The notes under the pieces are model-generated. The model did no database searches, was not told the DNA's origin, and saw only the letters and a program-made list of their open reading frames with translations. Positions 1-64,000 of a stretch of 64,000 nt of DNA are shown piece by piece. Each line of letters opens with the position of its first letter. The first letter of the stretch is position 1. Source of the stretch: Undibacterium umbellatum (GTDB lineage Bacteria > Pseudomonadota > Gammaproteobacteria > Burkholderiales > Burkholderiaceae_D); contig NZ_JACOFX010000007.1 of NCBI RefSeq assembly GCF_014284125.1, positions 186,001-250,000 of the forward strand, written 5' to 3'. The position numbers and the translations under genes were made by a program.

Positions 1-296
1 TGACGCATGCACCTTCGACTTACAAGATACCCGCGATTTCTGATTGTCCTGAAGACTTCCGCGTCAGCCTCTTCAAGAACCGCAATGTGCAAGACAGCAT
101 ACACAGGTCCAAGGCCGTGGGTGAGCCGCCTTTGCTGTTGCCGTTTTCTGTTTTCTTTGCAATACGTGACGCGATTGCCAGCGTGGCAGATTACCGCTAC
201 AACCCGCCGCTGAATGCACCGGCAACCAGCGAAGCGATCTTGTCAGCCATCAATGGCGTAGAAGCAATGGCAGCATCATCCAGTCAGGAAAAGTGA
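1..296 (+). CDS. xdhB: Xanthine dehydrogenase large subunit, C-terminal end (partial)
   Basis: This is the end of the molybdopterin-binding subunit of xanthine dehydrogenase, which with XdhA oxidises hypoxanthine and xanthine to urate in the cytoplasm. About 97 residues lie in the window; the frame is open from base 3 to the stop at 294-296. The motif HRSKAVGEPPLLLP followed by FFAIRDAI and NPPLNAPATSEAIL is the conserved end of this subunit. The glutamate of AVGEPP corresponds to the catalytic base of molybdenum hydroxylases. The accessory gene xdhC begins 7 bases downstream, the usual xdhABC order, so the two are almost certainly cotranscribed. The 5' part is cut by the window edge, not by mutation. 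Confidence 0.93.
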   Translation, partial: THAPSTYKIPAISDCPEDFRVSLFKNRNVQDSIHRSKAVGEPPLLLPFSVFFAIRDAIASVADYRYNPPLNAPATSEAILSAINGVEAMAASSSQEK

Positions 297-303
297 GCCG
301 CAT

Positions 304-1422
304 ATGAAGCTTTGGTTAAACGCTATCGCCAGTCAGTCCATACCCAAGATATTGGTGACGGTTGCTACTGTCTTGGGTTCCGGCCCGCGTGAGCCGGGAG
401 CCAAAATGTTGGTCACGGCAGATGAATTGTTTGACACCATAGGTGGTGGCCATCTGGAAATGAAGGCGACAGAAATCTCTCGCAGCATGCTGGCCATGCC
501 GGAATCTGAGCTTGCCGCCCAGCGCCGCTATGAACGCTTCCCGCTAGGCCCCAGCCTGGGGCAGTGTTGCGGCGGTGTCGTACATCTGGCATTTGAACGT
601 GTGCAGGCTGATAGCCTGACTTATCTGAATTGCCTGAACCAGTGCTGGCGTCTGGGGCAGGATAGCTGGCGTTTGCTGGCGCTGGATAGTGCGCAAGCGC
701 CAACCCTGTGCGATGCCAATGGCACCCACCTGACAGGCCCGGCCTGGCCCACGGATTTGCCTGTGCAAATCGATACCAACACCCCATGCCAGGTCTTGAC
801 AGATACAGCAGGCCAGCGCTGGTTGCTCGATTCCTGCCTCGCCTATCGTGCCCACCTGATGCTGTTTGGAGCAGGCCATGTCGGTGCCGCCATAGCTCGT
901 GCCATGGCTGAGCTGCCTTGCCGTATCACCTGGGTGGATGAACGCGAAGACATGTTCCCTACCCGGCTGGCAGCGAATGTCACGGTAGAAGCGACAGATA
1001 CACCAGAAGCCCTGATTGCTAAAGCCGCTCCGGGCACGTCTTTCCTGGTGCTCACGCATAGCCACGCACTGGATCAAAAACTGTCTGAATATATCCTGCG
1101 TCTGCCGGATGTAGGCTGGTTTGGCCTCATCGGTTCGCAAACCAAGCGCGTGCAGTTTGAACGCCGCCTGCGTGAACGTGGCATACCGGCTACCCGTCTG
1201 AATGACATGGTGTGCCCCATAGGCCTGCCCGGCATACACGGCAAGCAACCGGCAGTGATTGCCGCCTCGGTCGTTGCCCAGCTTTTGCAAGTCTGGGAAG
1301 AACATGAAATCCATCAGCAAAAGGAACTCAGCCGCGTGCTTGCGCGTATAGGTGCTGATGTTTCTGCATCTAATAGAGAAAAACGAGCGCTAGATGAGTG
1401 TCACTCGCTGGCTAAGCGTTAA
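304..1422 (+). CDS. xdhC: Xanthine dehydrogenase accessory protein XdhC
   Basis: XdhC binds the molybdenum cofactor, helps its sulfuration and inserts it into the XdhB subunit. The 372-residue protein has the XdhC/CoxI N-terminal domain (SGPREPGAKMLV and DTIGGGHLE, residues about 25-55, and a GQCCGG motif near residue 82). A C-terminal Rossmann-type domain starts at LMLFGAGHVGAAIA (about residue 182) and includes GLIGSQTKR and GLPGIHGKQPAVIAASV. The ATG is 7 bases after the xdhB stop, and the bases GTGAG around that stop can serve as ribosome site. The length is slightly above the usual 280-350 residues because of a charged C-terminal tail. The last codons run into a hairpin at 1411-1444. Confidence 0.93.
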   Translation: MKLWLNAIASQSIPKILVTVATVLGSGPREPGAKMLVTADELFDTIGGGHLEMKATEISRSMLAMPESELAAQRRYERFPLGPSLGQCCGGVVHLAFERVQADSLTYLNCLNQCWRLGQDSWRLLALDSAQAPTLCDANGTHLTGPAWPTDLPVQIDTNTPCQVLTDTAGQRWLLDSCLAYRAHLMLFGAGHVGAAIARAMAELPCRITWVDEREDMFPTRLAANVTVEATDTPEALIAKAAPGTSFLVLTHSHALDQKLSEYILRLPDVGWFGLIGSQTKRVQFERRLRERGIPATRLNDMVCPIGLPGIHGKQPAVIAASVVAQLLQVWEEHEIHQQKELSRVLARIGADVSASNREKRALDECHSLAKR

Positions 1423-1444
1423 ACTCTCGCTGTTAGCGCTTAGC
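1411..1444 (+). repeat. Hairpin overlapping the xdhC stop codon
   Basis: An inverted repeat with 12-base arms (GCTAAGCGTTAA and TTAGCGCTTAGC, one G-T wobble) and a 10-base loop spans the xdhC stop. No T-run follows, so it is not a standard intrinsic terminator. It could stabilise the xdhBC 3' end or attenuate read-through into guaD. Confidence 0.5.
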
Positions 1445-1548
1445 ACCCGCCAGATCAATGCGAATGTGATGCCAGACCGGCTGACTTGATAAACAAGTTG
1501 TGGTCTGGCTTGATTGCGCCTGCAAGACAGAATTCAGAAAGACCACGT

Positions 1549-2877
1549 ATGAGTAATATTTCAAGTAACACCAATCTGCAAGCCTACCGCGCCAGCGTGC
1601 TGCATTTCCAGCAAGACCCTGCCTTTCATGAAAAGGCTTATGCCTGGCATGAAGATGGCCTGTTGATCGTTGAAGACGGCAGGATCGTCGCCGCAGGCGA
1701 GTATGCGCAATTGCATACCAGCTTGCCCGAAGGCATAGACGTCATCGATTACCGCGGCAAACTCATCGTGCCGGGTTTTATCGACACCCACATCCACTAC
1801 CCCCAGACTGACATGATCGCCTCGCCAGCGCCCGGTTTGCTGCCCTGGCTGGAGACTTATACCTTCCCGACCGAACGCCAGTTTGCTGATATCAACCACA
1901 GCGCACAAGTCGCGCATTTTTTCATTGATGAACTACTGCGCTGCGGCACCACGACGGCGATGGTGTATTGCACCGTGCATCCCGAATCAGTCGAAGCTTT
2001 TTTTGCCGAGAGTGAAGCACGCAATCTGCGCATGGTGGCAGGCAAGGTTTTGATGGACAGGAATTGCGCCGAATTTTTGCGCGACACTGCAGAAGGTGGC
2101 ATACGTGAGAGCGAAGAATTAATCAAGAAGTGGCATAAGCGTGGCCGCCAGTTGTATGCGATCACACCGCGTTTTGCACCTACCTCCAGTGATGCACAAA
2201 TGCAGCTCGCGGGTGAACTGGCACAGGCTTATCCCGATACCTTCCTGCAGACTCATGTCGCAGAAAACACCGATGAAGTGGCCTGGGTCAAATCACTCTA
2301 TCCCAAAGCACGCAGTTATCTTGATGTGTATGACCAGTACGGCATGCTGCGTCCGCGTGCCATGTACGGCCATTGCATCTGGCTGGATGATGCAGACCGT
2401 GCGCGCATGGCAGAAACGCAATCGGCAGTGGCGATGTGCCCGACTTCCAATTTTTTCCTCGGTAGTGGCCTGTTCAATTTTGAGCGTGCTGATGCCCAGC
2501 AAGTCAGCCTGTCACTGGCCACCGATGTCGGTGGCGGCACTTCATTCTCGATGTTGCGCACCATGAATGAAGCCTACAAGATGGCACGCCTGGGCGGCAC
2601 TTACTTGCCTGCCTTGCGCATGTTTTACCTGGCAACCTTGGGTGGCGCACGCAGCATGCAGCTTGAAGGCACAATAGGTAATTTCGGCAAGGATGCAGAA
2701 GCCGATTTCATCGTGCTCGACCCGCAAGCTACGCCTTTGTTGGCACGACGTACCAGCCATACTGAAAGCCTTGATGAATTGCTGTTTGCCCTTGCCTTGC
2801 TGGGTGATGACCGCACAGTAGCTGCCACGTATGCTGCAGGCAAACTGGTACATCAGCGACAAGCCGGGCATAACTGA
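1549..2877 (+). CDS. guaD: Guanine deaminase
   Basis: Guanine deaminase hydrolyses guanine to xanthine and ammonia, feeding the xanthine dehydrogenase encoded just upstream. The protein (442 residues from this start) belongs to the amidohydrolase superfamily. It has the metal-binding HxH in PGFIDTHIHYPQTDMI, then TTAMVYCTVHPES, the third histidine in QTHVAENTDE, and the aspartate in ATDVGGGTSFSML; YGHCIWL is also typical. The frame extends to an ATG at 1486, but the family N-terminus aligns better with the ATG at 1549 (MSNISSNTN), preceded by AGAAAGACC. Its place directly behind xdhBC makes a guanine-to-urate module. Confidence 0.94.
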   Translation: MSNISSNTNLQAYRASVLHFQQDPAFHEKAYAWHEDGLLIVEDGRIVAAGEYAQLHTSLPEGIDVIDYRGKLIVPGFIDTHIHYPQTDMIASPAPGLLPWLETYTFPTERQFADINHSAQVAHFFIDELLRCGTTTAMVYCTVHPESVEAFFAESEARNLRMVAGKVLMDRNCAEFLRDTAEGGIRESEELIKKWHKRGRQLYAITPRFAPTSSDAQMQLAGELAQAYPDTFLQTHVAENTDEVAWVKSLYPKARSYLDVYDQYGMLRPRAMYGHCIWLDDADRARMAETQSAVAMCPTSNFFLGSGLFNFERADAQQVSLSLATDVGGGTSFSMLRTMNEAYKMARLGGTYLPALRMFYLATLGGARSMQLEGTIGNFGKDAEADFIVLDPQATPLLARRTSHTESLDELLFALALLGDDRTVAATYAAGKLVHQRQAGHN

Positions 2878-2919
2878 TTTATGATGGTGGGTATTGTTCA
2901 GATCATCCGAGGAAAAGCC

Positions 2920-3108
2920 ATGCCTACCATCAATGTACAAATGTTTGAAGGCCGCACGCTGGAACAAAAACGTGCTTTCGTCAAAGCTGTTACCGAAGCC
3001 AGCGCCCAGACTCTGGGCTGTTCTGCGGACGCAGTTGATATCATCATTCAGGAAGTGAAACGTGAAGACTGGGCTTCTGGCGGGACTTTGTGGTCGGATA
3101 AGAAGTAA
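2920..3108 (+). CDS. 4-oxalocrotonate tautomerase family protein
   Basis: This is a 62-residue member of the tautomerase superfamily, whose N-terminal proline acts as the catalytic base after removal of methionine. The start at MPTINVQMF leaves Pro1 exposed, and a good ribosome site (CGAGGAAAAG) lies just upstream; the frame also extends 13 codons further up, but that would bury the proline. KREDWASGG near residue 50 holds the arginine expected in the active site. Size matches 4-OT subunits, which assemble as hexamers. The substrate is unknown. It follows guaD by 42 bases and could be cotranscribed with it, but no aromatic catabolism gene is nearby. Confidence 0.88.
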   Translation: MPTINVQMFEGRTLEQKRAFVKAVTEASAQTLGCSADAVDIIIQEVKREDWASGGTLWSDKK

Positions 3109-3110
3109 AC

Positions 3111-4133
3111 CTATTCCACTTTCAACTTGCCCTTGATAATGGCCTGACTCGCTTCACGCAGTTTTTGCAGCACAGGCCGTTGGCGCAAGATGTCGCAATC
3201 AGAATATGCCGCATCGGTGCTGATACCTGTCAGCGATACTGCGCCTTCTTTCAAGCCATAATCAATCCTGGTTGCAGTTGATCCAGCCAAGATAGCCGCG
3301 ACCGCCAGGCTGATGGCAGTATCACCGTGCACCTGCATATTGTCGATAACCCGGCCCGCAGTCCTGGGGCACTGGTTGACATAGCTGCCTATGGCCCGCG
3401 CTTTGCTATTGCCAGCCAACGCTTTGAACACCCCATTATTGCTGCTACCAGCGGCGGCATAAATCATATCCACACCATCCGCCAGCATGCTCTTGGCCAA
3501 CGCTTCAGCACGCGCTGCGTCATTGAAGGGCTGGCTACCTTCAATCCAGACGATATGGCTGAGGTCCGCATCCGGCCTGACTGACCTGGCACCGGCGATG
3601 AAGGCATCGACAGGCTTTTGTTTCAGCGCCGTCTTCACTGCACCGATGACACCTATCTTACCGCTGACTGATATCAGCGCCGCTTCCATGCCCGCCAGAT
3701 AACTGGCTTCGCTTTCACGAAAGCTGATGCAAAGCAGATTGGGAGGTGGATTGCTGATGCACTGTTCCAGCATCACGAAACGCACATGGGGCGCAGTACG
3801 CGGCACGGTATCGAGCAATTCCCTGAATTCATAGCCTATCATGACAATGATATTCGCCCCCAGCCGGATGGCATTTTCTAGCTGCTTTTGCCTGCCTGCA
3901 CGGTCAGCCTGACTGGCCAGCGTAGTGGCTTGCATCTGGTACATCTGCGCCGCCTGTTTGATGCCGTCACTACCTTGTTGCAGATAGGGGTCGTCGTTGT
4001 CAGGGACGGGGCGGACGTAGAAAATCTTTTGTGCTTCTGCGGCAAATGCTAGCCTGGCTGTAAAGCCAGTACTTGCAGCGATGAACAGCAGAATGGTACA
4101 GATGAATTTGTACTTGTCTATACAGACTCGCAT
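3111..4133 (-). CDS. BMP-family ABC transporter substrate-binding protein
   Basis: This is a periplasmic binding protein of the basic membrane protein (BMP/Med/PnrA) family, which typically captures nucleosides or purine-related solutes for an ABC importer. The 340-residue protein starts with a signal peptide (hydrophobic stretch ICTILLFIAAST, cleavage probably after AFAA). Family features include NIIVMIGYEF, SYLAGMEAAL, GKIGVIGAV, FIAGARS and GVDMIYAAAG. A GGAGG ribosome site precedes the start. No permease or ATPase genes sit next to it, so it is an orphan here. Its closeness to xdhC-guaD, with which it converges, suggests purine uptake, but that is inference. The two stop codons are only 2 bases from overlapping. 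Confidence 0.85.
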   Translation of the reverse strand: MRVCIDKYKFICTILLFIAASTGFTARLAFAAEAQKIFYVRPVPDNDDPYLQQGSDGIKQAAQMYQMQATTLASQADRAGRQKQLENAIRLGANIIVMIGYEFRELLDTVPRTAPHVRFVMLEQCISNPPPNLLCISFRESEASYLAGMEAALISVSGKIGVIGAVKTALKQKPVDAFIAGARSVRPDADLSHIVWIEGSQPFNDAARAEALAKSMLADGVDMIYAAAGSSNNGVFKALAGNSKARAIGSYVNQCPRTAGRVIDNMQVHGDTAISLAVAAILAGSTATRIDYGLKEGAVSLTGISTDAAYSDCDILRQRPVLQKLREASQAIIKGKLKVE

Positions 4134-4393
4134 GGTCGTCCTCCAGATATTGTTACTGCTGGCTTCGGGGTCAGCATGAGGTTTTATCTTGGAGGAAAAT
4201 ATTGGGAGATGAGATGGTTATGCGCAATAATGAATATGGTTTTTGGGGAATGCGTGAGAATAGGGCTTGTGCTAAATGCGAGTTTTTTCTTAGGTCGATT
4301 ACGGCGCTAGAATGTACGTATAAACTATCAGAAACCTGCAATTTAAGGGCTAAGAAGAAGATATTTTTTGTATGACGAATGTTAATTGGATTT

Positions 4394-4825
4394 ATGATGG
4401 ACTTGCAGTTACCCGATGCCGTGTATGCTGAAATTACCGAGCTATGCAAAAATGGCGAGTTACTCGCCAAAAACCATGAATATTTATCTGCAAAGCAGAA
4501 ATATACCTCCGCACTAAGACTTGTTCCCGAAAAACATCAGGATTGGGAGGCTGCTACATGGATATACGTTGCCATTGGGGATATGAATCTCAAGCTAGAT
4601 GATAGAGAGAAAGCTTTTAAGTGTTTTATCAATGCTGTTCAATGCCCAAAAGGATTGGGAAATCCATATATACATCTTCGCTTGGGACAACTCTATTTTG
4701 AACAGAATTATTTTGAAAAGTCGATTGATGAATTGACTAGGGCCTATATGGGAGGTGGGCTAGATATTTTTATGGAAGACGATCCGAAGTATTTAGAGTT
4801 CTTAGAGTCCAGGATAAATATATGA
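4394..4825 (+). CDS. TPR-like small protein, unknown function
   Basis: This protein of about 143 residues is predicted to be all-helical, with tetratricopeptide-like pairs: a helix pair near residues 15-45 (LLAKNHEYLSAKQKYTSAL), a second near 55-80 (DREKAFKCFINAV) and a third near 90-115 (LRLGQLYFEQNYFEKSIDEL). It ends in an acidic tail. There is no signal peptide. The reading is visibly richer in A and T than its neighbours, and codon use differs, which hints at recent acquisition. Similar lone TPR proteins accompany polymorphic-toxin immunity genes, and the convergent DUF5071 gene next door fits that, but no toxin gene is visible. The start could be the ATG at 4379; neither has a strong ribosome site. 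Confidence 0.7.
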   Translation: MMDLQLPDAVYAEITELCKNGELLAKNHEYLSAKQKYTSALRLVPEKHQDWEAATWIYVAIGDMNLKLDDREKAFKCFINAVQCPKGLGNPYIHLRLGQLYFEQNYFEKSIDELTRAYMGGGLDIFMEDDPKYLEFLESRINI

Positions 4826-4843
4826 TAATCGCCCCCATGCTAG

Positions 4844-5314
4844 TTATTCGGGCGAAGTCCTGGCTCTAAGCTCTTTGAGCTCAAGCAAAAACTCTTCATA
4901 CGCGCGTATCTTATTGTCGAGCATCCAGTCCATGGTTTTTCGTTCCCATATTCCGGCTGACGCGCCAATACGGGTCGCGACAATGCCATTTTCAGCCACG
5001 CACGCCAGTTGATAGAGTTCAGGCTCCAGTGCTCGGATGTGTTCTGGACTTAGCCTTTCCACGACGTATTGCAAGACCCAATATATCCACATGTCATCGT
5101 TAGAGCGCAGGATTTTCTTGATATGCGGGATGAGTGGATCTCCGACTGTGATGAGAAAGTCAGCAATCGGCATGGCGATGGGATAATTTATATCTTGTAG
5201 CCACATAAACAGGACTGCGAGCATGGGTTCTGCTGCTTTTGGACCAGCTGCAATGACGGCTAGTACTCTTTCATGGTCGTGACTGCTTCTCGGGTACAAA
5301 TCGCTGATAGACAT
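4844..5314 (-). CDS. DUF5071 domain protein
   Basis: The 156-residue protein fits the DUF5071 family: an N-terminal helical segment leads into LFMWLQDINYPIAMPIADFL (residues about 36-55), then GDPLIPHIKKIL, and DDMWIYWVLQYVV. These are the family's hallmark WLQDxNxPxA and W-YW-L patterns. The fold looks like HEAT/ARM-type helical repeats. No signal peptide is present, so it should act in the cytoplasm. The family's molecular role is not established; members often occur among immunity-like proteins beside toxin systems. A ribosome site (AAGG) precedes the ATG. It converges on the TPR-like gene with an 18-base gap. Confidence 0.8.
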   Translation of the reverse strand: MSISDLYPRSSHDHERVLAVIAAGPKAAEPMLAVLFMWLQDINYPIAMPIADFLITVGDPLIPHIKKILRSNDDMWIYWVLQYVVERLSPEHIRALEPELYQLACVAENGIVATRIGASAGIWERKTMDWMLDNKIRAYEEFLLELKELRARTSPE

Positions 5315-5454
5315 GCTGCAAGCCTTTTTGAAAAATCTTTGGATGGATCAGATCGAAGCTTCGCATATTTCCTGGCTTACGACAAAGCCGTAGCACTGGG
5401 TATCAAATTCATCAACGAGCCCAGGCAGCAGAAAATCCATTCGGTTGCAGGACT

Positions 5455-7119
5455 TTATTTGACCTTCGCCGCCTCTTGTTCCTGCAGCGTGCGCCACATG
5501 ACCTTGCCTGTCCCAGACTTGGGCAGGCTATCCACAAATTCCACAAACTTTGGCACCTTGTAAGCGGCCATTTTTTCATGGGCCCAGCTCATGATGTCTT
5601 CGGCAGTCACGTCGCTGCCAAGCTTTTTGACGATGACGGCTTTGACGGTTTCGCCGCGGTAGGCGTCGTGGGTGGCGATGATGCAGCACTCCTGGATTGC
5701 TGGGTGCTGGTACATCATGGATTCGACTTCGGCTGGCCAGACTTTGAAGCCGCTGGCGTTGATCATGCGTTTGAGGCGGTCGGTGAAGAAGAAGAAGCCT
5801 TCGGCATCCATGTAGCCGAGGTCGCCGGAGCGGAAGAATTTCTTGCCGTCGAGTTCGGCGAAAGAGTCGGCAGTTTTTTGCGGGTCATTCCAGTAACCCT
5901 GGAAGACTTGCGGGCCATGTATCCAGATTTCGCCGGTTTCACCCTGTTTGACTTCTTGCAGGGTGGTTGGATCAACGATGCGCGAGTCTACATTGAAGTA
6001 GGGCACGCCCAGGCATTGCTGCTTCATGCGTTGGGGTGGGTTAACGTGCGAGGCGGCCATGGTTTCTGACAAGCCATAACCTTCCATATACACCTGGCCA
6101 GACAGGTCCAGCAGCTTTTGGGCAATTGCAGCGGGCATGGCTGCGCCGCCACCGGATACTCGGGTCAGCCGGGAAATATCGTATTCTGCCAGGCGCGGGT
6201 TGGACAGGAAATCGATCATCATCGATGGCACCAGGGTCCAGTTGCTGACGGCATAACGGGTGATGAGTTGCCCGGCGGCGTCGCGGTCCCAGCGTGGCAG
6301 GATGACCAGGGTGCCGCCACAGTAAATCATGCTGTTCATGACGGACTGCATACCGGTCACATGAAAGAATGGCAGCACTGCCAGCGACACGTGATTGGCG
6401 ACTATGCTGCCGGACCAGGTGGGGCTGGCGACAGAATTGAAGATGACGGAGCGGTGGGTATGTATGCAGCCCTTGGGCTTGCCAGTGGTGCCTGAGGTAT
6501 AGGGCATGCAGGCCAGGTCTGCTGGCCCGGCCAGATGGGCTTGTGGCTGGTATCCGGCTGTTACCGCGGCTTGCCAGCTGCAGATGCCTGCCTGTTCCGG
6601 CACCTGGTGCTCAGCTTTGACAAAATCTGGGATGTTCAGGCTGGTAGCTGTGGTCAGATGGTCGGAGTAAGTGGCTACTATCGCATTTTGCAAGATGCTA
6701 TGACCTAGCAAGGGTTGCAGGCGTGAAAATATTTCCTGAGAGACCAGGGCAGTTTGGGCACCGCTGTCAGCGATGTAATGGCTCAATTCATCCGTCATCA
6801 GCATGGGATTGACGGGCACGACCATGGCATCAGCCCGCAGGATGGCATAAAAGCCGATGATGAATTGTGGGCAGTTTTGCATGTTCAGCAAGACGCGGTC
6901 GCCTCTTTGCACGCCACAGACTTGTTGCAGGTAGCCCGCCAGCGCCAGCACTTCTGCATGCAATTCGCTATAGGTGATAATGCTGTCATAGAAGATGATG
7001 GCTGCCTTGTCAGGGTAGCGCAGGGCGGACACTTGCAAATTGGTATAGACGCTGGCTTCAGGTACGATCAGTTCATGGGGCAAGCCTTGCGGCCAGTGGG
7101 CGTAGTGCAAAGTGTTCAT
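5455..7119 (-). CDS. AMP-forming fatty acyl-CoA ligase
   Basis: This enzyme activates a carboxylic acid with ATP to an acyl-adenylate and then transfers it to coenzyme A. The 554-residue length is typical of medium- or long-chain acyl-CoA synthetases. Motifs of the ANL superfamily are complete: P-loop YTSGTTGKPKG (207-217), MEGYGLSET, the hinge region FRSGDLGYMDAEG and DRLKRMINASGFKVWPAEVE, and the catalytic lysine in PKSGTGKVMWR near the C-terminus. GGAG lies 7 bases before the ATG. It stands alone, with no beta-oxidation genes nearby, so the exact chain length or an aryl substrate cannot be decided. The sequence style is closest to AlkK/FadD3-like medium-chain ligases (inference). Confidence 0.9.
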   Translation of the reverse strand: MNTLHYAHWPQGLPHELIVPEASVYTNLQVSALRYPDKAAIIFYDSIITYSELHAEVLALAGYLQQVCGVQRGDRVLLNMQNCPQFIIGFYAILRADAMVVPVNPMLMTDELSHYIADSGAQTALVSQEIFSRLQPLLGHSILQNAIVATYSDHLTTATSLNIPDFVKAEHQVPEQAGICSWQAAVTAGYQPQAHLAGPADLACMPYTSGTTGKPKGCIHTHRSVIFNSVASPTWSGSIVANHVSLAVLPFFHVTGMQSVMNSMIYCGGTLVILPRWDRDAAGQLITRYAVSNWTLVPSMMIDFLSNPRLAEYDISRLTRVSGGGAAMPAAIAQKLLDLSGQVYMEGYGLSETMAASHVNPPQRMKQQCLGVPYFNVDSRIVDPTTLQEVKQGETGEIWIHGPQVFQGYWNDPQKTADSFAELDGKKFFRSGDLGYMDAEGFFFFTDRLKRMINASGFKVWPAEVESMMYQHPAIQECCIIATHDAYRGETVKAVIVKKLGSDVTAEDIMSWAHEKMAAYKVPKFVEFVDSLPKSGTGKVMWRTLQEQEAAKVK

Positions 7120-7170
7120 CTACAGTCTCCTTTAGACGGACTTCCACAAAACCGCCCCAGCTGCGTTGTA

Positions 7171-7274
7171 AAGACAGTACTTTGTTAAGTATTGTCTTCG
7201 TCGCTACGGTGTAGTCGGGGTTTCAGACAACATGTTGTCTGCCGACGTAACGAACCTCCCTTTACGGGAGGTTC
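7171..7274. repeat. Cluster of three inverted repeats
   Basis: Within the 374-base gap between two divergent genes there are three consecutive dyads. The first is AAGACAGTAC / GTATTGTCTT (7171-7198, 10-base arms with one wobble). The second is a perfect 18-base palindrome CAGACAACATGTTGTCTG (7224-7241), itself flanked by GTCGG (7214) and CCGAC (7242). The third is GAACCTCCC / GGGAGGTTC (7252-7274) with a TTTAC loop. The third arm is GC-rich but no T-run follows on either strand. This may be a REP/BIME-like extragenic element or a double terminator/operator region. I saw no second copy in the window. The rest of the gap (7275-7493) is AT-rich and should hold the promoter of the lipoprotein gene. 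Confidence 0.6.
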
Positions 7275-7493
7275 CCCAAAGCGAGAGCCTTGCCGGGACA
7301 ATTTTGTGTAAGCCCTTATTAGATTTTATTAGAGTGCCATACCTAATTCATTTTTGCACGGTCGTTCGCAAAAAAAGCATATTTGTCAGAAACTTGAAAC
7401 ATTTTGTCAACACTTTATGCAAAGGTATTGAAAATGCTGACATGAAGCTACAATGGTAGGCATCCCTCTATTTTGTAAGTCATCGGAGTCAGC

Positions 7494-8894
7494 GTGGTTC
7501 AGCAAATCAAAACAGCCCTAGTCGTTTTTTCCAGCCTGGCATTGCTGGCTTGCGGTGGTGGTGGCAGCAGCTCGGGCAGCAGTAATACTGGCGGTTCGAC
7601 GGCCGTGCCCATGGCGATAGGCGTGCCGGAAGCACTGACGGTGGTTACCGGCGCACCCCTGAACTTTACCGGCCAGGCCAGCAGCACGGCCGGGGTCATC
7701 ACGAATATGTACTGGCAGGTAGAGAACCTGACGCTGTCAGCCAACCCGCTGGCCTCAGTCAGCAATGCGGATTGCAAGAGCATGCAAAAAAGCAGCACGG
7801 GTACAGAAGCCAGTTGCGTCCTGCAAGTGTCACCTCCAGCCTTGTTGACAGCAGACTATACCTACAAGCTGACCCTGAATGCTGTGGATGTCAAAGGCAA
7901 TACCATCAAGGCTTCCACTACCTTGCTGGTGAAACAGGAAGCATCGACTACTGCCAACCCGGTTGCCAAAGTGGGTAGCTCCCTGACTGCCAGCACAGGC
8001 GACAAGGTCACCCTGACTTGCTCAGGCAGTGGCGGCACACCGGCGGCGACTGGTGAACCTTATTCTTACCAGTGGGTAGTCAGCGACGCTGTTGGCACCA
8101 CCATCAATCTGGCGACTACCGATACAGCCACGACGACATTCACAGCGCCGATAGTGGCAGTGGCTTCTGCCCTCAAATTTCAGTGCAGGGTGACGGATGA
8201 CAAGCAAAAAGTGGGTACGGCTACCCAGACCGTAACGGTTACGCCGGTCGTCAAACCCACGGTCGTGCCTATCTCGTATAGTGGCGGCGTGGTCAGCGCC
8301 GGTGCCACGATTACCCTGGATGGCAGCAAATCGGTCAAATATGATGCCAATGGCAAGGTAGATACCAGCACACCGATTTTTTATTTGTGGAAACAAAAAT
8401 CCGGCCCTGCAGTAGAAATCTTTAATTCAGCGTCCAGTGTTGCCAGCACGGCTTTGCCCAAGTTCATCAATAGCCGTACAGCATTTGTATTTACGCTGAA
8501 TGCTTCGAATTCTTCGATTTCGCCGGGTGGATTTTCACTTGATCCGATTACGCAAATGGATGTTGTCTTCTATGTGGATCCATTACCACCGATATCCCTG
8601 GTTTCTTACACGCCTACCCAGGTCGTGGCTTCGGGCGGGGTGGTTACCTTGAAAGTTGATGCGCCTTCAAATACTGGCTCGAATATCGTGTATTACAGTT
8701 GGTCGCAGGTGGCTGGCCCTACGGTATTCATCGCGGGTGGCACGACTGGCAATGCCGGATTTGTCGCGCCTACTGTGTCCAGCGATACGGTATTGATATT
8801 CCGTGCCAGTGGCAGTTACCAGCCAATTACGGTTGCCAACCCGGCGACTGCCTCCATCGATGTGATCGTGCTGGTCCAGGCTGCACCCAAGTAA
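7494..8894 (+). CDS. Large lipoprotein with Ig/PKD-like domains
   Basis: This 466-residue secreted lipoprotein begins with a short signal peptide and the lipobox LALLAC, followed by a glycine/serine linker. After it come about four beta-rich repeats, each with a pattern such as GDKVTLTCSGSGG, GATITLDGSKS and GGVVTLKVDAPS and then a YxW element (YSYQWVV, FYLWKQKSGP, VYYSWSQVAGP). This spacing is typical of PKD or bacterial Ig-like modules of surface proteins. The start is GTG, chosen because CGGAG lies 5 bases upstream and the signal peptide begins immediately. A good intrinsic terminator follows. Role unknown; probably outer-membrane anchored. The gene stands alone. Confidence 0.8.
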   Translation: MVQQIKTALVVFSSLALLACGGGGSSSGSSNTGGSTAVPMAIGVPEALTVVTGAPLNFTGQASSTAGVITNMYWQVENLTLSANPLASVSNADCKSMQKSSTGTEASCVLQVSPPALLTADYTYKLTLNAVDVKGNTIKASTTLLVKQEASTTANPVAKVGSSLTASTGDKVTLTCSGSGGTPAATGEPYSYQWVVSDAVGTTINLATTDTATTTFTAPIVAVASALKFQCRVTDDKQKVGTATQTVTVTPVVKPTVVPISYSGGVVSAGATITLDGSKSVKYDANGKVDTSTPIFYLWKQKSGPAVEIFNSASSVASTALPKFINSRTAFVFTLNASNSSISPGGFSLDPITQMDVVFYVDPLPPISLVSYTPTQVVASGGVVTLKVDAPSNTGSNIVYYSWSQVAGPTVFIAGGTTGNAGFVAPTVSSDTVLIFRASGSYQPITVANPATASIDVIVLVQAAPK

Positions 8895-8913
8895 CAGCGC
8901 AGTTCTCACAGAA

Positions 8914-8948
8914 AGCCCTGCCCGGATGAAACGGCGGGGGCTTTTTTT
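8914..8948 (+). terminator. Intrinsic terminator of the lipoprotein gene
   Basis: Arms AGCCC-T-GCC and GGC-GG-GGGCT with loop CGGATGAAAC are followed by seven T. It lies 20 bases after the stop of the upstream gene. Confidence 0.85.
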
Positions 8949-8961
8949 ATGGGCTGAATTC

Positions 8962-9435
8962 TTACTCGCGGGCGATGATCTTGCGTCTGCCCAGTTTGCG
9001 TTGGCGTGCCAGGGTCTTGGTTGCGACAAAAATCTCACGCATGAAAAAAATGAAGCTGCCTATCAGGGAAAATACGCCAGCCACGAACAGGGAGGCAATC
9101 AGCTTTTCCAGATTCAGGTTGGTGGCGTCACCCGTAAACAAAGCCGCAATCACCAGGCAGATCAGCAAACCGCAAGAGGTGCTGAGGGTAATGGCGCGGT
9201 TGATTAAATGCGAGCGTTCGTACAGTTCGTGCAATTCTTCTTCCAGCCCGGCAGGGCTGATTGCCGGACTATTTTCACCATGCAGTAATTCTTCAACGAC
9301 ACGGGAACGGTCGATGATGCGGGCCAGCCGGCTGGTCAGTACTGACAGTATGGTCCCCACGCCTGTCAGCAGAAATACCGGGGCAATGGCGAGTTGGATA
9401 ATGTGGCTGACATCGCCTAGTTGTAGATTAATCAT
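8962..9435 (-). CDS. DUF2721 family membrane protein
   Basis: This 157-residue inner-membrane protein matches DUF2721: an N-terminal helix (HIIQLAIAPVFLLTGVGTIL), the charged motif SRLARIIDRSR, a cytoplasmic loop with LEEELHELYERSHLINRAI, then two further membrane segments (CGLLICLVIAALF and LFVAGVFSLIGSFIFFM) and a basic tail. Function is not known for the family. The frame is open 20 codons further up, but the ATG at 9435 has GAGGA at the right distance and gives the family N-terminus. It converges on the lipoprotein gene across the terminator. Confidence 0.85.
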   Translation of the reverse strand: MINLQLGDVSHIIQLAIAPVFLLTGVGTILSVLTSRLARIIDRSRVVEELLHGENSPAISPAGLEEELHELYERSHLINRAITLSTSCGLLICLVIAALFTGDATNLNLEKLIASLFVAGVFSLIGSFIFFMREIFVATKTLARQRKLGRRKIIARE

Positions 9436-9538
9436 GTGCAAGTCCTCAAGCTTTTTCCGAATTCTACAGGGGCAAGGGCCAGCATGCGAGAGCATGCCGC
9501 AGATTCGTCAAATTTCAGACACAGGGACAGGTCTATAT

Positions 9539-10885
9539 TCAGGCTGATTGCACAGGCAAGGTCAGGCGTACTTCCAGCCCGCCTTCAGGCAGATTATTGA
9601 GTTGCAACTGGCCGCCATGCTGCTGGGCGATATTCTGGGCGATGGTCAGGCCCAGGCCGGTGCCGCCGGATTCGCGAGAGCGTGATGTTTCCATGCGAAA
9701 AAATGGCTCAAACACCTTGCTTTGAAATTCAGGCGGAATACCTGTGCCACCGTCGCGTATCAAGACATGAAGCACATCCTTGGCGGCATCCTTGCCTGCG
9801 ACCAGGCTGACCGTGGCGTAATGGCCATATTTGACGGCATTGTCGATCAGGTTGGTCAGGCAGCGGCGCAGAGCTTGTGGCCTGGCCATGACGGTCAGGC
9901 CGGGTTTGCCTTCAAAGCTGACATTTTGCCCGGCATCAGCAGCATCGGCGCAGACACTGTCGAGCAGTGAATCCAGGTCGCACGGCTTCAGGGCTTCGTT
10001 ACTATCCATGCTGCGTGCCAGATCAAGGCCCTCGCGTATCATCATTTGCATGCCTGACAAATCTTCGATGAGCTTGTCGCGCAATTCTTCGTCCCTGACC
10101 TTTTCCAGGCGCAGGCGCAGGCGGGTCAGCGGGGTTTGCAAATCATGGGTGATGGCGGCCAGCATATGGGTGCGCTGGGCAATATGCTGGCGTATGCGCG
10201 CCTGCATGGCATTGAAGGCGCGGGTCGCTAGCAAAATTTCAGTCGCCCCTTTTTCCGGCAGAGGAGGGCGGTTAATGTCTTGTCCAAGGGCAGTGGCTGC
10301 CTTGGCCATTTGTTGCAATGGCCGCATGGTCATGCGGGCGATCAGAAATGCCAGTATGGCAATGCTGGCTAAAAACAGGAACAGGTATTGCAGGAAATCG
10401 GGGCGCAAGGGCGGCGCCGGATTACGTGGTGGTAATACCGTCAGGCGCAGCGCCGTACCATCATTGAGGGTGATGCCCAGGGCTTCACACGGCAGGCGGT
10501 TGGTTTGTATGTTCTGCGGCATACGCGGACAAGACCCCGGATCCTGTGCCAGCGACATCACACGAAATGTCTTGCCCAGTCTTTCACTGACGGCAGCGGC
10601 ATACTCAGAGCGCGGGGCCTGGTCGCTAGTCTCGGCCGGCAGAGTGGCTACCTTCAAGCCCAGGCGCGGTGCGGTGGCCAGGAATTTTTCGCGGTTTTCT
10701 GCGGGCAGGGCGTCCAGTGCCAGCACTAGTTGTTCGGCCCGTTCAACAGCATGTGAATCCCGGTATTGCGAGATGGTTTTTTGTCTTTCACCGAAAGCCA
10801 GTGACCAGGTCAGCACCGTCGAAGCAATCACGCCAAGCAACAGTATGGCGAATACCCTGCCCCACATCGACGACAGGATTTTCAT
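9539..10885 (-). CDS. Sensor histidine kinase, EnvZ/RstB type
   Basis: This is an inner-membrane sensor kinase of 448 residues. It has a membrane segment at about 10-30, a periplasmic sensor of about 130 residues with a Cys pair (Cys119 and Cys133), a second membrane segment at about 166-184, and a HAMP region. The H-box AAITHDLQTPLTR carries His247, followed by the N-box NLIDNAVKYG (345-354), G1 DGGTGIP, F-box FEPFFRM and G2 GGTGLGL. The start overlaps the stop of the response regulator gene by 4 bases (ATGA), so the pair is translationally coupled. The divergent spy-like gene suggests that envelope stress is the signal, as in CpxA, although the kinase is of the EnvZ style. Confidence 0.92.
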   Translation of the reverse strand: MKILSSMWGRVFAILLLGVIASTVLTWSLAFGERQKTISQYRDSHAVERAEQLVLALDALPAENREKFLATAPRLGLKVATLPAETSDQAPRSEYAAAVSERLGKTFRVMSLAQDPGSCPRMPQNIQTNRLPCEALGITLNDGTALRLTVLPPRNPAPPLRPDFLQYLFLFLASIAILAFLIARMTMRPLQQMAKAATALGQDINRPPLPEKGATEILLATRAFNAMQARIRQHIAQRTHMLAAITHDLQTPLTRLRLRLEKVRDEELRDKLIEDLSGMQMMIREGLDLARSMDSNEALKPCDLDSLLDSVCADAADAGQNVSFEGKPGLTVMARPQALRRCLTNLIDNAVKYGHYATVSLVAGKDAAKDVLHVLIRDGGTGIPPEFQSKVFEPFFRMETSRSRESGGTGLGLTIAQNIAQQHGGQLQLNNLPEGGLEVRLTLPVQSA

Positions 10886-11619
10886 GCGTCCTGCTCCACG
10901 GCGACAGTCACGGCCAGCACATAGCCACCATTCCTGACGGTTTTGATGATTTGCGGCGAACGTGCATCTTCGCGCAATTTTTGTCGCAAACGACTGATTT
11001 GAATATCAATCGAACGGTCAAAGGGATCAGCATCGCGGCCATGTGTCATGTTCAGTAACTGATCACGGTTCAGCACGCGGTTGGGATGTTCCAGGAAAAT
11101 ATTCAACATACGGAACTCTGCCCCTGAAAGCGAGACCACCATGCCATCCGGACTGATCAGGTGGCGTGCCGTCAGGTCCAGGGTCCAGCCAGCAAATTTG
11201 AGTTTTTGCAGTGCTTCGCCGGTATGCTGGTTGACATTGCTTTGCGTGCGTCGCAAGACACTGCGTATGCGTGCCAGCAATTCGCGTGGTTCAAAAGGTT
11301 TGGGCAAATAATCATCTGCCCCCATTTCCAGGCCCAGGATGCGGTCCAGCGGTTCGCCGCGGGCTGTCAGCATGATGACAGGCAAGGTAGATTTGCTGCG
11401 CAGGTTGCGGCACAGGGTCAGGCCGTCGTCGCCAGGCAGGTTCAGGTCCAGCACCACCAGATCTATCTGGTGGTTTTGCAGCGCGGCCGTCATGGCATTG
11501 CCTTCCGCGGCGGTGACGGTGCTGTAGCCATTATTATCGAGATAATCGGCCAGCAGGTTGCGGATGTCGCGGTCATCGTCAACGATGAGAATTTTATTTG
11601 GTGTGTCCATGTTCTTCAT
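10882..11619 (-). CDS. OmpR-family response regulator
   Basis: This 245-residue transcription regulator has an N-terminal receiver domain: acidic pocket Asp14-Asp15, phosphoacceptor Asp58 in VVLDLNLPG, Thr in MLTARGE and Lys107 in LPKPFEPREL. The C-terminal winged helix is of the OmpR type (residues about 150-240, LSGAEFRMLNIFLEHP and RDQLLNMTHGR, SIDIQISRLRQKL). The frame continues far upstream to 11796, but the receiver domain begins at MDTPNKILIVDDD. The ATG at 11619 has CAGG at the right distance; the ATG at 11610 is the alternative. It is cotranscribed with the kinase and likely controls the divergent spy-like gene and itself. Confidence 0.92.
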   Translation of the reverse strand: MKNMDTPNKILIVDDDRDIRNLLADYLDNNGYSTVTAAEGNAMTAALQNHQIDLVVLDLNLPGDDGLTLCRNLRSKSTLPVIMLTARGEPLDRILGLEMGADDYLPKPFEPRELLARIRSVLRRTQSNVNQHTGEALQKLKFAGWTLDLTARHLISPDGMVVSLSGAEFRMLNIFLEHPNRVLNRDQLLNMTHGRDADPFDRSIDIQISRLRQKLREDARSPQIIKTVRNGGYVLAVTVAVEQDA

Positions 11620-11920
11620 TATGAGCCTGGTCCTGGCGATAAAAATCCCGATTTTGTATCGTCTTGTTATGATAAACCTTGGAGGAAACAGTAAGTAACA
11701 TACCACGCCTGCAAAATTCTGCCTGTTACACGTCGATACAATGCGAGAGCAGAGCGACATTTCATCGTTACAAGTGTGCGGCAAGATGCAAAGCATGTCT
11801 GAGGCAGTGATGCCGGGCTTGATTCAAGTCCAGAAGTCTATCAGTCAGGTTAGCACTTTACTTTGCCGGATGGGCCTGGCAAATGAGTGAGTTTGTTCTT
11901 CAGTTCAGAAAGAGAAAATC
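11620..11920. promoter_or_regulatory. Divergent promoter region between the two-component genes and the spy-like gene
   Basis: This 301-base gap must hold promoters for both directions. I see scattered GTTACA-like words (around 11693, 11726 and 11768) that could be regulator half-sites, but their spacing is irregular and I cannot define an operator. An open frame continues from the regulator gene through part of this region but has no protein-like character. Confidence 0.4.
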
Positions 11921-12481
11921 ATGAAAACCTTACAAAAAAAATTCTGCATTGCTTTGGTGAGCGTCAGTCTGGGTCTCGCCGTTAGTGCAGGCAACGTTGT
12001 GGCGCAATCTTCTGCTCCACCAAGTGCATCCGCCCATGCCGGTCACGAGAAGCCACATGGTGATCCTGGCAAGTGGGCTGAAAAGATGAAAGAACGCATG
12101 GCCAAACACCAGGCGGAATTACATGACAAACTGAAAATAACGGCAGCCCAGGAACCTGCGTGGAAGACCTTTGTTGAAGCCATGAATCCCGGTACCATGC
12201 CAGCCCGTCCAGACCGCAAGGAAATGGAAAAACTGACGACGCCAGAGCGCATGGAAAAAAGCCTGGAAAAAATGAAAGAGCATCTGGCGAAAATGCAAAC
12301 ACGCCTGACGGCCTTGAAAACTTTTTATGCCGTGTTGACGCCTGAGCAGCAAAAGATTTTTGATGAACGCCACAAACGCATGGCATCGCATATGCGTGAC
12401 CGTATGGACAAGCGCATGGGTGAGCATGGTCATGGTATGCACAAGGACGGTGAACGTCCATCCATGATGGACAAGAAGTAA
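11921..12481 (+). CDS. Spy/CpxP-type periplasmic chaperone
   Basis: This periplasmic protein of 186 residues has a signal peptide (cleavage near VVAQSSA). Its mature part is helical and rich in Lys, Met, His and Glu, with two LTxxQ-related stretches: LKITAAQEPAWKTF (about 70-83) and FYAVLTPEQQKIF (about 135-147). The LTPEQQ motif is the signature of the Spy/CpxP family, ATP-independent chaperones and stress sensors that bind unfolded envelope proteins. The C-terminus is His/Met-rich (MGEHGHGMHKDG), which may bind metal. AAAGAG precedes the ATG. It is divergent from the OmpR/EnvZ-type pair, so it is the probable target of that system. Confidence 0.88.
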   Translation: MKTLQKKFCIALVSVSLGLAVSAGNVVAQSSAPPSASAHAGHEKPHGDPGKWAEKMKERMAKHQAELHDKLKITAAQEPAWKTFVEAMNPGTMPARPDRKEMEKLTTPERMEKSLEKMKEHLAKMQTRLTALKTFYAVLTPEQQKIFDERHKRMASHMRDRMDKRMGEHGHGMHKDGERPSMMDKK

Positions 12482-12484
12482 ATT

Positions 12485-12523
12485 AGCTGAAGATCAGCTT
12501 AGCCAGGCAAGCAAAGCTTGCCT
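12485..12523. repeat. Two short hairpins between convergent genes
   Basis: AGCTGA/TCAGCT (12485-12499) and AGGCAAGC/GCTTGCCT (12505-12523) are perfect dyads with 3-base loops. No T-run is present, so they may be weak bidirectional or Rho-assisted 3' ends. Confidence 0.4.
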
Positions 12524-12534
12524 GAGCTGGGCGC

Positions 12535-14763
12535 CTATTTTCTGAGATTGATCCAGCTGATCAGATTTTCTTCCAGCATGGGGCGGCCTATATAAAAGCC
12601 CTGGCCCTCATGACAACCCATGGCTGCCAGTGTCTTCCAGTGGATTTCATGCTCGACACCTTCGGCGATGACTTGCAGGCCCAGTTTTTTACCTAGTTGT
12701 GTAATCAGTTCTGCAATGCGCGGTCCCTCAGGTGTATCGATCTGATTGACAAAGGCACGGTCTATTTTCAGCCTGTCTACCGGTAACTTGTCGAGATAAC
12801 TGAGGGAAGAAAAACCGGTACCGAAGTCATCAATCGCGATCTTCACACCCAGCTCTTTCAACTTTGCCAGTCGCGTTTCAAACAGGGCGGCACTGCTCAT
12901 GGTGACTGACTCGGTGATTTCCAGCTCCAGGTGCGCTGGCAGCAAACCGGTATCCCGCAAAGCCTGTTCAACGATATCGATAAAATCATCCTGGCGGAAT
13001 TGCACCACCGAGACATTCACCCCCATTCGCTGCGGGGCGATACCAGCTTTTTGCAATCTGACCATCATGAAACATGCAGTACGCAATACCCAGGCACCGA
13101 GGCTGATGATGAGGCCGGAATATTCTGCCAGCGGGATGAAATCGTTCGGCGGTATCAGCACGCCATCATCATTGCGCCAGCGTATCAGGGCTTCGAGGCC
13201 GGTGAACTTGCCGGTTTCCAGATCGATTTGCGGCTGGTACATGAGGAACAGGCGTTCAGCATCAAAGGCCTTGTGCAAGTGCTGCATCAGGGTGGCGCGT
13301 TCGCGTATTTCTATACCCATCGAGCGGGTAAATAAGGTACAGCTGCCGCGCTGATGTATCTTGGTACGCTTCAGGGCGATGCTGGCATCTTTCAGGGGTT
13401 CGGCACCTTCGCCCTCATAACCTTCCAGAGCCACCATCCCTATCGACATGGAAACTGCATGGGCAGTTTCTTCTATGGTGAATGGTTCGACAAACAAGAG
13501 TCGCAAAGTGTCCGGTTCGAGTAGCTCCCGACTGCCCAGCAAGCCGAAGACGTCGCCAGAAATACGCGCCAGGAAGATCGGTTCGCCCAGTTTTTCGCGC
13601 AATCTGTCAGCCACTGCCTTGAGTATCAGGTCACCATAGTGGTGACCGAGCACGTCATTGATTTCTGCAAAGTCATCGATATCGATGAGGGCCACCATTT
13701 GCCCCGGTAACTGAGCTTGCAGCGTGCTGCTGATCTGCTCTATGAACTTCAGGCGGTTAGGCAGCTTTAATAACTGGTCGCGGTAAGCATGGTTCTTGAG
13801 CTGGTTGACCAGGCCCAGATTATCGAGGCAGACACCGAGATTGGAGCAAAATACTTCCAGCAGATTCTGGTTGATTTCTGATAATGAGAAGGGCAAGTCT
13901 ATGTAGGCTGCCAGAGGGCGATTGCCGCGCCCGGAAAAATACAGTGTCATGCTGTGCTCGGTGAACAGGGGTTCATGTTTGGTCAGCACATGTCTCAGGG
14001 CATCGCGTATCCTGCTGTTGTGGATATTGTCGATAGGGCAATTCATCAGGCTGCTGTAATGTCCGGCAGAAGCGATGACATTGAATATCTGGGGCCTGTC
14101 TTCATCTGCTTCATCAAGTTCACCCTGGGCGCATAACAAGCCTTCTGGCGGTACGCCACACAAGGCGGCTATTTGAGTGATGACGCCACTGGCAAAGGAC
14201 TGTATCCCATGTTCAAAACTGAAGGCCGCGCTGGAACTGATGATCTGATGCAGGCCACGACGGCTGGCGTCGATAGTGCGTATTTGCTCATACGAACGTA
14301 TGGCAGCGGTCAGCGAAGTCAGCAGTTTTTTGCGCGTCAGCTCATTCTTGGTTTTATAGTCATTGATGTCGTAGTCGCGTATGGCTTCTTCTTCTGGTGC
14401 ATAGCCAGGTTGGCCAGTGCGCAGGATGATGCGGGTGTCGGTCCAGCCCAACTCATCACGGATATAGCTGACCAGCTCCAGTCCTGCATGTTCGGTCTCC
14501 ATGACCACGTCGAGCAATACTACGGCGATATCGCTTTCGGTGGCGAAGACCTTGCGGGTTTCATCTTTGGAGTAAGTGTGGATAAATTCCAGCGGGCGAT
14601 TCAGTATTTGCACATATTGCAGCGCAAAGCAGGTGGTGCGGTGCACATCTTCGTCATCATCGACGATGGCGATTTTCCAGCTGCGTACACCTTGTTGAGT
14701 GATGGAATCCCCTTCCACATCCTCAATCAGGAACAGCTCATCATCGTCTTGTTCGTCAGACAT
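12535..14763 (-). CDS. REC-DUF3369-GGDEF-EAL cyclic di-GMP phosphodiesterase
   Basis: This 742-residue cytoplasmic signalling protein has four parts. The receiver (about 28-160) carries acidic residues 35-37, phosphoacceptor Asp85 in VVLLDVVM and Lys137. A DUF3369 sensor-like domain (about 165-325) follows. The GGDEF domain (about 330-480) has its active motif changed to SGDVF (402-406), so it should not make cyclic di-GMP. The EAL domain (about 495-735) looks active: EAL at 524-526, ITESV, DDFGTGFSSLSYL (645-657) and EGVE at 701. The expected role is a response-regulated phosphodiesterase, with the GGDEF part possibly binding GTP as an activator (inference). It has no adjacent kinase. Confidence 0.92.
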   Translation of the reverse strand: MSDEQDDDELFLIEDVEGDSITQQGVRSWKIAIVDDDEDVHRTTCFALQYVQILNRPLEFIHTYSKDETRKVFATESDIAVVLLDVVMETEHAGLELVSYIRDELGWTDTRIILRTGQPGYAPEEEAIRDYDINDYKTKNELTRKKLLTSLTAAIRSYEQIRTIDASRRGLHQIISSSAAFSFEHGIQSFASGVITQIAALCGVPPEGLLCAQGELDEADEDRPQIFNVIASAGHYSSLMNCPIDNIHNSRIRDALRHVLTKHEPLFTEHSMTLYFSGRGNRPLAAYIDLPFSLSEINQNLLEVFCSNLGVCLDNLGLVNQLKNHAYRDQLLKLPNRLKFIEQISSTLQAQLPGQMVALIDIDDFAEINDVLGHHYGDLILKAVADRLREKLGEPIFLARISGDVFGLLGSRELLEPDTLRLLFVEPFTIEETAHAVSMSIGMVALEGYEGEGAEPLKDASIALKRTKIHQRGSCTLFTRSMGIEIRERATLMQHLHKAFDAERLFLMYQPQIDLETGKFTGLEALIRWRNDDGVLIPPNDFIPLAEYSGLIISLGAWVLRTACFMMVRLQKAGIAPQRMGVNVSVVQFRQDDFIDIVEQALRDTGLLPAHLELEITESVTMSSAALFETRLAKLKELGVKIAIDDFGTGFSSLSYLDKLPVDRLKIDRAFVNQIDTPEGPRIAELITQLGKKLGLQVIAEGVEHEIHWKTLAAMGCHEGQGFYIGRPMLEENLISWINLRK

Positions 14764-14911
14764 GCATTCTCCGAATAGAAAAGCCTGCTCAGTGATGTGA
14801 CAAGTATAGTTTAAGTTTTGACCCCGGTTGTGGCGAGTTGCTCAAAGATAATGTGACTTTAAGTGAAATGGGTTTGGTTTAAAACTGACAAGTTCCTTGC
14901 ACGCGAAGTTG

Positions 14912-16186
14912 TCACGCAAATCGACGTGCTGCATCCAGGCCCAGACCCGCACCTATGCTGCCAAACAAATCGCCTTCGACCTTGGTGGCGGTCGGGACTA
15001 TGCTGGAGATTTGCTGCCGCAGACCGCGAACGCCGCTGGAGCCGCCAGTGAAAAACACGGTGTCGACTTGCTCAGGTTTGATATTTGCCATGTTCAGTAC
15101 GGTTTTGACAGTGTCACCGATACTGCTGGTTAAATGGGCGATGGATGTTTGCAAACCTTCCTGATCCAGCGCCAGGTGGCAGGCTGCTGTTGGCTGCTTG
15201 CTACGCAAACGCTCCAGTGGCAAGTCTATGGTTTGTTGATCTGATAATAATATCTTGGCTTCTTCCGACTTGATAGCCAGCCAGTGACCATCGCGTTCTT
15301 CTACCAGTTTCAGCAGGCGTTCAAACCGCAGGCGCAATTCCGGGGTATTGATATCGCGGTACACTTCTTGCAATTCGCGCCAGACTTTCTGGGTATAAGT
15401 CAGATTAATCGTGTGCCAGGTCGCGAGGTTGAAATAATAACTGGATGGCACGTCGATCTGGCTACCCAGACGGCCACCCAAACCCAGCAAAGGCATGACA
15501 TGGTTCAAACTCAGGTATTTATCAAAGTCGGTGCCACCGATATGCACACCGCCATTTCCAAGGATATCGTCTTTCCTGTCTATCCTGTGGGCACGCTCGG
15601 GTGCCAGCCTGACCAGTGAGAAATCTGAAGTACCGCCGCCTATGTCGGCAATCAGCACCAGCTCTTCTTTGCTGATGCGTGATTCATAATCAAAGGCGGC
15701 AGCGATGGGCTCATACTGGAATTGCACTTCCTTGTAACCGGCGGCGCGGGCGATTTGTTCCAGGGTGTCTTGTGCCAGCTTGTCGGCCTTGCTGTCATCA
15801 TCGATAAAATGCACAGGGCGACCCATGACAGCCTGGCTGAAATGCGTACCCGCCGACTTTTCGGCGCGCAATTTGAGTTCCCGGATAAACTGCGCCAGTA
15901 ATTGGCGGAAAGCTACGGCCTTGCCCTGTACTTCAGTCTGGCCATCCATCAGGCTGGTACCCAGCAAGCTTTTCATGGAACGCATCAAACGGCCTTCATA
16001 GCCAGCCAGATAATTGCTTAGCGCGGCACGGCCATAAGTGACTTGATCATCTTCGACATCGAAAAACACCACCGATGGCAATGTGACTTTGCCATCTTCC
16101 AGCGCCAAAAGCGCAGGCTGCCCCGGCTGGTGCCAGCCTACGGTTGAATTCGAGGTGCCAAAATCTACTCCACAAGCGTGCAACAT
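14912..16186 (-). CDS. yegD: YegD-type Hsp70-family protein
   Basis: This actin/Hsp70-fold ATPase has the nucleotide-binding motifs of the DnaK family: phosphate-1 GVDFGTSNSTVGW near the N-terminus, phosphate-2 IADIGGGTSDFSLV (about residues 178-191) and the adenosine motif VFFTGGSSGVRGL near residue 385. At 424 residues it has the nucleotide-binding domain with insertions but lacks the DnaK substrate-binding domain and lid, as E. coli YegD does. Its substrate and partners are unknown. AGGA precedes the ATG. It sits between the EAL protein and the CBS membrane protein on the same strand, with gaps over 100 bases, so it is likely a separate unit. Confidence 0.88.
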   Translation of the reverse strand: MLHACGVDFGTSNSTVGWHQPGQPALLALEDGKVTLPSVVFFDVEDDQVTYGRAALSNYLAGYEGRLMRSMKSLLGTSLMDGQTEVQGKAVAFRQLLAQFIRELKLRAEKSAGTHFSQAVMGRPVHFIDDDSKADKLAQDTLEQIARAAGYKEVQFQYEPIAAAFDYESRISKEELVLIADIGGGTSDFSLVRLAPERAHRIDRKDDILGNGGVHIGGTDFDKYLSLNHVMPLLGLGGRLGSQIDVPSSYYFNLATWHTINLTYTQKVWRELQEVYRDINTPELRLRFERLLKLVEERDGHWLAIKSEEAKILLSDQQTIDLPLERLRSKQPTAACHLALDQEGLQTSIAHLTSSIGDTVKTVLNMANIKPEQVDTVFFTGGSSGVRGLRQQISSIVPTATKVEGDLFGSIGAGLGLDAARRFA

Positions 16187-16293
16187 GAAAATCCTGATAA
16201 AAACGGCTAAGCCAGCAGCCTTGTTGTTGAGCTGCTGTTAACAATCAAAAAGCGATGAAAAAGCAATGAAAAAACGAGATCTTAAGATGTCAG

Positions 16294-17604
16294 TCAGGAC
16301 GCATTCGCATCCGAACTATCGAGTCTGACCACCAGTAATTGATCAATGCGGTAATGATCAATATCGACGACTTCAAACTTATAAGCACCCAGCATGACAA
16401 AATCCGTGCGTTTGGGTATCTTTTTCAGCATGGTCATCATGAAACCGGCAATGGTCTCATAGCTTCCCTGCTCAGGCAAGCCATCTATGTCAAGCGCGCG
16501 GCAGACATCCTCGATTGTTGTTGCACCGTCAATCAACCAGGAATTGGCATCACGCTGGACGATCTGGTCTTCCAGGAAAGGATGAACAAGATTACCCATC
16601 AAGGTACTCAACACGTCATTGAGGGTAATCACACCGACGACCAGCGCATATTCATTGAAGATCACGGCAAAATCTTCGCGTGTGCCCTTGAATTGCTCCA
16701 GCATTTCGGACAGGGTCAGCGAGTCAGGCACGGCCAGTGCCGTGCGTATCGATAATTCCTGCACCTTGGTGAAAGCCTGGTTGGTCAGCACGCGCTTCAA
16801 AATATCCTTGGATTCGACATAGCCAACAACATTGTCGATATTGCCATCACAGACCAGAAACTTGGTATGCGGGTGCTCGGCAATCTTCTGGCGTATCACC
16901 ACATCGCTGTCTTGCAGGGTGAAATAAACGATGCTGTCGCGCTGTGACATGGCTGATGGTACGGTGCGGCTTTCCAGTTCAAACACATTGCCTATCATGT
17001 GATGCTCGCTTTGCAGCACTACCCCGGCTTCAGCTCCCGCATCAAACATGGCATAAATTTCATCTGAAGTGATTTGTTCATTACGTGTCGTCGGCAAATT
17101 AAACAGCCGCAAGATCAGGTTGGCCAGGCCATTGAATACCCAGACCAGAGGTTTGAACAGGCGTACGCACAAGAGTATGGGACTGACTACCAGCATCGCC
17201 ACGGTTTCTGGCGAAATCATGGCGATCTTCTTGGGCATCAGGTCCGCGAACAAAATAAAAATCGACGTCACGAACAAAAAGGATGTGACAAAGCTGACGG
17301 TCTCCACCCAGCTGGTCATACCAAACACCGCCACCAGGGCTTTCTGTATGTAAGGCGTCAAAGCCTGTTCACCGAGGATACCACCAAGTATGGCCACCGC
17401 ATTCAGGGCGATCTGCACGACGGTGAAAAAATGCCCAGGCTCTTGTTGCAGCGCCAGCACTTTGCCCGCACGTTGCTCGCCCTCCGCATACAGTATCTGC
17501 AATTTAACCTTGCGCGCAGCCGCCAGCGATATTTCTGACATGGAAAAGAATGCACTGATGGCGACCAGCAAGGCAATGATAAGAAAATGATCAAACAAAG
17601 CCAT
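16294..17604 (-). CDS. CNNM/CBS-domain membrane protein, PaeA (YtfL) type
   Basis: This 436-residue inner-membrane protein has the CNNM/DUF21 module at the N-terminus (about 1-190), with four hydrophobic segments and the signature MSEISLAAARKVKLQ. Two CBS domains follow (SRTVPSAMSQRDSIVYF, and the block around GTREDFAVIFNEYALVVGVITLNDVLSTLMG). The C-terminus is a CorC/HlyC transporter-associated domain (LIDGATTIEDVCRAL, YETIAGFMM). In E. coli the closest-looking protein, YtfL/PaeA, exports cadaverine and putrescine; related CNNM proteins act on magnesium or cobalt. The function here is inferred from family only. GAGGAGG precedes the ATG. It is divergent from the MFS gene across 78 bases. Confidence 0.85.
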   Translation of the reverse strand: MALFDHFLIIALLVAISAFFSMSEISLAAARKVKLQILYAEGEQRAGKVLALQQEPGHFFTVVQIALNAVAILGGILGEQALTPYIQKALVAVFGMTSWVETVSFVTSFLFVTSIFILFADLMPKKIAMISPETVAMLVVSPILLCVRLFKPLVWVFNGLANLILRLFNLPTTRNEQITSDEIYAMFDAGAEAGVVLQSEHHMIGNVFELESRTVPSAMSQRDSIVYFTLQDSDVVIRQKIAEHPHTKFLVCDGNIDNVVGYVESKDILKRVLTNQAFTKVQELSIRTALAVPDSLTLSEMLEQFKGTREDFAVIFNEYALVVGVITLNDVLSTLMGNLVHPFLEDQIVQRDANSWLIDGATTIEDVCRALDIDGLPEQGSYETIAGFMMTMLKKIPKRTDFVMLGAYKFEVVDIDHYRIDQLLVVRLDSSDANAS

Positions 17605-17682
17605 ATTGCCTCCTCTACAAATCTATCTTGCGGTAATCATATACTATTGTGCTTTGTCAATTTTGCTTAAAGGTCGTCATCC

Positions 17683-18915
17683 ATGACAAGTTCTGAACAG
17701 ACGGATGCCGTCAAACCGCTGCCCACCAATGTGCGTTTTGTCCTGATCACGGTGTTTCTGGACATCCTGGGCATAGGCCTCATCATCCCGGTATTGCCGC
17801 GGCTGGTGGCCAGTTATACCTTGCAGGCAGATAGCCAGGCTTACTGGTATGGTGCAATTGTCGCCATCTATGGCGTCATGCAATTTATCTTTGCACCGAT
17901 GATAGGCGCACTCAGTGACCGTTATGGCCGCCGCCCGGTCTTATTGATATGTGTATTTGGTCTGGGCTTGAATTTCCTCTTGCTGACTCAGGTCACGACT
18001 ATTTACTGGATGCTGCTGGTGCGCGCCCTGGGAGGTATCACGGCGGGTAATCTGTCAGTCGCGAATGCTTATATCGCCGATGTCTCCAGCCCGGAAAATC
18101 GCGCCAAAGCCCTGGGCAAGATAGGTGCCATGTTTGGCCTGGGTTTTATTTGTGGCCCTGTCATAGGCGGCATGCTGGGTGAAATGCATATCCATTACCC
18201 GTTTTATCTGGCCGCTGCCGTGGCGCTGGGAAATGTGGTGTATGGTTATTTCACGCTGCCAGAATCACTGCCTGCCGATCATCGCAAGGCTTTTCATATT
18301 TCTGCTGCCAATCCCTTTGCCGGTCTTAGTGGCCTCGCGCATTTACGGGGCGTAGGTGCGCTGGTCTGGGTGTATGCACTGACCATGTTTGCCCAATTCA
18401 CCTTGCAAACCACCTGGGTGTTATCAACAGAATTGCGCTTTGGCTGGACCCCCATGCAAAATGGTTTTTCTCTGTTCATGGTTGGTGTATCCAGCGTACT
18501 CATGCAGGGTGTTTTTCTGGGGCGTTATATCAAGCGGGTAGGGGATGCCAATGCAGTCTTGATCGGCCTTGCCTCTTCTACTATTGCGCTGAGCATGTAT
18601 GGGCTGGCAAACCAGGGCTGGATGATGTACGTGCTGATCCTGTGTAATGTACTGGCCTTTGCCGCCGGACCTGCCTTGCAAGGCTTTTTTTCGCGTGCCG
18701 TCGATGCGCGTTCGCAAGGACTGGCCATGGGGTCGTTGACGGCACTGGCCAGTATCATGAGCGTGTTTGCCACCCTGATCGGCACTTCCATCGTCGGGCA
18801 AGTCAGTCATTTTTCCAAGGGCAGTGTCTGGCTGGGCGCACCTTTCTTTTTGGCCGCGAGCGTGCAATTAATGGCATTGACTTTGGCACTGCGTCACTTG
18901 AAAAAAAGTAGCTGA
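17683..18915 (+). CDS. MFS exporter, TCR/Tet type
   Basis: This 410-residue transporter has 12 predicted membrane helices. Motif A (GALSDRYGRRPVL, about 85-97) follows helix 2, and the N-terminal DILGIGLIIPVLP is typical of Tet(A)-like drug/proton antiporters. RALGGITAGNLSVANAYIADV and GPVIGGMLGE (motif C region) support an exporter of the 12-helix drug class. The substrate is unknown; tetracycline resistance should not be assumed, since many chromosomal members of this subgroup do not export it. No TetR-type regulator lies next to it. A strong bidirectional terminator follows. Confidence 0.88.
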   Translation: MTSSEQTDAVKPLPTNVRFVLITVFLDILGIGLIIPVLPRLVASYTLQADSQAYWYGAIVAIYGVMQFIFAPMIGALSDRYGRRPVLLICVFGLGLNFLLLTQVTTIYWMLLVRALGGITAGNLSVANAYIADVSSPENRAKALGKIGAMFGLGFICGPVIGGMLGEMHIHYPFYLAAAVALGNVVYGYFTLPESLPADHRKAFHISAANPFAGLSGLAHLRGVGALVWVYALTMFAQFTLQTTWVLSTELRFGWTPMQNGFSLFMVGVSSVLMQGVFLGRYIKRVGDANAVLIGLASSTIALSMYGLANQGWMMYVLILCNVLAFAAGPALQGFFSRAVDARSQGLAMGSLTALASIMSVFATLIGTSIVGQVSHFSKGSVWLGAPFFLAASVQLMALTLALRHLKKSS

Positions 18916-18928
18916 AGTTTGCAGGAAT

Positions 18929-18962
18929 AAAAAAAGCGGACTTGAAAGTCCGCCTTTTTTTA
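18929..18962. terminator. Bidirectional intrinsic terminator
   Basis: A perfect GCGGACT / AGTCCGC stem with a TGAA loop (18936-18953) has A-runs on the left and T-runs on the right. It serves both the MFS gene and the convergent dctA. Confidence 0.92.
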
Positions 18963-18979
18963 TCCTAATTTTAAGCAGT

Positions 18980-20305
18980 TTAGTGACGTACAGCGGTATG
19001 CATGGATGCAGTATCCAATAAGAGTTCAGGATCTTCTGCTTCTTCCGTGGTTTCATTGTTCAGGCGTTTTTGCATCTTGACGACATCCACGTCATTGCCC
19101 CATTTGGCCACCACGACCGTGGCGACGCCATTGCCGATCAGGTTGGTCAGGGCACGTGCTTCGGACATGAAGCGGTCTATACCGAGTATCAGAGCCAGGC
19201 CAGCGACAGGTACGCCACCCACTGCAGACAGGGTAGCTGCCAGCACGATGAAACCGCTGCCGGTGATGCCTGCTGCACCCTTGGATGTCAGCAATAAAAC
19301 ACCCAGCAAAGTGATTTGCTGCATCATTGTCATCGGTGTATCCGTGGCCTGGGCGATGAATACCGCAGCCATGGTCAGGTAGATGGATGTGCCATCCAGA
19401 TTAAAGGAGTAACCTGTAGGGATCACCAGGCCAACCACGGATTTTTTCACACCCAGGTTTTCCAGCTTGGCCATCATGCGTGGCAACACTGATTCTGATG
19501 AAGACGTGCCAAGTACGATGAGCAATTCTTCCTTGATGTATTTGATGAATTTCCAGATACTGAAACCATGTACCCTGGCAATCGCACCCAGCACCACGAA
19601 GATGAAAATCAGGCAGGTCGCGTAGAAAGTCGCCATCAGGAAACCGAGTTGCACCAGTGAGCCAACACCGTACTTACCTATCGTGAAAGCCATCGCACCA
19701 AAGGCACCTATGGGAGCAACTTTCATGATGTAACCGATGATGACAAACAAGACGTGGGAAAATTTTTCGACCAGATCAAATACCATCGTGCCGCGTCCGC
19801 CAAAACGATGCAGGGCGAAGCCAAAAAATACCGAGATCAGCAAGACTTGCAGTATCTCACCCTTGGCAAAAGCATCGGTGAACGTAGTAGGAATAATCGC
19901 CATCAGGAACTCTGTCGTGGTCTGCATTTTTCCAGGTGCGGCGAATGCGGCGATGCTCTTGGTATCCAGTGTTTGCACATCGATATGCATACCAGCACCA
20001 GGTTGCACAATATTGACAATGACGAGACCGATGATCAGTGCCAGCGTGCTGACAACTTCAAAATACAGTAATGCCATGCCACCGGTTTTGCCAACTTTTT
20101 TCATGTCTTCCATACCGGCGATGCCAACGACTACAGTACAGAAAATAATCGGCGCGATCATCATCTTGATGAGCTTGATGAAGCCATCGCCGAGAGGCTT
20201 CATGGCGGTGCCAGATTCAGGGTAAAAATGGCCAAGAAACACGCCCAGTGCAATGGCGGTGATGACTTGAAAATACAGGGATTTGTAGAAGGCTTGAGCT
20301 TTCAT
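18980..20305 (-). CDS. dctA: C4-dicarboxylate transporter DctA
   Basis: DctA imports succinate, fumarate, malate and related C4-dicarboxylates with protons or sodium. The 441-residue protein belongs to the DAACS family. It has the conserved [19 protein letters not shown] hairpin region, [14 protein letters not shown] (cation and substrate site), and [19 protein letters not shown] in the second hairpin. The frame continues 39 codons upstream, but the ATG at 20305 ([14 protein letters not shown]) matches the family start and has GGAG upstream. No DctB/DctD sensor pair is adjacent. A 16-base palindrome lies about 115 bases upstream and may be an operator. Confidence 0.95.
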
Positions 20306-20416
20306 CCTTGGTCTCCATGGGATGGTATAAAGTCTCGCCTGCATGAAATCATTATGGCGAGCACGTTGCGGAATTTTTTTTCCGTCAGTGCAGCCATTAT
20401 GAAAAATCCGTGGATC

Positions 20417-20432
20417 AGCCACAATTGTGGCT
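20417..20432. promoter_or_regulatory. 16-base palindrome upstream of dctA
   Basis: AGCCACAATTGTGGCT is a perfect dyad 112-127 bases upstream of the dctA start and just after the end of the MocR-type gene. The symmetry and position fit a regulator-binding site, but the cognate protein is unknown. Confidence 0.4.
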
Positions 20433-20474
20433 TTCCACAGTGCTTAAAAATTACGCAGATTTTTACGTAGAGAT

Positions 20475-21932
20475 TTACGCGGCAATAATTTGTTTTAATG
20501 AAGCCTGATGTTGAATAATGCGGCCCAGTAAACGCATCGCATCATCGAGATCCTGGGTATATGGCATGCCACAATTGAGGCGCAAAAAATGATCAAAACG
20601 ATTTGAATTGGAATACATCAAGCCCGGAGAAACCAGGATACTCTCCTCTAGCGCAGCATCAAAAACAGCGCGGGATGAAGTTCCGGTTGGCATCTCTACC
20701 CACAACGAAACTCCACCTGCCGGCATGGTCACGCGCGTGCCTTCCGGAAAATAAGTGGCAATCGCTTCTGCCATTTTTTCTCTTTGCACAGCGAGGCTGC
20801 TACGTAGTTTCCGCAGATGTCTGTCGTAAGCTGACGACAGTAAAAAAGTCGCCGTGACTATCTGTGACAATTCTTCGTTATAGCGCGTGTGTGCATACTT
20901 CAGCATGTTCACACGTTCTTGCCAGCGTCCTGCCAGTATCCAGCCAACACGCATGCCTGGCGCAAGAATTTTATGCACGGATGCGCAGTAAATCACATTG
21001 CCGCTATGGTCCCATTGCTTCAATGCAGTGGGGATTTTGTCGCCATCTGCGAGAGCGCTATAAGAGTCATCTTCTATCAGGGGTATGCCCTGCTTTTCGC
21101 ACAGCGCCACCAGTTTTTGTTTATGCTGATCGGGCATCATGCTGCCCAACGGATTTTGCAAATGCGGTACCACCACCACCGCCTTGATATTGTCATAGGT
21201 ACGCATCGCCAGTTCCAGCGCTTCGACAGAAATCCCGGTACTCGGGCTGGTGGGTATTTCCAGCGCCTTCATGCCCAGGCTTTCCAGCACTTGCAAGAGA
21301 CCATAAAAAGTCGGCGACTCGACTGCGATGACATCACCTGCTTGCGCGACTGCACGCAAGGCCAGGTTCAAAGCCTCGATACAGCCATTGGTGATGATGA
21401 CCTGATCAGCAGATGTGCTGATGCCGGAATCAAGTGCGCGCTTGGCCAGTGCCGCTTTGAGTTCACGGTTACCACCCGGCGTAATTGTCTTGGTCAGCAG
21501 TTCTGGATAGCGGCGCAGGGTACTGACAGTCAGGCTGCGTAATTGCTGGTGCGGGTACAGGGCAGGGCCACCAGTTGCCCGTGCCAGATTGCATTTCACC
21601 TGGCGCTGGCCCTGCGCGATGATTTCTGACACCAGTTCATGGATGCCGACAAACTGCGCCGGGTCAATGATCTTGCCTATGGTTGGCTCTTGCGCTGGAA
21701 TCAGGCGCACCCGGCGTGGTTGCCGCACAAAATACCCTGAACGCGGGCGGGCTTCCAGCCAGCCTTCGGTTTCCAGCTGGCGGCACAGCTGTAACGCAGT
21801 GGACAGACTGACGCCGTGCACATGCATGAGCTTGCGCACCGAGGGCATGCGGTCGCCCAGTTTTAGCGTGCCGCAGCGTATGGCATTCAGATAATGCTCG
21901 GCCAGTTGCTTATAGAGGGGTAGGTTTTGCAT
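20475..21932 (-). CDS. MocR-type GntR regulator with aminotransferase domain
   Basis: This 485-residue protein fuses an N-terminal GntR winged helix (residues about 1-70: LYKQLAEHYLNAIRCG, RMPSVRKLM, VSLSTALQLCRQLETEGWLE) to a fold-type I aminotransferase-like domain (about 110-475). The PLP-binding lysine is in ASVHKILAPGMRVGW; IVVTNG-type ITNGCIEALNLAL and DDSYSAL are also present. MocR regulators use PLP-amino acid adducts as signals. The frame extends far upstream, but the winged helix begins at MQNLPLYKQL (21932). A dyad lies in the gap before the divergent DUF2917 gene, the usual arrangement for an autoregulated MocR and its target. Confidence 0.92.
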   Translation of the reverse strand: MQNLPLYKQLAEHYLNAIRCGTLKLGDRMPSVRKLMHVHGVSLSTALQLCRQLETEGWLEARPRSGYFVRQPRRVRLIPAQEPTIGKIIDPAQFVGIHELVSEIIAQGQRQVKCNLARATGGPALYPHQQLRSLTVSTLRRYPELLTKTITPGGNRELKAALAKRALDSGISTSADQVIITNGCIEALNLALRAVAQAGDVIAVESPTFYGLLQVLESLGMKALEIPTSPSTGISVEALELAMRTYDNIKAVVVVPHLQNPLGSMMPDQHKQKLVALCEKQGIPLIEDDSYSALADGDKIPTALKQWDHSGNVIYCASVHKILAPGMRVGWILAGRWQERVNMLKYAHTRYNEELSQIVTATFLLSSAYDRHLRKLRSSLAVQREKMAEAIATYFPEGTRVTMPAGGVSLWVEMPTGTSSRAVFDAALEESILVSPGLMYSNSNRFDHFLRLNCGMPYTQDLDDAMRLLGRIIQHQASLKQIIAA

Positions 21933-22010
21933 ATGTCGATGATGAGATATCAGTCGTTGACTGCACAAATACAGTTGAGGGCAAACTATACAATAACAGA
22001 TTATAAATTT

Positions 22011-22030
22011 TCTGTCTGATACGATACAGA
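22011..22030. promoter_or_regulatory. Putative MocR operator
   Basis: TCTGTCTGATACGATACAGA lies between the MocR-type gene and the divergent DUF2917 gene. TCTG and CAGA ends flank a TGATACGATA core to make an imperfect dyad. Its place upstream of both genes suggests the binding site; this is inference from position and symmetry. Confidence 0.5.
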
Positions 22031-22124
22031 TATGAATTCTCTGTGCCTGTGCAGATCCTGCTGCAAAGACTACCCTGAAAACTGCATTTGTCAGCAGTTT
22101 CTCACCTCTTTCAGGAGTCTCATC

Positions 22125-22436
22125 ATGTATAGAAATAGCATCAGGCAGGGTCAGAGCATGCATTGCCTGTTAACAGCAGGTAGCACTTTGTATATAAAGT
22201 CAGGGAAGTTACGCCTGATCGCCTTGCCGCAATTTCTGGAAGGAGTGGCCTGGCAGATTGACACCGTGCTGGATGCAGACAGTGTTTACTACTCTGAGCA
22301 TGGTGGCTGGGTAGAGTTGCAAGTCTTGCAGGCTTGCGATTTGCTGGTGCAAAGACCTGAGCCGACACAGCACTGGCTGCATGTTCTTTCAGGCGCATGG
22401 CAAGCATTGCAGGCGGGCTGGCGTCCATCTCCTTAA
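22125..22436 (+). CDS. DUF2917 family protein
   Basis: This small protein of 103 residues resembles DUF2917: a beta-rich stretch (LLTAGSTLYIKSGKLRLI, then a hydrophobic VAWQIDTVLDADSVYYS and WVELQVLQACDLLVQ) suggests a cupin-like or jelly-roll half. It has no signal peptide. The ATG at 22125 is chosen because TCAGGAG sits at the right distance; an upstream ATG at 22032 would add a Cys-rich stretch that does not look conserved. It is divergent from the MocR-type regulator and is probably its target. Function unknown. Confidence 0.72.
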   Translation: MYRNSIRQGQSMHCLLTAGSTLYIKSGKLRLIALPQFLEGVAWQIDTVLDADSVYYSEHGGWVELQVLQACDLLVQRPEPTQHWLHVLSGAWQALQAGWRPSP

Positions 22437-22476
22437 GGTCTGGAAACGATAGGCTGCAGGTTAGGCTTAATAAGGG

Positions 22477-23337
22477 CTAGGGGAAAAATTCCTTGAGCAA
22501 AAAGCTTTCCAGCTCTGCCGAATCTTCCACACGGGCTGATTTGACCATGACACGGCCTAGTCGCCTGGATTCCCAGTTGAAGTCGCCCTTGTATTCCATG
22601 CGTATGATTTCTATCATGCGGCGTACCACTGCCAGGCGCACATCGCCACCCAGTCCTGCATCGACTTCAAAAGACTGTTTGCCGCCAGTAGCCACTATGC
22701 GGGTGTTCCAGCCACGGAAAGAAAAACTGGCTACTCGTGTGCCAACGCTGTTCAGTTCAAAGACACCGCTGCCACCACCGCGGTTGGCCGCCTGTTGCAT
22801 GCTGCGCTTGACATTGGCTTCGGCGACTTCTTGCGGTGTCATGCCACGGCCTGCCTGACGGGCACCTTCATTTTCCTGGGCTGCCGCTTCTTCGGCAGCG
22901 CGACGGCGCTCCCGTGCGGCATTGGCCATAGCCATCATATCCATTTCAGGCGGCACATTATTTGCCACTGGCGGCGGTGGTTGTGGAACGGGTGAATCGT
23001 TGGTTGGCAAGGGCGGTGGCGCCTTGGGTTGGGTGATGGCGTTTTTGGATGGCGGTACACGCACAGGCTTGGATGGTGCTTTTTCCTTTTTTGGCGCTGT
23101 TGCCTGCTTAGGAGCTTGCGCAACCTTGTCCATCAGCAAGACCATAGGAGCAGCGATGCCCGCTTTCTCCATTTTTTTCTTCACTGCGCTCATGTTCAGC
23201 AAGAAATACAGCAAGAGTCCATGCACCAGCAAAGCCAGCAAGATACCAAACATATTTGCAGGGCGAAACCGGATATGCAAATGAATCTCACCCGGCTGGG
23301 TGATTTCATTCTCAGGCGCTTCTATGCTCAACTTCAT
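22477..23337 (-). CDS. TonB/TolA-like single-span membrane protein, unknown
   Basis: The 286-residue protein has an N-terminal cytoplasmic piece, one membrane helix (MFGILLALLVHGLLLYFLL, about 29-47), a long proline/lysine-rich periplasmic stretch (about 75-125), an alanine/arginine-rich helix with MAMANAARERRRAAEEAA, and a C-terminal domain with SFRGWNTRIVATGGKQSFEV and RLAVVRRMIEIIRMEY. This layout resembles TonB or TolA energy-coupling proteins, but the C-terminal domain does not show the TonB YP motif and no exbB/exbD genes are nearby. I do not recognise the family. It may belong to a lineage-specific envelope protein. Confidence 0.65.
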   Translation of the reverse strand: MKLSIEAPENEITQPGEIHLHIRFRPANMFGILLALLVHGLLLYFLLNMSAVKKKMEKAGIAAPMVLLMDKVAQAPKQATAPKKEKAPSKPVRVPPSKNAITQPKAPPPLPTNDSPVPQPPPPVANNVPPEMDMMAMANAARERRRAAEEAAAQENEGARQAGRGMTPQEVAEANVKRSMQQAANRGGGSGVFELNSVGTRVASFSFRGWNTRIVATGGKQSFEVDAGLGGDVRLAVVRRMIEIIRMEYKGDFNWESRRLGRVMVKSARVEDSAELESFLLKEFFP

Positions 23338-23680
23338 GGACTATATGAACCGGTGCAGAATTTCAAGGTGGCAAGCATACCTCAAACTATGCCTGATCCT
23401 GTAACAAAGATTGTCTGTTGACCCACTGCTTAACTTGATTATGTTATCGAAATTGAAAAATGCAATAAGTGGTTCAGGGAAATTTCAGTTAACTGAGTCT
23501 ATTTACCGTGATTGACCAGGGACAGACAAGCAAAACGGCCATGTTTGCCGACAACTGCTTACAAACAGGTAAAGAAAATTTACATGCTGCTGGCACTGGG
23601 AGGGATGGAGAGACAGGATGAAAATTTGTTCCATCCTGACAAGGATACGGTGTTGCCGTACGGGAATGAGGTCCGCAGAC
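23338..23680. other. Intergenic gap with no recognised gene
   Basis: This 343-base stretch should hold the promoter of the TonB-like gene in its left part. A short CAGGATG/CATCCTG dyad lies near 23616-23639, without a T-run, just past the end of the chromate transporter genes. Short frames here have no protein character. Confidence 0.5.
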
Positions 23681-24277
23681 TCAAATCAGGCCGAACCAGC
23701 CCAGCGCTGCGCCGCCCGCCAGCAACCACAGCAAATGCAAACGGGTGCGCCAGACCACGATAGTGCAGACTACCGTCATCAACCACAAAGGCCAGTCCTT
23801 GCTGGCCTGGTCGTGAGAGGCTGCCATGATCCAGCCTGTTGCCAGCAACAGCCCTATGACAATAGGTGCCATGCCCAGCTTGAAGGCGCGCACACTGCGC
23901 AGTTCGCGGTTGGCGTGGCCCCAGCTGGCGGCGACATATGTCAGGGTGGTACTGGGTAAAAGTATGCCCGTCATGGCGACAACTACCCCCAGCAAGCCTG
24001 TCCACATACCACCGGCATTCATGCCTACATTCCAGCCCATCAGGGCGATGAACAAGACATTCGGGCCTGGGGCAGCCTGGGCTATGGATACTGAGGCATT
24101 GAATTGCGCATCGCTCAGCCAGCCCTGTTGCGCCACCAGATAGCGGTGCATGTCAGGCAGGGTGGAAATCGCCCCGCCTATCGACAGCAAAGACAACATC
24201 ATGTAATGCAAAAACAATTGCAGCCAGTCATGCCAGTTCATACTGATGTGCAAGACATTGTTCAGGGTATCCGGCAT
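23681..24277 (-). CDS. chrA: Chromate transporter, second half (CHR domain)
   Basis: This 198-residue membrane protein is one of two short CHR-domain subunits that together replace a full-length ChrA. It has SLLSIGGAISTLPDMHRYLV and the signature AQAAPGPNVLFIALMGWNVG followed by several hydrophobic helices. ChrA proteins export chromate by a proton antiport-like mechanism. The start ATG overlaps the stop of the upstream CHR gene by one base (TAATG), so the pair is translationally coupled. A frame extends upstream but would begin inside the partner gene. Short CHR proteins work as antiparallel heterodimers (family knowledge). Confidence 0.88.
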   Translation of the reverse strand: MPDTLNNVLHISMNWHDWLQLFLHYMMLSLLSIGGAISTLPDMHRYLVAQQGWLSDAQFNASVSIAQAAPGPNVLFIALMGWNVGMNAGGMWTGLLGVVVAMTGILLPSTTLTYVAASWGHANRELRSVRAFKLGMAPIVIGLLLATGWIMAASHDQASKDWPLWLMTVVCTIVVWRTRLHLLWLLAGGAALGWFGLI

Positions 24278-24870
24278 TATTTCAGCTTCCTGTAGACAAT
24301 GATACAAGTGATGGCACCCAGACTGAACAATACATACGCCAGCGGCAAGCGGAAGTAGGCGATGCCGACAAAGCACAATGCACTGAAGAGCAGGGCGGTG
24401 GGTCTGCCCAGGGGATTGTTCTTCAGGGCAGGCACCAGCTTCAAGCCGGTAGCGATAATCAGCCCAGCGGTGACGGCGCCCATGCCGCGTAAGGCACTTA
24501 CCACTTCAGGATGTTGGGAGAACTGGGCATATACCACAGCAAGGGCCAGCACGATCAATAAAGGCACCGACAACATGCCAGCCAGAGCGGCCATGGCACC
24601 ACCAAAACCAAAATGGCGGTGGCCTATCATGAGGGATAAATTCACGACATTAGGCCCTGGCAAAATTTGTGCGACTGCCCAGTCTTCGACGAACTCTTCC
24701 ATCGTCATCCAGCGTTTTTTCTCTACCAGTTCACGCTGCACGACGGCCAGTACCCCGCCAAATCCTTGCAATGCCAGCAACGTAAAAGAGATATACAAAT
24801 CCGCCAGGGATTTGGGCCGCTGGCCAGGAGCTTCTGTGGACATGGTGGTGGCAGCCTGTTGGCTTGACAT
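24277..24870 (-). CDS. chrA: Chromate transporter, first half (CHR domain)
   Basis: This partner CHR-domain protein has ALQGFGGVLAVVQRELVEKK, the conserved AQILPGPNVVNLSLMIGHR and following helices; about 197 residues from the chosen start. The reading frame extends to 24936 with a TTG start that has AAGGGA close by. ATG candidates are at 24870 and 24843. The CHR domain itself begins about 20 residues after 24870, and none of the starts has a strong ribosome site at ideal spacing, so the N-terminus is uncertain. No chrB-type regulator is adjacent, so a general sulfate/chromate function cannot be excluded. Confidence 0.85.
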   Translation of the reverse strand: MSSQQAATTMSTEAPGQRPKSLADLYISFTLLALQGFGGVLAVVQRELVEKKRWMTMEEFVEDWAVAQILPGPNVVNLSLMIGHRHFGFGGAMAALAGMLSVPLLIVLALAVVYAQFSQHPEVVSALRGMGAVTAGLIIATGLKLVPALKNNPLGRPTALLFSALCFVGIAYFRLPLAYVLFSLGAITCIIVYRKLK

Positions 24871-25076
24871 TGGGGCAGGCTTATATTGTAAGGCAGCAGA
24901 GAAAATGCTGCTGGGCAAATAGTTGACAGCTGCCAATTTCCCTTGGCTTGGTTGCGCTCCATGTCATGCGTCATCAACAAAAGGTAAGAACTTGTATCAT
25001 TTGAAACGAAGTCCTGTACTCGCTTATTTGTCTGCAGGCTTACGCTACAGTCTTTTTTATTTCAGTGGTCATGATC

Positions 25077-25898
25077 ATGAGCGACGACAAGATATTGATG
25101 TTTTCAGGTGAAAGCCTGGCTATGCAAGAGGCGGCAAAACAGGCGCGTAATACCTTTAAATATTTCTGGCGGGAGCTGTCCTGGGAATACCGGCGCATCA
25201 TTCCCGGCCTGGGACTGGCTGCTGTCAAAGTCGCGTTTCCTACGAAGGCTGTTGGTGACGGGCCTGAGGTCGAGCATATGTGGGTGAATGACATACAGTT
25301 TGACGGTGAAATCATTTCCGGTATCTTGCTGAATTCGCCACAATGGTGTGACAACATTGCTGCTGGTGACAATGTCAGCGTGTCACTGGCCGAAATTGGT
25401 GACTGGATGTACACGATAGGCGGCAAGGTTTATGGCGGGTTTAGTATAGATGTGATGCGCCAGGAAATGCCAGACTCAGAGCGTGAAGAACATGATCAAG
25501 CCTGGGGACTGGATTTTGGCAAACCCGGTGAAGTGTTTATCGTTCCTGCACAAACCCAGGAAAAGCAGGGCTTTTTATCTGGCTTGTTCGGCAAGAAAGA
25601 ACTGGCGGCAGTGGCGCATACCGGAGATTTGCCCGAACATCCCATGAGTGAAAACATGGTTGAGAAAATGGACGAGGGCTTGCGTGACGACCCTTCGTTC
25701 ACCCGTAGTGTTGATGAAAATGGCTGGACACTACTGCAAAAGGATGCATTGGCGGGCAATCTTGCACCCGTGACTTTACTGGTGAAACACGGTGCCGACC
25801 TTGGTGCTGTCAATCCCAGAGGCGAGACTGCACTTGATCTGGCCCGCAAAATGGGCTGGCCCAGAATTGTGGCTTTTCTGGAACAAAAGCTGCATTAA
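25077..25898 (+). CDS. DUF2314 protein with C-terminal ankyrin repeats
   Basis: The protein has 273 residues. Residues about 10-135 match DUF2314: AKQARNTFKYFWRELSWEYRR, AFPTK-GPEVEHMWVNDIQF, GILLNSP and GDNVSVSLAEIGDWMY. The C-terminal part (about 205-273) holds two ankyrin-type repeats (DENGWTLLQKDALAGNLAPV and NPRGETALDLARKMGWPRIV). No signal peptide is visible. DUF2314-ankyrin fusions are cytoplasmic proteins of unknown role. In-frame starts also exist at 25065 (GTG) and 25071 (ATG). The following gene converges with only a 6-base gap. Confidence 0.82.
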   Translation: MSDDKILMFSGESLAMQEAAKQARNTFKYFWRELSWEYRRIIPGLGLAAVKVAFPTKAVGDGPEVEHMWVNDIQFDGEIISGILLNSPQWCDNIAAGDNVSVSLAEIGDWMYTIGGKVYGGFSIDVMRQEMPDSEREEHDQAWGLDFGKPGEVFIVPAQTQEKQGFLSGLFGKKELAAVAHTGDLPEHPMSENMVEKMDEGLRDDPSFTRSVDENGWTLLQKDALAGNLAPVTLLVKHGADLGAVNPRGETALDLARKMGWPRIVAFLEQKLH

Positions 25899-25904
25899 TA
25901 GAAG

Positions 25905-26390
25905 TTACCCTTGTCTGTGATGCGCCCGTATGCGGGCGCGCCATTCGCCCAGCACGGTCAGAGCGCTCTGGAATTCTTTTTCTATCAGGTCAGCTTCGGC
26001 ATCGGTAATCACGCCATCCAGCAAGGCAGTTGAGACTGCCTCAGCCACATCACCAACCCGGCTCATGACGCGGCACACGGTTTGCGACAAATCATCTTCT
26101 CGGATTTCATGTGGTTCCGGGATGGAAAAAGCGGCCATGCCATGCCGGCTTAAGAGAGCATGCAGAGGCAGATGGGCCTCTTTGACTCCGGCGTCCTGGC
26201 AATGTTCTATGATGATCGAGAATTCTTCAAAAGACGGGTAATGGGTTTCTATGCCAGGGGCCAGCTTGTTGCGCAAGACATTCACCGAGACTTCCATACG
26301 GATTGCCAGGGCTTCCAGGCCACCAGGGTAGGCGCGCGCGATCTTGTACAAGGCGTCGTGCTGGTTCATATCCGAATATTTGCGTGTCAT
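25905..26390 (-). CDS. Phage regulatory CII-like protein
   Basis: This 161-residue protein fits the phage regulatory CII family (Phage_CP76 type). The N-terminus MNQHDALYKIARAYPGG-EALA and SVNVLRNKLAPGIETHYPSF form a helix-turn-helix-like segment, followed by a longer helical C-terminus with DGVITDAEADLIEKEFQSAL. Such proteins control lysogeny genes in temperate phages of Proteobacteria, but stand-alone chromosomal copies are common. No other phage gene is visible, so it is either a relic or a domesticated regulator. GAGGAA precedes the ATG at 26390; an upstream ATG-like start at 26453 lacks family sequence. Confidence 0.8.
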   Translation of the reverse strand: MTRKYSDMNQHDALYKIARAYPGGLEALAIRMEVSVNVLRNKLAPGIETHYPSFEEFSIIIEHCQDAGVKEAHLPLHALLSRHGMAAFSIPEPHEIREDDLSQTVCRVMSRVGDVAEAVSTALLDGVITDAEADLIEKEFQSALTVLGEWRARIRAHHRQG

Positions 26391-26484
26391 GCTGAGTTCC
26401 TCATTGATTTTTGAGCAGGAAGCATTGTACAGAGGGCCAGACAATACTCCCATAGATGTAACATGGATGCAAAAAAGGCCACAC

Positions 26485-27396
26485 TCAGGTCTGGGCGGCT
26501 ATTCTCCGGGTCAACAATGTCAGCCAGCGGTCCGCCCCGCTGACTTCGCTGATGACCTGGGCATAATCACAAACGGTGCGGGCTGCGCGTTCCAGCAATT
26601 GTATATCTGCTTCATGCTGGCGTGCCACATGCGGGTCTTCCAGGAACAGGATGCGGCGTATCTGCCTGTCAAGTACCAGTTCTGCCAGTTGCGCATCGCC
26701 ACCCAGGGGGCCAGAAAGATAAGGGGTCACCCAGTTCTTGCCAGCTTCTGTTCCCTTGATTTTTTGTGCCAGCTGGTTCAGCAAGCCGCCAGTAGTGCCT
26801 GTTGCGTAGCGGTGGCCGAAACTGTCGAGCAGGTCGAAATGTTTCTCTGCCATGACCAGCATGCTTTCTTTCATTGCATCATGGGCGATCAGGGCGATGC
26901 CCTCATTTTTTAATTCAAAACTCGGGTTCAGCTTATTGTCTATGGCGGCACCGGCAGCCGTGGCTTCCAGTTCCAGCCATTCCCTGGCGCTGGCCAAAGT
27001 TGCCAGGAAAGGCTTCCGATGGATTACGCACTGGCGTTTGAGTGCCTGGGCTTCCGGGAAAATCGAAGAAGGGTCAACCGGATCAATCAGGTAGATCACT
27101 GCATCGACCGCTCTGGCTGGTTCCCGGTCGACGACCCGCGATACAAGTTTCATCAAGCCGCCTTCACGGCCATAAGGGAAACGCTCGACCACAGGGCAGC
27201 TGTCAACCAGCCCATGAGAAATGATGGCGTCCAGCGTGCGCCCGACGATCACCATTTCTGCTTGCAGATGTTGCAGTGCCGGCCCGCCACCATGCAGGAG
27301 CTGCACCAAGGCAGAATTGGGAGCGTCCTGGTGAGAACGGTTGGCAATCAATCCTATGCGTAGCTTTTTCTGCGAGGTCACTGTATCTGCTTTCAT
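26485..27396 (-). CDS. mgsA: Methylglyoxal synthase with duplicated domain
   Basis: Methylglyoxal synthase turns dihydroxyacetone phosphate into methylglyoxal and phosphate, relieving sugar-phosphate stress. The usual protein is about 150 residues; this one has 303 and two MGS-like halves. The C-terminal half (about 165-300) is complete: AHDAMKESM (His172, Asp173, Lys176), phosphate-binding ATGTTGG (198-204), GGD with Asp234, EDP with Asp254, and His261 and Asp264 in RQHEADI. The N-terminal half (about 12-145) keeps the fold pattern (LRIGLIANRSHQD, YLIDPVDPSS) but lacks the catalytic histidines and the Asp of GGD. It may be regulatory or structural. It stands alone between convergent and divergent neighbours. 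Confidence 0.88.
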   Translation of the reverse strand: MKADTVTSQKKLRIGLIANRSHQDAPNSALVQLLHGGGPALQHLQAEMVIVGRTLDAIISHGLVDSCPVVERFPYGREGGLMKLVSRVVDREPARAVDAVIYLIDPVDPSSIFPEAQALKRQCVIHRKPFLATLASAREWLELEATAAGAAIDNKLNPSFELKNEGIALIAHDAMKESMLVMAEKHFDLLDSFGHRYATGTTGGLLNQLAQKIKGTEAGKNWVTPYLSGPLGGDAQLAELVLDRQIRRILFLEDPHVARQHEADIQLLERAARTVCDYAQVISEVSGADRWLTLLTRRIAAQT

Positions 27397-27557
27397 GGCG
27401 GGTGGAAAAATTGTTTGCCCCGATAGTTTACTCCCAGACTGCCTGTGCGGGCAGTCTTCAGGCTACATTTTGTTACCTAATCCAACAGTGGTGACACACG
27501 CGTTTTCGCAGACAGGCGTAGCATGTATAGCCATGCGGTAAAACAGGTGAGGATAAA

Positions 27558-28319
27558 ATGAAAAAATGGCGACATCTGCTGATGGTGCTCATGATCATGC
27601 TGACCTGCGCTTCGGCTTTGGGTGATGATGATCTTGATGATGAAATGCAAGTCAGGCGCTGGGCGCTTCTAGGGGATACCCAGGCGCAAAATATGTTGGG
27701 TTTGCTGTATCTCGAACCCGACGCCAACCTGCAAAATGTACAGGAAGCCGCTTACTGGCTCGAGCAGGCTGCTGATCAAGGCCACGCTGGTGCACAAACC
27801 AATCTGGGTGTCTTGTATCTGACTGGCGAGGGTGTGGAGGCTGACGAAAGCATGGCTTTCAAACTGTTTCGTCGCGCCGCCTTGCAAGGGCTGACTTCTG
27901 CTCAACTGGCGCTGGGTTATATGTATGCCACAGGCAAAGGTGTCGATGCCAATCCTGAAGAAGCGGTATTCTGGTACCAGCAGGCTGCCCAACAAGGTAA
28001 TGCCAGTGCTCAGCATCATTTGGCCCTGGCTTATGAAGAAGGCGCAGGAATAGAAAAAAGCACAGATCAAGCTGCCCATTGGGAAATGCAGGCTGCAAAT
28101 CAGGGTTTGTCCACTGCCCAGTTTCAAATGGGTTTGCGCTATCTGCATGGCGACGGGGTAGAAAGGGACATGCTGACGGGTTACCATTATTTACTCAAAG
28201 CCAGCCTGAAAGTCGGCAGTAAAGCCATGGATAGCCGTGAATTGGTCAGCAATGAGCTGACCAGTGAGCAAATTGCTGAAATCCGCGATGATTCCCGCTA
28301 TTGGAGAATGCATTTTTGA
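27558..28319 (+). CDS. Sel1-repeat protein, exported
   Basis: This 253-residue protein has a signal peptide (cleavage near ASALG, about residue 22) and about five Sel1-like repeats in the region 37-205, each with the A-GN-GA-A pattern (AYWLEQAADQGHAGAQTNLG, AFKLFRRAALQGLTSAQLAL, FWYQQAAQQGNASAQHHLAL, HWEMQAANQGLSTAQFQMG). Sel1 solenoids mediate protein-protein contacts, often in the periplasm or in signalling. The partner is unknown. AGGAT precedes the ATG and a strong terminator follows. Confidence 0.88.
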   Translation: MKKWRHLLMVLMIMLTCASALGDDDLDDEMQVRRWALLGDTQAQNMLGLLYLEPDANLQNVQEAAYWLEQAADQGHAGAQTNLGVLYLTGEGVEADESMAFKLFRRAALQGLTSAQLALGYMYATGKGVDANPEEAVFWYQQAAQQGNASAQHHLALAYEEGAGIEKSTDQAAHWEMQAANQGLSTAQFQMGLRYLHGDGVERDMLTGYHYLLKASLKVGSKAMDSRELVSNELTSEQIAEIRDDSRYWRMHF

Positions 28320-28360
28320 GCTTGAAAAGCAAGGCTGCTGAAAAACAAACGTAGAGCGGA

Positions 28361-28390
28361 CGCCGCATTCTTTCATGCGGCGTTTTTTTT
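28361..28390 (+). terminator. Intrinsic terminator after the Sel1 gene
   Basis: Arms CGCCGCAT and ATGCGGCG with a TCTTTC loop are followed by eight T. Confidence 0.92.
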
Positions 28391-28420
28391 CAAGCCGAGG
28401 CTGGCGACTTCAGGAAAGAT

Positions 28421-30817
28421 TCAACGCAGATAGCGTTGTTCAAGTTCATCTGCTGACATCGCCTGAGAAAAAAGATACCCCTGCATTTCATCACATTGCC
28501 TTTGCTGGAGAAATTCGCGTTGCCTGTCGGTTTCCACGCCTTCGGCAATCACACGCAATTTCAGCGCATGGGCCAGGTGGATGATGGCGGTGACGATGGC
28601 GACATCACTTTCATCAACAGGCAAGTCGCCAACAAAAGAGCGGTCTATCTTGAGCTTATAAATAGGGAAGCGTTTCAGATAGCTGAGACTGGAATAGCCA
28701 GTGCCAAAATCATCAATCGCCAGTTTGACGCCCAATGCTGCCAGGGATTCCAGTTTTTTCAGGGCATCTTCAACATCCTTGATCAGAATGGATTCTGTCA
28801 ATTCCAGTTCTATGCAATGCGGTTGCAACGCATGCTCATGCAAGGCGGCAGCGATACTGTCGACAAAATTGGCTTGCTGGAATTGCAGGGCAGAGACATT
28901 GATTGCCACCCGCATGGATTTGCCATCCCGGTTCCACAAAGCTGCTTGTTTGATGGCCGTTTGGATGACCCAATTGCCTATCGGTACAATGACGCCAGAT
29001 TCTTCTGCCACCGGGATGAATTGCACCGGGCTGACTTCGCCCAGATCCTTGTCGGTCCAGCGCAGCAAGGCTTCCACCCCCAGCATCTTGCCAGTCGCCA
29101 GCTCTACTTGTGGCTGGTAATGCAGGCGGAACCGCTGGTGTTCCAGGGCCTGGCGCATGGCGTGATCGAGTTTCATGCGCGACAGTAAGCCTATATTCAT
29201 TTGCCGCTGGTAAAAGCGGAAATCGGAACGCCCGCGCTCCTTGACATGATACATGGCGCTATCGGCATTCTTGATCAGGTCGGCCATGCTAATCCCATCC
29301 TCAGGGTAGAGGGCAATCCCTATGCTGGCGGTGACGGTAAAGTGCATGCCATCAAGTGAAAACGGGGCAGACAATTCTTCCAATACTCTTCTGGCACAAA
29401 TTTCTGCGCCCTCGGCATTGGCTTCATGCAGGAGCAAGACAAATTCATCCCCACCCAAGCGGGCCGCCGTATCCACCTGGCGTATGCATTTCTTTAATCT
29501 TTCAGTCACTTGCTGCAAGACACGGTCACCAAAAGGATGGCCAAGGGAGTCATTGATTTGTTTGAAATGATCGAGGTCGAGGAACAGCAGGGAGAATGTG
29601 GAATTATTACGGCTGGAAATGGTAATGGCTTGTCGTATGCGTTCTTCCAGCAATAAGCGGTTAGGCAAGCCAGTCAGAACATCAAGGAATGCCAGTTCTT
29701 CAATTCTCTGCTTGGCTGTATGGGTTTCTGTCCTGTCCTTGAAAAAGCCTATGTAATTCAGTGCGGCGCCAAATTCATCCTGTACCTTGACCAGAGATAT
29801 CATGCACAGATAGGCATGGCCATTCTTGCGCCTGTTCCAGAGTTCTCCCTCCCAAAAGCCCAAATTGTCGAGTTCCTTGAGCAGGTTTTCAACTTGAACA
29901 GCATTGCCTTCTTCTGAAAAAAAATCCCTTGGTGTTTTGCCCAGCATTTCTTGTTCTGTATAACTGCTGAGGCGCTCGAAACTGGGATTGGTGGTGACGA
30001 TTTTTTGCTCGGCATCGGTAATGAAAATTGCATCGGTACTCGACTCAAATACTTTGGCCGCCAGACGCAAACGCGCTTCATCTGCCAGGCGCTGGGTAAT
30101 GTCGCGATAAGAATACACACGCCCTATCGGCCGGCCACGCGCATATTGCGGCAGGGTGACTCTTTCCAATGTCTTGCCTGAGCGTAGTGTCAATACATCG
30201 GTCGCTTCCATCAGTGGCGAGCGACTGATGGTACCGAGGCGCTCTTCATACTGACTGGCATCGTGCATGCACGCGTCCATCCAAGCATAAATGGCGCCAT
30301 CGTCGCGCTGGGTCAGCAGCTCATCTGGCAAGCCCCATAATTCAGCAAACAAGTGGTTGTAGCTGCGGATGGCGCCATCAAGATCAGTGACCAGTATGCC
30401 GTCAGCTGTAGATTCCAGAGTGGCGCGTAGTTCAGCGATCAGTTTTTCCAACTCATTTTCCACCCGGCGCTGGTTGGAATGGTCATTGATAGCGACCACA
30501 TAGACCGAACTATCCACGCCTGTCCTGATCAGGGTGACACGTCTTTCCACCTGGACTATGCTGCCATCGGCACGTTTCAGCATGGTTTCGGAATGGATGT
30601 TTTCGGACAGTCCAGCAGCGACATCTTCCCAGAAAAACACGTCTTCAGGTGCGACTGCAAGTTCAATAACACCTTTGCCCAGCAGACTGCTAGATCCGAC
30701 TTGCAGCAATTGGTGGATGGCCTGGTTGGCCGCAACGATGCGCAATTGTATGGGATCAACCAGGATAATGGCTTCCAGCAAGCCTTCTATCATCGATTGC
30801 CAGGGATGGGCCTTCAT
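28421..30817 (-). CDS. PAS-GGDEF-EAL bifunctional cyclic di-GMP enzyme
   Basis: This 798-residue protein has three PAS-like domains (about 10-115, 125-245 and 250-370, each ending in the VAINDHS, SYRDITQ and GFFKDRTET pattern). The GGDEF domain is intact (LGGDEF, 455-459) with an inhibitory I-site RxxD at 446-449. The EAL domain is intact (EAL 582-584, LTESILI, DDFGTGYSSL 702-711, EGVET). Both diguanylate cyclase and phosphodiesterase activity are possible, gated by the PAS sensors. There is no transmembrane segment. The start overlaps the stop of the HD-GYP gene upstream by 4 bases, so the two are coupled and should act on the same cyclic di-GMP pool. Confidence 0.93.
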   Translation of the reverse strand: MKAHPWQSMIEGLLEAIILVDPIQLRIVAANQAIHQLLQVGSSSLLGKGVIELAVAPEDVFFWEDVAAGLSENIHSETMLKRADGSIVQVERRVTLIRTGVDSSVYVVAINDHSNQRRVENELEKLIAELRATLESTADGILVTDLDGAIRSYNHLFAELWGLPDELLTQRDDGAIYAWMDACMHDASQYEERLGTISRSPLMEATDVLTLRSGKTLERVTLPQYARGRPIGRVYSYRDITQRLADEARLRLAAKVFESSTDAIFITDAEQKIVTTNPSFERLSSYTEQEMLGKTPRDFFSEEGNAVQVENLLKELDNLGFWEGELWNRRKNGHAYLCMISLVKVQDEFGAALNYIGFFKDRTETHTAKQRIEELAFLDVLTGLPNRLLLEERIRQAITISSRNNSTFSLLFLDLDHFKQINDSLGHPFGDRVLQQVTERLKKCIRQVDTAARLGGDEFVLLLHEANAEGAEICARRVLEELSAPFSLDGMHFTVTASIGIALYPEDGISMADLIKNADSAMYHVKERGRSDFRFYQRQMNIGLLSRMKLDHAMRQALEHQRFRLHYQPQVELATGKMLGVEALLRWTDKDLGEVSPVQFIPVAEESGVIVPIGNWVIQTAIKQAALWNRDGKSMRVAINVSALQFQQANFVDSIAAALHEHALQPHCIELELTESILIKDVEDALKKLESLAALGVKLAIDDFGTGYSSLSYLKRFPIYKLKIDRSFVGDLPVDESDVAIVTAIIHLAHALKLRVIAEGVETDRQREFLQQRQCDEMQGYLFSQAMSADELEQRYLR

Positions 30818-32097
30818 GTCGTAGCTCCATCTTCCTTTTGTTGCTCGATTTCCAGACCGCGTTCAAAGAAATAGCATAGCCGTTTGCGTGGCGACAGATA
30901 ATCATAGGCTGCCTTGGGCAATTGCAGAGGTTTCAGGCTGCGATGTATGCACAGGGTATTTTCATGCTCCAGATTGATGACCAGGGCTTCATCGCGAGGT
31001 ACGGCAGAATTATGGATGACCACCTTGGGTTTGATAGGGCGGGCCGAATTCACCGAGACCACCATGGCATATCGCTCATCGGTCAACTGCACCACCGAGC
31101 CTGGTGGATAAATACCCATCATGCGTATGAAAGCCGTCAGGGTGGGAATATGAAAACGTGGCTTGTGCTGGGTAAAAATCTGCGACAAGGCTTCATGCGG
31201 GGTGATGGCAAACGCCGGATTGGCAGGGTTGCAAAGATTGTCGTAATGATTGACCAGTGCGATGATACGGCTTATAGCACTGAGTTTATCGCCCTGCACA
31301 TGGCTGGGGTAGCCAGTACCATCGGCATGCTCATGATGTTGGGCAATGGCCAGCAAGACATTGGCCGATAAGCCCATCTTGCGCGCCAATGCCAGGCTGT
31401 GCAGGACGTGCTCATGGTAAAGCTGGCGCTCGGCATGATTGAAGTGCTCATCCTGCCAGCGCAGTCGGTCTGGTAACTCCATTTTGCCTATGTCATGCAG
31501 CATAGTCGCTACACCCAGGTCAAGCATGTCTGTTTTGCTGAGATGCAGTGTTCGTCCCAGCAAGAGTGATATGACCGTCACATTGATGGAATGTAGCGAA
31601 GTTTTTTCACCAGCTTTTTCGGACAACAGGCGTATCGCGGCCTCGTCTTCTCCCAAAATCTCACCAAGAAAACCTTGTATCAGTTGCTCAGTCAATTCCC
31701 TTGCCTGGGCAGGCTGGGAATGCACCAGTTCAGTGACTTGCTTGAAGGTTTGTGCCGCATGGCTGAATTGCCGCTCACAGACTTGCAGACTGGCTTGCTG
31801 GTTGGCCAGCAATTCCCTCCTTTGTCTGGCGGCAAACGCGCCGGGACTTTCGATAAGCTTGTTTTCTTGCTGAATCTGAGCATCATCGGTCTTGGTACTG
31901 GTTTCCGGGCTGCTCTTGTCCGGTGCATAGCGCACGCGCTCCAGACCCAGCGAACGGATGGTCTCGATTTGTGCATTGTTGCTGATTTTGAAATTGGAAA
32001 CAGGAAATGGATGATCCATCCAGCCCACATCGAGATAGACAAACATGCCTATGCGAAGCTGGCTCAGTTCAATAAACTGTGTATGAAGATCAGTCAT
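30814..32097 (-). CDS. HD-GYP cyclic di-GMP phosphodiesterase with DUF3391
   Basis: This 427-residue protein has an N-terminal DUF3391 domain (LRIGMFVYLDVGWMDHPFP, about 14-32) and an HD-GYP domain (about 165-330). The catalytic residues are visible: SLHSINVTV, MLHDIGK with His201 and Asp202, HEHVLHSL, and HHEHADGTGYP (254-264). HD-GYP enzymes hydrolyse cyclic di-GMP to GMP using two or three metal ions. A C-terminal segment of about 90 residues follows the domain. It is first in a two-gene operon with the PAS-GGDEF-EAL gene (4-base overlap). Confidence 0.92.
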   Translation of the reverse strand: MTDLHTQFIELSQLRIGMFVYLDVGWMDHPFPVSNFKISNNAQIETIRSLGLERVRYAPDKSSPETSTKTDDAQIQQENKLIESPGAFAARQRRELLANQQASLQVCERQFSHAAQTFKQVTELVHSQPAQARELTEQLIQGFLGEILGEDEAAIRLLSEKAGEKTSLHSINVTVISLLLGRTLHLSKTDMLDLGVATMLHDIGKMELPDRLRWQDEHFNHAERQLYHEHVLHSLALARKMGLSANVLLAIAQHHEHADGTGYPSHVQGDKLSAISRIIALVNHYDNLCNPANPAFAITPHEALSQIFTQHKPRFHIPTLTAFIRMMGIYPPGSVVQLTDERYAMVVSVNSARPIKPKVVIHNSAVPRDEALVINLEHENTLCIHRSLKPLQLPKAAYDYLSPRKRLCYFFERGLEIEQQKEDGATT

Positions 32098-32316
32098 GAC
32101 ACGGGTTTCCCAAAATGTGACTTTTGAGTAAAAATCTGCAGGCTAGGCGTCGGTGTGCCATACAACCACCAGCCACAGTTCATTCCATGTTACATCAGCT
32201 TTTTACTCACCCATCCAGAATTCCGGCTGACTGTGGGGTTTACGTCTTAAATACAGCGAATTTTGATCTGAGTTCGGTCTTATCTGACGATAATCGCCGA
32301 TTTTGTTTTACTTTAT

Positions 32317-32769
32317 TCAAGGTTTTGCGCATTCACAGGCGTCATTGCCCTTGTCAAAAATTATACGCCAGACGCCAGGGCTTTCCTGTCGCCAGATGGA
32401 GGTGAAGGTGGCCAGCAGTTTGCCTTGCGGGTCGCGCACTGGTCCGCTGCTAAGTGCCAGCTTGCCCGAGTTTAAGACTTCCACGGTTTCCGGCGTCCAG
32501 GAAAAAGGGGCTGCTGGCGTGTCATAAAAGCGTTTCCATGCTGCCGCCACTTCCTGTTTGCCATGCAAAACCTTTTTACCAGAAAAAAAGATCGTTTCTT
32601 CCGCCAGAAATTCTGTAAAAGCCTTGTGGTCACGGGCCTCCATGGTTTTGGCAAAGGCAGTTTCTGCTTGCATGACTTGGCTGATCAGGTCAGCCCGTTC
32701 ATCTGCTGCCTGTGCGTGGTTGACCAGCAAGCTGGCGGCGATCAGCAAGGCAAATAAGTATCGATGCAT
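32317..32769 (-). CDS. Exported NTF2-fold (DUF4440/SnoaL-like) protein
   Basis: This 150-residue protein has a signal peptide (cleavage after NHAQA, about residue 21) and an NTF2-like cone: the helix VMQAETAFAKTMEARDHKAF, then FLAEETIFFSGKKVLHGKQEV and the strand pairs SSGPVRDPQGK and FTSIWRQESPGVWRIIFDKG. This matches DUF4440/SnoaL-like proteins, which include ketosteroid isomerase-type enzymes and many of unknown role. AGAGGTG precedes the ATG. It ends with two cysteines (ACEC) that may form a disulfide. Function unknown. Confidence 0.82.
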   Translation of the reverse strand: MHRYLFALLIAASLLVNHAQAADERADLISQVMQAETAFAKTMEARDHKAFTEFLAEETIFFSGKKVLHGKQEVAAAWKRFYDTPAAPFSWTPETVEVLNSGKLALSSGPVRDPQGKLLATFTSIWRQESPGVWRIIFDKGNDACECAKP

Positions 32770-32802
32770 GGAACACCTCTACAATTGAGAATGGCAAACG
32801 GT

Positions 32803-33492
32803 TCAAAAGAAACTGGCTATTTGCTCCAGTGGTTTTTTCTGTATATTCGGTACCATGCAATCCTCTGCCGGATAGCCGACTACTAGCAAGATATATGGTT
32901 TTTCATTGTCCGGTCTGTGCAATAACTGGTTCAAAAATCCCATAGGGCTGGGTGTATGTGTCAGCGTTGCCAGGCCAGCATGATGCAGGGCCGAGATCAA
33001 AAATCCTGTAGCAATCGAGACTGACTCAGGTACATAGTAATTTTTGACCGCACTGCCATCATCCATCATGGTGGCTTTTTGTCCAAAGATGGCGATCAGG
33101 TAAGGTGCGGTTTCTAAAAAGGGCTTTTCTGCATCCGTACCTAGCGGGGCCAGCGCATCTTTCCATTCCTGCGGCGCACGGCGCTCATAAAACTCGCGTT
33201 CTTCTATCTCGGCCTCAACCCTGATCTTGTGCTTGAGTGCTGTGTCGGTGACGACTGCAAAATGCCAAGGCTGGTGGTTGGCACCTGATGGCGCCGTGCC
33301 AGCAGTCAGCAGACAGGCTTCTATGACGGCGCGTGGCACCGGGCGAGCTGAGAATTCACGTATCGTCTTGCGTCGCTTCATGTCCTGATAAAAGCTTTGC
33401 GCGCGTTCCAGCATTTCAGTTTCAGGGTAAGACTGGTAAGTCGACAGCGGGATGAATTGCGGCGATCCTTGATTGAATGAAAGTTTGCTCAT
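32803..33492 (-). CDS. FMN nitroreductase, iodotyrosine deiodinase-like
   Basis: This 229-residue flavin enzyme belongs to the nitroreductase superfamily in the subgroup of iodotyrosine deiodinase (IYD), rather than NfsA/NfsB. FMN-binding [14 protein letters not shown] (40-53) and [10 protein letters not shown] (69-78) are conserved. The substrate-lid residues of IYD appear to be present: Glu98 and Tyr102 in EEREFY and Lys123 in [32 protein letters not shown] is also typical of the subgroup. It may remove halogen from tyrosine-like compounds or have an unrelated reductase role. AGGAA precedes the ATG. Confidence 0.82.
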
Positions 33493-33536
33493 GGCTTATT
33501 CCTGACTAGCTGGGTGGACAGTGGGGGAAAACAGAC

Positions 33537-34556
33537 TTAATCGTTGCGGTTTTTTCTGAATGCCAACCAGCCCGCAATGACGGTAAAAGTGGCGACGATG
33601 GCGACCACGATCCAGAAACCATCTTCATGCTGGGCCAAAGGTACACCACCTACATTCATGCCCATCAAACCGGCAATGATATTGATGGGCAGGGCCAGTA
33701 CCGTTACTATCGTCAGGACGAACAGAGAGCGGTTGTTTTGTTCATTGACGCTGGCGGCGATTTCTTCCTGCAAGAGCTTGATGCGCTCTTGCAGTGATGC
33801 CATATCGCTCAGGACGACGGCAAATTCTTCAGTGGACTGGCGCAATTCCTGGACATCGCGCTCTGCCACCCAGACCGGTGGTCTTTGTAGCAGGCGAAAC
33901 AGGGCGGCAGGCTCAGGTGCCAGCAATCTTTGCAGGCGTACCAGTACCCGTCGCAATTCGCCCAGGTTGGCGCGTTTATGATTCAGGCGGTCAGCCAGCA
34001 AATGGTCTTCGATATCATCAATTTTCTTGATGACATTACGTACTATGCCTATCAGCACGTCGGCCTGGTCGCGCAGTAAATGGGTCAGTAATTCTGTTGG
34101 CGAGCTGAAATGCTCGCCCTGGTTCACCGCATTGCGCAGCCGGTCTACGGATTGCAGGGGTTTGCGCCTGGCGCTGATCATCACATTACTGCTGACATTC
34201 AACCATAGGGTGGCAATGTCCGAGGCTTCGAAGGCAAAATCATGCAAGACATCATTGACCACCGCGATCAGGCTGTGATCGGCATGTTCAATGCGGGTGG
34301 AGCGTGAACCTTCATGCAGGGTATCGAAAAATTCTTCAGGCAGGGCGGCATGTTCATGTAGCCATTTTTCTGCAGTGACATTCGACAAATTGAAATGCAG
34401 CCAGATAAAAGTGTCGTCCGTGGCACTGTGCCGTGACTGCAGCCAATCGATAGCTTCGCTGGTGTACATGGGTTTGCCGGGCTGGGCAGGTGCAAAGACA
34501 TATCCACAAATCAATCCTGACTGATCTGAACCATACGATAAGTGTTCTGTTTGCAT
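33537..34556 (-). CDS. zntB: CorA-family zinc transporter ZntB
   Basis: This 339-residue CorA-superfamily protein has a large cytoplasmic alpha/beta and helical domain and two C-terminal membrane helices. The first carries the GMN motif as GLMGMNVGG (residues 297-304, GMN at 299-301) and the second ends in a basic tail (FRKNRND). EGSRSTRIEHADHSLIAVVND and WLNVSSNVMISARRKP are typical of ZntB rather than magnesium CorA. ZntB moves zinc across the inner membrane; uptake with protons is now favoured over the original export model. No regulator gene is adjacent. Confidence 0.9.
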   Translation of the reverse strand: MQTEHLSYGSDQSGLICGYVFAPAQPGKPMYTSEAIDWLQSRHSATDDTFIWLHFNLSNVTAEKWLHEHAALPEEFFDTLHEGSRSTRIEHADHSLIAVVNDVLHDFAFEASDIATLWLNVSSNVMISARRKPLQSVDRLRNAVNQGEHFSSPTELLTHLLRDQADVLIGIVRNVIKKIDDIEDHLLADRLNHKRANLGELRRVLVRLQRLLAPEPAALFRLLQRPPVWVAERDVQELRQSTEEFAVVLSDMASLQERIKLLQEEIAASVNEQNNRSLFVLTIVTVLALPINIIAGLMGMNVGGVPLAQHEDGFWIVVAIVATFTVIAGWLAFRKNRND

Positions 34557-34630
34557 TGACTGTCCAGGCGAATAAACTGGGCATATTGTAAATCAGCCAA
34601 GCGTGTCAATGCCTGGCTTTCCACGCGTTT

Positions 34631-35590
34631 TTAACTGATCAGCATGTTCTTGTATGACATTGATGCTTGGCGTATGCAATCCTGGAAGGTCAGTGCCGCA
34701 TGCGATAAAGGCCGGGTCTTGGTCCAGATCATGCCAACCGGGCTGGGCAGATGGCCCAGATTCAAAGGCAGGATCTGCAAGACACCTTCTGCCACCAGTT
34801 GGCGGGCCGCTGACAGTGACAATAGGCCCAGGCGTGGTGGTTCCATCAGCAAGGGCACATTGACCGACCTCGACACAGACTCGATGACGTCGGTCGGCTT
34901 GTTCAAGCCATTTTTTGCCAGCAGGTTGATCATGCGCTGGTGCGTTGGTGATTCTTCTACCGACAAGATCCAGGGCAGGTTGTTCAAATCCATCCAGGTC
35001 AGATTGTCGCGTCTTGCCAAGGGGTTTTTGCTGGAAGTAACGATCACCAGCGGGTCGTCATACAAGACTTCTTCCTGCAAATGTTCAGCCGCACGTTCTG
35101 AAAACACGCGGCCTATGATGAGGTCTATCTTGCCTTCACGTAAATCCTGTAGTTGCTGATCAACTGTGCCATCCATAATGCACAATGTGACGTTTGGCCA
35201 GCTAGCCTTTAGTATCTTGACAGCTTTAGGAATGATGGTGGTAGATACCACGCTCAAAATGCCGACGGTCACTTTACCGACTGTACCAGTGGCCAGCGAG
35301 CGCATCTCTTGATGAGCTTTTTGTAAATTAAATAAAACTTCTCTCGCATGCCGTATCAGGCATTCACCTGAAGGTGTTGGTTTTATACCACGCCCAGCAC
35401 GTTCAAATAACTTGACACCGATCCCTTCCTCCATCTCTCCAAGCATTTTGGAAACAGCCGGCTGGCTGACGTGTAAAGTCGCCGCAACCTGAGCAACGGT
35501 GTGCTTGTCAGCCAGTTCCACAAGCAAGCGCAAGTGCTTGATCTTGAGCTGTCGGGCGAAATACTTTTCTATAGGCAAGGTATCAATCAT
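34631..35590 (-). CDS. LysR-family transcription regulator
   Basis: This 319-residue regulator has the N-terminal winged helix (about 18-75: LKIKHLRLLVELADKHTVAQ, LHVSQPAVSKMLGEMEEGIG, LFERAGRGIKPTPSGE) and a two-lobe effector domain (KVTVGILSVVSTTIIPKAV, LREGKIDLIIGR, SVEESPTHQRMI). The style resembles the GbpR/PcaQ/TsaR subgroup. The frame extends to 35680 with TTG, but the ATG at 35590 gives a normal N-terminus; its ribosome site is poor. It is divergent from the TonB-dependent receptor across 276 bases, suggesting that it controls that receptor. Confidence 0.9.
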   Translation of the reverse strand: MIDTLPIEKYFARQLKIKHLRLLVELADKHTVAQVAATLHVSQPAVSKMLGEMEEGIGVKLFERAGRGIKPTPSGECLIRHAREVLFNLQKAHQEMRSLATGTVGKVTVGILSVVSTTIIPKAVKILKASWPNVTLCIMDGTVDQQLQDLREGKIDLIIGRVFSERAAEHLQEEVLYDDPLVIVTSSKNPLARRDNLTWMDLNNLPWILSVEESPTHQRMINLLAKNGLNKPTDVIESVSRSVNVPLLMEPPRLGLLSLSAARQLVAEGVLQILPLNLGHLPSPVGMIWTKTRPLSHAALTFQDCIRQASMSYKNMLIS

Positions 35591-35866
35591 AACGATAATT
35601 ATATACTTTTTCCTGAATTTCTCATTGGACGGTAATGAAATTGTAATGGGATCATACCGTGATGCAACAAATTGTATCAATTCGTCGGTCTTGATCTGAC
35701 TGTGATAAGTAGCTTTTTTTACAGCTTATTTCGACAAAACGACATGCAAGATGTTTTCGCAGCACTTCGGTTCGACCACGATATGGCGACTCAGTTCAAA
35801 CGAGTCTTGCCCTATTTTTGGTCTTAGCAGTTTGAACCTGTTCATGATTCACCAAGGAGATTCTGG

Positions 35867-38749
35867 ATGTTTTATCAAGAGAAGAAATGTGCCTACGCTG
35901 TCAAGCTGGCACTGGCTATGTTGTCGGGCAGTATGCTGATGAGCGCTCAAGCGCAGACAGTCAAGGCTGACCCAGCAGAAAAAATTCAAAAAATTGAAGT
36001 AACTGGTTCCCACATCAAGCGTATTGATAAAGAAGGCACTTCTCCTATCCAGACACTGACAGCAAAAGATATCAGCCAAAGTGGCGCGACTTCTGTTGCT
36101 GAATTGTTGCGCACGATCCCGGCTCTGGGTAGCGGTAGCGCATTCGATGCAGTAGATGGCGGTTTCTCCCGCGGCGTGGCAACAGCTTCCCTGCGTGGCC
36201 TGGGTTCCAGCTCCACCTTGATTTTGTTGAATGGCCGTCGCATGACGCCATCGGCTTACGCAAACCCAAATCAAGGTCAATCCACTCTGTACGATATCAA
36301 CAGCATTCCTTTGTCGATGCTGGAACGCGTAGAGATCTTCAAAGATGGCGCATCTGCAGTATACGGCTCTGACGCTATTGCCGGTGTTATCAACTTCATC
36401 ACCAAGAGCGATTACCAGGGCATTCAGATGAACGCCAGCATGGGCGCTAATGATGACAATCAGTTCAAGAAAAAAAGCATCAGTGGTTTTGCTGGTTTTG
36501 GTAACTATGCGCAAGATGGCTACAATGTGACTGTCAGTGCGGAGTATTCCAAGCGTGACCGCGTTTCCATCAAGGATGCCAAAGACGTAGAAAAAGACTT
36601 GTACAGCACACTCAACAACCGTTTGTCGCCTTACTCCAGCTTTGCCAGTAACCAGCCTTTCTTCTACCGTGAACGCACAGCAGGCAGCAATACTTTCTTC
36701 TCTGCCAATGATGCCAACGTGGTTAATCGCACCAATTGCGATTCTTCCCGTTTGATCACTGGTGGCGCACAATACAATATCGCAACTACCAGCGCATTGT
36801 ATGGCCGTCAGTTCTGTAACTACAATCTGGATGCGTTTGCTGAAGTTCAGGGCGCTGGCCAGGACTTTAGTGCCATGTCACGCGGCATCTATCAGATCAA
36901 TGACACTTTGTCTGCCTTTGCTGAAGTAGCATATAACAAAACAGAGCGTGATTACACTGGTGGCTCACGCACTATTGATGGTCGTACGCCATCCACGGCA
37001 TTTGCCCTGTCTGGTGCAGGTACGCCATTCCAGGCCATTTTGCCAGTAGGTCACCCAGACAATCCATTCCCGACCAGCCGTGCTGCAGTTGTCTACCGTT
37101 TTGAAAATATTGCAGGTGGCACCAATACCACGAACGAATCCCTGCGTTTTGCTTCCGGTCTGAAAGGTAGTTTCAAGAGCTGGGATTGGGAAACTGGCGT
37201 ATTGTGGAACCGTTCCGAGCGTACCGATATTTCCAATGGCTTCCTGTTGCTGCCGGAAGTACAAAAGCTGATTACTCAGAACATGTCTTTGGCAGATGTT
37301 GCCAGACAACCTAACCTGAGCCGTCAACTGAAGAGCGTTGGTGTGGCTGAAATCGCCCAGGCTGACTTCAAGGCCAGCACAGAATTTGGCAGCCTGCCAG
37401 GTGGTGCTATCGGTCTGGCGTCCGGTGTTGAATTCCGTCAGGAAAAAATGACCTTGACACCAGACAACCTGACCAGCTCCGGTCAAGTTCTGGGTCTGGC
37501 TAACCAGTTCATCCAGGGTCAACGTAATGTTACTTCTGCTTTCTTTGAAGTGCGTACGCCATTCCTGAAAAACTTTGAAATGGATTTCGCTGGCCGCGTC
37601 GACAAATATCCTAGCTTTAAAACCAATTTCGTACCAAAAGTGGGCGCTAAATGGACAGTCAATGATTCCCTGGCTTTCCGTTCCACTTATGCACATGGTT
37701 TCCGTGCTCCAGCGCTGGTACAAGTGACTGCTGGTGGTACACAGACTTTCCTGAATAGCCAGGCTGATCCTATCCGTTGCCCAGATGGTAAAACTCCTTT
37801 GGCCGGTGCAGATAACACTGACTGCTCTAAGAGTATTTCGACGCTGATCCGTCAAAATCCTAATCTGAAGCCAGAAACATCCAGGAGTTTCTCTCTGGGT
37901 ATGGTCTTGTCGCCTACGCGTGATTTCGACATTCTGGTTGATTACTACAATATCCGTAAAGAAGATGAAGTTGCTGCTTTGTCCTCCACACTGATTATGA
38001 ATAATCAAGATGCTTATCCAGGTGCTGTGATCCGTGATACCAATCCTGTCAATTTTGTTAAAGACAAGAACGGTAATGTTATCCCTAATTCTGGCCCGCT
38101 GATTTCTCTGTTGCGTAACTATATCAACCAGGGTAGTACGGTTGTGAGCGGTATCGATCTGGAAATGGCAATGCGCAATAACCTGGGTGCCAACGGCAAA
38201 CTGGATACGCGTTTCCGTACTTCCTACACGATAGAATACCGTCGTGCAGAAAAACCAGGTGATCCAGAAACCAATCTGGTTGGTACACGCGGTGGCTTGT
38301 CCAACTTCTCAACCAGTGTCGGCGACATGCCACGTCTGCGTGCCAGCCTGTCTTCTTCCTGGACTAAAGAAGCGCACACAGTCAACGGCGCGATCAACTT
38401 TGTTGGCGGCGTATCTCTGTTGCGTCACACCAATGCGGCAGAAACTTATCCAGTTTCTTACTGCCATTACGGTTCTGGCCAGCCATCCACAGCAGCATCC
38501 CTGGGCGGCGTAGCCAAATACCTGACTTATGTACCTGAGTGCGCAGTTTCCAGCTGGACTACAGTTGATCTGGGCTACACATACAAAGGTTTCAAAGACC
38601 TGACTATCGGTGTACGTGTATTGAATGCGCTGGATTCCAAAGCTCCATACGATCCTAGCTCCAGCTACACGACTAGTGGTTACAACGATAGCTTGCACAA
38701 TGCTTATGGCCGTGCATTCCGTTTGAACCTGGGTTATGTGTTCAAATAA
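35867..38749 (+). CDS. TonB-dependent outer-membrane receptor
   Basis: This 960-residue outer-membrane receptor has a signal peptide (cleavage near SAQAQ, residue about 29), a plug domain (about 40-170: IEVTGSHIKRIDKEGTSPIQ, SVAELLRTIPALG, LRGLGSSSTLILLNGRRM, VEIFKDGASAVYGSDAIAGV) and a 22-strand barrel ending in the typical aromatic terminus RLNLGYVFK. The TonB box probably lies near residues 38-45. AAGGAGA precedes the ATG and a strong terminator follows. The ligand is unknown; neither siderophore genes nor sugar catabolic genes are nearby. The LysR gene upstream is the probable regulator. Codon use differs a little from neighbours, as in highly expressed genes. Confidence 0.93.
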   Translation: MFYQEKKCAYAVKLALAMLSGSMLMSAQAQTVKADPAEKIQKIEVTGSHIKRIDKEGTSPIQTLTAKDISQSGATSVAELLRTIPALGSGSAFDAVDGGFSRGVATASLRGLGSSSTLILLNGRRMTPSAYANPNQGQSTLYDINSIPLSMLERVEIFKDGASAVYGSDAIAGVINFITKSDYQGIQMNASMGANDDNQFKKKSISGFAGFGNYAQDGYNVTVSAEYSKRDRVSIKDAKDVEKDLYSTLNNRLSPYSSFASNQPFFYRERTAGSNTFFSANDANVVNRTNCDSSRLITGGAQYNIATTSALYGRQFCNYNLDAFAEVQGAGQDFSAMSRGIYQINDTLSAFAEVAYNKTERDYTGGSRTIDGRTPSTAFALSGAGTPFQAILPVGHPDNPFPTSRAAVVYRFENIAGGTNTTNESLRFASGLKGSFKSWDWETGVLWNRSERTDISNGFLLLPEVQKLITQNMSLADVARQPNLSRQLKSVGVAEIAQADFKASTEFGSLPGGAIGLASGVEFRQEKMTLTPDNLTSSGQVLGLANQFIQGQRNVTSAFFEVRTPFLKNFEMDFAGRVDKYPSFKTNFVPKVGAKWTVNDSLAFRSTYAHGFRAPALVQVTAGGTQTFLNSQADPIRCPDGKTPLAGADNTDCSKSISTLIRQNPNLKPETSRSFSLGMVLSPTRDFDILVDYYNIRKEDEVAALSSTLIMNNQDAYPGAVIRDTNPVNFVKDKNGNVIPNSGPLISLLRNYINQGSTVVSGIDLEMAMRNNLGANGKLDTRFRTSYTIEYRRAEKPGDPETNLVGTRGGLSNFSTSVGDMPRLRASLSSSWTKEAHTVNGAINFVGGVSLLRHTNAAETYPVSYCHYGSGQPSTAASLGGVAKYLTYVPECAVSSWTTVDLGYTYKGFKDLTIGVRVLNALDSKAPYDPSSSYTTSGYNDSLHNAYGRAFRLNLGYVFK

Positions 38750-38786
38750 TCTGCTTAAGCTTTAAGCAGTAATTAACGAGCAATAT

Positions 38787-38819
38787 AAAAAAACAGGGGC
38801 ATTAGCCCCTGTTTTTTTT
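38787..38819 (+). terminator. Intrinsic terminator of the TonB receptor gene
   Basis: ACAGGGGC / GCCCCTGT with an ATTA loop (38793-38812 core) is followed by eight T. An A-run on the left makes it potentially bidirectional. Confidence 0.92.
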
Positions 38820-38845
38820 CGTCCTGGTATTCCTGATCTGGCATT

Positions 38846-38891
38846 TGACAAAGACGATTCAATACACTAGTGTATTGAATCGTCTTTGTCA
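38846..38891. repeat. Perfect 46-base palindrome without a loop
   Basis: The left arm TGACAAAGACGATTCAATAC starts at 38846 and its exact reverse complement ends at 38891. The centre is ACTAGT (38866-38871), and there is no mismatch or spacer. It lies after the receptor terminator and 26 bases before the start of the next gene. No T-run follows. A perfect uninterrupted palindrome of this length is rare; it could be an operator, a cruciform element or an artefact of assembly. Confidence 0.9.
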
Positions 38892-38917
38892 CTTATCGTT
38901 CACCTGGAATAGAAACC

Positions 38918-39523
38918 ATGAAAAAATCCTTGTGCATCTTGCTATTGAGCCTGCTAGGTAGCCTGGCGTTACCTGCTGCCATGGCCAGTGAGCTTGCGGG
39001 AATAACACTGGAAGATAAAATTCGCCTGGACAATCAGGACTTGTACTTGAATGGTGCGGGTGTACGTTCCAAGGCGATTTTCCAGGTATTTGTGGCGGCC
39101 CTGTACCTGAGCGAGAAAAAAACACAAGCGGCCGAGGTGCTGGCTTTGAGCACAGCAAAACGCATGCAGATCATCATGCTGCGGGATATCAGTGCGGAAC
39201 GCTTTGGCCAGAATTTCATGGAGGGGCTAAAGCACAATGTCAGCAAGGAGCAGAAAAGCAAAATCATAGACCAGATGATACGGCTGGGTGAAATGTTTTC
39301 CAAAGTGCCTGAATTTCGCAAAGGCGACAAACTGACAGTGGACTGGCTGCCCGATACAGGAACGGTCATCATGATCAATGGCAAAAAAACCATGGACAGC
39401 CTGCCTGACCCCTTATTCTATAATGCCTTGCTAAAACTCTGGCTAGGGGAAAACACGGCGCAGGATAGCCTGAAACGGCAGTTACTGGGAGAGCAATCAG
39501 ATTTCAAGAAATCGCTGAAGTAG
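38918..39523 (+). CDS. Chalcone isomerase-like exported protein
   Basis: This 201-residue protein has a signal peptide (cleavage near AAMAS, residue about 23) and a chalcone isomerase-like domain: LYLNGAGVRSKAIFQVFVAALYL (split over residues 42-65), AKRMQIIMLRDISAERF, FSKVPEFRKGDKLTVDWLPD and GTVIMINGKKTMDSLPDPLFYNALLKLWLG. Bacterial members of this family are periplasmic, bind fatty acids or lack known catalytic activity, and do not make flavonoids. The promoter region contains the 46-base palindrome, which may regulate this gene. A GGAA ribosome site is weak. Role unknown. Confidence 0.85.
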   Translation: MKKSLCILLLSLLGSLALPAAMASELAGITLEDKIRLDNQDLYLNGAGVRSKAIFQVFVAALYLSEKKTQAAEVLALSTAKRMQIIMLRDISAERFGQNFMEGLKHNVSKEQKSKIIDQMIRLGEMFSKVPEFRKGDKLTVDWLPDTGTVIMINGKKTMDSLPDPLFYNALLKLWLGENTAQDSLKRQLLGEQSDFKKSLK

Positions 39524-39706
39524 GCTTCTTGAAACAAATTTCTCCTGGAGCCTGGAGCTTGTTGCATGCAAGAGGGTAGGAGCCTATGTCAAGATTCAGT
39601 ATAATCATGGCAAATTAATCTCTTTTACCAAGGGCAAACCATTCCCGCGATAAAAGTGCGAAAATTTGCTCACTAGCCGGAATTTATCACAAGTAGAAAG
39701 TTCGCC

Positions 39707-40006
39707 ATGTTTAGTTGGTTTAATGCAAAAGAAGAAAAAGAAATCGGCCTGCTGCTTGCTGAGTTTGTCATCAAGGAGATGCCAATAGAACTGGCAAAAA
39801 AGAAGCAGGATAAAACTTTGCTGAAACGTCATAAAGTGATGCAACAGCTTGCTATCAAGGTGGTCGAATTCAAAAAAGACCGTCGTCTGAATGTGTATAA
39901 AAAAGCCCAGTTGGGAAATAGCTTCAAATGGCGCTTATTGGAAGAAAATTTTGATGCGGCAGTCGCCAGTGAATTGACCAATCTGGTGATCAAGGAACTG
40001 GGTTGA
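39707..40006 (+). CDS. Small basic protein, unknown function
   Basis: This 99-residue protein is Lys-rich and predicted helical (KEEKEIGLLLAEFVIKEMP, KKKQDKTLLKRHKVMQQL, FDAAVASELTNLVIKELG). There is no signal peptide and no recognised domain. AGAAAG precedes the ATG and codon use looks real. It could be a nucleoid-associated or lineage-specific protein, but that is a guess. A possible TATAAT at 39600-39605 lies about 100 bases upstream, without a clear -35 box. Confidence 0.65.
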   Translation: MFSWFNAKEEKEIGLLLAEFVIKEMPIELAKKKQDKTLLKRHKVMQQLAIKVVEFKKDRRLNVYKKAQLGNSFKWRLLEENFDAAVASELTNLVIKELG

Positions 40007-40058
40007 GCCAACATGAGTCTGGCACGACAGTCAGACTCGATAAATAACATCGTTAAAC

Positions 40059-40094
40059 CAAAAAAAGCTGCCCATACCTCACATGCGCAGCTTT
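40059..40094 (-). terminator. Intrinsic terminator of metH
   Basis: Read on the minus strand, AAAGCTGC and GCAGCTTT with a 15-base loop are followed by a T-run. It lies about 20 bases beyond the metH stop. Confidence 0.8.
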
Positions 40095-40114
40095 ATTGCA
40101 GATACCAGCAGGTT

Positions 40115-43100
40115 TTACAAATTCGGTGCCAGCCAGCGTTCTACTTCATCCTTGGGCACATTACGGCGTTCTGCCATATCAGTGACCTGATCATCGGCAA
40201 TTTTACCTACGCTGAAATACTTGGATTCAGGATGGGCAAAGTAAAAGCCTGAGACTGCCGCACCCGGTATCATGGCCCATGATTCAGTAATGTACATCTC
40301 TATTTCTTCACACTGCATTTGCTTGAACATCTCGGTTTTGACCGTATGTTCCGGGCAGGCCGGGTAGCCAGGTGCAGGGCGTATGCCTTTATAGTTTTCC
40401 TTGATCAGCTCTTCATTGGAGAGGGCTTCATCGGCGACATAGCCCCACAAGTCTTTGCGTACGCGTTCATGCAAGTATTCGGCAAAGGCTTCGGCCAGGC
40501 GGTCGGCCAAAGACTTCAGCATGATGCTGCTGTAGTCATCATGGGCATCTTCAAAGCGCTTCTCATACTTTTCTATACCCAGGCCAGCGGTCACCGCGAA
40601 CATGCCTATATAGTCTTTGATGCCACTGTCTTTCGGCGCGATGAAATCAGACAGGCACTGGTTAGGCCTCTGCACGCCATCAATGATGGGCTTCTCGGTT
40701 TGCTGGCGCGTGCCGTAATAGGTTAGAGCCACCTGACTTCGGCTGTCGTCAGTATAGATTTCTATATCGTCGTCATTGACGGTATTGGCGGGCAGCAGGG
40801 ACACCACACCATTGGCTGTCAGCCAGCGGCCTTCTATGATCTTTTTCAGCATGGCCTGGCCTTCGGCAAATACCTTGGTCGCTGCTTCGCCGACGACTTC
40901 ATCGGTCAATATGGCCGGGAAAGGCCCTGCCAGATCCCAGGTCTGGAAGAACGGGCCCCAGTCTATGTAATTGGCGATGGTCGCGAGATCAATATTCTTG
41001 AACAGGCGGCGACCGATGAACTTGGGTTTGACCGGCGCATTGCTGCCAGTGAAGTCCACTTTCATTTTATTCGCACGTGCTTGCGCCAGCGTGACCATGG
41101 GCGTGGCTTTTTTATTCGCATGCTGGGTACGGATGCGGTCATAATCACTACCGAGTTCAGCGATGTACTGATCACGGCTTTCCGGCGTCAGCAACGATTG
41201 AGCTACCGACACAGAGCGAGAGGCATCGGCTACATACACCACCGGGCCTTCATAGTTAGGTGCAATCTTCACTGCAGTATGGGCGCGGCTGGTGGTGGCA
41301 CCACCGATCAGCAGCGGGATCTTGAGCATGCGGAAATGTGGGTCACGCTGCATTTCTTTGGCGACGTAAGCCATCTCTTCGAGGGACGGCGTGATCAGCC
41401 CGGACAGACCAATGATGTCGGCATTCTCCGCCTTGGCCTTGGCCAGGATTTCAGAGCAGGGCACCATCACACCCATGTTGACCACTTCAAAATTATTACA
41501 CTGCAAGACCACGGTAACGATGTTCTTGCCGATGTCATGCACATCACCCTTGACGGTGGCGATGACGATCTTGCCCTTGGGCTTATTGTCGCCACTGCGT
41601 TTCTTTTCTTCTTCAATATAGGGGATTAGATGCGCGACCGCCTGCTTCATGACACGGGCAGATTTCACTACCTGCGGCAAAAACATCTTGCCCTGACCAA
41701 ACAAGTCGCCGACGATATTCATACCCGCCATCAGCGGGCCTTCAATGACCTGGATAGGGCGGCCACCCGCGTTCATGATGGCGGCACGGGCTTCTTCGGT
41801 ATCTTCGACAATCCAGTTGGTGATGCCATGTACCATCGCATGTGACAGACGTTTTTCTACCGGTTCATTGCGCCATTCCAGCGTGGCTTCTTCTTTCTTG
41901 CCACCGGCTTTTAGCGTGGCAGCGATTTCTATCATGCGCTCAGTCGCATCTTCACGACGGTTCAGCACCACGTCTTCAACACGCTCGCGCAATTCGGCAT
42001 CAAGCTCGCTATACACGCCAACCATACCGGCATTCACGATACCCATGGTCATGCCAGCCTTGATGGCGTGGTACAGGAATACCGTGTGGATCGCCTCACG
42101 TGCCGGGTCGTTGCCGCGGAAAGAGAAACTCACATTCGAGACACCACCACTGATCTTGGCACCAGGCAGGTTCTTATGTATCCAGGCTGTCGCTTCGATA
42201 AAGTCAACGGCGTAATTATTGTGTTCTTCAATACCGGTGGCGACCGCAAAAATATTCGGGTCGAAAATGATGTCTTGCGGATCAAAATCCAGACTATCTA
42301 CCAGCAGGCGATAAGCGCGTTCGCAAATTTCTATCTTGCGCGCATAGGTATCGGCCTGACCTTTTTCATCAAAGGCCATGACGATGACTGCGGCACCATA
42401 ACGCTTGCACAGCGTAGCCTGCCGCAGGAATTCTGCTTCGCCTTCTTTCATGGAAATCGAATTGACGATGGCCTTGCCCTGCACGCATTTCAGGCCCGCT
42501 TCGATGACCGTCCATTTCGACGAATCGATCATGATGGGCACGCGGGCGATATCCGGTTCGGATGCGATCAGGTTCAGGAAGCGTGTCATCGCCGCCAGTG
42601 AATCCAGCATCGCTTCATCCATGTTGATGTCGATGACTTGCGCGCCGTTTTCTACCTGCTGGCGAGCAACCGCCAGCGCTTCATCGTATTGCTCATTCAG
42701 AATAAGGCGGGCGAAAGCTTTTGAGCCAGTGACGTTGGTACGTTCACCGACGTTGACGAACAATGAGCTTTCGTCAATCGTGAAAGGCTCCAGGCCAGAC
42801 AGTCTCATCGCTGTCGGCACAGTTGGGATTTCACGCGGTTTGCGGGTTTGCAGTATGTCGGCAATTGCCTTGATATGGTCAGGCGTGGTGCCGCAACAGC
42901 CACCGGCGATATTGATGAAACCAGCTTCGGCAAATTCTTTTAGCAGGGCTGAGGTATCGGCGGGCAATTCATCAAAGCCGGTGTCGCTCATGGGGTTGGG
43001 CAAACCGGCATTCGGGTAAATACAGACAAAGGTGTCGGCAATCTTCGACAGCTCCTCTGCATACGGACGCATCAGGGCTGCACCCAGGGCACAATTCAGA

Positions 43101-43864
43101 CCTATGGTCAGCGGTTTGGCATGCCGTACTGAATTCCAGAATGCCGGTACGGTCTGACCCGACAGGATACGGCCCGAGGCATCGGTCACCGTGCCAGAAA
43201 TCATGATGGGCAGGCGGGTACCGGTCTCTTCAAAAAACTGGTCAATCGCGAACAAAGCGGCTTTGCAGTTCAGCGTATCAAATATGGTTTCGACCAGCAG
43301 CACATCAGCACCACCTTCAACCAGGCCACGGGTTTGCTCTAGATAGGCGGCCACCAGTTGATCAAAGGTCACATTACGCGCTGCCGGGTCATTGACGTCT
43401 GGTGAAATTGATGCAGTCTTTGGCGTAGGGCCAAGGGCGCCTGCCACATAGCGTGGCTTGTCTGGTGTTGAATATTTATCGCATGCCGCTCGTGCGATTT
43501 TGGCCGAGGCAACGTTCATCTCATAGGCCAGATGCGCCATGTGGTAATCATCTTGCGCTACGGTCGTCGCACCAAAGGTATTGGTTTCTATGAGGTCAGC
43601 ACCGGCGGCCAGGTATTTCTCATGGATTTCGGCAATCACATGTGGCTGGGTCAGAGACAACAATTCGTTGTTGCCCTTGACGAAGAGTTCACGCACTGTT
43701 TCAGGGCCAGTAAAGTCTTTGAATCGCTCGCCGCGATAATCTTCTTCCGTCAGTTTATAGCGCTGTATCATGGTACCCATGGCCCCATCGAGTATCAGGA
43801 TGCGCTTTTGCAAAATCTCGCGCAAACGGGTTTCAAGGGCAGATACTGGCAGGGTCGTAGTCAT
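40115..43864 (-). CDS. metH: Cobalamin-dependent methionine synthase MetH
   Basis: MetH transfers a methyl group from 5-methyltetrahydrofolate to homocysteine through cobalamin, making methionine. The 1249-residue length equals that of a complete enzyme. The homocysteine domain has [15 protein letters not shown] and the zinc-binding cysteines in IGLNCALGA and [10 protein letters not shown]. The folate domain has [14 protein letters not shown] and [16 protein letters not shown]. The cobalamin domain has [10 protein letters not shown], whose histidine is the lower axial ligand, and [13 protein letters not shown]. The C-terminal activation domain has [15 protein letters not shown], which binds S-adenosylmethionine. 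The leader carries a SAM-II riboswitch and terminator, so expression should fall when SAM is high. Confidence 0.97.
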
Positions 43865-43885
43865 GATGTTTACTCACATAAATGC

Positions 43886-43920
43886 AAAAACCCGATCGGC
43901 TTGTGTGCAGGCGGATCGGG
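43886..43920 (-). terminator. Attenuator terminator in the metH leader
   Basis: On the minus strand, CCCGATC (43920-43914) pairs with GATCGGG (43897-43891) and is followed by five T (43890-43886). It lies between the SAM-II aptamer and the metH start, so it is the likely expression platform. Confidence 0.85.
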
Positions 43921-43924
43921 TGAC

Positions 43925-43980
43925 GTCCTTTTAGCAGCACTTATTACGCGCCCGCAATCTGAATCTCAAATCGGCGCAAG
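43925..43980 (-). ncRNA. SAM-II riboswitch upstream of metH
   Basis: The minus-strand leader has the conserved order of the SAM-II aptamer. The 5' strand of P1 GCGCC (43977-43973) is followed by GATTTGA. ATTGC then precedes the 3' strand GGCGC (43952-43948), GTAATAA and the 3' block GCTAAAAGG (43935-43927). These blocks align almost base for base with the SAM-II sequence I remember from marine metX leaders. The P1 helix is perfect. I could not fold the pseudoknot with software. SAM binding should stabilise the pseudoknot and favour the downstream terminator. Confidence 0.85.
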
Positions 43981-43993
43981 AAAGCATAAATTA

Positions 43994-44266
43994 TACGTCA
44001 AATCAAGGGCTTGGGTAGCTGCAGGCAAACTGCTGTCGGGTTTTTGTCATGACTTAAATATCAAAAATGACATGACTGCCCCGTGTAGAATTAAATTTTC
44101 CCAAATTGAAAACTACCTTTGCTAGCCTTAAACTGCTTAACATGGATAAATTCGCAGTTTTTGCTTGCCTGAAAGCAGTAGCAGCTTCAATATCCTGTCT
44201 ATACAATCATTTAAAGGCCGTACTTGTGCAAGCCATCTATTTTTGCCTTTTCGTTATCAAGACCAG
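43994..44266. other. Gap between metH leader and response regulator gene
   Basis: About 270 bases with no recognised gene. It should contain the metH promoter on the minus strand, beyond the riboswitch, and the regulator promoter on the plus strand. I see no clear -35/-10 pair or dyad. Confidence 0.4.
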
Positions 44267-44902
44267 ATGAACATATCTGCACTCATTATTGAGGATCACC
44301 CGATTTACCGTGATGCCTTACTGGTATTCATGCGCCACATGCTTGGGGATGCCATGGTGGCTGCCGTAACTTCCACCGAAGAGGCATTGGCGCAAGCAGT
44401 AAAATATAGAGGTTTGCGCCTGATTTTGCTGGATTTGGGATTGCCCGGCATGAATGGGGTAGAAGCCATCAGTTCCTTACGCAAAAATTTTACCGATGTG
44501 GCGATCGTGGTTATTTCTGCATCAGAGGACAGGCGCGAAGTAGACGCCGCCCTGCGTGCGGGTGCCAAGGCCTTTATTTCCAAGGCCGTGTCCACAGAAG
44601 TGATGGCCGAGATCGTGCGTAAAATCCTGGCGCAGGAAACCCTGGATTCCAACTGGATTACATTGCGCGGCAAGCAGGCAAACAAGGAAGAGCCCTTGCT
44701 GGCCCTGACACCCAGGCAACAAGAAACCCTGATCCTGCTTTGCCAGGGTTTGTCCAACAAGGAAATAGGCTTGCGTCTGGAGCTAGCAGAAATCACCGTC
44801 AAAATGCATGTCACCTCAATTTTCCGGGTATTGAATGTGGTTAACCGCACTCAGGCGGTATTGGCCGCGCGGCGTCTGGGACTGTATTCTCCGGATCAAT
44901 AA
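44267..44902 (+). CDS. NarL/FixJ-type response regulator
   Basis: This 211-residue regulator has a receiver domain (acidic Glu9-Asp10, phosphoacceptor Asp56 in LILLDLGLPG, Lys106 in AFISKA) and a LuxR-type helix-turn-helix (about 146-205: LTPRQQETLILLCQGLSNKE, ITVKMHVTSIFRVL). The frame is open from 44165, but the receiver begins at MNISALIIEDHP (44267). It converges on a hybrid sensor kinase gene with a 15-base gap, the usual arrangement for a cognate pair in Burkholderiales; pairing is inference. Confidence 0.9.
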   Translation: MNISALIIEDHPIYRDALLVFMRHMLGDAMVAAVTSTEEALAQAVKYRGLRLILLDLGLPGMNGVEAISSLRKNFTDVAIVVISASEDRREVDAALRAGAKAFISKAVSTEVMAEIVRKILAQETLDSNWITLRGKQANKEEPLLALTPRQQETLILLCQGLSNKEIGLRLELAEITVKMHVTSIFRVLNVVNRTQAVLAARRLGLYSPDQ

Positions 44903-44917
44903 CCTGGTCTGTGGTTT

Positions 44918-46783
44918 TCATTCGAAGTCGGACGGGTAGACCAGTTCCGGCAGCATGGCGTTGTTTTGTAATAATTCTAGCAAGGCTGTTTTCAAAGTCT
45001 CGGCCTGCATGGGTTTGTGCAAAATTTGAAAATCCCGGGTTTGCGTTATGCCGATTTGCTCTGCTGACGTTTCCCCCGTCACCAGCAAGGCAGGAATATC
45101 ATAATTAAATTCCTCGCGTATGGCCTGTATTGCATCACAACCATTTTCTTTGGAAGACAAGCGGTAGTCACAGATCATAGCATCCGGCATTCTGTCCAGC
45201 TCTATTAGTGCGTTAATGGCTTCCGGCCCAGAACTGCTCGCCAGCACCTGGCAATCCCAGGATAGAAGCAAGGCCTGGGTCGCCAGTAAAATACTTGTTT
45301 CATCATCGATCACCACGATCAGTTTGTCATGCAACTCATTGTTGTCTGGCGCTTGGCGGGCTCCTTTCTGAGGTTCGCTTCCCTGGATTTCTGCTATGGG
45401 GACATGAATGGAAAAGCTTGTACCTTCGTTCAGTCTGGATTGCAGGCTGACAGGAATATCCAACAGTTTGCTGAGACGCTTAACGATCGCCAGGCCCAGG
45501 CCCAGACCTTTACTATTGTCTTTATGCTGGTTGCCAACCTGGAAAAATTCTTCAAAAACGGTTTTTTGCTGGTAGGCAGAAATGCCTATCCCGGTATCCG
45601 TGACGCTGATACATAGTTTGTCATCCACAGCCTGGCAAGTGATTTTGACCCCGCCAGCATGGGTGTAGCGTATGGCGTTGGCAGTCAGATTGCGCAGCAT
45701 TTGTTCCAGCAGGGTGGCATCGGTCTTCACCCAGACGTTGATGGCATCGACATAAAAATCCAGCTGCTTGTTTTGCGCTTGTGGTGTAAATTCAATAATG
45801 ATCTTGGAGAGAATCGCCGCAATAGGAAAACTTTTGATGGCAGGCTCGACGATTTGTGCGTCCAGGCGCGAGATGTCCAGCAAGGATAAGAACATCTCAT
45901 CCATGATGTCTGTGCAATGCCTGACATTCGTCAGCAGGCTGCGTGCCTGTTCTGACAATTCCACATTCGACAAGGCACCCAGATACAGATTCAGCGCATG
46001 CATGGGCTGGCGCAAATCATGGCTGGCTACTGCCAAAAAGCGGGTCAGCTCATTCTGTTGATGCTCCTGTCGCTGATAGGCCAGCGTCAGTGCCCGGTTG
46101 GATTCTTCAAGCTCGCTACGCTGCTGTTCCAGCAGTTCTTTTTGCTGCAAGACCTCTTGGCTGCGCTTGCGGTTCAGGTTTTCAGAGTGATAGCGACGCA
46201 GGTAGTTTAACTCTGTCACGCAACTGGTAAAGATGAACAGGCAGCAGGCTGGCCACAGCAGAATGGCATATTGCACATGCGGGAAATCATGGAACCAGCC
46301 CATCCAGGCAAAAAGATGCGGCAGGAAGGCAGTGCATAGTGCATACAGGATGCCAAAACCCAGTGATATACCCTGGAACAGCACCAGCGGCATCAACAGG
46401 AAAAACATGAACCCGCCTATGCCATATGCCATGGCACCATGCAGACGGTTCAAGATTTCCATGAACAGCCATTCGATGAACATGCCGGTCATGAACATCG
46501 TCAATTGAGAGAGCCAGCGCCTGGTACGCAAGAGTGCGTTCATGACGTTCAAGAACAATACGACGTGCATGAGCCGCAGGCTCAAGGTATTTTGCGCACC
46601 TATGGGGTCAATAAAATAATCCCAGAACCACATCAGGCAACCAAACAGGGCGCAGGCGGCATGCACGATGGCCAGCATAATGCGATGGTTTTCGCGCTTG
46701 CGCTGGAGATAAGCTTCATCAGGAAAAAGGATTTCCCAGATGTCTTTACGCAGGCTGTTTGTGAACTTGTTTGCAACCAACAT
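44918..46783 (-). CDS. Hybrid sensor histidine kinase with C-terminal receiver
   Basis: This 621-residue protein has about six N-terminal membrane helices (residues about 35-190), a coiled coil (about 200-245), a kinase core with H-box RFLAVASHDLRQPMHALNL (His255), N-box NLTANAIRYT, G1 DTGIGIS, F-box FEEFFQVG and G2 GLGLGLAIVKRL, and a C-terminal receiver (about 488-610, phosphoacceptor Asp539 in MICDYRLSS). The HDLRQP H-box places it among the kinases that have a receiver but no separate phosphotransfer domain. The ligand is unknown. It probably signals to the convergent LuxR-type regulator. Confidence 0.9.
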   Translation of the reverse strand: MLVANKFTNSLRKDIWEILFPDEAYLQRKRENHRIMLAIVHAACALFGCLMWFWDYFIDPIGAQNTLSLRLMHVVLFLNVMNALLRTRRWLSQLTMFMTGMFIEWLFMEILNRLHGAMAYGIGGFMFFLLMPLVLFQGISLGFGILYALCTAFLPHLFAWMGWFHDFPHVQYAILLWPACCLFIFTSCVTELNYLRRYHSENLNRKRSQEVLQQKELLEQQRSELEESNRALTLAYQRQEHQQNELTRFLAVASHDLRQPMHALNLYLGALSNVELSEQARSLLTNVRHCTDIMDEMFLSLLDISRLDAQIVEPAIKSFPIAAILSKIIIEFTPQAQNKQLDFYVDAINVWVKTDATLLEQMLRNLTANAIRYTHAGGVKITCQAVDDKLCISVTDTGIGISAYQQKTVFEEFFQVGNQHKDNSKGLGLGLAIVKRLSKLLDIPVSLQSRLNEGTSFSIHVPIAEIQGSEPQKGARQAPDNNELHDKLIVVIDDETSILLATQALLLSWDCQVLASSSGPEAINALIELDRMPDAMICDYRLSSKENGCDAIQAIREEFNYDIPALLVTGETSAEQIGITQTRDFQILHKPMQAETLKTALLELLQNNAMLPELVYPSDFE

Positions 46784-47215
46784 GCAAGGGCCTGTCTGCT
46801 CGATATGGGTAGGTGATAAGTCGGATTTTGCAGCTTAAAGCCAGAATGACTGGATACCGCTATCAGGAAATGTGTGCTCATGCATTGGACCGCAAAACAG
46901 GGAAGTGCGTCAATTGTTACTGCCACATACCTAGGTATAGGATACAAGATCCCCAAATATTGTTACAATATGTAAGTGACATTGTTTTAATACATTCCCG
47001 GATTTGACTTGCACACGCATGACGGAAAATCTGCGCCAGAGTAAGGTGGCCCGATTTCTTCTTTCCTGAATTTCAGTCTTTTTCAAATTCCCATATTGAA
47101 TTCACATTTGTCCGGATCTGCCCAGGCAGCAGCGGAGTTGTCATGGTCTGACAATAAGCAGACTTGGTTTTGATATGTGCAAATATTTATAATTTTTTGA
47201 CAAGGTAAGATTTTT
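46784..47215. other. Intergenic region with small dyads and a possible promoter
   Basis: This 432-base stretch separates two divergent genes. It contains ATACCTAGGTAT (46927-46938) and ATATTG-TTA-CAATAT (46957-46971), both perfect dyads, and a TTGGTT/TATAAT pair with an 18-base spacer (47164 and 47188) close to the DUF4214 start. The latter would leave a very short leader, so it may not be the real promoter. No gene is recognised. Confidence 0.4.
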
Positions 47216-49549
47216 ATGGGTATCAACGCCAGCACCATACAAAAGCTGTATATCGCTTATTTCAACCGTCCAGCTGATGTGGCTGGTTTGACCTATTGGG
47301 AAGGGCAGCTTGATGCCAACAAGATATCTCTCTCGGGCCTGGCGCAATCATTCAGTGAACAGGTGGAATATGTCACAACCTATGGTGGGAAGTCCACCGC
47401 CGAAGTTGTGACTACTTTGTACCAGAATTTGTTTGGCCGCGCACCTGATGCCGATGGCTTGAAATACTGGGCGACCCAGATTGATACAAAAGCCGTGAAT
47501 ATGGGGACGGCAGCGCTAGCCATTCTGAATGGAGCAGTGCCACAGAGCGTTGATGGCGTGACGATACAGAACAAACTCAAGTTTGCGACAGATTTTACGA
47601 CCAGCCTGAATACCCAGGAAAAAGCGGCCTCGTACAGTTATGCCTATGCCTTTGAAGTCATGCGCGGCATTTTGTCTGGTGTGACGGCAACAGCCTTGCC
47701 ACCTACGCTGGTCCCCAGTCAGCCACTCAAGATAGCAGAGGCTACAAATGGTATCAGCAATGCCGAGCGACTCGCAGGCATGGATGTATTGGTTGATTTG
47801 AAAGGTGTGCAGACTTCGGTGGGGTATAAGTTAGAACTGATGAACGGCAACAGCTCTTTCGGGACTCCGCTTACCCATGTATTGACTGAGTCGGAGGTCA
47901 TTACCAAAAAAGCGGTCTTACATATACCGGGGGGTCTTTACTGGGGTGCTGACGGTGCAAAAACGCTGGGTTTAAAGGTAACCGACATATTCGGCAATTC
48001 AGGGAAAGTTGGCGCTCAGACGCCTGTCATCCTGGATACTACGGCGCCTGTATTGCCAGGTACAGGTACTTATACAACCTACTGGATCAATCAACCGCCG
48101 TCTGGATTAGGTTTAGGAATGGGAGAAATTCACTATTCCATACTGCAGGGAACAATGACTGGAGGCACTGCCGCCATTTTGGAAAACAATACTGTCATTG
48201 CCAAAATAAGTAACATTAGCTCGACGGCGAGTACCCTGGACTTCATCATTGATCCTGGTCTTTACAGACAGGTTTATGCTGATTTCAATACGAATGCCAA
48301 CTTGAGTCTGATGCTGACAGACCAGGCTGGCAACACTACGATTAGCAAGTTAAACGACTACAAAATAAAAACTGTTCTCAACAGTAAAATCGGTACGCCT
48401 GCCACGAATATTATTATTTCTTCCACAGGCGCAAATGACTTTTTGTATGTCAAAGCAGATATAAATGGACTTGAGTATCCCTTATGCAAGGCGTATCTGA
48501 AAATTAATGGTCAAGTCGTCGCCATTGATAATGATATTTTATCTATAGACCGCACAGTTGATTTTAATGTCCTGTTTGCAAATAACGCACAAATTCAATC
48601 CCTGATTAATGCTGGTGGTGTAGTGTCAGTCGATATGATGGACAGAAATGGCAGCTTCATATCGAGTGTTGACAATCCAATTTTAGGTAGCAATCAGTTC
48701 GGAAGCCACACCGTCATCAATTCGACAGCAGTCCCACCGATTGGGCCAAGTAAAGGTCTTTATATTTACTCGTATTTTAAGACCGCCACAGGATCTGCTA
48801 GTGGAATAGCAGAAATTCAGTATTCTATTATTGCGGGCCAATATGCTGGTGGCTCAGCCACTATTTTGGAGAATGGGGTTGCACTTGCCAAAGTAGCTTA
48901 TATCGGTATGAACGACAAAATTCTGGATTTTGTCTTCGACACCACACTTGCAAGCAGAATTTATGACGATTTTCATTTTAAAAAGAATTTAAGCCTGGCA
49001 ATAACTACTGCCTCTGGACAAACCTTGACTAGTCGTTTGGATGATTTCCAGATTGGATACCACTATAAGGAAAAGGATGGTTCACCTGCGACAGGTATTA
49101 GTCTGATACCGGTTGGCGGTACTACAGTAGCAAACACAGTCAACAGCAGTAACACTAATCTGTTAGTGAAGGCCACCATAAACGGAATCGAATACGGTGG
49201 TAAAAGTGCTTACTTGAAAATTAATGGACAGATTGTTGCCATCGATGATCATATTTCTTATAGCGATACAACGGTAGATTTTGATCTCGGAGCAACCGAT
49301 TCTGTGCAATTGCAGGCAATTGTGAAGTCGGGTGGTATTGTTTCTGTCTTGATGGTGGATCAGAATGGCGCGGGCATAGAAAGCCTGATTAACCCCTACT
49401 TGACCAGCAATTTCACATCCGCATCTGCTACAAGTCAGTCCGAAATCATAAATCAACATCAATTGATGTTGATTGCTCCAGAATCTGTATTCGTGGGAAT
49501 CGTAGGACAGCCACACTTACAACAACTCACTGAGCTTGTGTCGGTCTGA
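47216..49549 (+). CDS. DUF4214 protein with large internal duplication
   Basis: The 777-residue protein begins without a classic signal peptide. Two DUF4214 units lie at the N-terminus (LYIAYFNRPADVAGLTYWEG at 11-30 and LYQNLFGRAPDADGLKYWAT at 68-87), followed by a helical region to about 155 and an Ig-like domain (about 170-275). The rest is two copies of a unit of about 215 residues: copy A at 284-495 and copy B at 515-733. Shared motifs are EIHYSI/EIQYSI, ILEN, AYLKINGQVVAID/AYLKINGQIVAID, VDF, and GGVVSV/GGIVSV. DUF4214 proteins are often secreted or S-layer-like; secretion by a type I system is possible but no exporter is adjacent. Base use in the repeats is more AT-rich than in neighbours. 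Confidence 0.8.
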   Translation: MGINASTIQKLYIAYFNRPADVAGLTYWEGQLDANKISLSGLAQSFSEQVEYVTTYGGKSTAEVVTTLYQNLFGRAPDADGLKYWATQIDTKAVNMGTAALAILNGAVPQSVDGVTIQNKLKFATDFTTSLNTQEKAASYSYAYAFEVMRGILSGVTATALPPTLVPSQPLKIAEATNGISNAERLAGMDVLVDLKGVQTSVGYKLELMNGNSSFGTPLTHVLTESEVITKKAVLHIPGGLYWGADGAKTLGLKVTDIFGNSGKVGAQTPVILDTTAPVLPGTGTYTTYWINQPPSGLGLGMGEIHYSILQGTMTGGTAAILENNTVIAKISNISSTASTLDFIIDPGLYRQVYADFNTNANLSLMLTDQAGNTTISKLNDYKIKTVLNSKIGTPATNIIISSTGANDFLYVKADINGLEYPLCKAYLKINGQVVAIDNDILSIDRTVDFNVLFANNAQIQSLINAGGVVSVDMMDRNGSFISSVDNPILGSNQFGSHTVINSTAVPPIGPSKGLYIYSYFKTATGSASGIAEIQYSIIAGQYAGGSATILENGVALAKVAYIGMNDKILDFVFDTTLASRIYDDFHFKKNLSLAITTASGQTLTSRLDDFQIGYHYKEKDGSPATGISLIPVGGTTVANTVNSSNTNLLVKATINGIEYGGKSAYLKINGQIVAIDDHISYSDTTVDFDLGATDSVQLQAIVKSGGIVSVLMVDQNGAGIESLINPYLTSNFTSASATSQSEIINQHQLMLIAPESVFVGIVGQPHLQQLTELVSV
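49451..49474. repeat. 24-base perfect palindrome near the DUF4214 gene end
   Basis: AATCAACATCAA followed by its exact reverse complement lies inside the last codons of the DUF4214 gene, after the second repeat unit. No T-run follows on either side. It encodes the QHQLMLI region, which is not part of the repeat. Function unknown. Confidence 0.7.
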
Positions 49550-49550
49550 T

Positions 49551-49584
49551 AAAAAAAGCACATCACGGTCTTACTGTGATGTGC
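49551..49584 (-). terminator. Intrinsic terminator of the TerC operon
   Basis: On the minus strand, GCACATCACAG / CTGTGATGTGC-type arms (49558-49584, 10-11 bases, five-base loop) end in seven T (49557-49551). It terminates the BI-1/TerC transcript 35 bases past its stop. Confidence 0.88.
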
Positions 49585-49618
49585 CAAGGGGAATCGTACA
49601 AATTTGGGTTTAGCTTAT

Positions 49619-50575
49619 TTATGAATCTTTTTTACGGCTCACAAACAAGCTAGCGATGATGGAGCTGCCCAGCAGCACAGCGATGACCATCAATGAAACA
49701 CTGGTGGGCACATGCATCCATTTCACGATGAGCATCTTGATACCGACGAACATCAGGACAAAAGCCAGGCCAAATTTCAGCAAGTGGAAGCGGTCTGCCA
49801 TATCTGCCAGCAAGAAATACAGTGCGCGCAAGCCCATGATCGCGAAGATATTTGAAGTGAAGACAATGAAGGGGTCTGTCGTCACTGCAAAAATCGCTGG
49901 TATCGAGTCCACTGCAAAAATTACATCGGATATTTCTATCAGTATCAGTACCAAGAACAAGGGCGTGAAAACGCGTTTGCCGTTTTCCATGATGCTGAAT
50001 TTTTCTTCATGAAAATCCTTGGTAAATGGCAGCAGCTTCTTTGCCATGCGCAGGACTGGATTGGCTTCCAGGTCTGGTTCCTGCTCTGCTGCTACCAGCA
50101 TGCGCATACCTGTAATCAGCAAGAAAATACCAAACAGATACAGTACCCATGAGAATTGCGTCACTACCCAGCTACCTGCCAATATCATAATGACACGCAT
50201 GATGATGGCACCCAGCACGCCATACAGCAAAACCTTGCGCTGATATTGTGGCGGCACTGCAAAGTGACCAAATATCAGTAGGAAGACAAACACATTGTCG
50301 ACCGACAGGGATTTTTCTATCACGTAACCTGCCAGAAATTCCATGGCCTTGGCGGTCGCTATTTCGCGGCCTACGGTTTCGCTCAGATACACCCACATGC
50401 CAAGGTCGAACAATAATGCCAGGCTGACCCACACCAATGACCATGCCGCCGCTTCCTTGACACTAACTTTGTGGGAGCGTGAACCGCCAAGGGCGAACAC
50501 GTCTACAGCCAACATGAGTAAAACAAAGCCTATAAATACTGCCCACATCCAGGGCTGTGCGACGGAATGGATCAT
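49619..50575 (-). CDS. TerC/Alx-family membrane protein
   Basis: This 318-residue protein has about nine membrane helices. Motifs of the TerC/Alx family are SLSVDNVFVFLLIFGHFAVP (the acidic residue in a helix) and EISDVIFAVDSIPAIFA. Members in E. coli (Alx) handle manganese and respond to alkaline pH; others accompany tellurite resistance or help metalate exported enzymes. It follows the BI-1 gene with a 3-base gap and is presumably cotranscribed. No yybP-ykoY-type manganese riboswitch is seen upstream of the operon. The exact metal is not certain. Confidence 0.88.
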   Translation of the reverse strand: MIHSVAQPWMWAVFIGFVLLMLAVDVFALGGSRSHKVSVKEAAAWSLVWVSLALLFDLGMWVYLSETVGREIATAKAMEFLAGYVIEKSLSVDNVFVFLLIFGHFAVPPQYQRKVLLYGVLGAIIMRVIMILAGSWVVTQFSWVLYLFGIFLLITGMRMLVAAEQEPDLEANPVLRMAKKLLPFTKDFHEEKFSIMENGKRVFTPLFLVLILIEISDVIFAVDSIPAIFAVTTDPFIVFTSNIFAIMGLRALYFLLADMADRFHLLKFGLAFVLMFVGIKMLIVKWMHVPTSVSLMVIAVLLGSSIIASLFVSRKKDS

Positions 50576-50578
50576 GGT

Positions 50579-51262
50579 TTATTCTTTCTCAATAAAGCCC
50601 AGCAAATGCAAGAGGCTGGTGAACAGGTTAAAGATGGTGACGTACAGGCTGACAGTTGCCATGATGTAATTGGTTTCGCCGCCACGGATGATATTGCTGG
50701 TTTCAAACAAAATCATGCCCGACATCAACAAGACCATGACAGCAGAAATCGTCAGTGACAGGGCAGGGATCTGGAAGAAAATCGCACCCAGGCTGGCGAC
50801 AAAGGCAACCAGCATACCCACCATCAAGAAGCCACCCATGAAACTGAAGTCACGTTTGCTGATTAGTACATACGCCGACAAACCCATGAAAATCACGCCT
50901 GTCATTGCCATGGCCGTCATCACGATGCCAGTGCCGCCTGGCATGCCCAGGTAACGCGTCAGGATGGGGCCCAGGGTATAACCCATGAAACCAGTCAGGG
51001 CAAATACGGCAGCAATACCCCAGCCACTGTTACGCAGTTTGGTGGTGGCAAACAGCAGGCCAAAGTAGCCGACCAGAGTCAGCAAGATGCCAGGACCTGG
51101 AATATTGAAGGCGATAGTTGCACCGGCTGTCATTGCTGAAAACAGCAAAGTCATGGACAACAACATATAAGTATTGCGCAAGACCTTATGGCTTGCGCTG
51201 GTATTGCCATCTACATAGGCAACAGTTTGTGCGTCATGTGCAGAACGACTCAAGATTTTCAT
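50579..51262 (-). CDS. Bax inhibitor-1 family membrane protein
   Basis: This 227-residue protein has seven hydrophobic helices and the BI-1/YccA pattern: VLRNTYMLLSMTLLFSAM, GFMGYTLGPIL, ALTLT-like ALSLTISAVMVLLMSG and the C-terminal YIMATVSLYVTIFNLF. YccA binds FtsH in E. coli and other members are calcium-leak channels; function here is inferred. The frame has nine extra upstream codons, but the ATG at 51262 is preceded by CAGGAGA. It heads a two-gene operon with the TerC gene. Confidence 0.88.
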   Translation of the reverse strand: MKILSRSAHDAQTVAYVDGNTSASHKVLRNTYMLLSMTLLFSAMTAGATIAFNIPGPGILLTLVGYFGLLFATTKLRNSGWGIAAVFALTGFMGYTLGPILTRYLGMPGGTGIVMTAMAMTGVIFMGLSAYVLISKRDFSFMGGFLMVGMLVAFVASLGAIFFQIPALSLTISAVMVLLMSGMILFETSNIIRGGETNYIMATVSLYVTIFNLFTSLLHLLGFIEKE

Positions 51263-51434
51263 GCTTTTCTCCTGAAATGTTGAAACCATGCTTTTTTGCT
51301 CAATGGCTTCACCTTCTCAACAGAAGGTGAAGCAAGTGTAGACCTTGCAGATAAACAAAAAAAGTCGAATATAATTGAATTTAGCATCGTATTTTTCGAT
51401 GCATTAATCGATTTATTATCAAAAAATTACTTTC

Positions 51435-52346
51435 ATGCCTAGCCTGAATTACAAGCATTTGCATTACTTCTGGATGGTGGCCAAGACTGGTAGCATTGTC
51501 CGCGCAAGTGAGCAATTGCATCTGACGCCGCAAACCATCAGCGGACAGTTGAGCCTGTTTGAAGACGTACAAGGTGAGGCTTTGTTTCGCAAGAGTGGAC
51601 GCAACCTGGAATTAACTGAGGCGGGTCGTCTGGTATTTAGCTATGCCGAAGATATTTTTGCCCTGGGACAAGAGCTGGAAGAAGTCTTGCACCATAGGCC
51701 GACAGCACGCACAGTACAATTAAGAGTAGGTGTCTCGGATGCCTTGCCTAAGACCCTGGCTTATCGTTTGTTGGAACCTGCCCTGAAATTGCCACAAACC
51801 TTGCGTATCAATTGCCGTGAGGGCAAGCTGGAAATTTTGCTGGCTGACCTGGCCACTCATAAACTTGATGTTGTGATGTCTGATAGCCCCATGCCGACGG
51901 GTGCCAATGTGCGCGGCTATAGCCATCAACTGGGAGAATGCGGCATCAGTTTTTTCGCTACCCGCGCTCTAATGGAGCAATACCCCCAAACCTTCCCGCA
52001 GAATCTGGACGCAGCGCCATTTCTGTTGCCGGGGGAGGACGCCGCCCAGCGCGCACGTTTGTTGCATTGGTTTGATGATCATGGATTGCATCCCCGTATT
52101 GCAGGCGAATTCGATGATAGCGCACTCATGAGTGCCTTTGGACAGGCCGGTGCAGGGATTTTTGCAGCGCCTACCGTGGTCGCCGATATGGTCATGCGGC
52201 AGTACGATGTGCAGCTACTTGGGCAAACCGAAGAAATCAGGGAGCAGTTTTTTGCCATTTCGGTACAGCGCAAGCTGACTCATCCTGCGGTGCTGGCCAT
52301 CAGCCGGGCTGCGCGTAGCGACTTGTTTGCCATGGATGAGGATTGA
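51435..52346 (+). CDS. nhaR: LysR-family regulator NhaR
   Basis: This 303-residue regulator matches NhaR: LNYKHLHYFWMVAKTGSIVR and LTPQTISGQLSLFEDVQGE at the N-terminus, and in the effector domain KLDVVMSDSPMP, EFDDSALMSAFGQAGAGIFA and AAPTVVADMV. NhaR activates genes for sodium/proton exchange and other stress genes in E. coli. No nhaA antiporter lies nearby, so its targets are elsewhere or different. The ribosome site is poor. It is divergent from the BI-1/TerC operon across 172 bases, which makes that operon a candidate target. Confidence 0.88.
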   Translation: MPSLNYKHLHYFWMVAKTGSIVRASEQLHLTPQTISGQLSLFEDVQGEALFRKSGRNLELTEAGRLVFSYAEDIFALGQELEEVLHHRPTARTVQLRVGVSDALPKTLAYRLLEPALKLPQTLRINCREGKLEILLADLATHKLDVVMSDSPMPTGANVRGYSHQLGECGISFFATRALMEQYPQTFPQNLDAAPFLLPGEDAAQRARLLHWFDDHGLHPRIAGEFDDSALMSAFGQAGAGIFAAPTVVADMVMRQYDVQLLGQTEEIREQFFAISVQRKLTHPAVLAISRAARSDLFAMDED

Positions 52347-52373
52347 GCGATTGTCTCGACTCAATGCAGACAT

Positions 52374-52407
52374 AAAAAAAGCGACAGCAAAAGCTGTCGC
52401 TTTTTTT
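52374..52407. terminator. Bidirectional intrinsic terminator
   Basis: GCGACAGC / GCTGTCGC with an AAAA loop (52381-52400) has an A-run on the left and a T-run on the right. It serves nhaR and the convergent FlgO-type gene. Confidence 0.93.
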
Positions 52408-52423
52408 GAATTACCTGACTGGA

Positions 52424-52996
52424 TTAACGACGGCCCAGCAAGGCCTTGGTATTTTTGTCCATAGGTACAGCATAGTCTACCGAGCTGATGACAGTGTTGT
52501 CACTAGGCTTGACCAGCTTCAGATTGACATAGACCAGTTTGTCACTTTCGGCATAAGTACCGACGATGACAGCCTGGGCACTATGGTTCTGGGCCACATC
52601 CCTGATTTCACGTGTCAGCAGCAATTCGCCGACATTTTGCTTCATGAAAACTTTGTCGCGGAATTTCATTTCCACCATTTTGTACTGTTGGCGGGTGAAC
52701 TCACCGGAAACATGCTCGGCAACAATACGGCCAAATGCTGAAGATTCTTCGAGGAAATTGATATTGGCCAGCGTGGCAATAATCAATGGACGGGAAGGAT
52801 CAATTCTCGAGGCAGCATTGGTGATCAAAACGTTTGCAGCGCGTTGATTTGCCGGGATAAATTCATTGGCTTCAGCATCTTTCCAGGTTGGCGCAGGAGA
52901 TGCAGCAGCTGGAGGCGGGGTGTTACCCAGACCCAGATTGGCACAAGCACTGAGTGCGATCGCTGAAGCGATAACGAGAGCGGCACTTTTCATCAT
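52424..52996 (-). CDS. FlgO-family outer-membrane lipoprotein
   Basis: This 190-residue lipoprotein has a lipobox (IALSACAN, Cys near residue 18) and a FlgO-type domain: LIIATLANINFLEESSAFGR, VAEHVSGEFTRQQYKMVEMK, LLLTREIRDVAQNHSAQAVI and VGTYAESDKLVYVNLKLVKP. FlgO in Vibrio is an outer-membrane flagellar lipoprotein, but FlgO-domain proteins also occur outside flagellar loci, as here. The start overlaps the stop of the upstream lipoprotein gene by one base (TAATG), so the two are coupled and probably form one complex. Confidence 0.85.
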   Translation of the reverse strand: MMKSAALVIASAIALSACANLGLGNTPPPAAASPAPTWKDAEANEFIPANQRAANVLITNAASRIDPSRPLIIATLANINFLEESSAFGRIVAEHVSGEFTRQQYKMVEMKFRDKVFMKQNVGELLLTREIRDVAQNHSAQAVIVGTYAESDKLVYVNLKLVKPSDNTVISSVDYAVPMDKNTKALLGRR

Positions 52997-53673
52997 TATT
53001 GGCCTCCAACAACACGGAAGTTGAAGTCAGTGTCTTTATTGTAAAGTGTCCAGTCATAATCCATGACGTAGTAAGCATCAGTACGACGGGCAACATATTG
53101 TGAATTTTTCACCAAAGATGTCGTCACGATTAACTCGTATTGAGGAGTACTGCCTTTTGCGTATTCCTGATTGACCCAGTTGGTGTAGTCATAAGCGCCT
53201 GTAAGGGCAAATGCACCCAGGACGGCATCTGTTTTGACCGGGATACCCAGGCCGTGTACTGCAGCAATGCCAGCACCAATCGCAGTCACGCTGGTGAAGC
53301 GTTTGTTTTGGTGACGGTCAGGGGAGAAACGCACCAGTTGTGTCTCAATATTCACAACCTGTGCCGTACCATCGTTGATTTTCCTGACGACTACGCCCTG
53401 ATTGACCAGGGAAGTAATGATCTGAGTATAGAAAGCCTGTGTGAACTGACTGTCTTTCTCTGGTGGCATGACGTACACCGGTGCGCCTATCTTGTCGGTT
53501 CCGAGTTTGATTTGCTCTGCTACATCTTTTGCGATGACGAGCCAGTGCGACGCCGCTTGCAATTTATTTTGCGTCGTCGTCGGAAAATTGCCTGCTAAGG
53601 GCGTTTCACTGTATGGAGTTGCACAACCTGCCAACAGCGCGGCTGCCAGGGCAATGGGAAGAAATTTCTTCAT
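52996..53673 (-). CDS. Lipoprotein paired with FlgO-type protein, unknown
   Basis: This 225-residue protein begins with a signal peptide and lipobox (AALLAGCATPYSE, Cys at residue 17). The body has SHWLVIAKDVAEQIKLG, VYVMPPEKDSQFTQAFYTQI, GVVVRKINDGTAQVVNIETQ and TSLVKNSQYVARRTDAYYVM. I do not recognise the family; the pattern of a secretin- or pore-like accessory lipoprotein is possible. It is cotranscribed with the FlgO-type gene (1-base overlap). An AGGTGAGC-like site (GGTGAG) precedes the ATG. The partner genes suggest an outer-membrane assembly factor of the cell surface. Confidence 0.75.
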   Translation of the reverse strand: MKKFLPIALAAALLAGCATPYSETPLAGNFPTTTQNKLQAASHWLVIAKDVAEQIKLGTDKIGAPVYVMPPEKDSQFTQAFYTQIITSLVNQGVVVRKINDGTAQVVNIETQLVRFSPDRHQNKRFTSVTAIGAGIAAVHGLGIPVKTDAVLGAFALTGAYDYTNWVNQEYAKGSTPQYELIVTTSLVKNSQYVARRTDAYYVMDYDWTLYNKDTDFNFRVVGGQ

Positions 53674-53840
53674 GAGCTCACCTTTTTTTAGGTCTTAGTC
53701 AGAGTTTTTGTTATCGAAAACGAAAATGGCAATAATTCAGTGTAAGAGAATACAACAAGTAGCGTCAGGCAACAAAGATTTTGCTTGCAGTCAGGCATTA
53801 ATTGGATTATTTCCACAGATAAAGCGGGATGAGGCAGCAT

Positions 53841-53865
53841 TACAACTAAAAGTTGTAGTTTTTTT
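53841..53865 (+). terminator. Possible plus-strand terminator in the fmt downstream gap
   Basis: TACAACT-AAA-AGTTGTA is followed by seven T on the plus strand, although the genes on both sides are on the minus strand. The stem is only 7 bases and AT-rich, so this is weak. Confidence 0.35.
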
Positions 53866-53881
53866 GCTTCAGTTTTCCCTG

Positions 53882-54838
53882 TTAACTGAAAAAATGTCCT
53901 TCTTGTAAAGCAAATCCTTGTAGGAAATCAGTTACTGAAAGTCGCTTGCCACCGGGTTTTTGCAATTCAGTCAAGCTGAGCGAGCCTCGACCACAGGCAA
54001 CAATAACACCTTGCTCCTGATTCGCCGATAGTATTTGACCAGGTTTATGGTTACCAGTTGTTTCAAGCGGTTTCGCACCCCAGATCTTAATGGTGGTATC
54101 CACGTATTGAGCATGAGCGCCTGGAAAGGGATTAAAAGCACGTATCTTTCTTGCTAATACCTCGGCAGGCAAGTTGAAATCCAGGCCAGCTTCTTCCTTA
54201 CTGATCTTGGACGCGTAGTTGACGCCAGCCTCAGGTTGTACGGTTGCCGGGATGCCTCCATCCCGCAACTGTTGCAAGGCAGCAACAATCATCGCGCCGC
54301 CCATGGCCGCAAGTTTGTCATGCAGGATGCCCGTCGTATCTGTATCTGCAATGGCAATACTTTGCTTGAGCAGCATGGGGCCGGTATCCAGGCCTTCTTC
54401 CATTTGCATGATGGTGATGCCGGTCTCTGTATCACCTGCCTCTATTGCTCGATGAATCGGGGCCGCGCCACGCCAGCGGGGTAAGAGCGAACCATGTATG
54501 TTTAAACAACCCAATCGCGGTATATTTAATACTGAGAGTGGCAGAATCAGGCCATAGGCAGCCACTACCATGACATCGTGTGGCGTACTGTTAAGCAAGT
54601 CATGTGCTTCTCTGGCAATGTCAGGATATTTGCCATCCAGACGCAGCGATATTGGCTGGGCGACAGGAATGCCGTGCTGCAGGGCAAATTGTTTGACTGC
54701 AGAGGCGTGCAGTTGCATGCCACGGCCAGCCGGGCGATCTGGCTGCGTCAGTACCAAAGGTACTTCAAAACCTGCCGCATGGATGGCTTGCAGAGCGGTA
54801 GCGGCGAATTCCGGGGTGCCGGCAAAGATGACGCGCAT
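53882..54838 (-). CDS. fmt: Methionyl-tRNA formyltransferase
   Basis: Fmt formylates initiator methionyl-tRNA using 10-formyltetrahydrofolate. The 318-residue protein has the N-terminal Rossmann-like start [13 protein letters not shown], the [16 protein letters not shown] motif holding the catalytic region, [12 protein letters not shown], and the C-terminal OB-like domain ([22 protein letters not shown]-type end). The start overlaps the def stop by one base (TAATG), the classical def-fmt order, so the two are cotranscribed. A complete gene with no oddity. Confidence 0.96.
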
Positions 54839-55362
54839 TAGCGTTCAGCCCGTCTGCGCTGCTCTTCACGTTCTTCTTTCAACATCTTGGTTTTGATGCG
54901 GTTACGCTTCATGGGTGACAGGTATTCGACAAATACCTTGCCCTTGAGGTGGTCCATTTCATGTTGTATGCAGACTGCCAGCAAGTCGGTTGCATGCAGT
55001 TCGAAAGGCTTGCCGTCGGCATCCAGGGCGCGTACCTTGACTTCGGCAGGACGTTCGACGCCATCATAAATGCCTGGCACGGACAAGCAGCCTTCGTCAT
55101 AAACTTTGCGTTCTTCACTGGCCCAGACAATTTCCGGGTTGATGAAAACTTGCAACTGGTCATTGGTTTCAGAGACATCTATCACCACCAGTTGTTCATG
55201 GACATCAACCTGAGATGCTGCCAGACCAACACCGGGGGCATCGTACATGGTTGCTGCCATATCGGCCACCAGGGTTTTCAGGCGTGCATCAAATTGTGTT
55301 ACCGGTTTTGCCACTTTATGGAGGCGCGCATCGGGGTAGCGCAGGATATTTAGTATCGTCAT
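54838..55362 (-). CDS. def: Peptide deformylase
   Basis: Def removes the formyl group from nascent proteins, working with Fmt on the same pathway. The 174-residue protein has all three motifs: GVGLAASQV (motif 1), EGCLSVPG (motif 2, with the metal-binding cysteine) and QHEMDHLKG (motif 3, with the two histidines and the catalytic glutamate). The frame has four extra codons, but [11 protein letters not shown] is the conserved start. It is divergent from the LysM gene. Confidence 0.96.
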
Positions 55363-55523
55363 AAGACTTTTCACAACAAGCTTTGATGCTTATTGCGCAG
55401 TTTTTCTTGCTAGTTCAAGGATTTATGGGCAGAATTTGATTCAATTTGGCAAGTTTTGCAAGATTGCGCCTGCCTGCGCGCCTTCACTTGCGGTATTGCA
55501 GTATTTTGCATCGGATAATATTC

Positions 55524-56621
55524 ATGAAAAAGTTTAGCACAATCGTCTCCATTCTCGCTGTCAGTCTTCCCCTGATTTCTACCGGGGCACTTGCTGCTGG
55601 TGGGCAGGCAACCACGGCACAGGCGCAAGCCGTTGCTAGTAAAACCAAGTGCGACTTCTTGCCAGAAGCCCCAGACAAGCACGTTGTTGTCAAAGGCGAT
55701 ACGCTTTGGGGGATTTCCAGCATGTTCTTGAAAAATCCTTGGTGCTGGCCTGTGGTCTGGGGCATGAATCAGGAAGATATCAAGAATCCGCATTGGATTT
55801 ATCCTGGTCAGATCGTCTATTTTGACCGCGTCAATGGCCGTTTGCGTCTTGGAAATCCGGGTGGTGTACCGACTGTCAAACTGACGCCACATTCGCGTGT
55901 ACAGGGCTTGGGCTCGAATGCCATTCCTGCTATCCCTGCTTCCATGATAGAACCTTTTTTGTCCCAGCCCTTGATTTTGGAAGACGATGACCTGGCCACA
56001 GCGCCGCGCATTATTGCCACCAAGGAAGGCCGGGTAAATCTGGGTGTGAATGAGCAAGCCTATGTAAGGGGTGAGCTTGAAGGTGGTACTTCCTTCCAGG
56101 TCTTCCGTCCGGGCGTGCCTTTGCGTGATCCCGAAACCAAGGCCGTGATTGCCTATGAGGCGGTGTACCTGGGTACAGTCAAGCTGTCACGCGAAGGTAA
56201 TGATGACAGTGACGTCCATACCTTCAATGTCGTCAAGTCCAAAGAAGAAATGGCGGTCGGCGACCGTTTGATGCCTATTCCACCGTCTCCTATCCTGAAT
56301 TATGTCCCCCATCCACCTGCTGAAGAAGTGGATGCCCGCGTTGTGGCGATTTATGGTGGCGTTGCTTCGGCTGGCCAAAACCAGATCATCAGTATCAATC
56401 GCGGCAAGAACGATGGTTTGAACCTTGGCACGGTATTGACGCTGTATAACTACGGCAGGGTGATACAGGATAAGACGGATGCCAACAAGTCCATCAAATT
56501 GCCAGATGAAGCGATTGGTGATTTGTTTATTTTCCGTACCTTCAACAATATTTCTTATGGCCTGATCATGCAGGTCAAAGATATTGTCAAAGTAGGTGAC
56601 GCAGCCAGATCGCCAAGATAA
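55524..56621 (+). CDS. Exported LysM-domain protein
   Basis: This 365-residue protein has a signal peptide (LISTGALAAGG, cleavage near residue 24) and one LysM domain at about 50-100: HVVVKGDTLWGISSMFLKNP, NPHWIYPGQIVYFDRVNG. The rest (about 120-365) is beta-rich with ALAGGT-like EQAYVRGELEGGTSFQVFR and GDRLMPIPP and ends in DAARSPR. LysM binds peptidoglycan, so the protein should sit in the periplasm or cell wall. The same gene often lies before dprA in Burkholderiales. The frame extends 26 codons upstream, but the signal peptide begins at MKKFSTIVSIL. Confidence 0.9.
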   Translation: MKKFSTIVSILAVSLPLISTGALAAGGQATTAQAQAVASKTKCDFLPEAPDKHVVVKGDTLWGISSMFLKNPWCWPVVWGMNQEDIKNPHWIYPGQIVYFDRVNGRLRLGNPGGVPTVKLTPHSRVQGLGSNAIPAIPASMIEPFLSQPLILEDDDLATAPRIIATKEGRVNLGVNEQAYVRGELEGGTSFQVFRPGVPLRDPETKAVIAYEAVYLGTVKLSREGNDDSDVHTFNVVKSKEEMAVGDRLMPIPPSPILNYVPHPPAEEVDARVVAIYGGVASAGQNQIISINRGKNDGLNLGTVLTLYNYGRVIQDKTDANKSIKLPDEAIGDLFIFRTFNNISYGLIMQVKDIVKVGDAARSPR

Positions 56622-56644
56622 GTTTGTTTGGTGACCGCTAGCTC

Positions 56645-57748
56645 GTGGAATCGCCTTTGGATTTGAGCGCCTGGCTGAGGCTGGAACAAACGCCAGGCGT
56701 GGGCAATGAGACGGCACGCCGCTTACTTTCAGTATTCGGCTTGCCGGAACAGATTTTTGCTGCCAGCCACGCTGCCTTGTGTGAAGTTGTTACACCCAGG
56801 CTGGCCAACGCCTTGCTGGCCATGCCAGCTAACTTCCAGCAACAAATAGATAAGACCCTGTCCTGGCAAGAGCAGCCAGGTAATGTCGTACTGACTTTGG
56901 CCGACGCTGCCTATCCGCGGTCCTTGCTGGAAATTCCAGATCCGCCCCTGATGCTGTATATCAAGGGCAGGCCCAGTTTGCTCGACGCCGCCACCGTGGC
57001 AGTCGTTGGCAGCAGGAATGCCACGGTACAAGGCATACGCAATGCAGAACAATTCTCTGAAGCACTGAGTTTTGCTGGCCTTTGCATCAGCTCAGGCCAG
57101 GCAGCGGGTATTGATACCGCTGCCCATCAGGGCGCTTTGCGTGGACCGGGCTCCACCATCGCCGTGATAGGTACTGGGGCGGACATTGTTTATCCGGCAC
57201 GCAATCGCAATTTGGCCCACTTGATTGCTGAAGGGGGTTGCATAGTGAGTGAGTATTCACTGGGAACGCCCGCACTGGCACCAAATTTCCCGCGTCGCAA
57301 CCGTATCATTTCCGGTTTAGCGAAGGGTGTACTGGTGGTGGAAGCGGCAGCGCAATCCGGTTCTCTGATCACCGCCCGCATGGCGGCCGAGCAGGGCAGG
57401 GAAGTCTTTGCCATTCCCGGCTCTATCCATTCTCCCTTGTCCAAAGGTTGCCATCAATTGATACGTCAGGGTGCCAAGCTGGTAGAGTCGGCGCAAGATA
57501 TTTTGGAAGAGCTACAGTTGCAGACGCATTTTGCGCAGACTTTGCCTCAGCCTGCATTTCAAACCGGCAAGACCGAGCCGTTTGTTTCCATCCTTTTGAA
57601 AGAAATCGACTTTGATCCTGTCCATATGGATATGCTGGCAAGCCGGACAGGAATAGATATTTCCAGCCTGACTGCAGAGTTACTAACGCTGGAATTGGGT
57701 GGGCAACTGGAAGCCTTGCCTGGCGGGTATTATCGGCGGCTTGCCTGA
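56645..57748 (+). CDS. dprA: DNA processing protein DprA
   Basis: DprA loads RecA on incoming single-stranded DNA in natural transformation. The 367-residue protein has an N-terminal helix-hairpin-helix-like part (WLRLEQTPGVGNETARRLL), a Rossmann fold with AVVGSRNATVQGIRNAE, ISSGQAAGIDTAAHQGAL and IGTGADIVYPARNRNL, and a C-terminal winged helix of the DML1 type (about 300-365). The start is GTG, chosen because the family N-terminus begins with the next residues; it lies 23 bases after the LysM stop. A complete gene; competence is plausible but not shown. Confidence 0.93.
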   Translation: MESPLDLSAWLRLEQTPGVGNETARRLLSVFGLPEQIFAASHAALCEVVTPRLANALLAMPANFQQQIDKTLSWQEQPGNVVLTLADAAYPRSLLEIPDPPLMLYIKGRPSLLDAATVAVVGSRNATVQGIRNAEQFSEALSFAGLCISSGQAAGIDTAAHQGALRGPGSTIAVIGTGADIVYPARNRNLAHLIAEGGCIVSEYSLGTPALAPNFPRRNRIISGLAKGVLVVEAAAQSGSLITARMAAEQGREVFAIPGSIHSPLSKGCHQLIRQGAKLVESAQDILEELQLQTHFAQTLPQPAFQTGKTEPFVSILLKEIDFDPVHMDMLASRTGIDISSLTAELLTLELGGQLEALPGGYYRRLA

Positions 57749-57812
57749 TTGTCATCAACGGCAAATCCTAAAGGGGCTTGTTTGAAATCGCTGCAAAGGC
57801 TACAGTAGCAGC

Positions 57813-58277
57813 ATGTTTGATATTCTTGTTTACCTCTACGAAACTTATTACCGTCCGGACGCCTGTCCTGACACGGTAGCCTTGACCAAAAAATTGTCCG
57901 CGGTTGGTTTTCCCGAGGATGAAATTAGCGAGGCACTTGATTGGCTGACAGGCCTGGCGATCAATACAGCTGAGCCGGTCGTAGCCGCACCAATTTCCCA
58001 GGGGTTCAGGATTTATGCAGAACAGGAAATTGCGGCACTCGGTACTCCAGCCCTTGGCTTTATCCAATATCTGGAATCTGCTGGCTTATTGAATGCTAAT
58101 CAGCGAGAAATCGTGATTGAAAGAGCCTTGGTTGTCAATGAGTCACCCCTGCCTCTGGATAAACTGCGCATTATTGTCTTGATGATGCTATGGAGCCAGG
58201 GGGCAGAGCCTGACATGCTCATGTTTGACGAATTATTGTTGTCAGATGACGACAACGTGACCAGGCTTTTGCATTAA
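57813..58277 (+). CDS. smg: Smg/DUF494 family protein
   Basis: This 154-residue protein matches the Smg (DUF494) family: [13 protein letters not shown] at the N-terminus, [20 protein letters not shown] and WLTGLA, then [20 protein letters not shown], and [20 protein letters not shown], ending in [10 protein letters not shown]. It always follows dprA and precedes a type IA topoisomerase in this order of bacteria. The function is not known. It may bind nucleic acid or assist the neighbouring enzymes. A real gene with normal codon use. Confidence 0.94.
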
Positions 58278-58444
58278 TCATTTCCTAAATGGAATTTTTA
58301 TGACGAAAATCGCGCATAGATTGCGGTTTTTCGTCTATCACGCTTATCATTCCCCGCAAATTTAGGTTAGTCTTACGCTTATTTTGCGAAATGTTGCCTA
58401 TTAGACATTGGCAATCACGCTTTACATTATTCGAGAATCCCGAA

Positions 58445-61075
58445 ATGACAAAAACGCTCATCATTGCCGAAAAACCCTCTGTCGCTAATGACATAGCGAA
58501 AGCTCTGGGTGGCTTCACCAAGCATGATGATTATTTTGAATCAGATAATTATGTACTGTCTTCAGCTGTCGGCCATTTGCTGGAAATTACCGTCCCTGAA
58601 GAATACGATGTCAAACGCGGCAAATGGAGTTTCACTCATTTGCCGATGATCCCGCCGCATTTTGCCCTGAACCCGATTGCCAAGACTGAGTCGCGCCTGA
58701 AGGTCTTAAACAAGCTGATCAAGCGCAAGGATGTCACCGGCCTGATTAACGCATGTGACGCGGGTCGCGAAGGTGAGTTGATTTTCCGTCTGATCGCCCA
58801 GCATGCCAAAGCCAAGCAGCCGGTCAGCCGCCTGTGGCTGCAATCCATGACTACCGGCGCGATACGCGATGGTTTCCAGAAATTGCGCAGTGATGCTGAA
58901 ATGATGCCTTTGGCTGATGCGGCCCGTTGCCGCTCAGAGGCAGACTGGTTGATCGGTATCAATGGCACCCGCGCGATGACAGCCTTCAATTCCAAGGAGG
59001 GCGGCTTTTACCTGACGACAGTGGGTCGTGTGCAGACGCCAACCTTGTCCATTGTGGTGGAGCGCGAAGAAAAGATCAAAAAATTCGTTTCCCGTGATTA
59101 TTGGGAAGTGAAGGCAGAATTTGTCTGCGCGGCCGGTATCTATGAAGGCCGCTGGCAAGATCACCAGTTCAAGAAAGACGAACACGACCCTGAGAAAAGG
59201 GCTGAGCGTCTGTGGAGCAAGGCGGCTGCAGAATCTGTCGTAGCCGCTTGCCGTAATCGCCAGGGCAATGTTACTGAAGAATCCAAACCCGCTACGCAAA
59301 TCGCGCCACCTCTGTTTGACTTGACCAGTTTGCAGCGCGAAGCGAATGCACGTTTTGGTTTTTCTGCCAAAAATACCCTGGGTCTGGCGCAGGCTTTGTA
59401 TGAAAAGCATAAGGTATTGACGTATCCGCGTACTGATTCCCGTCATTTGCCGGAAGATTATCTGCCAACGATAAAAGAAACCCTGGGCTCGATAGCAGAA
59501 ACCAATAATTACCATCAGTTTGCTTCGCAAATCCTGAAAAACAATTGGCTCAAACCAAACAAGCGTATTTTCGACAATACCAAAATCAGTGATCACTTTG
59601 CGATCATCCCGACTGGCCTGGCACCGAAAAATTTGTCCGAACCTGAACAAAAGCTGTATGACCTGGTCACGCGCCGCTTCCTGGCGGTGTTCTTCCCGTC
59701 AGCAGAATTCCAGGTGACTACCCGCATCACTGAAGTATCCGGCCATCAGTTCAAGACTGAAGGCAAAGTCATGACCAGCGCTGGCTGGCTGGCAATCTAT
59801 GGCAAGGACGCACTGGAAGAAAAGGTAGACGGCGAAAGCAAGGGCACTCTGGTTGCCGTTGCCAAAGGCGAAAAAGTCTTGACCGATCAGATTGCTGCGA
59901 ATGCATTGGTCACCAAACCACCTGCCCGTTATAGCGAGGCGACGCTGTTGTCCGCCATGGAAGGTGCCGGTAAACTGGTCGATGACGGTGACCTGCGTGA
60001 AGCCATGGCAGGCAAGGGCCTGGGCACACCAGCTACCCGTGCTGCCATCATCGAGGGTTTGCTGAACGAGAAATATCTGCTGCGAGAAGGCCGTGAAATG
60101 ATGCCGACCGCTAAAGCCTTCCAGTTGATGACCTTGTTGCGCGGTCTTGGGGTAGACGAATTGACCTCACCAGAACTGACTGGCGAGTGGGAATATAAAT
60201 TATCGCAAATGGAAAAAGGCAAGATCAGCCGTGAAGAATTCATGCGCGAAATTGCCCAGATGACCCAGATCATCGTCAAGCGTGCCAAAGAATACGATAA
60301 CGACACCATCCCTGGTGATTATGCGACCTTGCATACACCTTGCCCGCATTGTGGCGGTGTGGTCAAAGAGAATTACCGCCGTTTCGCCTGTACCAAGTGC
60401 GAATTTTCCATGAGCAAGACGCCAGGCAGCCGTCAGTTTGAAGTGGCTGAAGTAGAAGAATTGCTGACCAAGCGTGAAATCGGGCCGTTACAAGGCTTCC
60501 GTTCCAAGATGGGACGCCCGTTTGCAGCCATCCTGAAGATCGTCGCTGACGCTGATCATAATAACCTGAAGCTGGAATTTGACTTTGGCCAGAATCAGGA
60601 TGAAGGTGAAGATGGCGAGCCTGTCGATTTTTCTGAACAAACTTCACTGGGACCTTGTCCAAAATGCGGTAACGGCGTGTATGAGATGGGCCTGGCCTAT
60701 GTGTGCGAGAAAACCATGGCCAAACCCAAGGCTTGTGATTTCCGTAGCGGCCGCATCATCCTGCAACAAGAAATTCTGCCTGAGCAAATGGGCAAATTGT
60801 TGAATGACGGCAAGACAGACTTGTTGCCTGGCTTTATTTCGCAACGCACCCGCCGCCCATTCAAGGCTTTCCTGGTACGCGGCAAGGATGGCAAGGTCAG
60901 TTTTGAATTTGAAGAACGCAAGGCCAAAGCCCCGGCCGCAGGCAAATCCAAAGCCAAAGCTGATCCAGATGCAGAAGCCACGGTCGCTGTAGCAAGCACC
61001 AAGGCCAAGGCAACAACTGCCGCTAAAGCAGCACCTGCCAAAAAGCCCGTAGTCAGGAAAAAGAAGGCAGCCTGA
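58445..61075 (+). CDS. topB: DNA topoisomerase III (type IA)
   Basis: This enzyme passes single strands through breaks and decatenates DNA. The 876-residue protein has a TOPRIM domain (IIAEKPSVANDIAKALGG; acidic residues in NACDAGREGELIFR), the catalytic tyrosine Tyr327 in LTYPRTDSR, and the domain GKGLGTPATRAAIIEGL near residue 540. Two cysteine clusters follow: CPHC/CTKC and CPKC with a second pair (CEK, CDF). The last 70 residues are a Lys/Ala-rich tail (AKATTAAKAAPAKKPVVRKK), which may hold DNA. The frame has 18 codons upstream, but MTKTLIIAEKP is the family start. It follows smg by 167 bases. Confidence 0.94.
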   Translation: MTKTLIIAEKPSVANDIAKALGGFTKHDDYFESDNYVLSSAVGHLLEITVPEEYDVKRGKWSFTHLPMIPPHFALNPIAKTESRLKVLNKLIKRKDVTGLINACDAGREGELIFRLIAQHAKAKQPVSRLWLQSMTTGAIRDGFQKLRSDAEMMPLADAARCRSEADWLIGINGTRAMTAFNSKEGGFYLTTVGRVQTPTLSIVVEREEKIKKFVSRDYWEVKAEFVCAAGIYEGRWQDHQFKKDEHDPEKRAERLWSKAAAESVVAACRNRQGNVTEESKPATQIAPPLFDLTSLQREANARFGFSAKNTLGLAQALYEKHKVLTYPRTDSRHLPEDYLPTIKETLGSIAETNNYHQFASQILKNNWLKPNKRIFDNTKISDHFAIIPTGLAPKNLSEPEQKLYDLVTRRFLAVFFPSAEFQVTTRITEVSGHQFKTEGKVMTSAGWLAIYGKDALEEKVDGESKGTLVAVAKGEKVLTDQIAANALVTKPPARYSEATLLSAMEGAGKLVDDGDLREAMAGKGLGTPATRAAIIEGLLNEKYLLREGREMMPTAKAFQLMTLLRGLGVDELTSPELTGEWEYKLSQMEKGKISREEFMREIAQMTQIIVKRAKEYDNDTIPGDYATLHTPCPHCGGVVKENYRRFACTKCEFSMSKTPGSRQFEVAEVEELLTKREIGPLQGFRSKMGRPFAAILKIVADADHNNLKLEFDFGQNQDEGEDGEPVDFSEQTSLGPCPKCGNGVYEMGLAYVCEKTMAKPKACDFRSGRIILQQEILPEQMGKLLNDGKTDLLPGFISQRTRRPFKAFLVRGKDGKVSFEFEERKAKAPAAGKSKAKADPDAEATVAVASTKAKATTAAKAAPAKKPVVRKKKAA

Positions 61076-61196
61076 TAGTTTTTTTGCCACAAATCTTCAA
61101 AGAATAGATGCGGCGGGAAGGGATAACACCACTTTCCCTGCAAAGTAAGACTTTTTCGCGTATTGTTAAAGGGTGATTTTTTGATATAGGGTACAC

Positions 61197-63935
61197 ATGG
61201 TCGCAAACGAGTCCTTATCCAGTGCTCGCGCTGAATTTACTCATGCATTTAATCATGCAGTACCCGGCATTCTGCCTGAAGCTTTGGAAGCATTGCTGAC
61301 CAAGGCGAATTACAACGGCACATCTTCGGCTGAAAAAGGTCGCATTGTCAGTGCGCGCTCTCTCTTGCCAGAAAAATGGGACGCCATTTCCCGTGCCATT
61401 CCCGTGCATCTGGTCCATTTGCTGGACCGCAGCATCACCACCGCCTATAGCACGTTCAGGCCTGCTTCTGCCCTGGGTCAGGCAACTGAGCTGGCCTTGC
61501 TGGATTCCTCCACTTTCGAGACCACCCTGCGCTTCAATGAAATGACGCAGAATTTCCGCGACAAGGCAGGTCAAGGCCTGCTGGATTTGAATATACGCAT
61601 AGCCGTCCTGTTCGGGCAGGATGATATACGCGAGCGGGAAAATCCTTTTCGCCCTTATCTATTGGCACGCTGTATTTTCCTGGCAGTAGAAGAGCAAAGG
61701 TTGCCGAAAGAATCTGAAGCCATCATCATCGAACAACTGGGTGAAAGCATCGCCGGCAGTATGGCTACTGTCTATGAGGCGGCCAATGCCGCATTGGAAA
61801 AGCAGGGTATTAGCGCCCATCTTTCGCTGAAGATCAGTAAGTCACCGGAATCACAGACCAGCCGCAACTCAAACACCCCTGCGCAAGGCGGTGGAGCTGG
61901 TGGACAGGGTTATTCCACCATGCAGGCTGGCGTTTTCCCAGGGGCGCAAGCAGCAGGCCAGGGGCATGCACAGATGCAAGGCGCATTCCCGGCGGCACAA
62001 CAGGCCTCCATGGTTAGCCCCGGAGTTCGTCTGGAACAATTATTTCAGACTGTGCGCGGCAAGCCTCTGAGTTTGCCGCCAGCCACGCCCATTTTGGCAC
62101 AAAGTGCAGGCAGCATGCAGACTGCGCCAGCATCCACATCTTATGCAGGGATGCCATCGCTTGATACGCAAGTAGTCAATGCCGGCCCAGGCTGGCTGAA
62201 GGATGCCAACGCGCTGGGGGGCATCTTAAGGCAAGCCTTTGGTGAAACAGTTGCTACCTCCAATGGACAAAGAGATAAGCATGCAGAGGGCAGTATTCCT
62301 TTCACTGCCAGGGAAAGTGCACCCGCAGGTGCAAGTAATGGGGGTAACCAGGGCAATTCCGGTCAATTTGCCCATGCTGGCTTGCCAAGTTCGGTAGGCA
62401 CAGCCAGTGCCGATTTGATACAGGTACCTGCAGCCTTGGTGGCTTCGCATTTACAGAATATAGAAAGCCATTTGAAACAAAGGGCTGAAGCACAACTGCC
62501 ACCTGAACTCAGCATGGGGCTAGGCAAAGTGCTGGGGCAAATGCACAAGGTCATGGTGCCGGACAGTGTGGCGATGAAAGATGGGCAAGGTGAAATCCGT
62601 AACCTGATACGCGAACATAAGGATGCCTTGCACAGTCTGGCCAAAGATACTGACGAACAAATGTGCATAGACCTGGTCGCCATGCTGTTTGAAGTCATGC
62701 TGTGTGATGAGATGGTGCCCATCAAAATGCGGATAGACCTGGGGCGTTTGCAATTTTTGATATTGCAATTGGCCTTGAAAGAAAAGAATTTGCTCAGTGA
62801 CGGCAAACATCCTGCCCGCCTCTTGCTGAACCGGATTTGCTCGATTGCCTATAGTGCCGAGCAAATAGGTGATGTTGAAAACCATGTCGCTGAAGAGATA
62901 GCCCGTATTATCAAGACCCTTATGCGGCATGATAGCGAAGTGCCAGAACTGTTTTCACGCATACAAAACAGGTTTGAAACCTTTGTAGCCCGCGAATTGC
63001 GTACCAATGACGTGCATATACGCCGCACCGTCAAAGCCATGGATGAAGCGGAAATCCGTTTCATGCGTTTTGCCTGTATTGCCGTTGCCATCAGCAAGGC
63101 CATGCCCAAGGTGCATGTCGATCCTGGTTTCCGTAGCTTTCTCAAGACAGAGTGGGTCAAAGCGATAGAAGTGGCTGAAAGGACAGACGCCATACTCGCC
63201 AGGCGCTATCGGCTGCTGGTGCCTGATCTGTTATGGAGTGTTTTCCCAAAAACGGAAAATGAAGAAAGAAGCTTGCTGTCATCCATGTTGCCCAGCATGG
63301 TAGGCACCTTGCGCCATGGTCTTGATTTAATGGAGTGGGAAAAGGCCAGGCAACAGAAGTTATTAAACTGGCTGGCCGAGGCGCATTCAAAAGCCTTGCG
63401 TCCATCCGCAGATAGCAAAAAACCGCAGGGTCTGAGTTTGCCAGCCATGCATGAACGGTTTGAGCAGTTTACCAATCAGGCCGATACGGTAGAGCACTCC
63501 GAAATTCATCTTTATGAATTCGCCAGGGAATATTATCAGCTCGCAGTTTTGGCAGAATTGGGTTTGCGGACCAGAATGCTGGACAAGGAAGTCCGCAAAC
63601 CACCGGCTACTACGGATGATGCGCTTACCGTCACAGGTGCTGCAGAATCGTCGCTCAATCCAGCGTATCTTGAACGCATAGTCAGTGGCACGTTGATTGA
63701 TATCAAGACAGACTCAGTCAAAGCCAAGGCCTGCCTGCGCTGGGTAGATCCGTATTTGAATCATGTCGTGCTAAGTCTGAGAGGGGAAGAATACCCTGCT
63801 GTCCTCAGCATGCGCGTGTTTTGTGAGTTGCTGGACTTTGGCAAGCTGCGCTTTGTAGAAGAAGAACCTCTGTTTGAGCGTGCCATCCATATCCTGTTGA
63901 AGTCTGCTGATGAAGTTGACAATGTGCGGGTGTAG
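61197..63935 (+). CDS. DUF1631 family protein
   Basis: This 912-residue cytoplasmic protein matches DUF1631. The N-terminal helical part (about 1-200) contains SLLPEKWDAISRAIPVHLV and NPFRPYLLARCIFLAV. A Gln/Gly/Ala-rich linker (about 220-400) follows, then a long helical core (about 440-830) with LSMGLGKVLGQMHKVMVPDS and VAMLFEVMLCDEMVPIKMRI. A C-terminal beta-rich segment (LERIVSGTLIDIKT, ACLRWVDPYLNHVVLSL) looks PilZ-like. Some members are labelled thymidine phosphorylase in databases, which the sequence does not support. A PilZ-like end would fit cyclic di-GMP binding (inference). AGGG precedes the ATG. Confidence 0.85.
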   Translation: MVANESLSSARAEFTHAFNHAVPGILPEALEALLTKANYNGTSSAEKGRIVSARSLLPEKWDAISRAIPVHLVHLLDRSITTAYSTFRPASALGQATELALLDSSTFETTLRFNEMTQNFRDKAGQGLLDLNIRIAVLFGQDDIRERENPFRPYLLARCIFLAVEEQRLPKESEAIIIEQLGESIAGSMATVYEAANAALEKQGISAHLSLKISKSPESQTSRNSNTPAQGGGAGGQGYSTMQAGVFPGAQAAGQGHAQMQGAFPAAQQASMVSPGVRLEQLFQTVRGKPLSLPPATPILAQSAGSMQTAPASTSYAGMPSLDTQVVNAGPGWLKDANALGGILRQAFGETVATSNGQRDKHAEGSIPFTARESAPAGASNGGNQGNSGQFAHAGLPSSVGTASADLIQVPAALVASHLQNIESHLKQRAEAQLPPELSMGLGKVLGQMHKVMVPDSVAMKDGQGEIRNLIREHKDALHSLAKDTDEQMCIDLVAMLFEVMLCDEMVPIKMRIDLGRLQFLILQLALKEKNLLSDGKHPARLLLNRICSIAYSAEQIGDVENHVAEEIARIIKTLMRHDSEVPELFSRIQNRFETFVARELRTNDVHIRRTVKAMDEAEIRFMRFACIAVAISKAMPKVHVDPGFRSFLKTEWVKAIEVAERTDAILARRYRLLVPDLLWSVFPKTENEERSLLSSMLPSMVGTLRHGLDLMEWEKARQQKLLNWLAEAHSKALRPSADSKKPQGLSLPAMHERFEQFTNQADTVEHSEIHLYEFAREYYQLAVLAELGLRTRMLDKEVRKPPATTDDALTVTGAAESSLNPAYLERIVSGTLIDIKTDSVKAKACLRWVDPYLNHVVLSLRGEEYPAVLSMRVFCELLDFGKLRFVEEEPLFERAIHILLKSADEVDNVRV

Positions 63936-63946
63936 AAACCCGCACA
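63923..63946. repeat. Hairpin at the DUF1631 stop codon
   Basis: TGTGCGGGT / ACCCGCACA with loop GTAGAA includes the stop codon. No T-run follows. It could be a 3' end stabiliser. Confidence 0.5.
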
Positions 63947-64000
63947 CGGCAGATTAATCAGCTTGGTTTAGTCACTCGTGTTACCGACATCTGGTTCAAA

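Follow-up and report, generated by a model that had tools for sequence, protein, structure and literature searches.

A probable SAM-II-class riboswitch with a predicted terminator switch in the metH leader of Undibacterium umbellatum

According to Meyer 2009, the groups in which SAM-II riboswitches occur most often are Alpha-, Beta- and Gammaproteobacteria, and Bordetella bronchiseptica is represented in the SAM-II alignment of Corbino 2005 (PMC1273637). The nucleotides U10-U12, U20, U21, G22, C23 and G42-A47 are given as completely conserved in this class (PMC3764141). A 2022 review (PMC9481103) counts 44 tandem SAM-II arrangements, some of which mix termination and translation. The targets listed for SAM_alpha by Leyn 2014 (PMC4239095) are hom, metA, metX, metC, metW and metY, and the same paper places a SAH riboswitch on metH in Comamonadaceae. 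Among the open-access titles and abstract openings listed by the searches, none placed a SAM-II riboswitch on metH or metK in beta-proteobacteria, which is weak evidence of absence. Barrick and Breaker 2007 already describe terminator-coupled SAM-II elements from beta-proteobacteria, so the arrangement found here is not the unusual one that the original prediction for this DNA had taken it to be.

Layout and class assignment of the metH leader

The window, meaning the whole 64,000-nucleotide stretch analysed here, carries a gene on the minus strand whose ATG start codon lies at 43864. Its product contains the B12-binding and activation domains in a domain search and scores far above cut-off with NCBIfam TIGR02082 and NF007024, which confirms metH as the predicted target. 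The nearest named MetH proteins, among the matches listed, come from Herbaspirillum (87%) and Noviherbaspirillum (85%), in agreement with the proposed betaproteobacterial origin near Oxalobacteraceae. The gene and the elements of its leader are arranged as follows.

40115-43864, minus strand: metH, cobalamin-dependent methionine synthase, 1249 aa (ORF; TIGR02082 1712.8 bits, NF007024 2119 bits)
43990-43995, minus strand: putative -10 box (TATAAT) for metH transcription (sequence)
43923-43980, minus strand: SAM-II-class aptamer, family-model limits (RF00521 and family model R2)
43973-43977, minus strand: P1 5' strand GCGCC (sequence; P1 covaries in a set of 100 distinct family rows)
43966-43972, minus strand: L1 loop GAUUUGA (DNA GATTTGA) with pocket positions U10-U12 (sequence; positions per PMC3764141)
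43954-43961, minus strand: P2 5' strand CAGAUUGC with pocket U20, U21, G22 and C23 (sequence; positions per PMC3764141)
43948-43952, minus strand: P1 3' strand GGCGC (sequence; P1 covariation)
43927-43935, minus strand: P2 3' strand GCUAAAAGG (block GCTAAAAGG) with pocket G42-A47 (sequence)
43903-43940, minus strand: candidate antiterminator, in which the P2 3' strand region would pair with the terminator loop and some of its 5' arm (predicted nascent pairing 0.97)
43886-43921, minus strand: intrinsic terminator ACCCGAUC/GAUCGGGU with U-run (sequence; hairpin -15.9 kcal/mol)

All the SAM-II blocks named in the original prediction, that is the P1 arms, GATTTGA, ATTGC (43958-43954), GTAATAA (43947-43941) and GCTAAAAGG, were found on the minus strand. 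The hairpin and T-run that it had placed directly after the aptamer are equally present as a terminator at 43921-43886, with 8 bp arms (43921-43914 and 43897-43890) and a T-run at 43890-43886 (-). A consensus scan for promoters and terminators listed neither the promoter nor the terminator of the metH leader; the terminator was passed over because the scan allows loops of up to 8 nt and this loop has 16 nt. Transcription of metH is expected to start a few nt 5' of P1, and TATAAT lies 9-17 nt 5' of P1 in 36 of 39 same-genus metH loci. Within the pseudoknot, P2b (GC with GC) is present in the window and near-invariant in the family, hence uninformative by covariation. P2a of the window copy is short, one C-G and one U-G pair by reading; its pairing varies with target class, for example GAC/GUC in metK, as read without a shuffle control. 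GCUAAA of the P2 3' strand is kept in 98/98 parsable family copies. The leader folds somewhat better than its shuffles (z -1.76, 10/200 shuffles as good).

In a cmscan of 43800-44100 against 4227 Rfam families at E <= 10, positions 43987-43911 (-) matched the full-length model of SAM_alpha (SAM-II, RF00521) at 29.2 bits and E 6.3e-5. The only other match was isrK (E 7.3), and SAM-V gave none in this region. The score above the gathering threshold that the original prediction had proposed as a check was not reached, the gathering score of RF00521 being 36 bits, which is a detection threshold and not a property of the RNA; the whole window scanned at gathering score returned no Rfam match. The SAH riboswitch RF01057 is absent from the metH leader, both in the window at gathering score and in 43800-44100 at E <= 10. 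The model for SAM-II long loops (RF01726, gathering score 44) had no match in the window's genome at E <= 0.1 and was dropped as a candidate, with matches in 2/97 family genomes at E <= 0.1 and in 0/97 over cut-off.

The assignment as a SAM-II-class aptamer made in the original prediction is borne out by the RF00521 E-value together with the pocket nucleotides, all of which are present in the window copy at the positions of PMC3764141. In a whole-genome search with RF00521 the window copy was the best of 8 matches (E 3.2e-4), the other 7 lying at E >= 0.84. Family model R2, built from 102 family copies with the window copy among them, gives 58.9 bits and E 1.1e-14, followed by the next window match at E 0.33. 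Among 100 genomes of the order, RF00521 matched 44 at E <= 0.001, with 18 matches over cut-off in 16 genomes. All 18 coincide with places found by the family model R1 (see below), indicating that the window copy and recognised SAM-II riboswitches form one continuous family. At 14 loci with R1 copies, RF00521 at E <= 1 matched 5 (L009 and L010 at 40.6 bits, over cut-off) and missed 9, among them the metX and metK copies of the window's genome and long-loop metH copies, so that the assignment of the missed copies rests on the family models. Taken together, the sequence evidence supports well the assignment of the metH leader to the SAM-II class, and the class points to SAM as the likely ligand.

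Two further observations concern the Rfam scans. At L009, L010, L011, L031 and L050, the Burkholderia sRNA family RF02424 (Bp2_Cand287) gives below-cut-off matches (E 0.0089-0.8) on the strand opposite the element, and is possibly the riboswitch read from the wrong strand. A TerC/Alx family gene (TIGR03718) occupies 49619-50575 of the window. Relatives of this gene are often under a manganese riboswitch; no Rfam family reached cut-off anywhere in the window.

Conservation and covariation of the element

The same-genus set contained 43 genomes, of which 40 had a metH match and 39 gave a readable leader. The element is kept in 37 of these 39 leaders, that is in the window and in 36 of 38 others; 36 of the 37 were found by regular expression and L148 is a one-base variant. 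The two leaders without the element (L144 and L153) had no match with two covariance models; by eye, L144 holds a shortened aptamer remnant with promoter and terminator kept, and L153 is decayed. A terminator stem of 8-9 bp is found in 36/37 leaders, with none found by script in L141. The stem reads CCCGATC/GATCGGG in 33/37, and compensatory forms are seen once each as CCCGGTC/GACCGGG and ACCGATC/GATCGGT, together with one G-U form.

Covariation of P1 in relatives, which the original prediction had named as a check, was found over 100 distinct family rows: 98% of P1 cells are paired, two-sided changes occur in 37 cells against 10.1 in shuffles, and the covariation score was reached by 0/500 shuffles, in an alignment that was itself fitted to a model including P1. 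Of the five measures used, two give a less clear picture: a two-sided change is carried by three of the five pairs (reached by 1/500 shuffles), and further pair types are no more numerous than in shuffles (303/500 reach them). The first pair is G-C in 64 rows, C-G in 29, U-A in 4 and G-U in 1; 33 of the 37 two-sided cells fall on it, most there from metK copies.

Outside the genus, covariance models identified a long-loop form of the element in 5/80 named metH loci, where the motif regular expression gives 0/80. The carriers are Noviherbaspirillum autotrophicum, a Herminiimonas MAG, two Oxalobacteraceae MAGs and a MAG labelled Polynucleobacter. Thirteen further named leaders were inspected by motif search and eye: the aptamer is absent with promoter and terminator kept in Herbaspirillum (L039, L042) and Herminiimonas fonticola (L044), and neither aptamer nor terminator was seen in Massilia, Janthinobacterium (3), Duganella (2) and Rugamonas. 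In the long-loop metH copies L249, L258, L262, L268, L270, L272, L274 and L281, the long L1 contains GUCAAA (by eye), which might base-pair with UUUGA of the pocket and mask it in the SAM-free state.

The terminator and the proposed switch

The metH leader is probably a SAM-II-class riboswitch that works as a transcriptional off-switch, with an antiterminator built from a P2 strand. At low SAM, the P2-forming strand GCUGCUAAAAGG would pair with the terminator loop and some of the 5' arm, and polymerase would read through into metH. At high SAM, the ligand would bind between L1 and P2 and lock the P2 pseudoknot, which would leave ACCCGAUC free to pair with GAUCGGGU and end transcription before metH. 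The antiterminator would exclude the SAM-bound pseudoknot because its pairing uses nucleotides of both P2b and P2a. That SAM turns metH off is suggested by the behaviour of the riboswitch class, and the antiterminator pairing is moderately supported by the predictions below.

Among the copies of 40 family genomes chosen one per genus, terminator-like hairpins of -6 kcal/mol or better follow the aptamer in 21/21 metH, 23/30 metX, 12/13 metZ and 5/32 metK copies. At -10 kcal/mol or better 20/21 metH hairpins are retained, L218 being weak (-6.0 kcal/mol) and without CCCG. In predicted nascent transcripts stopping before the terminator 3' arm, pairing between the P2 3' strand and the terminator region has a probability of at least 0.5 in 44/55 leaders, compared with 22.9 of 55 expected from shuffled regions. 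A narrower terminator region gave this pairing in 41/55 leaders and a value of 0.97 for the window. Over the same-genus leaders it was predicted in 20 of 32 distinct sequences against 14.8 expected, and the 12 without it have longer spacers by eye. The isolated antiterminator stretch of the window (-10.1 kcal/mol) does not stand out from its shuffles (z -1.07, 27/200 as good). Taken by itself, the duplex between the P2 3' strand and the terminator region is stronger than its shuffled versions at p <= 0.05 in 7/55 leaders only, namely 1/20 metH, 0/23 metX and 6/12 metZ, with p 0.14 for the window. Since the leaders are related to one another, the counts given here do not represent independent events.

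The antiterminator considered first was a different one, in which the P1 3' strand GAUUGCGGG pairs with the terminator arm CCCGAUC and SAM acts by holding P1; a similar idea, involving regions 3 and 4, was speculated for the metXZ element (Leyn 2014; PMC4239095). In its favour, as in that of the P2-based switch, stands the enrichment of CCCG in terminator 5' arms, which hold it in 54/56 metH, metX and metZ terminators (energy limit -6) versus 27/294 other terminators (limit -10), a control slightly too high since 3 of its 27 are by reading metH leaders without aptamer, one same-genus and two from named Oxalobacteraceae. AGC also follows CCCG in 12/23 metX and 7/12 metZ terminators versus 3/27 controls, but in 0/20 metH terminators, and the P1-strand duplex is no stronger than in CCCG-holding control terminators (p 0.32); in this analysis the metX rows L259, L276 and L277 carry a wrong aptamer segment. 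Formation of this duplex in the window would cost about 16 kcal/mol (-17.1 versus -32.9 for P1 with terminator), it also loses in the nascent transcript (-13.3 versus -24.0), and its nascent pairing probability reaches 0.5 in 12/55 leaders. With energies and controls against it for the window, the P1-based antiterminator is considered unlikely.

The P2-based off-switch was further weighed against three readings that dispense with SAM-dependent termination. SAM-driven folding might alter access to the metH ribosome binding site, the hairpin being incidental; the metK copies do look translational (a helix of at least 6 bp in 28/32, terminators in 5/32), and for the S. meliloti metA SAM-II a translational component of its action is described (PMC9373788). 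This is improbable for metH, where a terminator-like hairpin follows the aptamer in all 21 copies, the one in L218 being weak, and where the stem covaries within the genus. The aptamer could instead be decayed or no longer regulating, leaving the terminator as a constitutive brake on metH, a state that L144, L153, L039, L042 and L044 resemble by eye in lacking the aptamer with promoter and terminator kept. Retention of the P1, L1 and P2 motifs in the window and in 36/38 other same-genus leaders makes this quite improbable here. Only the score below the Rfam cut-off speaks for a chance similarity or a DNA-level site. Chance similarity is very unlikely in view of the E-value and of conservation in same-genus leaders and across genera, and the compensatory changes in P1 and the confinement of the targets to one pathway leave to either form of this reading a next to negligible probability.

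The wider family and comparison with known systems

The covariance model R1, built from 48 copies, matches 246/294 genomes of the bacterial family at E <= 0.01 and has copies in 39/40 family genomes chosen one per genus. In the order it matched 110/150 genomes (E <= 0.001), and the matches listed there span 41 of the labels f1-f51 given to families. RF00521 applied to 195 family genomes was over cut-off in 2 and at E <= 0.1 in 73; with most copies scoring under that cut-off, the aptamer appears to be largely unannotated in this bacterial family. R1 matches in the 40-genome set numbered 103, of which 102 were aligned and classified by downstream gene: metK 32, metX 30, metH 21, metZ-like 13 and unassigned 6. 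Thus 96/102 copies precede metK, metX, metH or a metZ-like gene, and metH, which had been thought an unusual target, is a common one with 21/102 copies. The metH-leader arrangement is ordinary within the bacterial family. The metZ label is loose, with 7/13 genes at 65-83% identity to the reference and 6/13 at 31-39%; the latter six possibly encode different PLP enzymes that act in sulphur metabolism. Among the six other copies, L291-L293 score at most 23.9 bits and look like chance matches, L226 accounts for two and L216 for one.

The L216 copy (1501-1559) is a good SAM-II-type match of 43.1 bits 5' of an ORF without assigned function, and the 1300 nt downstream hold no match to any of the four reference proteins. 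A tandem pair of SAM-II-type matches occurs in each of L305, L306, L307, L308, L313, L323, L226 and L197; by eye, a terminator mostly accompanies the first copy, the second resembles the metK copies and sits near a start codon, and the downstream genes include a cysteine-synthase-like ORF (L226, named by eye) and ORFs without assigned function. In other families of the order, metH-like ORFs lie 3' of the element in L296, L301, L303, L315 and L321 (by eye). The window's genome has 3 R1 copies at E <= 0.01, before metH (the window), metX (C11:35754-35830) and metK (C37:94898-94956). The metX copy (L188, minus strand) contains a long inserted hairpin and has no convincing terminator, the best being -1.8 kcal/mol. 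The contig of the metK copy also bears a SAH riboswitch over cut-off (L325, C37:63595-63669) before ahcY, a gene identified by eye.

The metK copies differ in layout. Their aptamer ends with GCUAAAGCGUCGC in most copies, followed by GCAGGCUC; its reverse complement is GAGCCUGC, the Shine-Dalgarno region upstream of the ATG. Between the aptamer end and this region, the longest helix has 6 bp or more in 28/32 metK leaders, where 24% of shuffles reach 6 bp and at least 2 of the 28 helices (L245, L266) are out of the expected register. Covarying forms of this masking helix include GCAAGCUC/GAGCUUGC and CGCAGGUUC/GAACCUGCG. Pocket position 10 is G in 32/32 metK copies, and also in L209, L231 and L271 of the family set. 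These features point to a translational switch on SAM synthetase. The metK copy of the window's genome (L189, minus strand) combines the U10 to G change with the Shine-Dalgarno-masking helix. An alternative hairpin GUCGC..GCGAC, seen by eye in metK leaders, would release the Shine-Dalgarno sequence. Among the open-access literature listed by the searches, no metK subtype having G10 and a Shine-Dalgarno-masking helix was found.

A unifying reading is somewhat favoured, in which one aptamer family would act by termination before metX, metZ and metH and by ribosome-binding-site masking before metK, would be identical to the orphan metXZ RNA, and would include the metK G10 form as a distinct SAM-II variant, possibly tuned to higher SAM so that SAM synthesis shuts last. 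If true, a single SAM sensor with two kinds of output would serve both methionine synthesis and SAM synthesis, and the orphan metXZ RNA would gain a ligand class. The window copy alone is one more SAM-II riboswitch and its value is as an entry to this regulon, which is of greater interest than the single copy.

Compared with known systems, the window copy shares with SAM-II RF00521 (Corbino 2005; PMC1273637) the P1 hairpin, the H-type pseudoknot layout of P2, the pocket nucleotides, a promoter just before P1, a terminator after P2 and a target in the methionine pathway. It differs in its score below the gathering score, its metH target and its short P2a. The SAM-II core is likewise common to RF01726, whereas the loops are longer there. 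The SAH riboswitch RF01057 is found on metH in Comamonadaceae (Leyn 2014) and in the window's genome stands before ahcY instead. The metXZ element of Leyn 2014 (PMC4239095) has six conserved regions, of which 1:4 and 2:6 pair as a pseudoknot with a terminator downstream, a description in words that fits the window copy; for the beta groups, Table 1 of that paper places it upstream of metX and metZ. It was presented as a new element, with no ligand named, and metH and metK are not among the targets given in the portions of that paper considered here. The metX and metZ leaders of the 40-genome set match R1, as does the window copy, and by comparison with the text description the metXZ orphan RNA is probably the same element. 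The S. meliloti metZ SAM-II aptamer is predicted to cause termination, with a SAM-dependent lowering of mRNA (PMC9373788), and is thus alike in joining SAM-II to termination; it is alphaproteobacterial and targets metZ, whereas the window copy is betaproteobacterial and targets metH.
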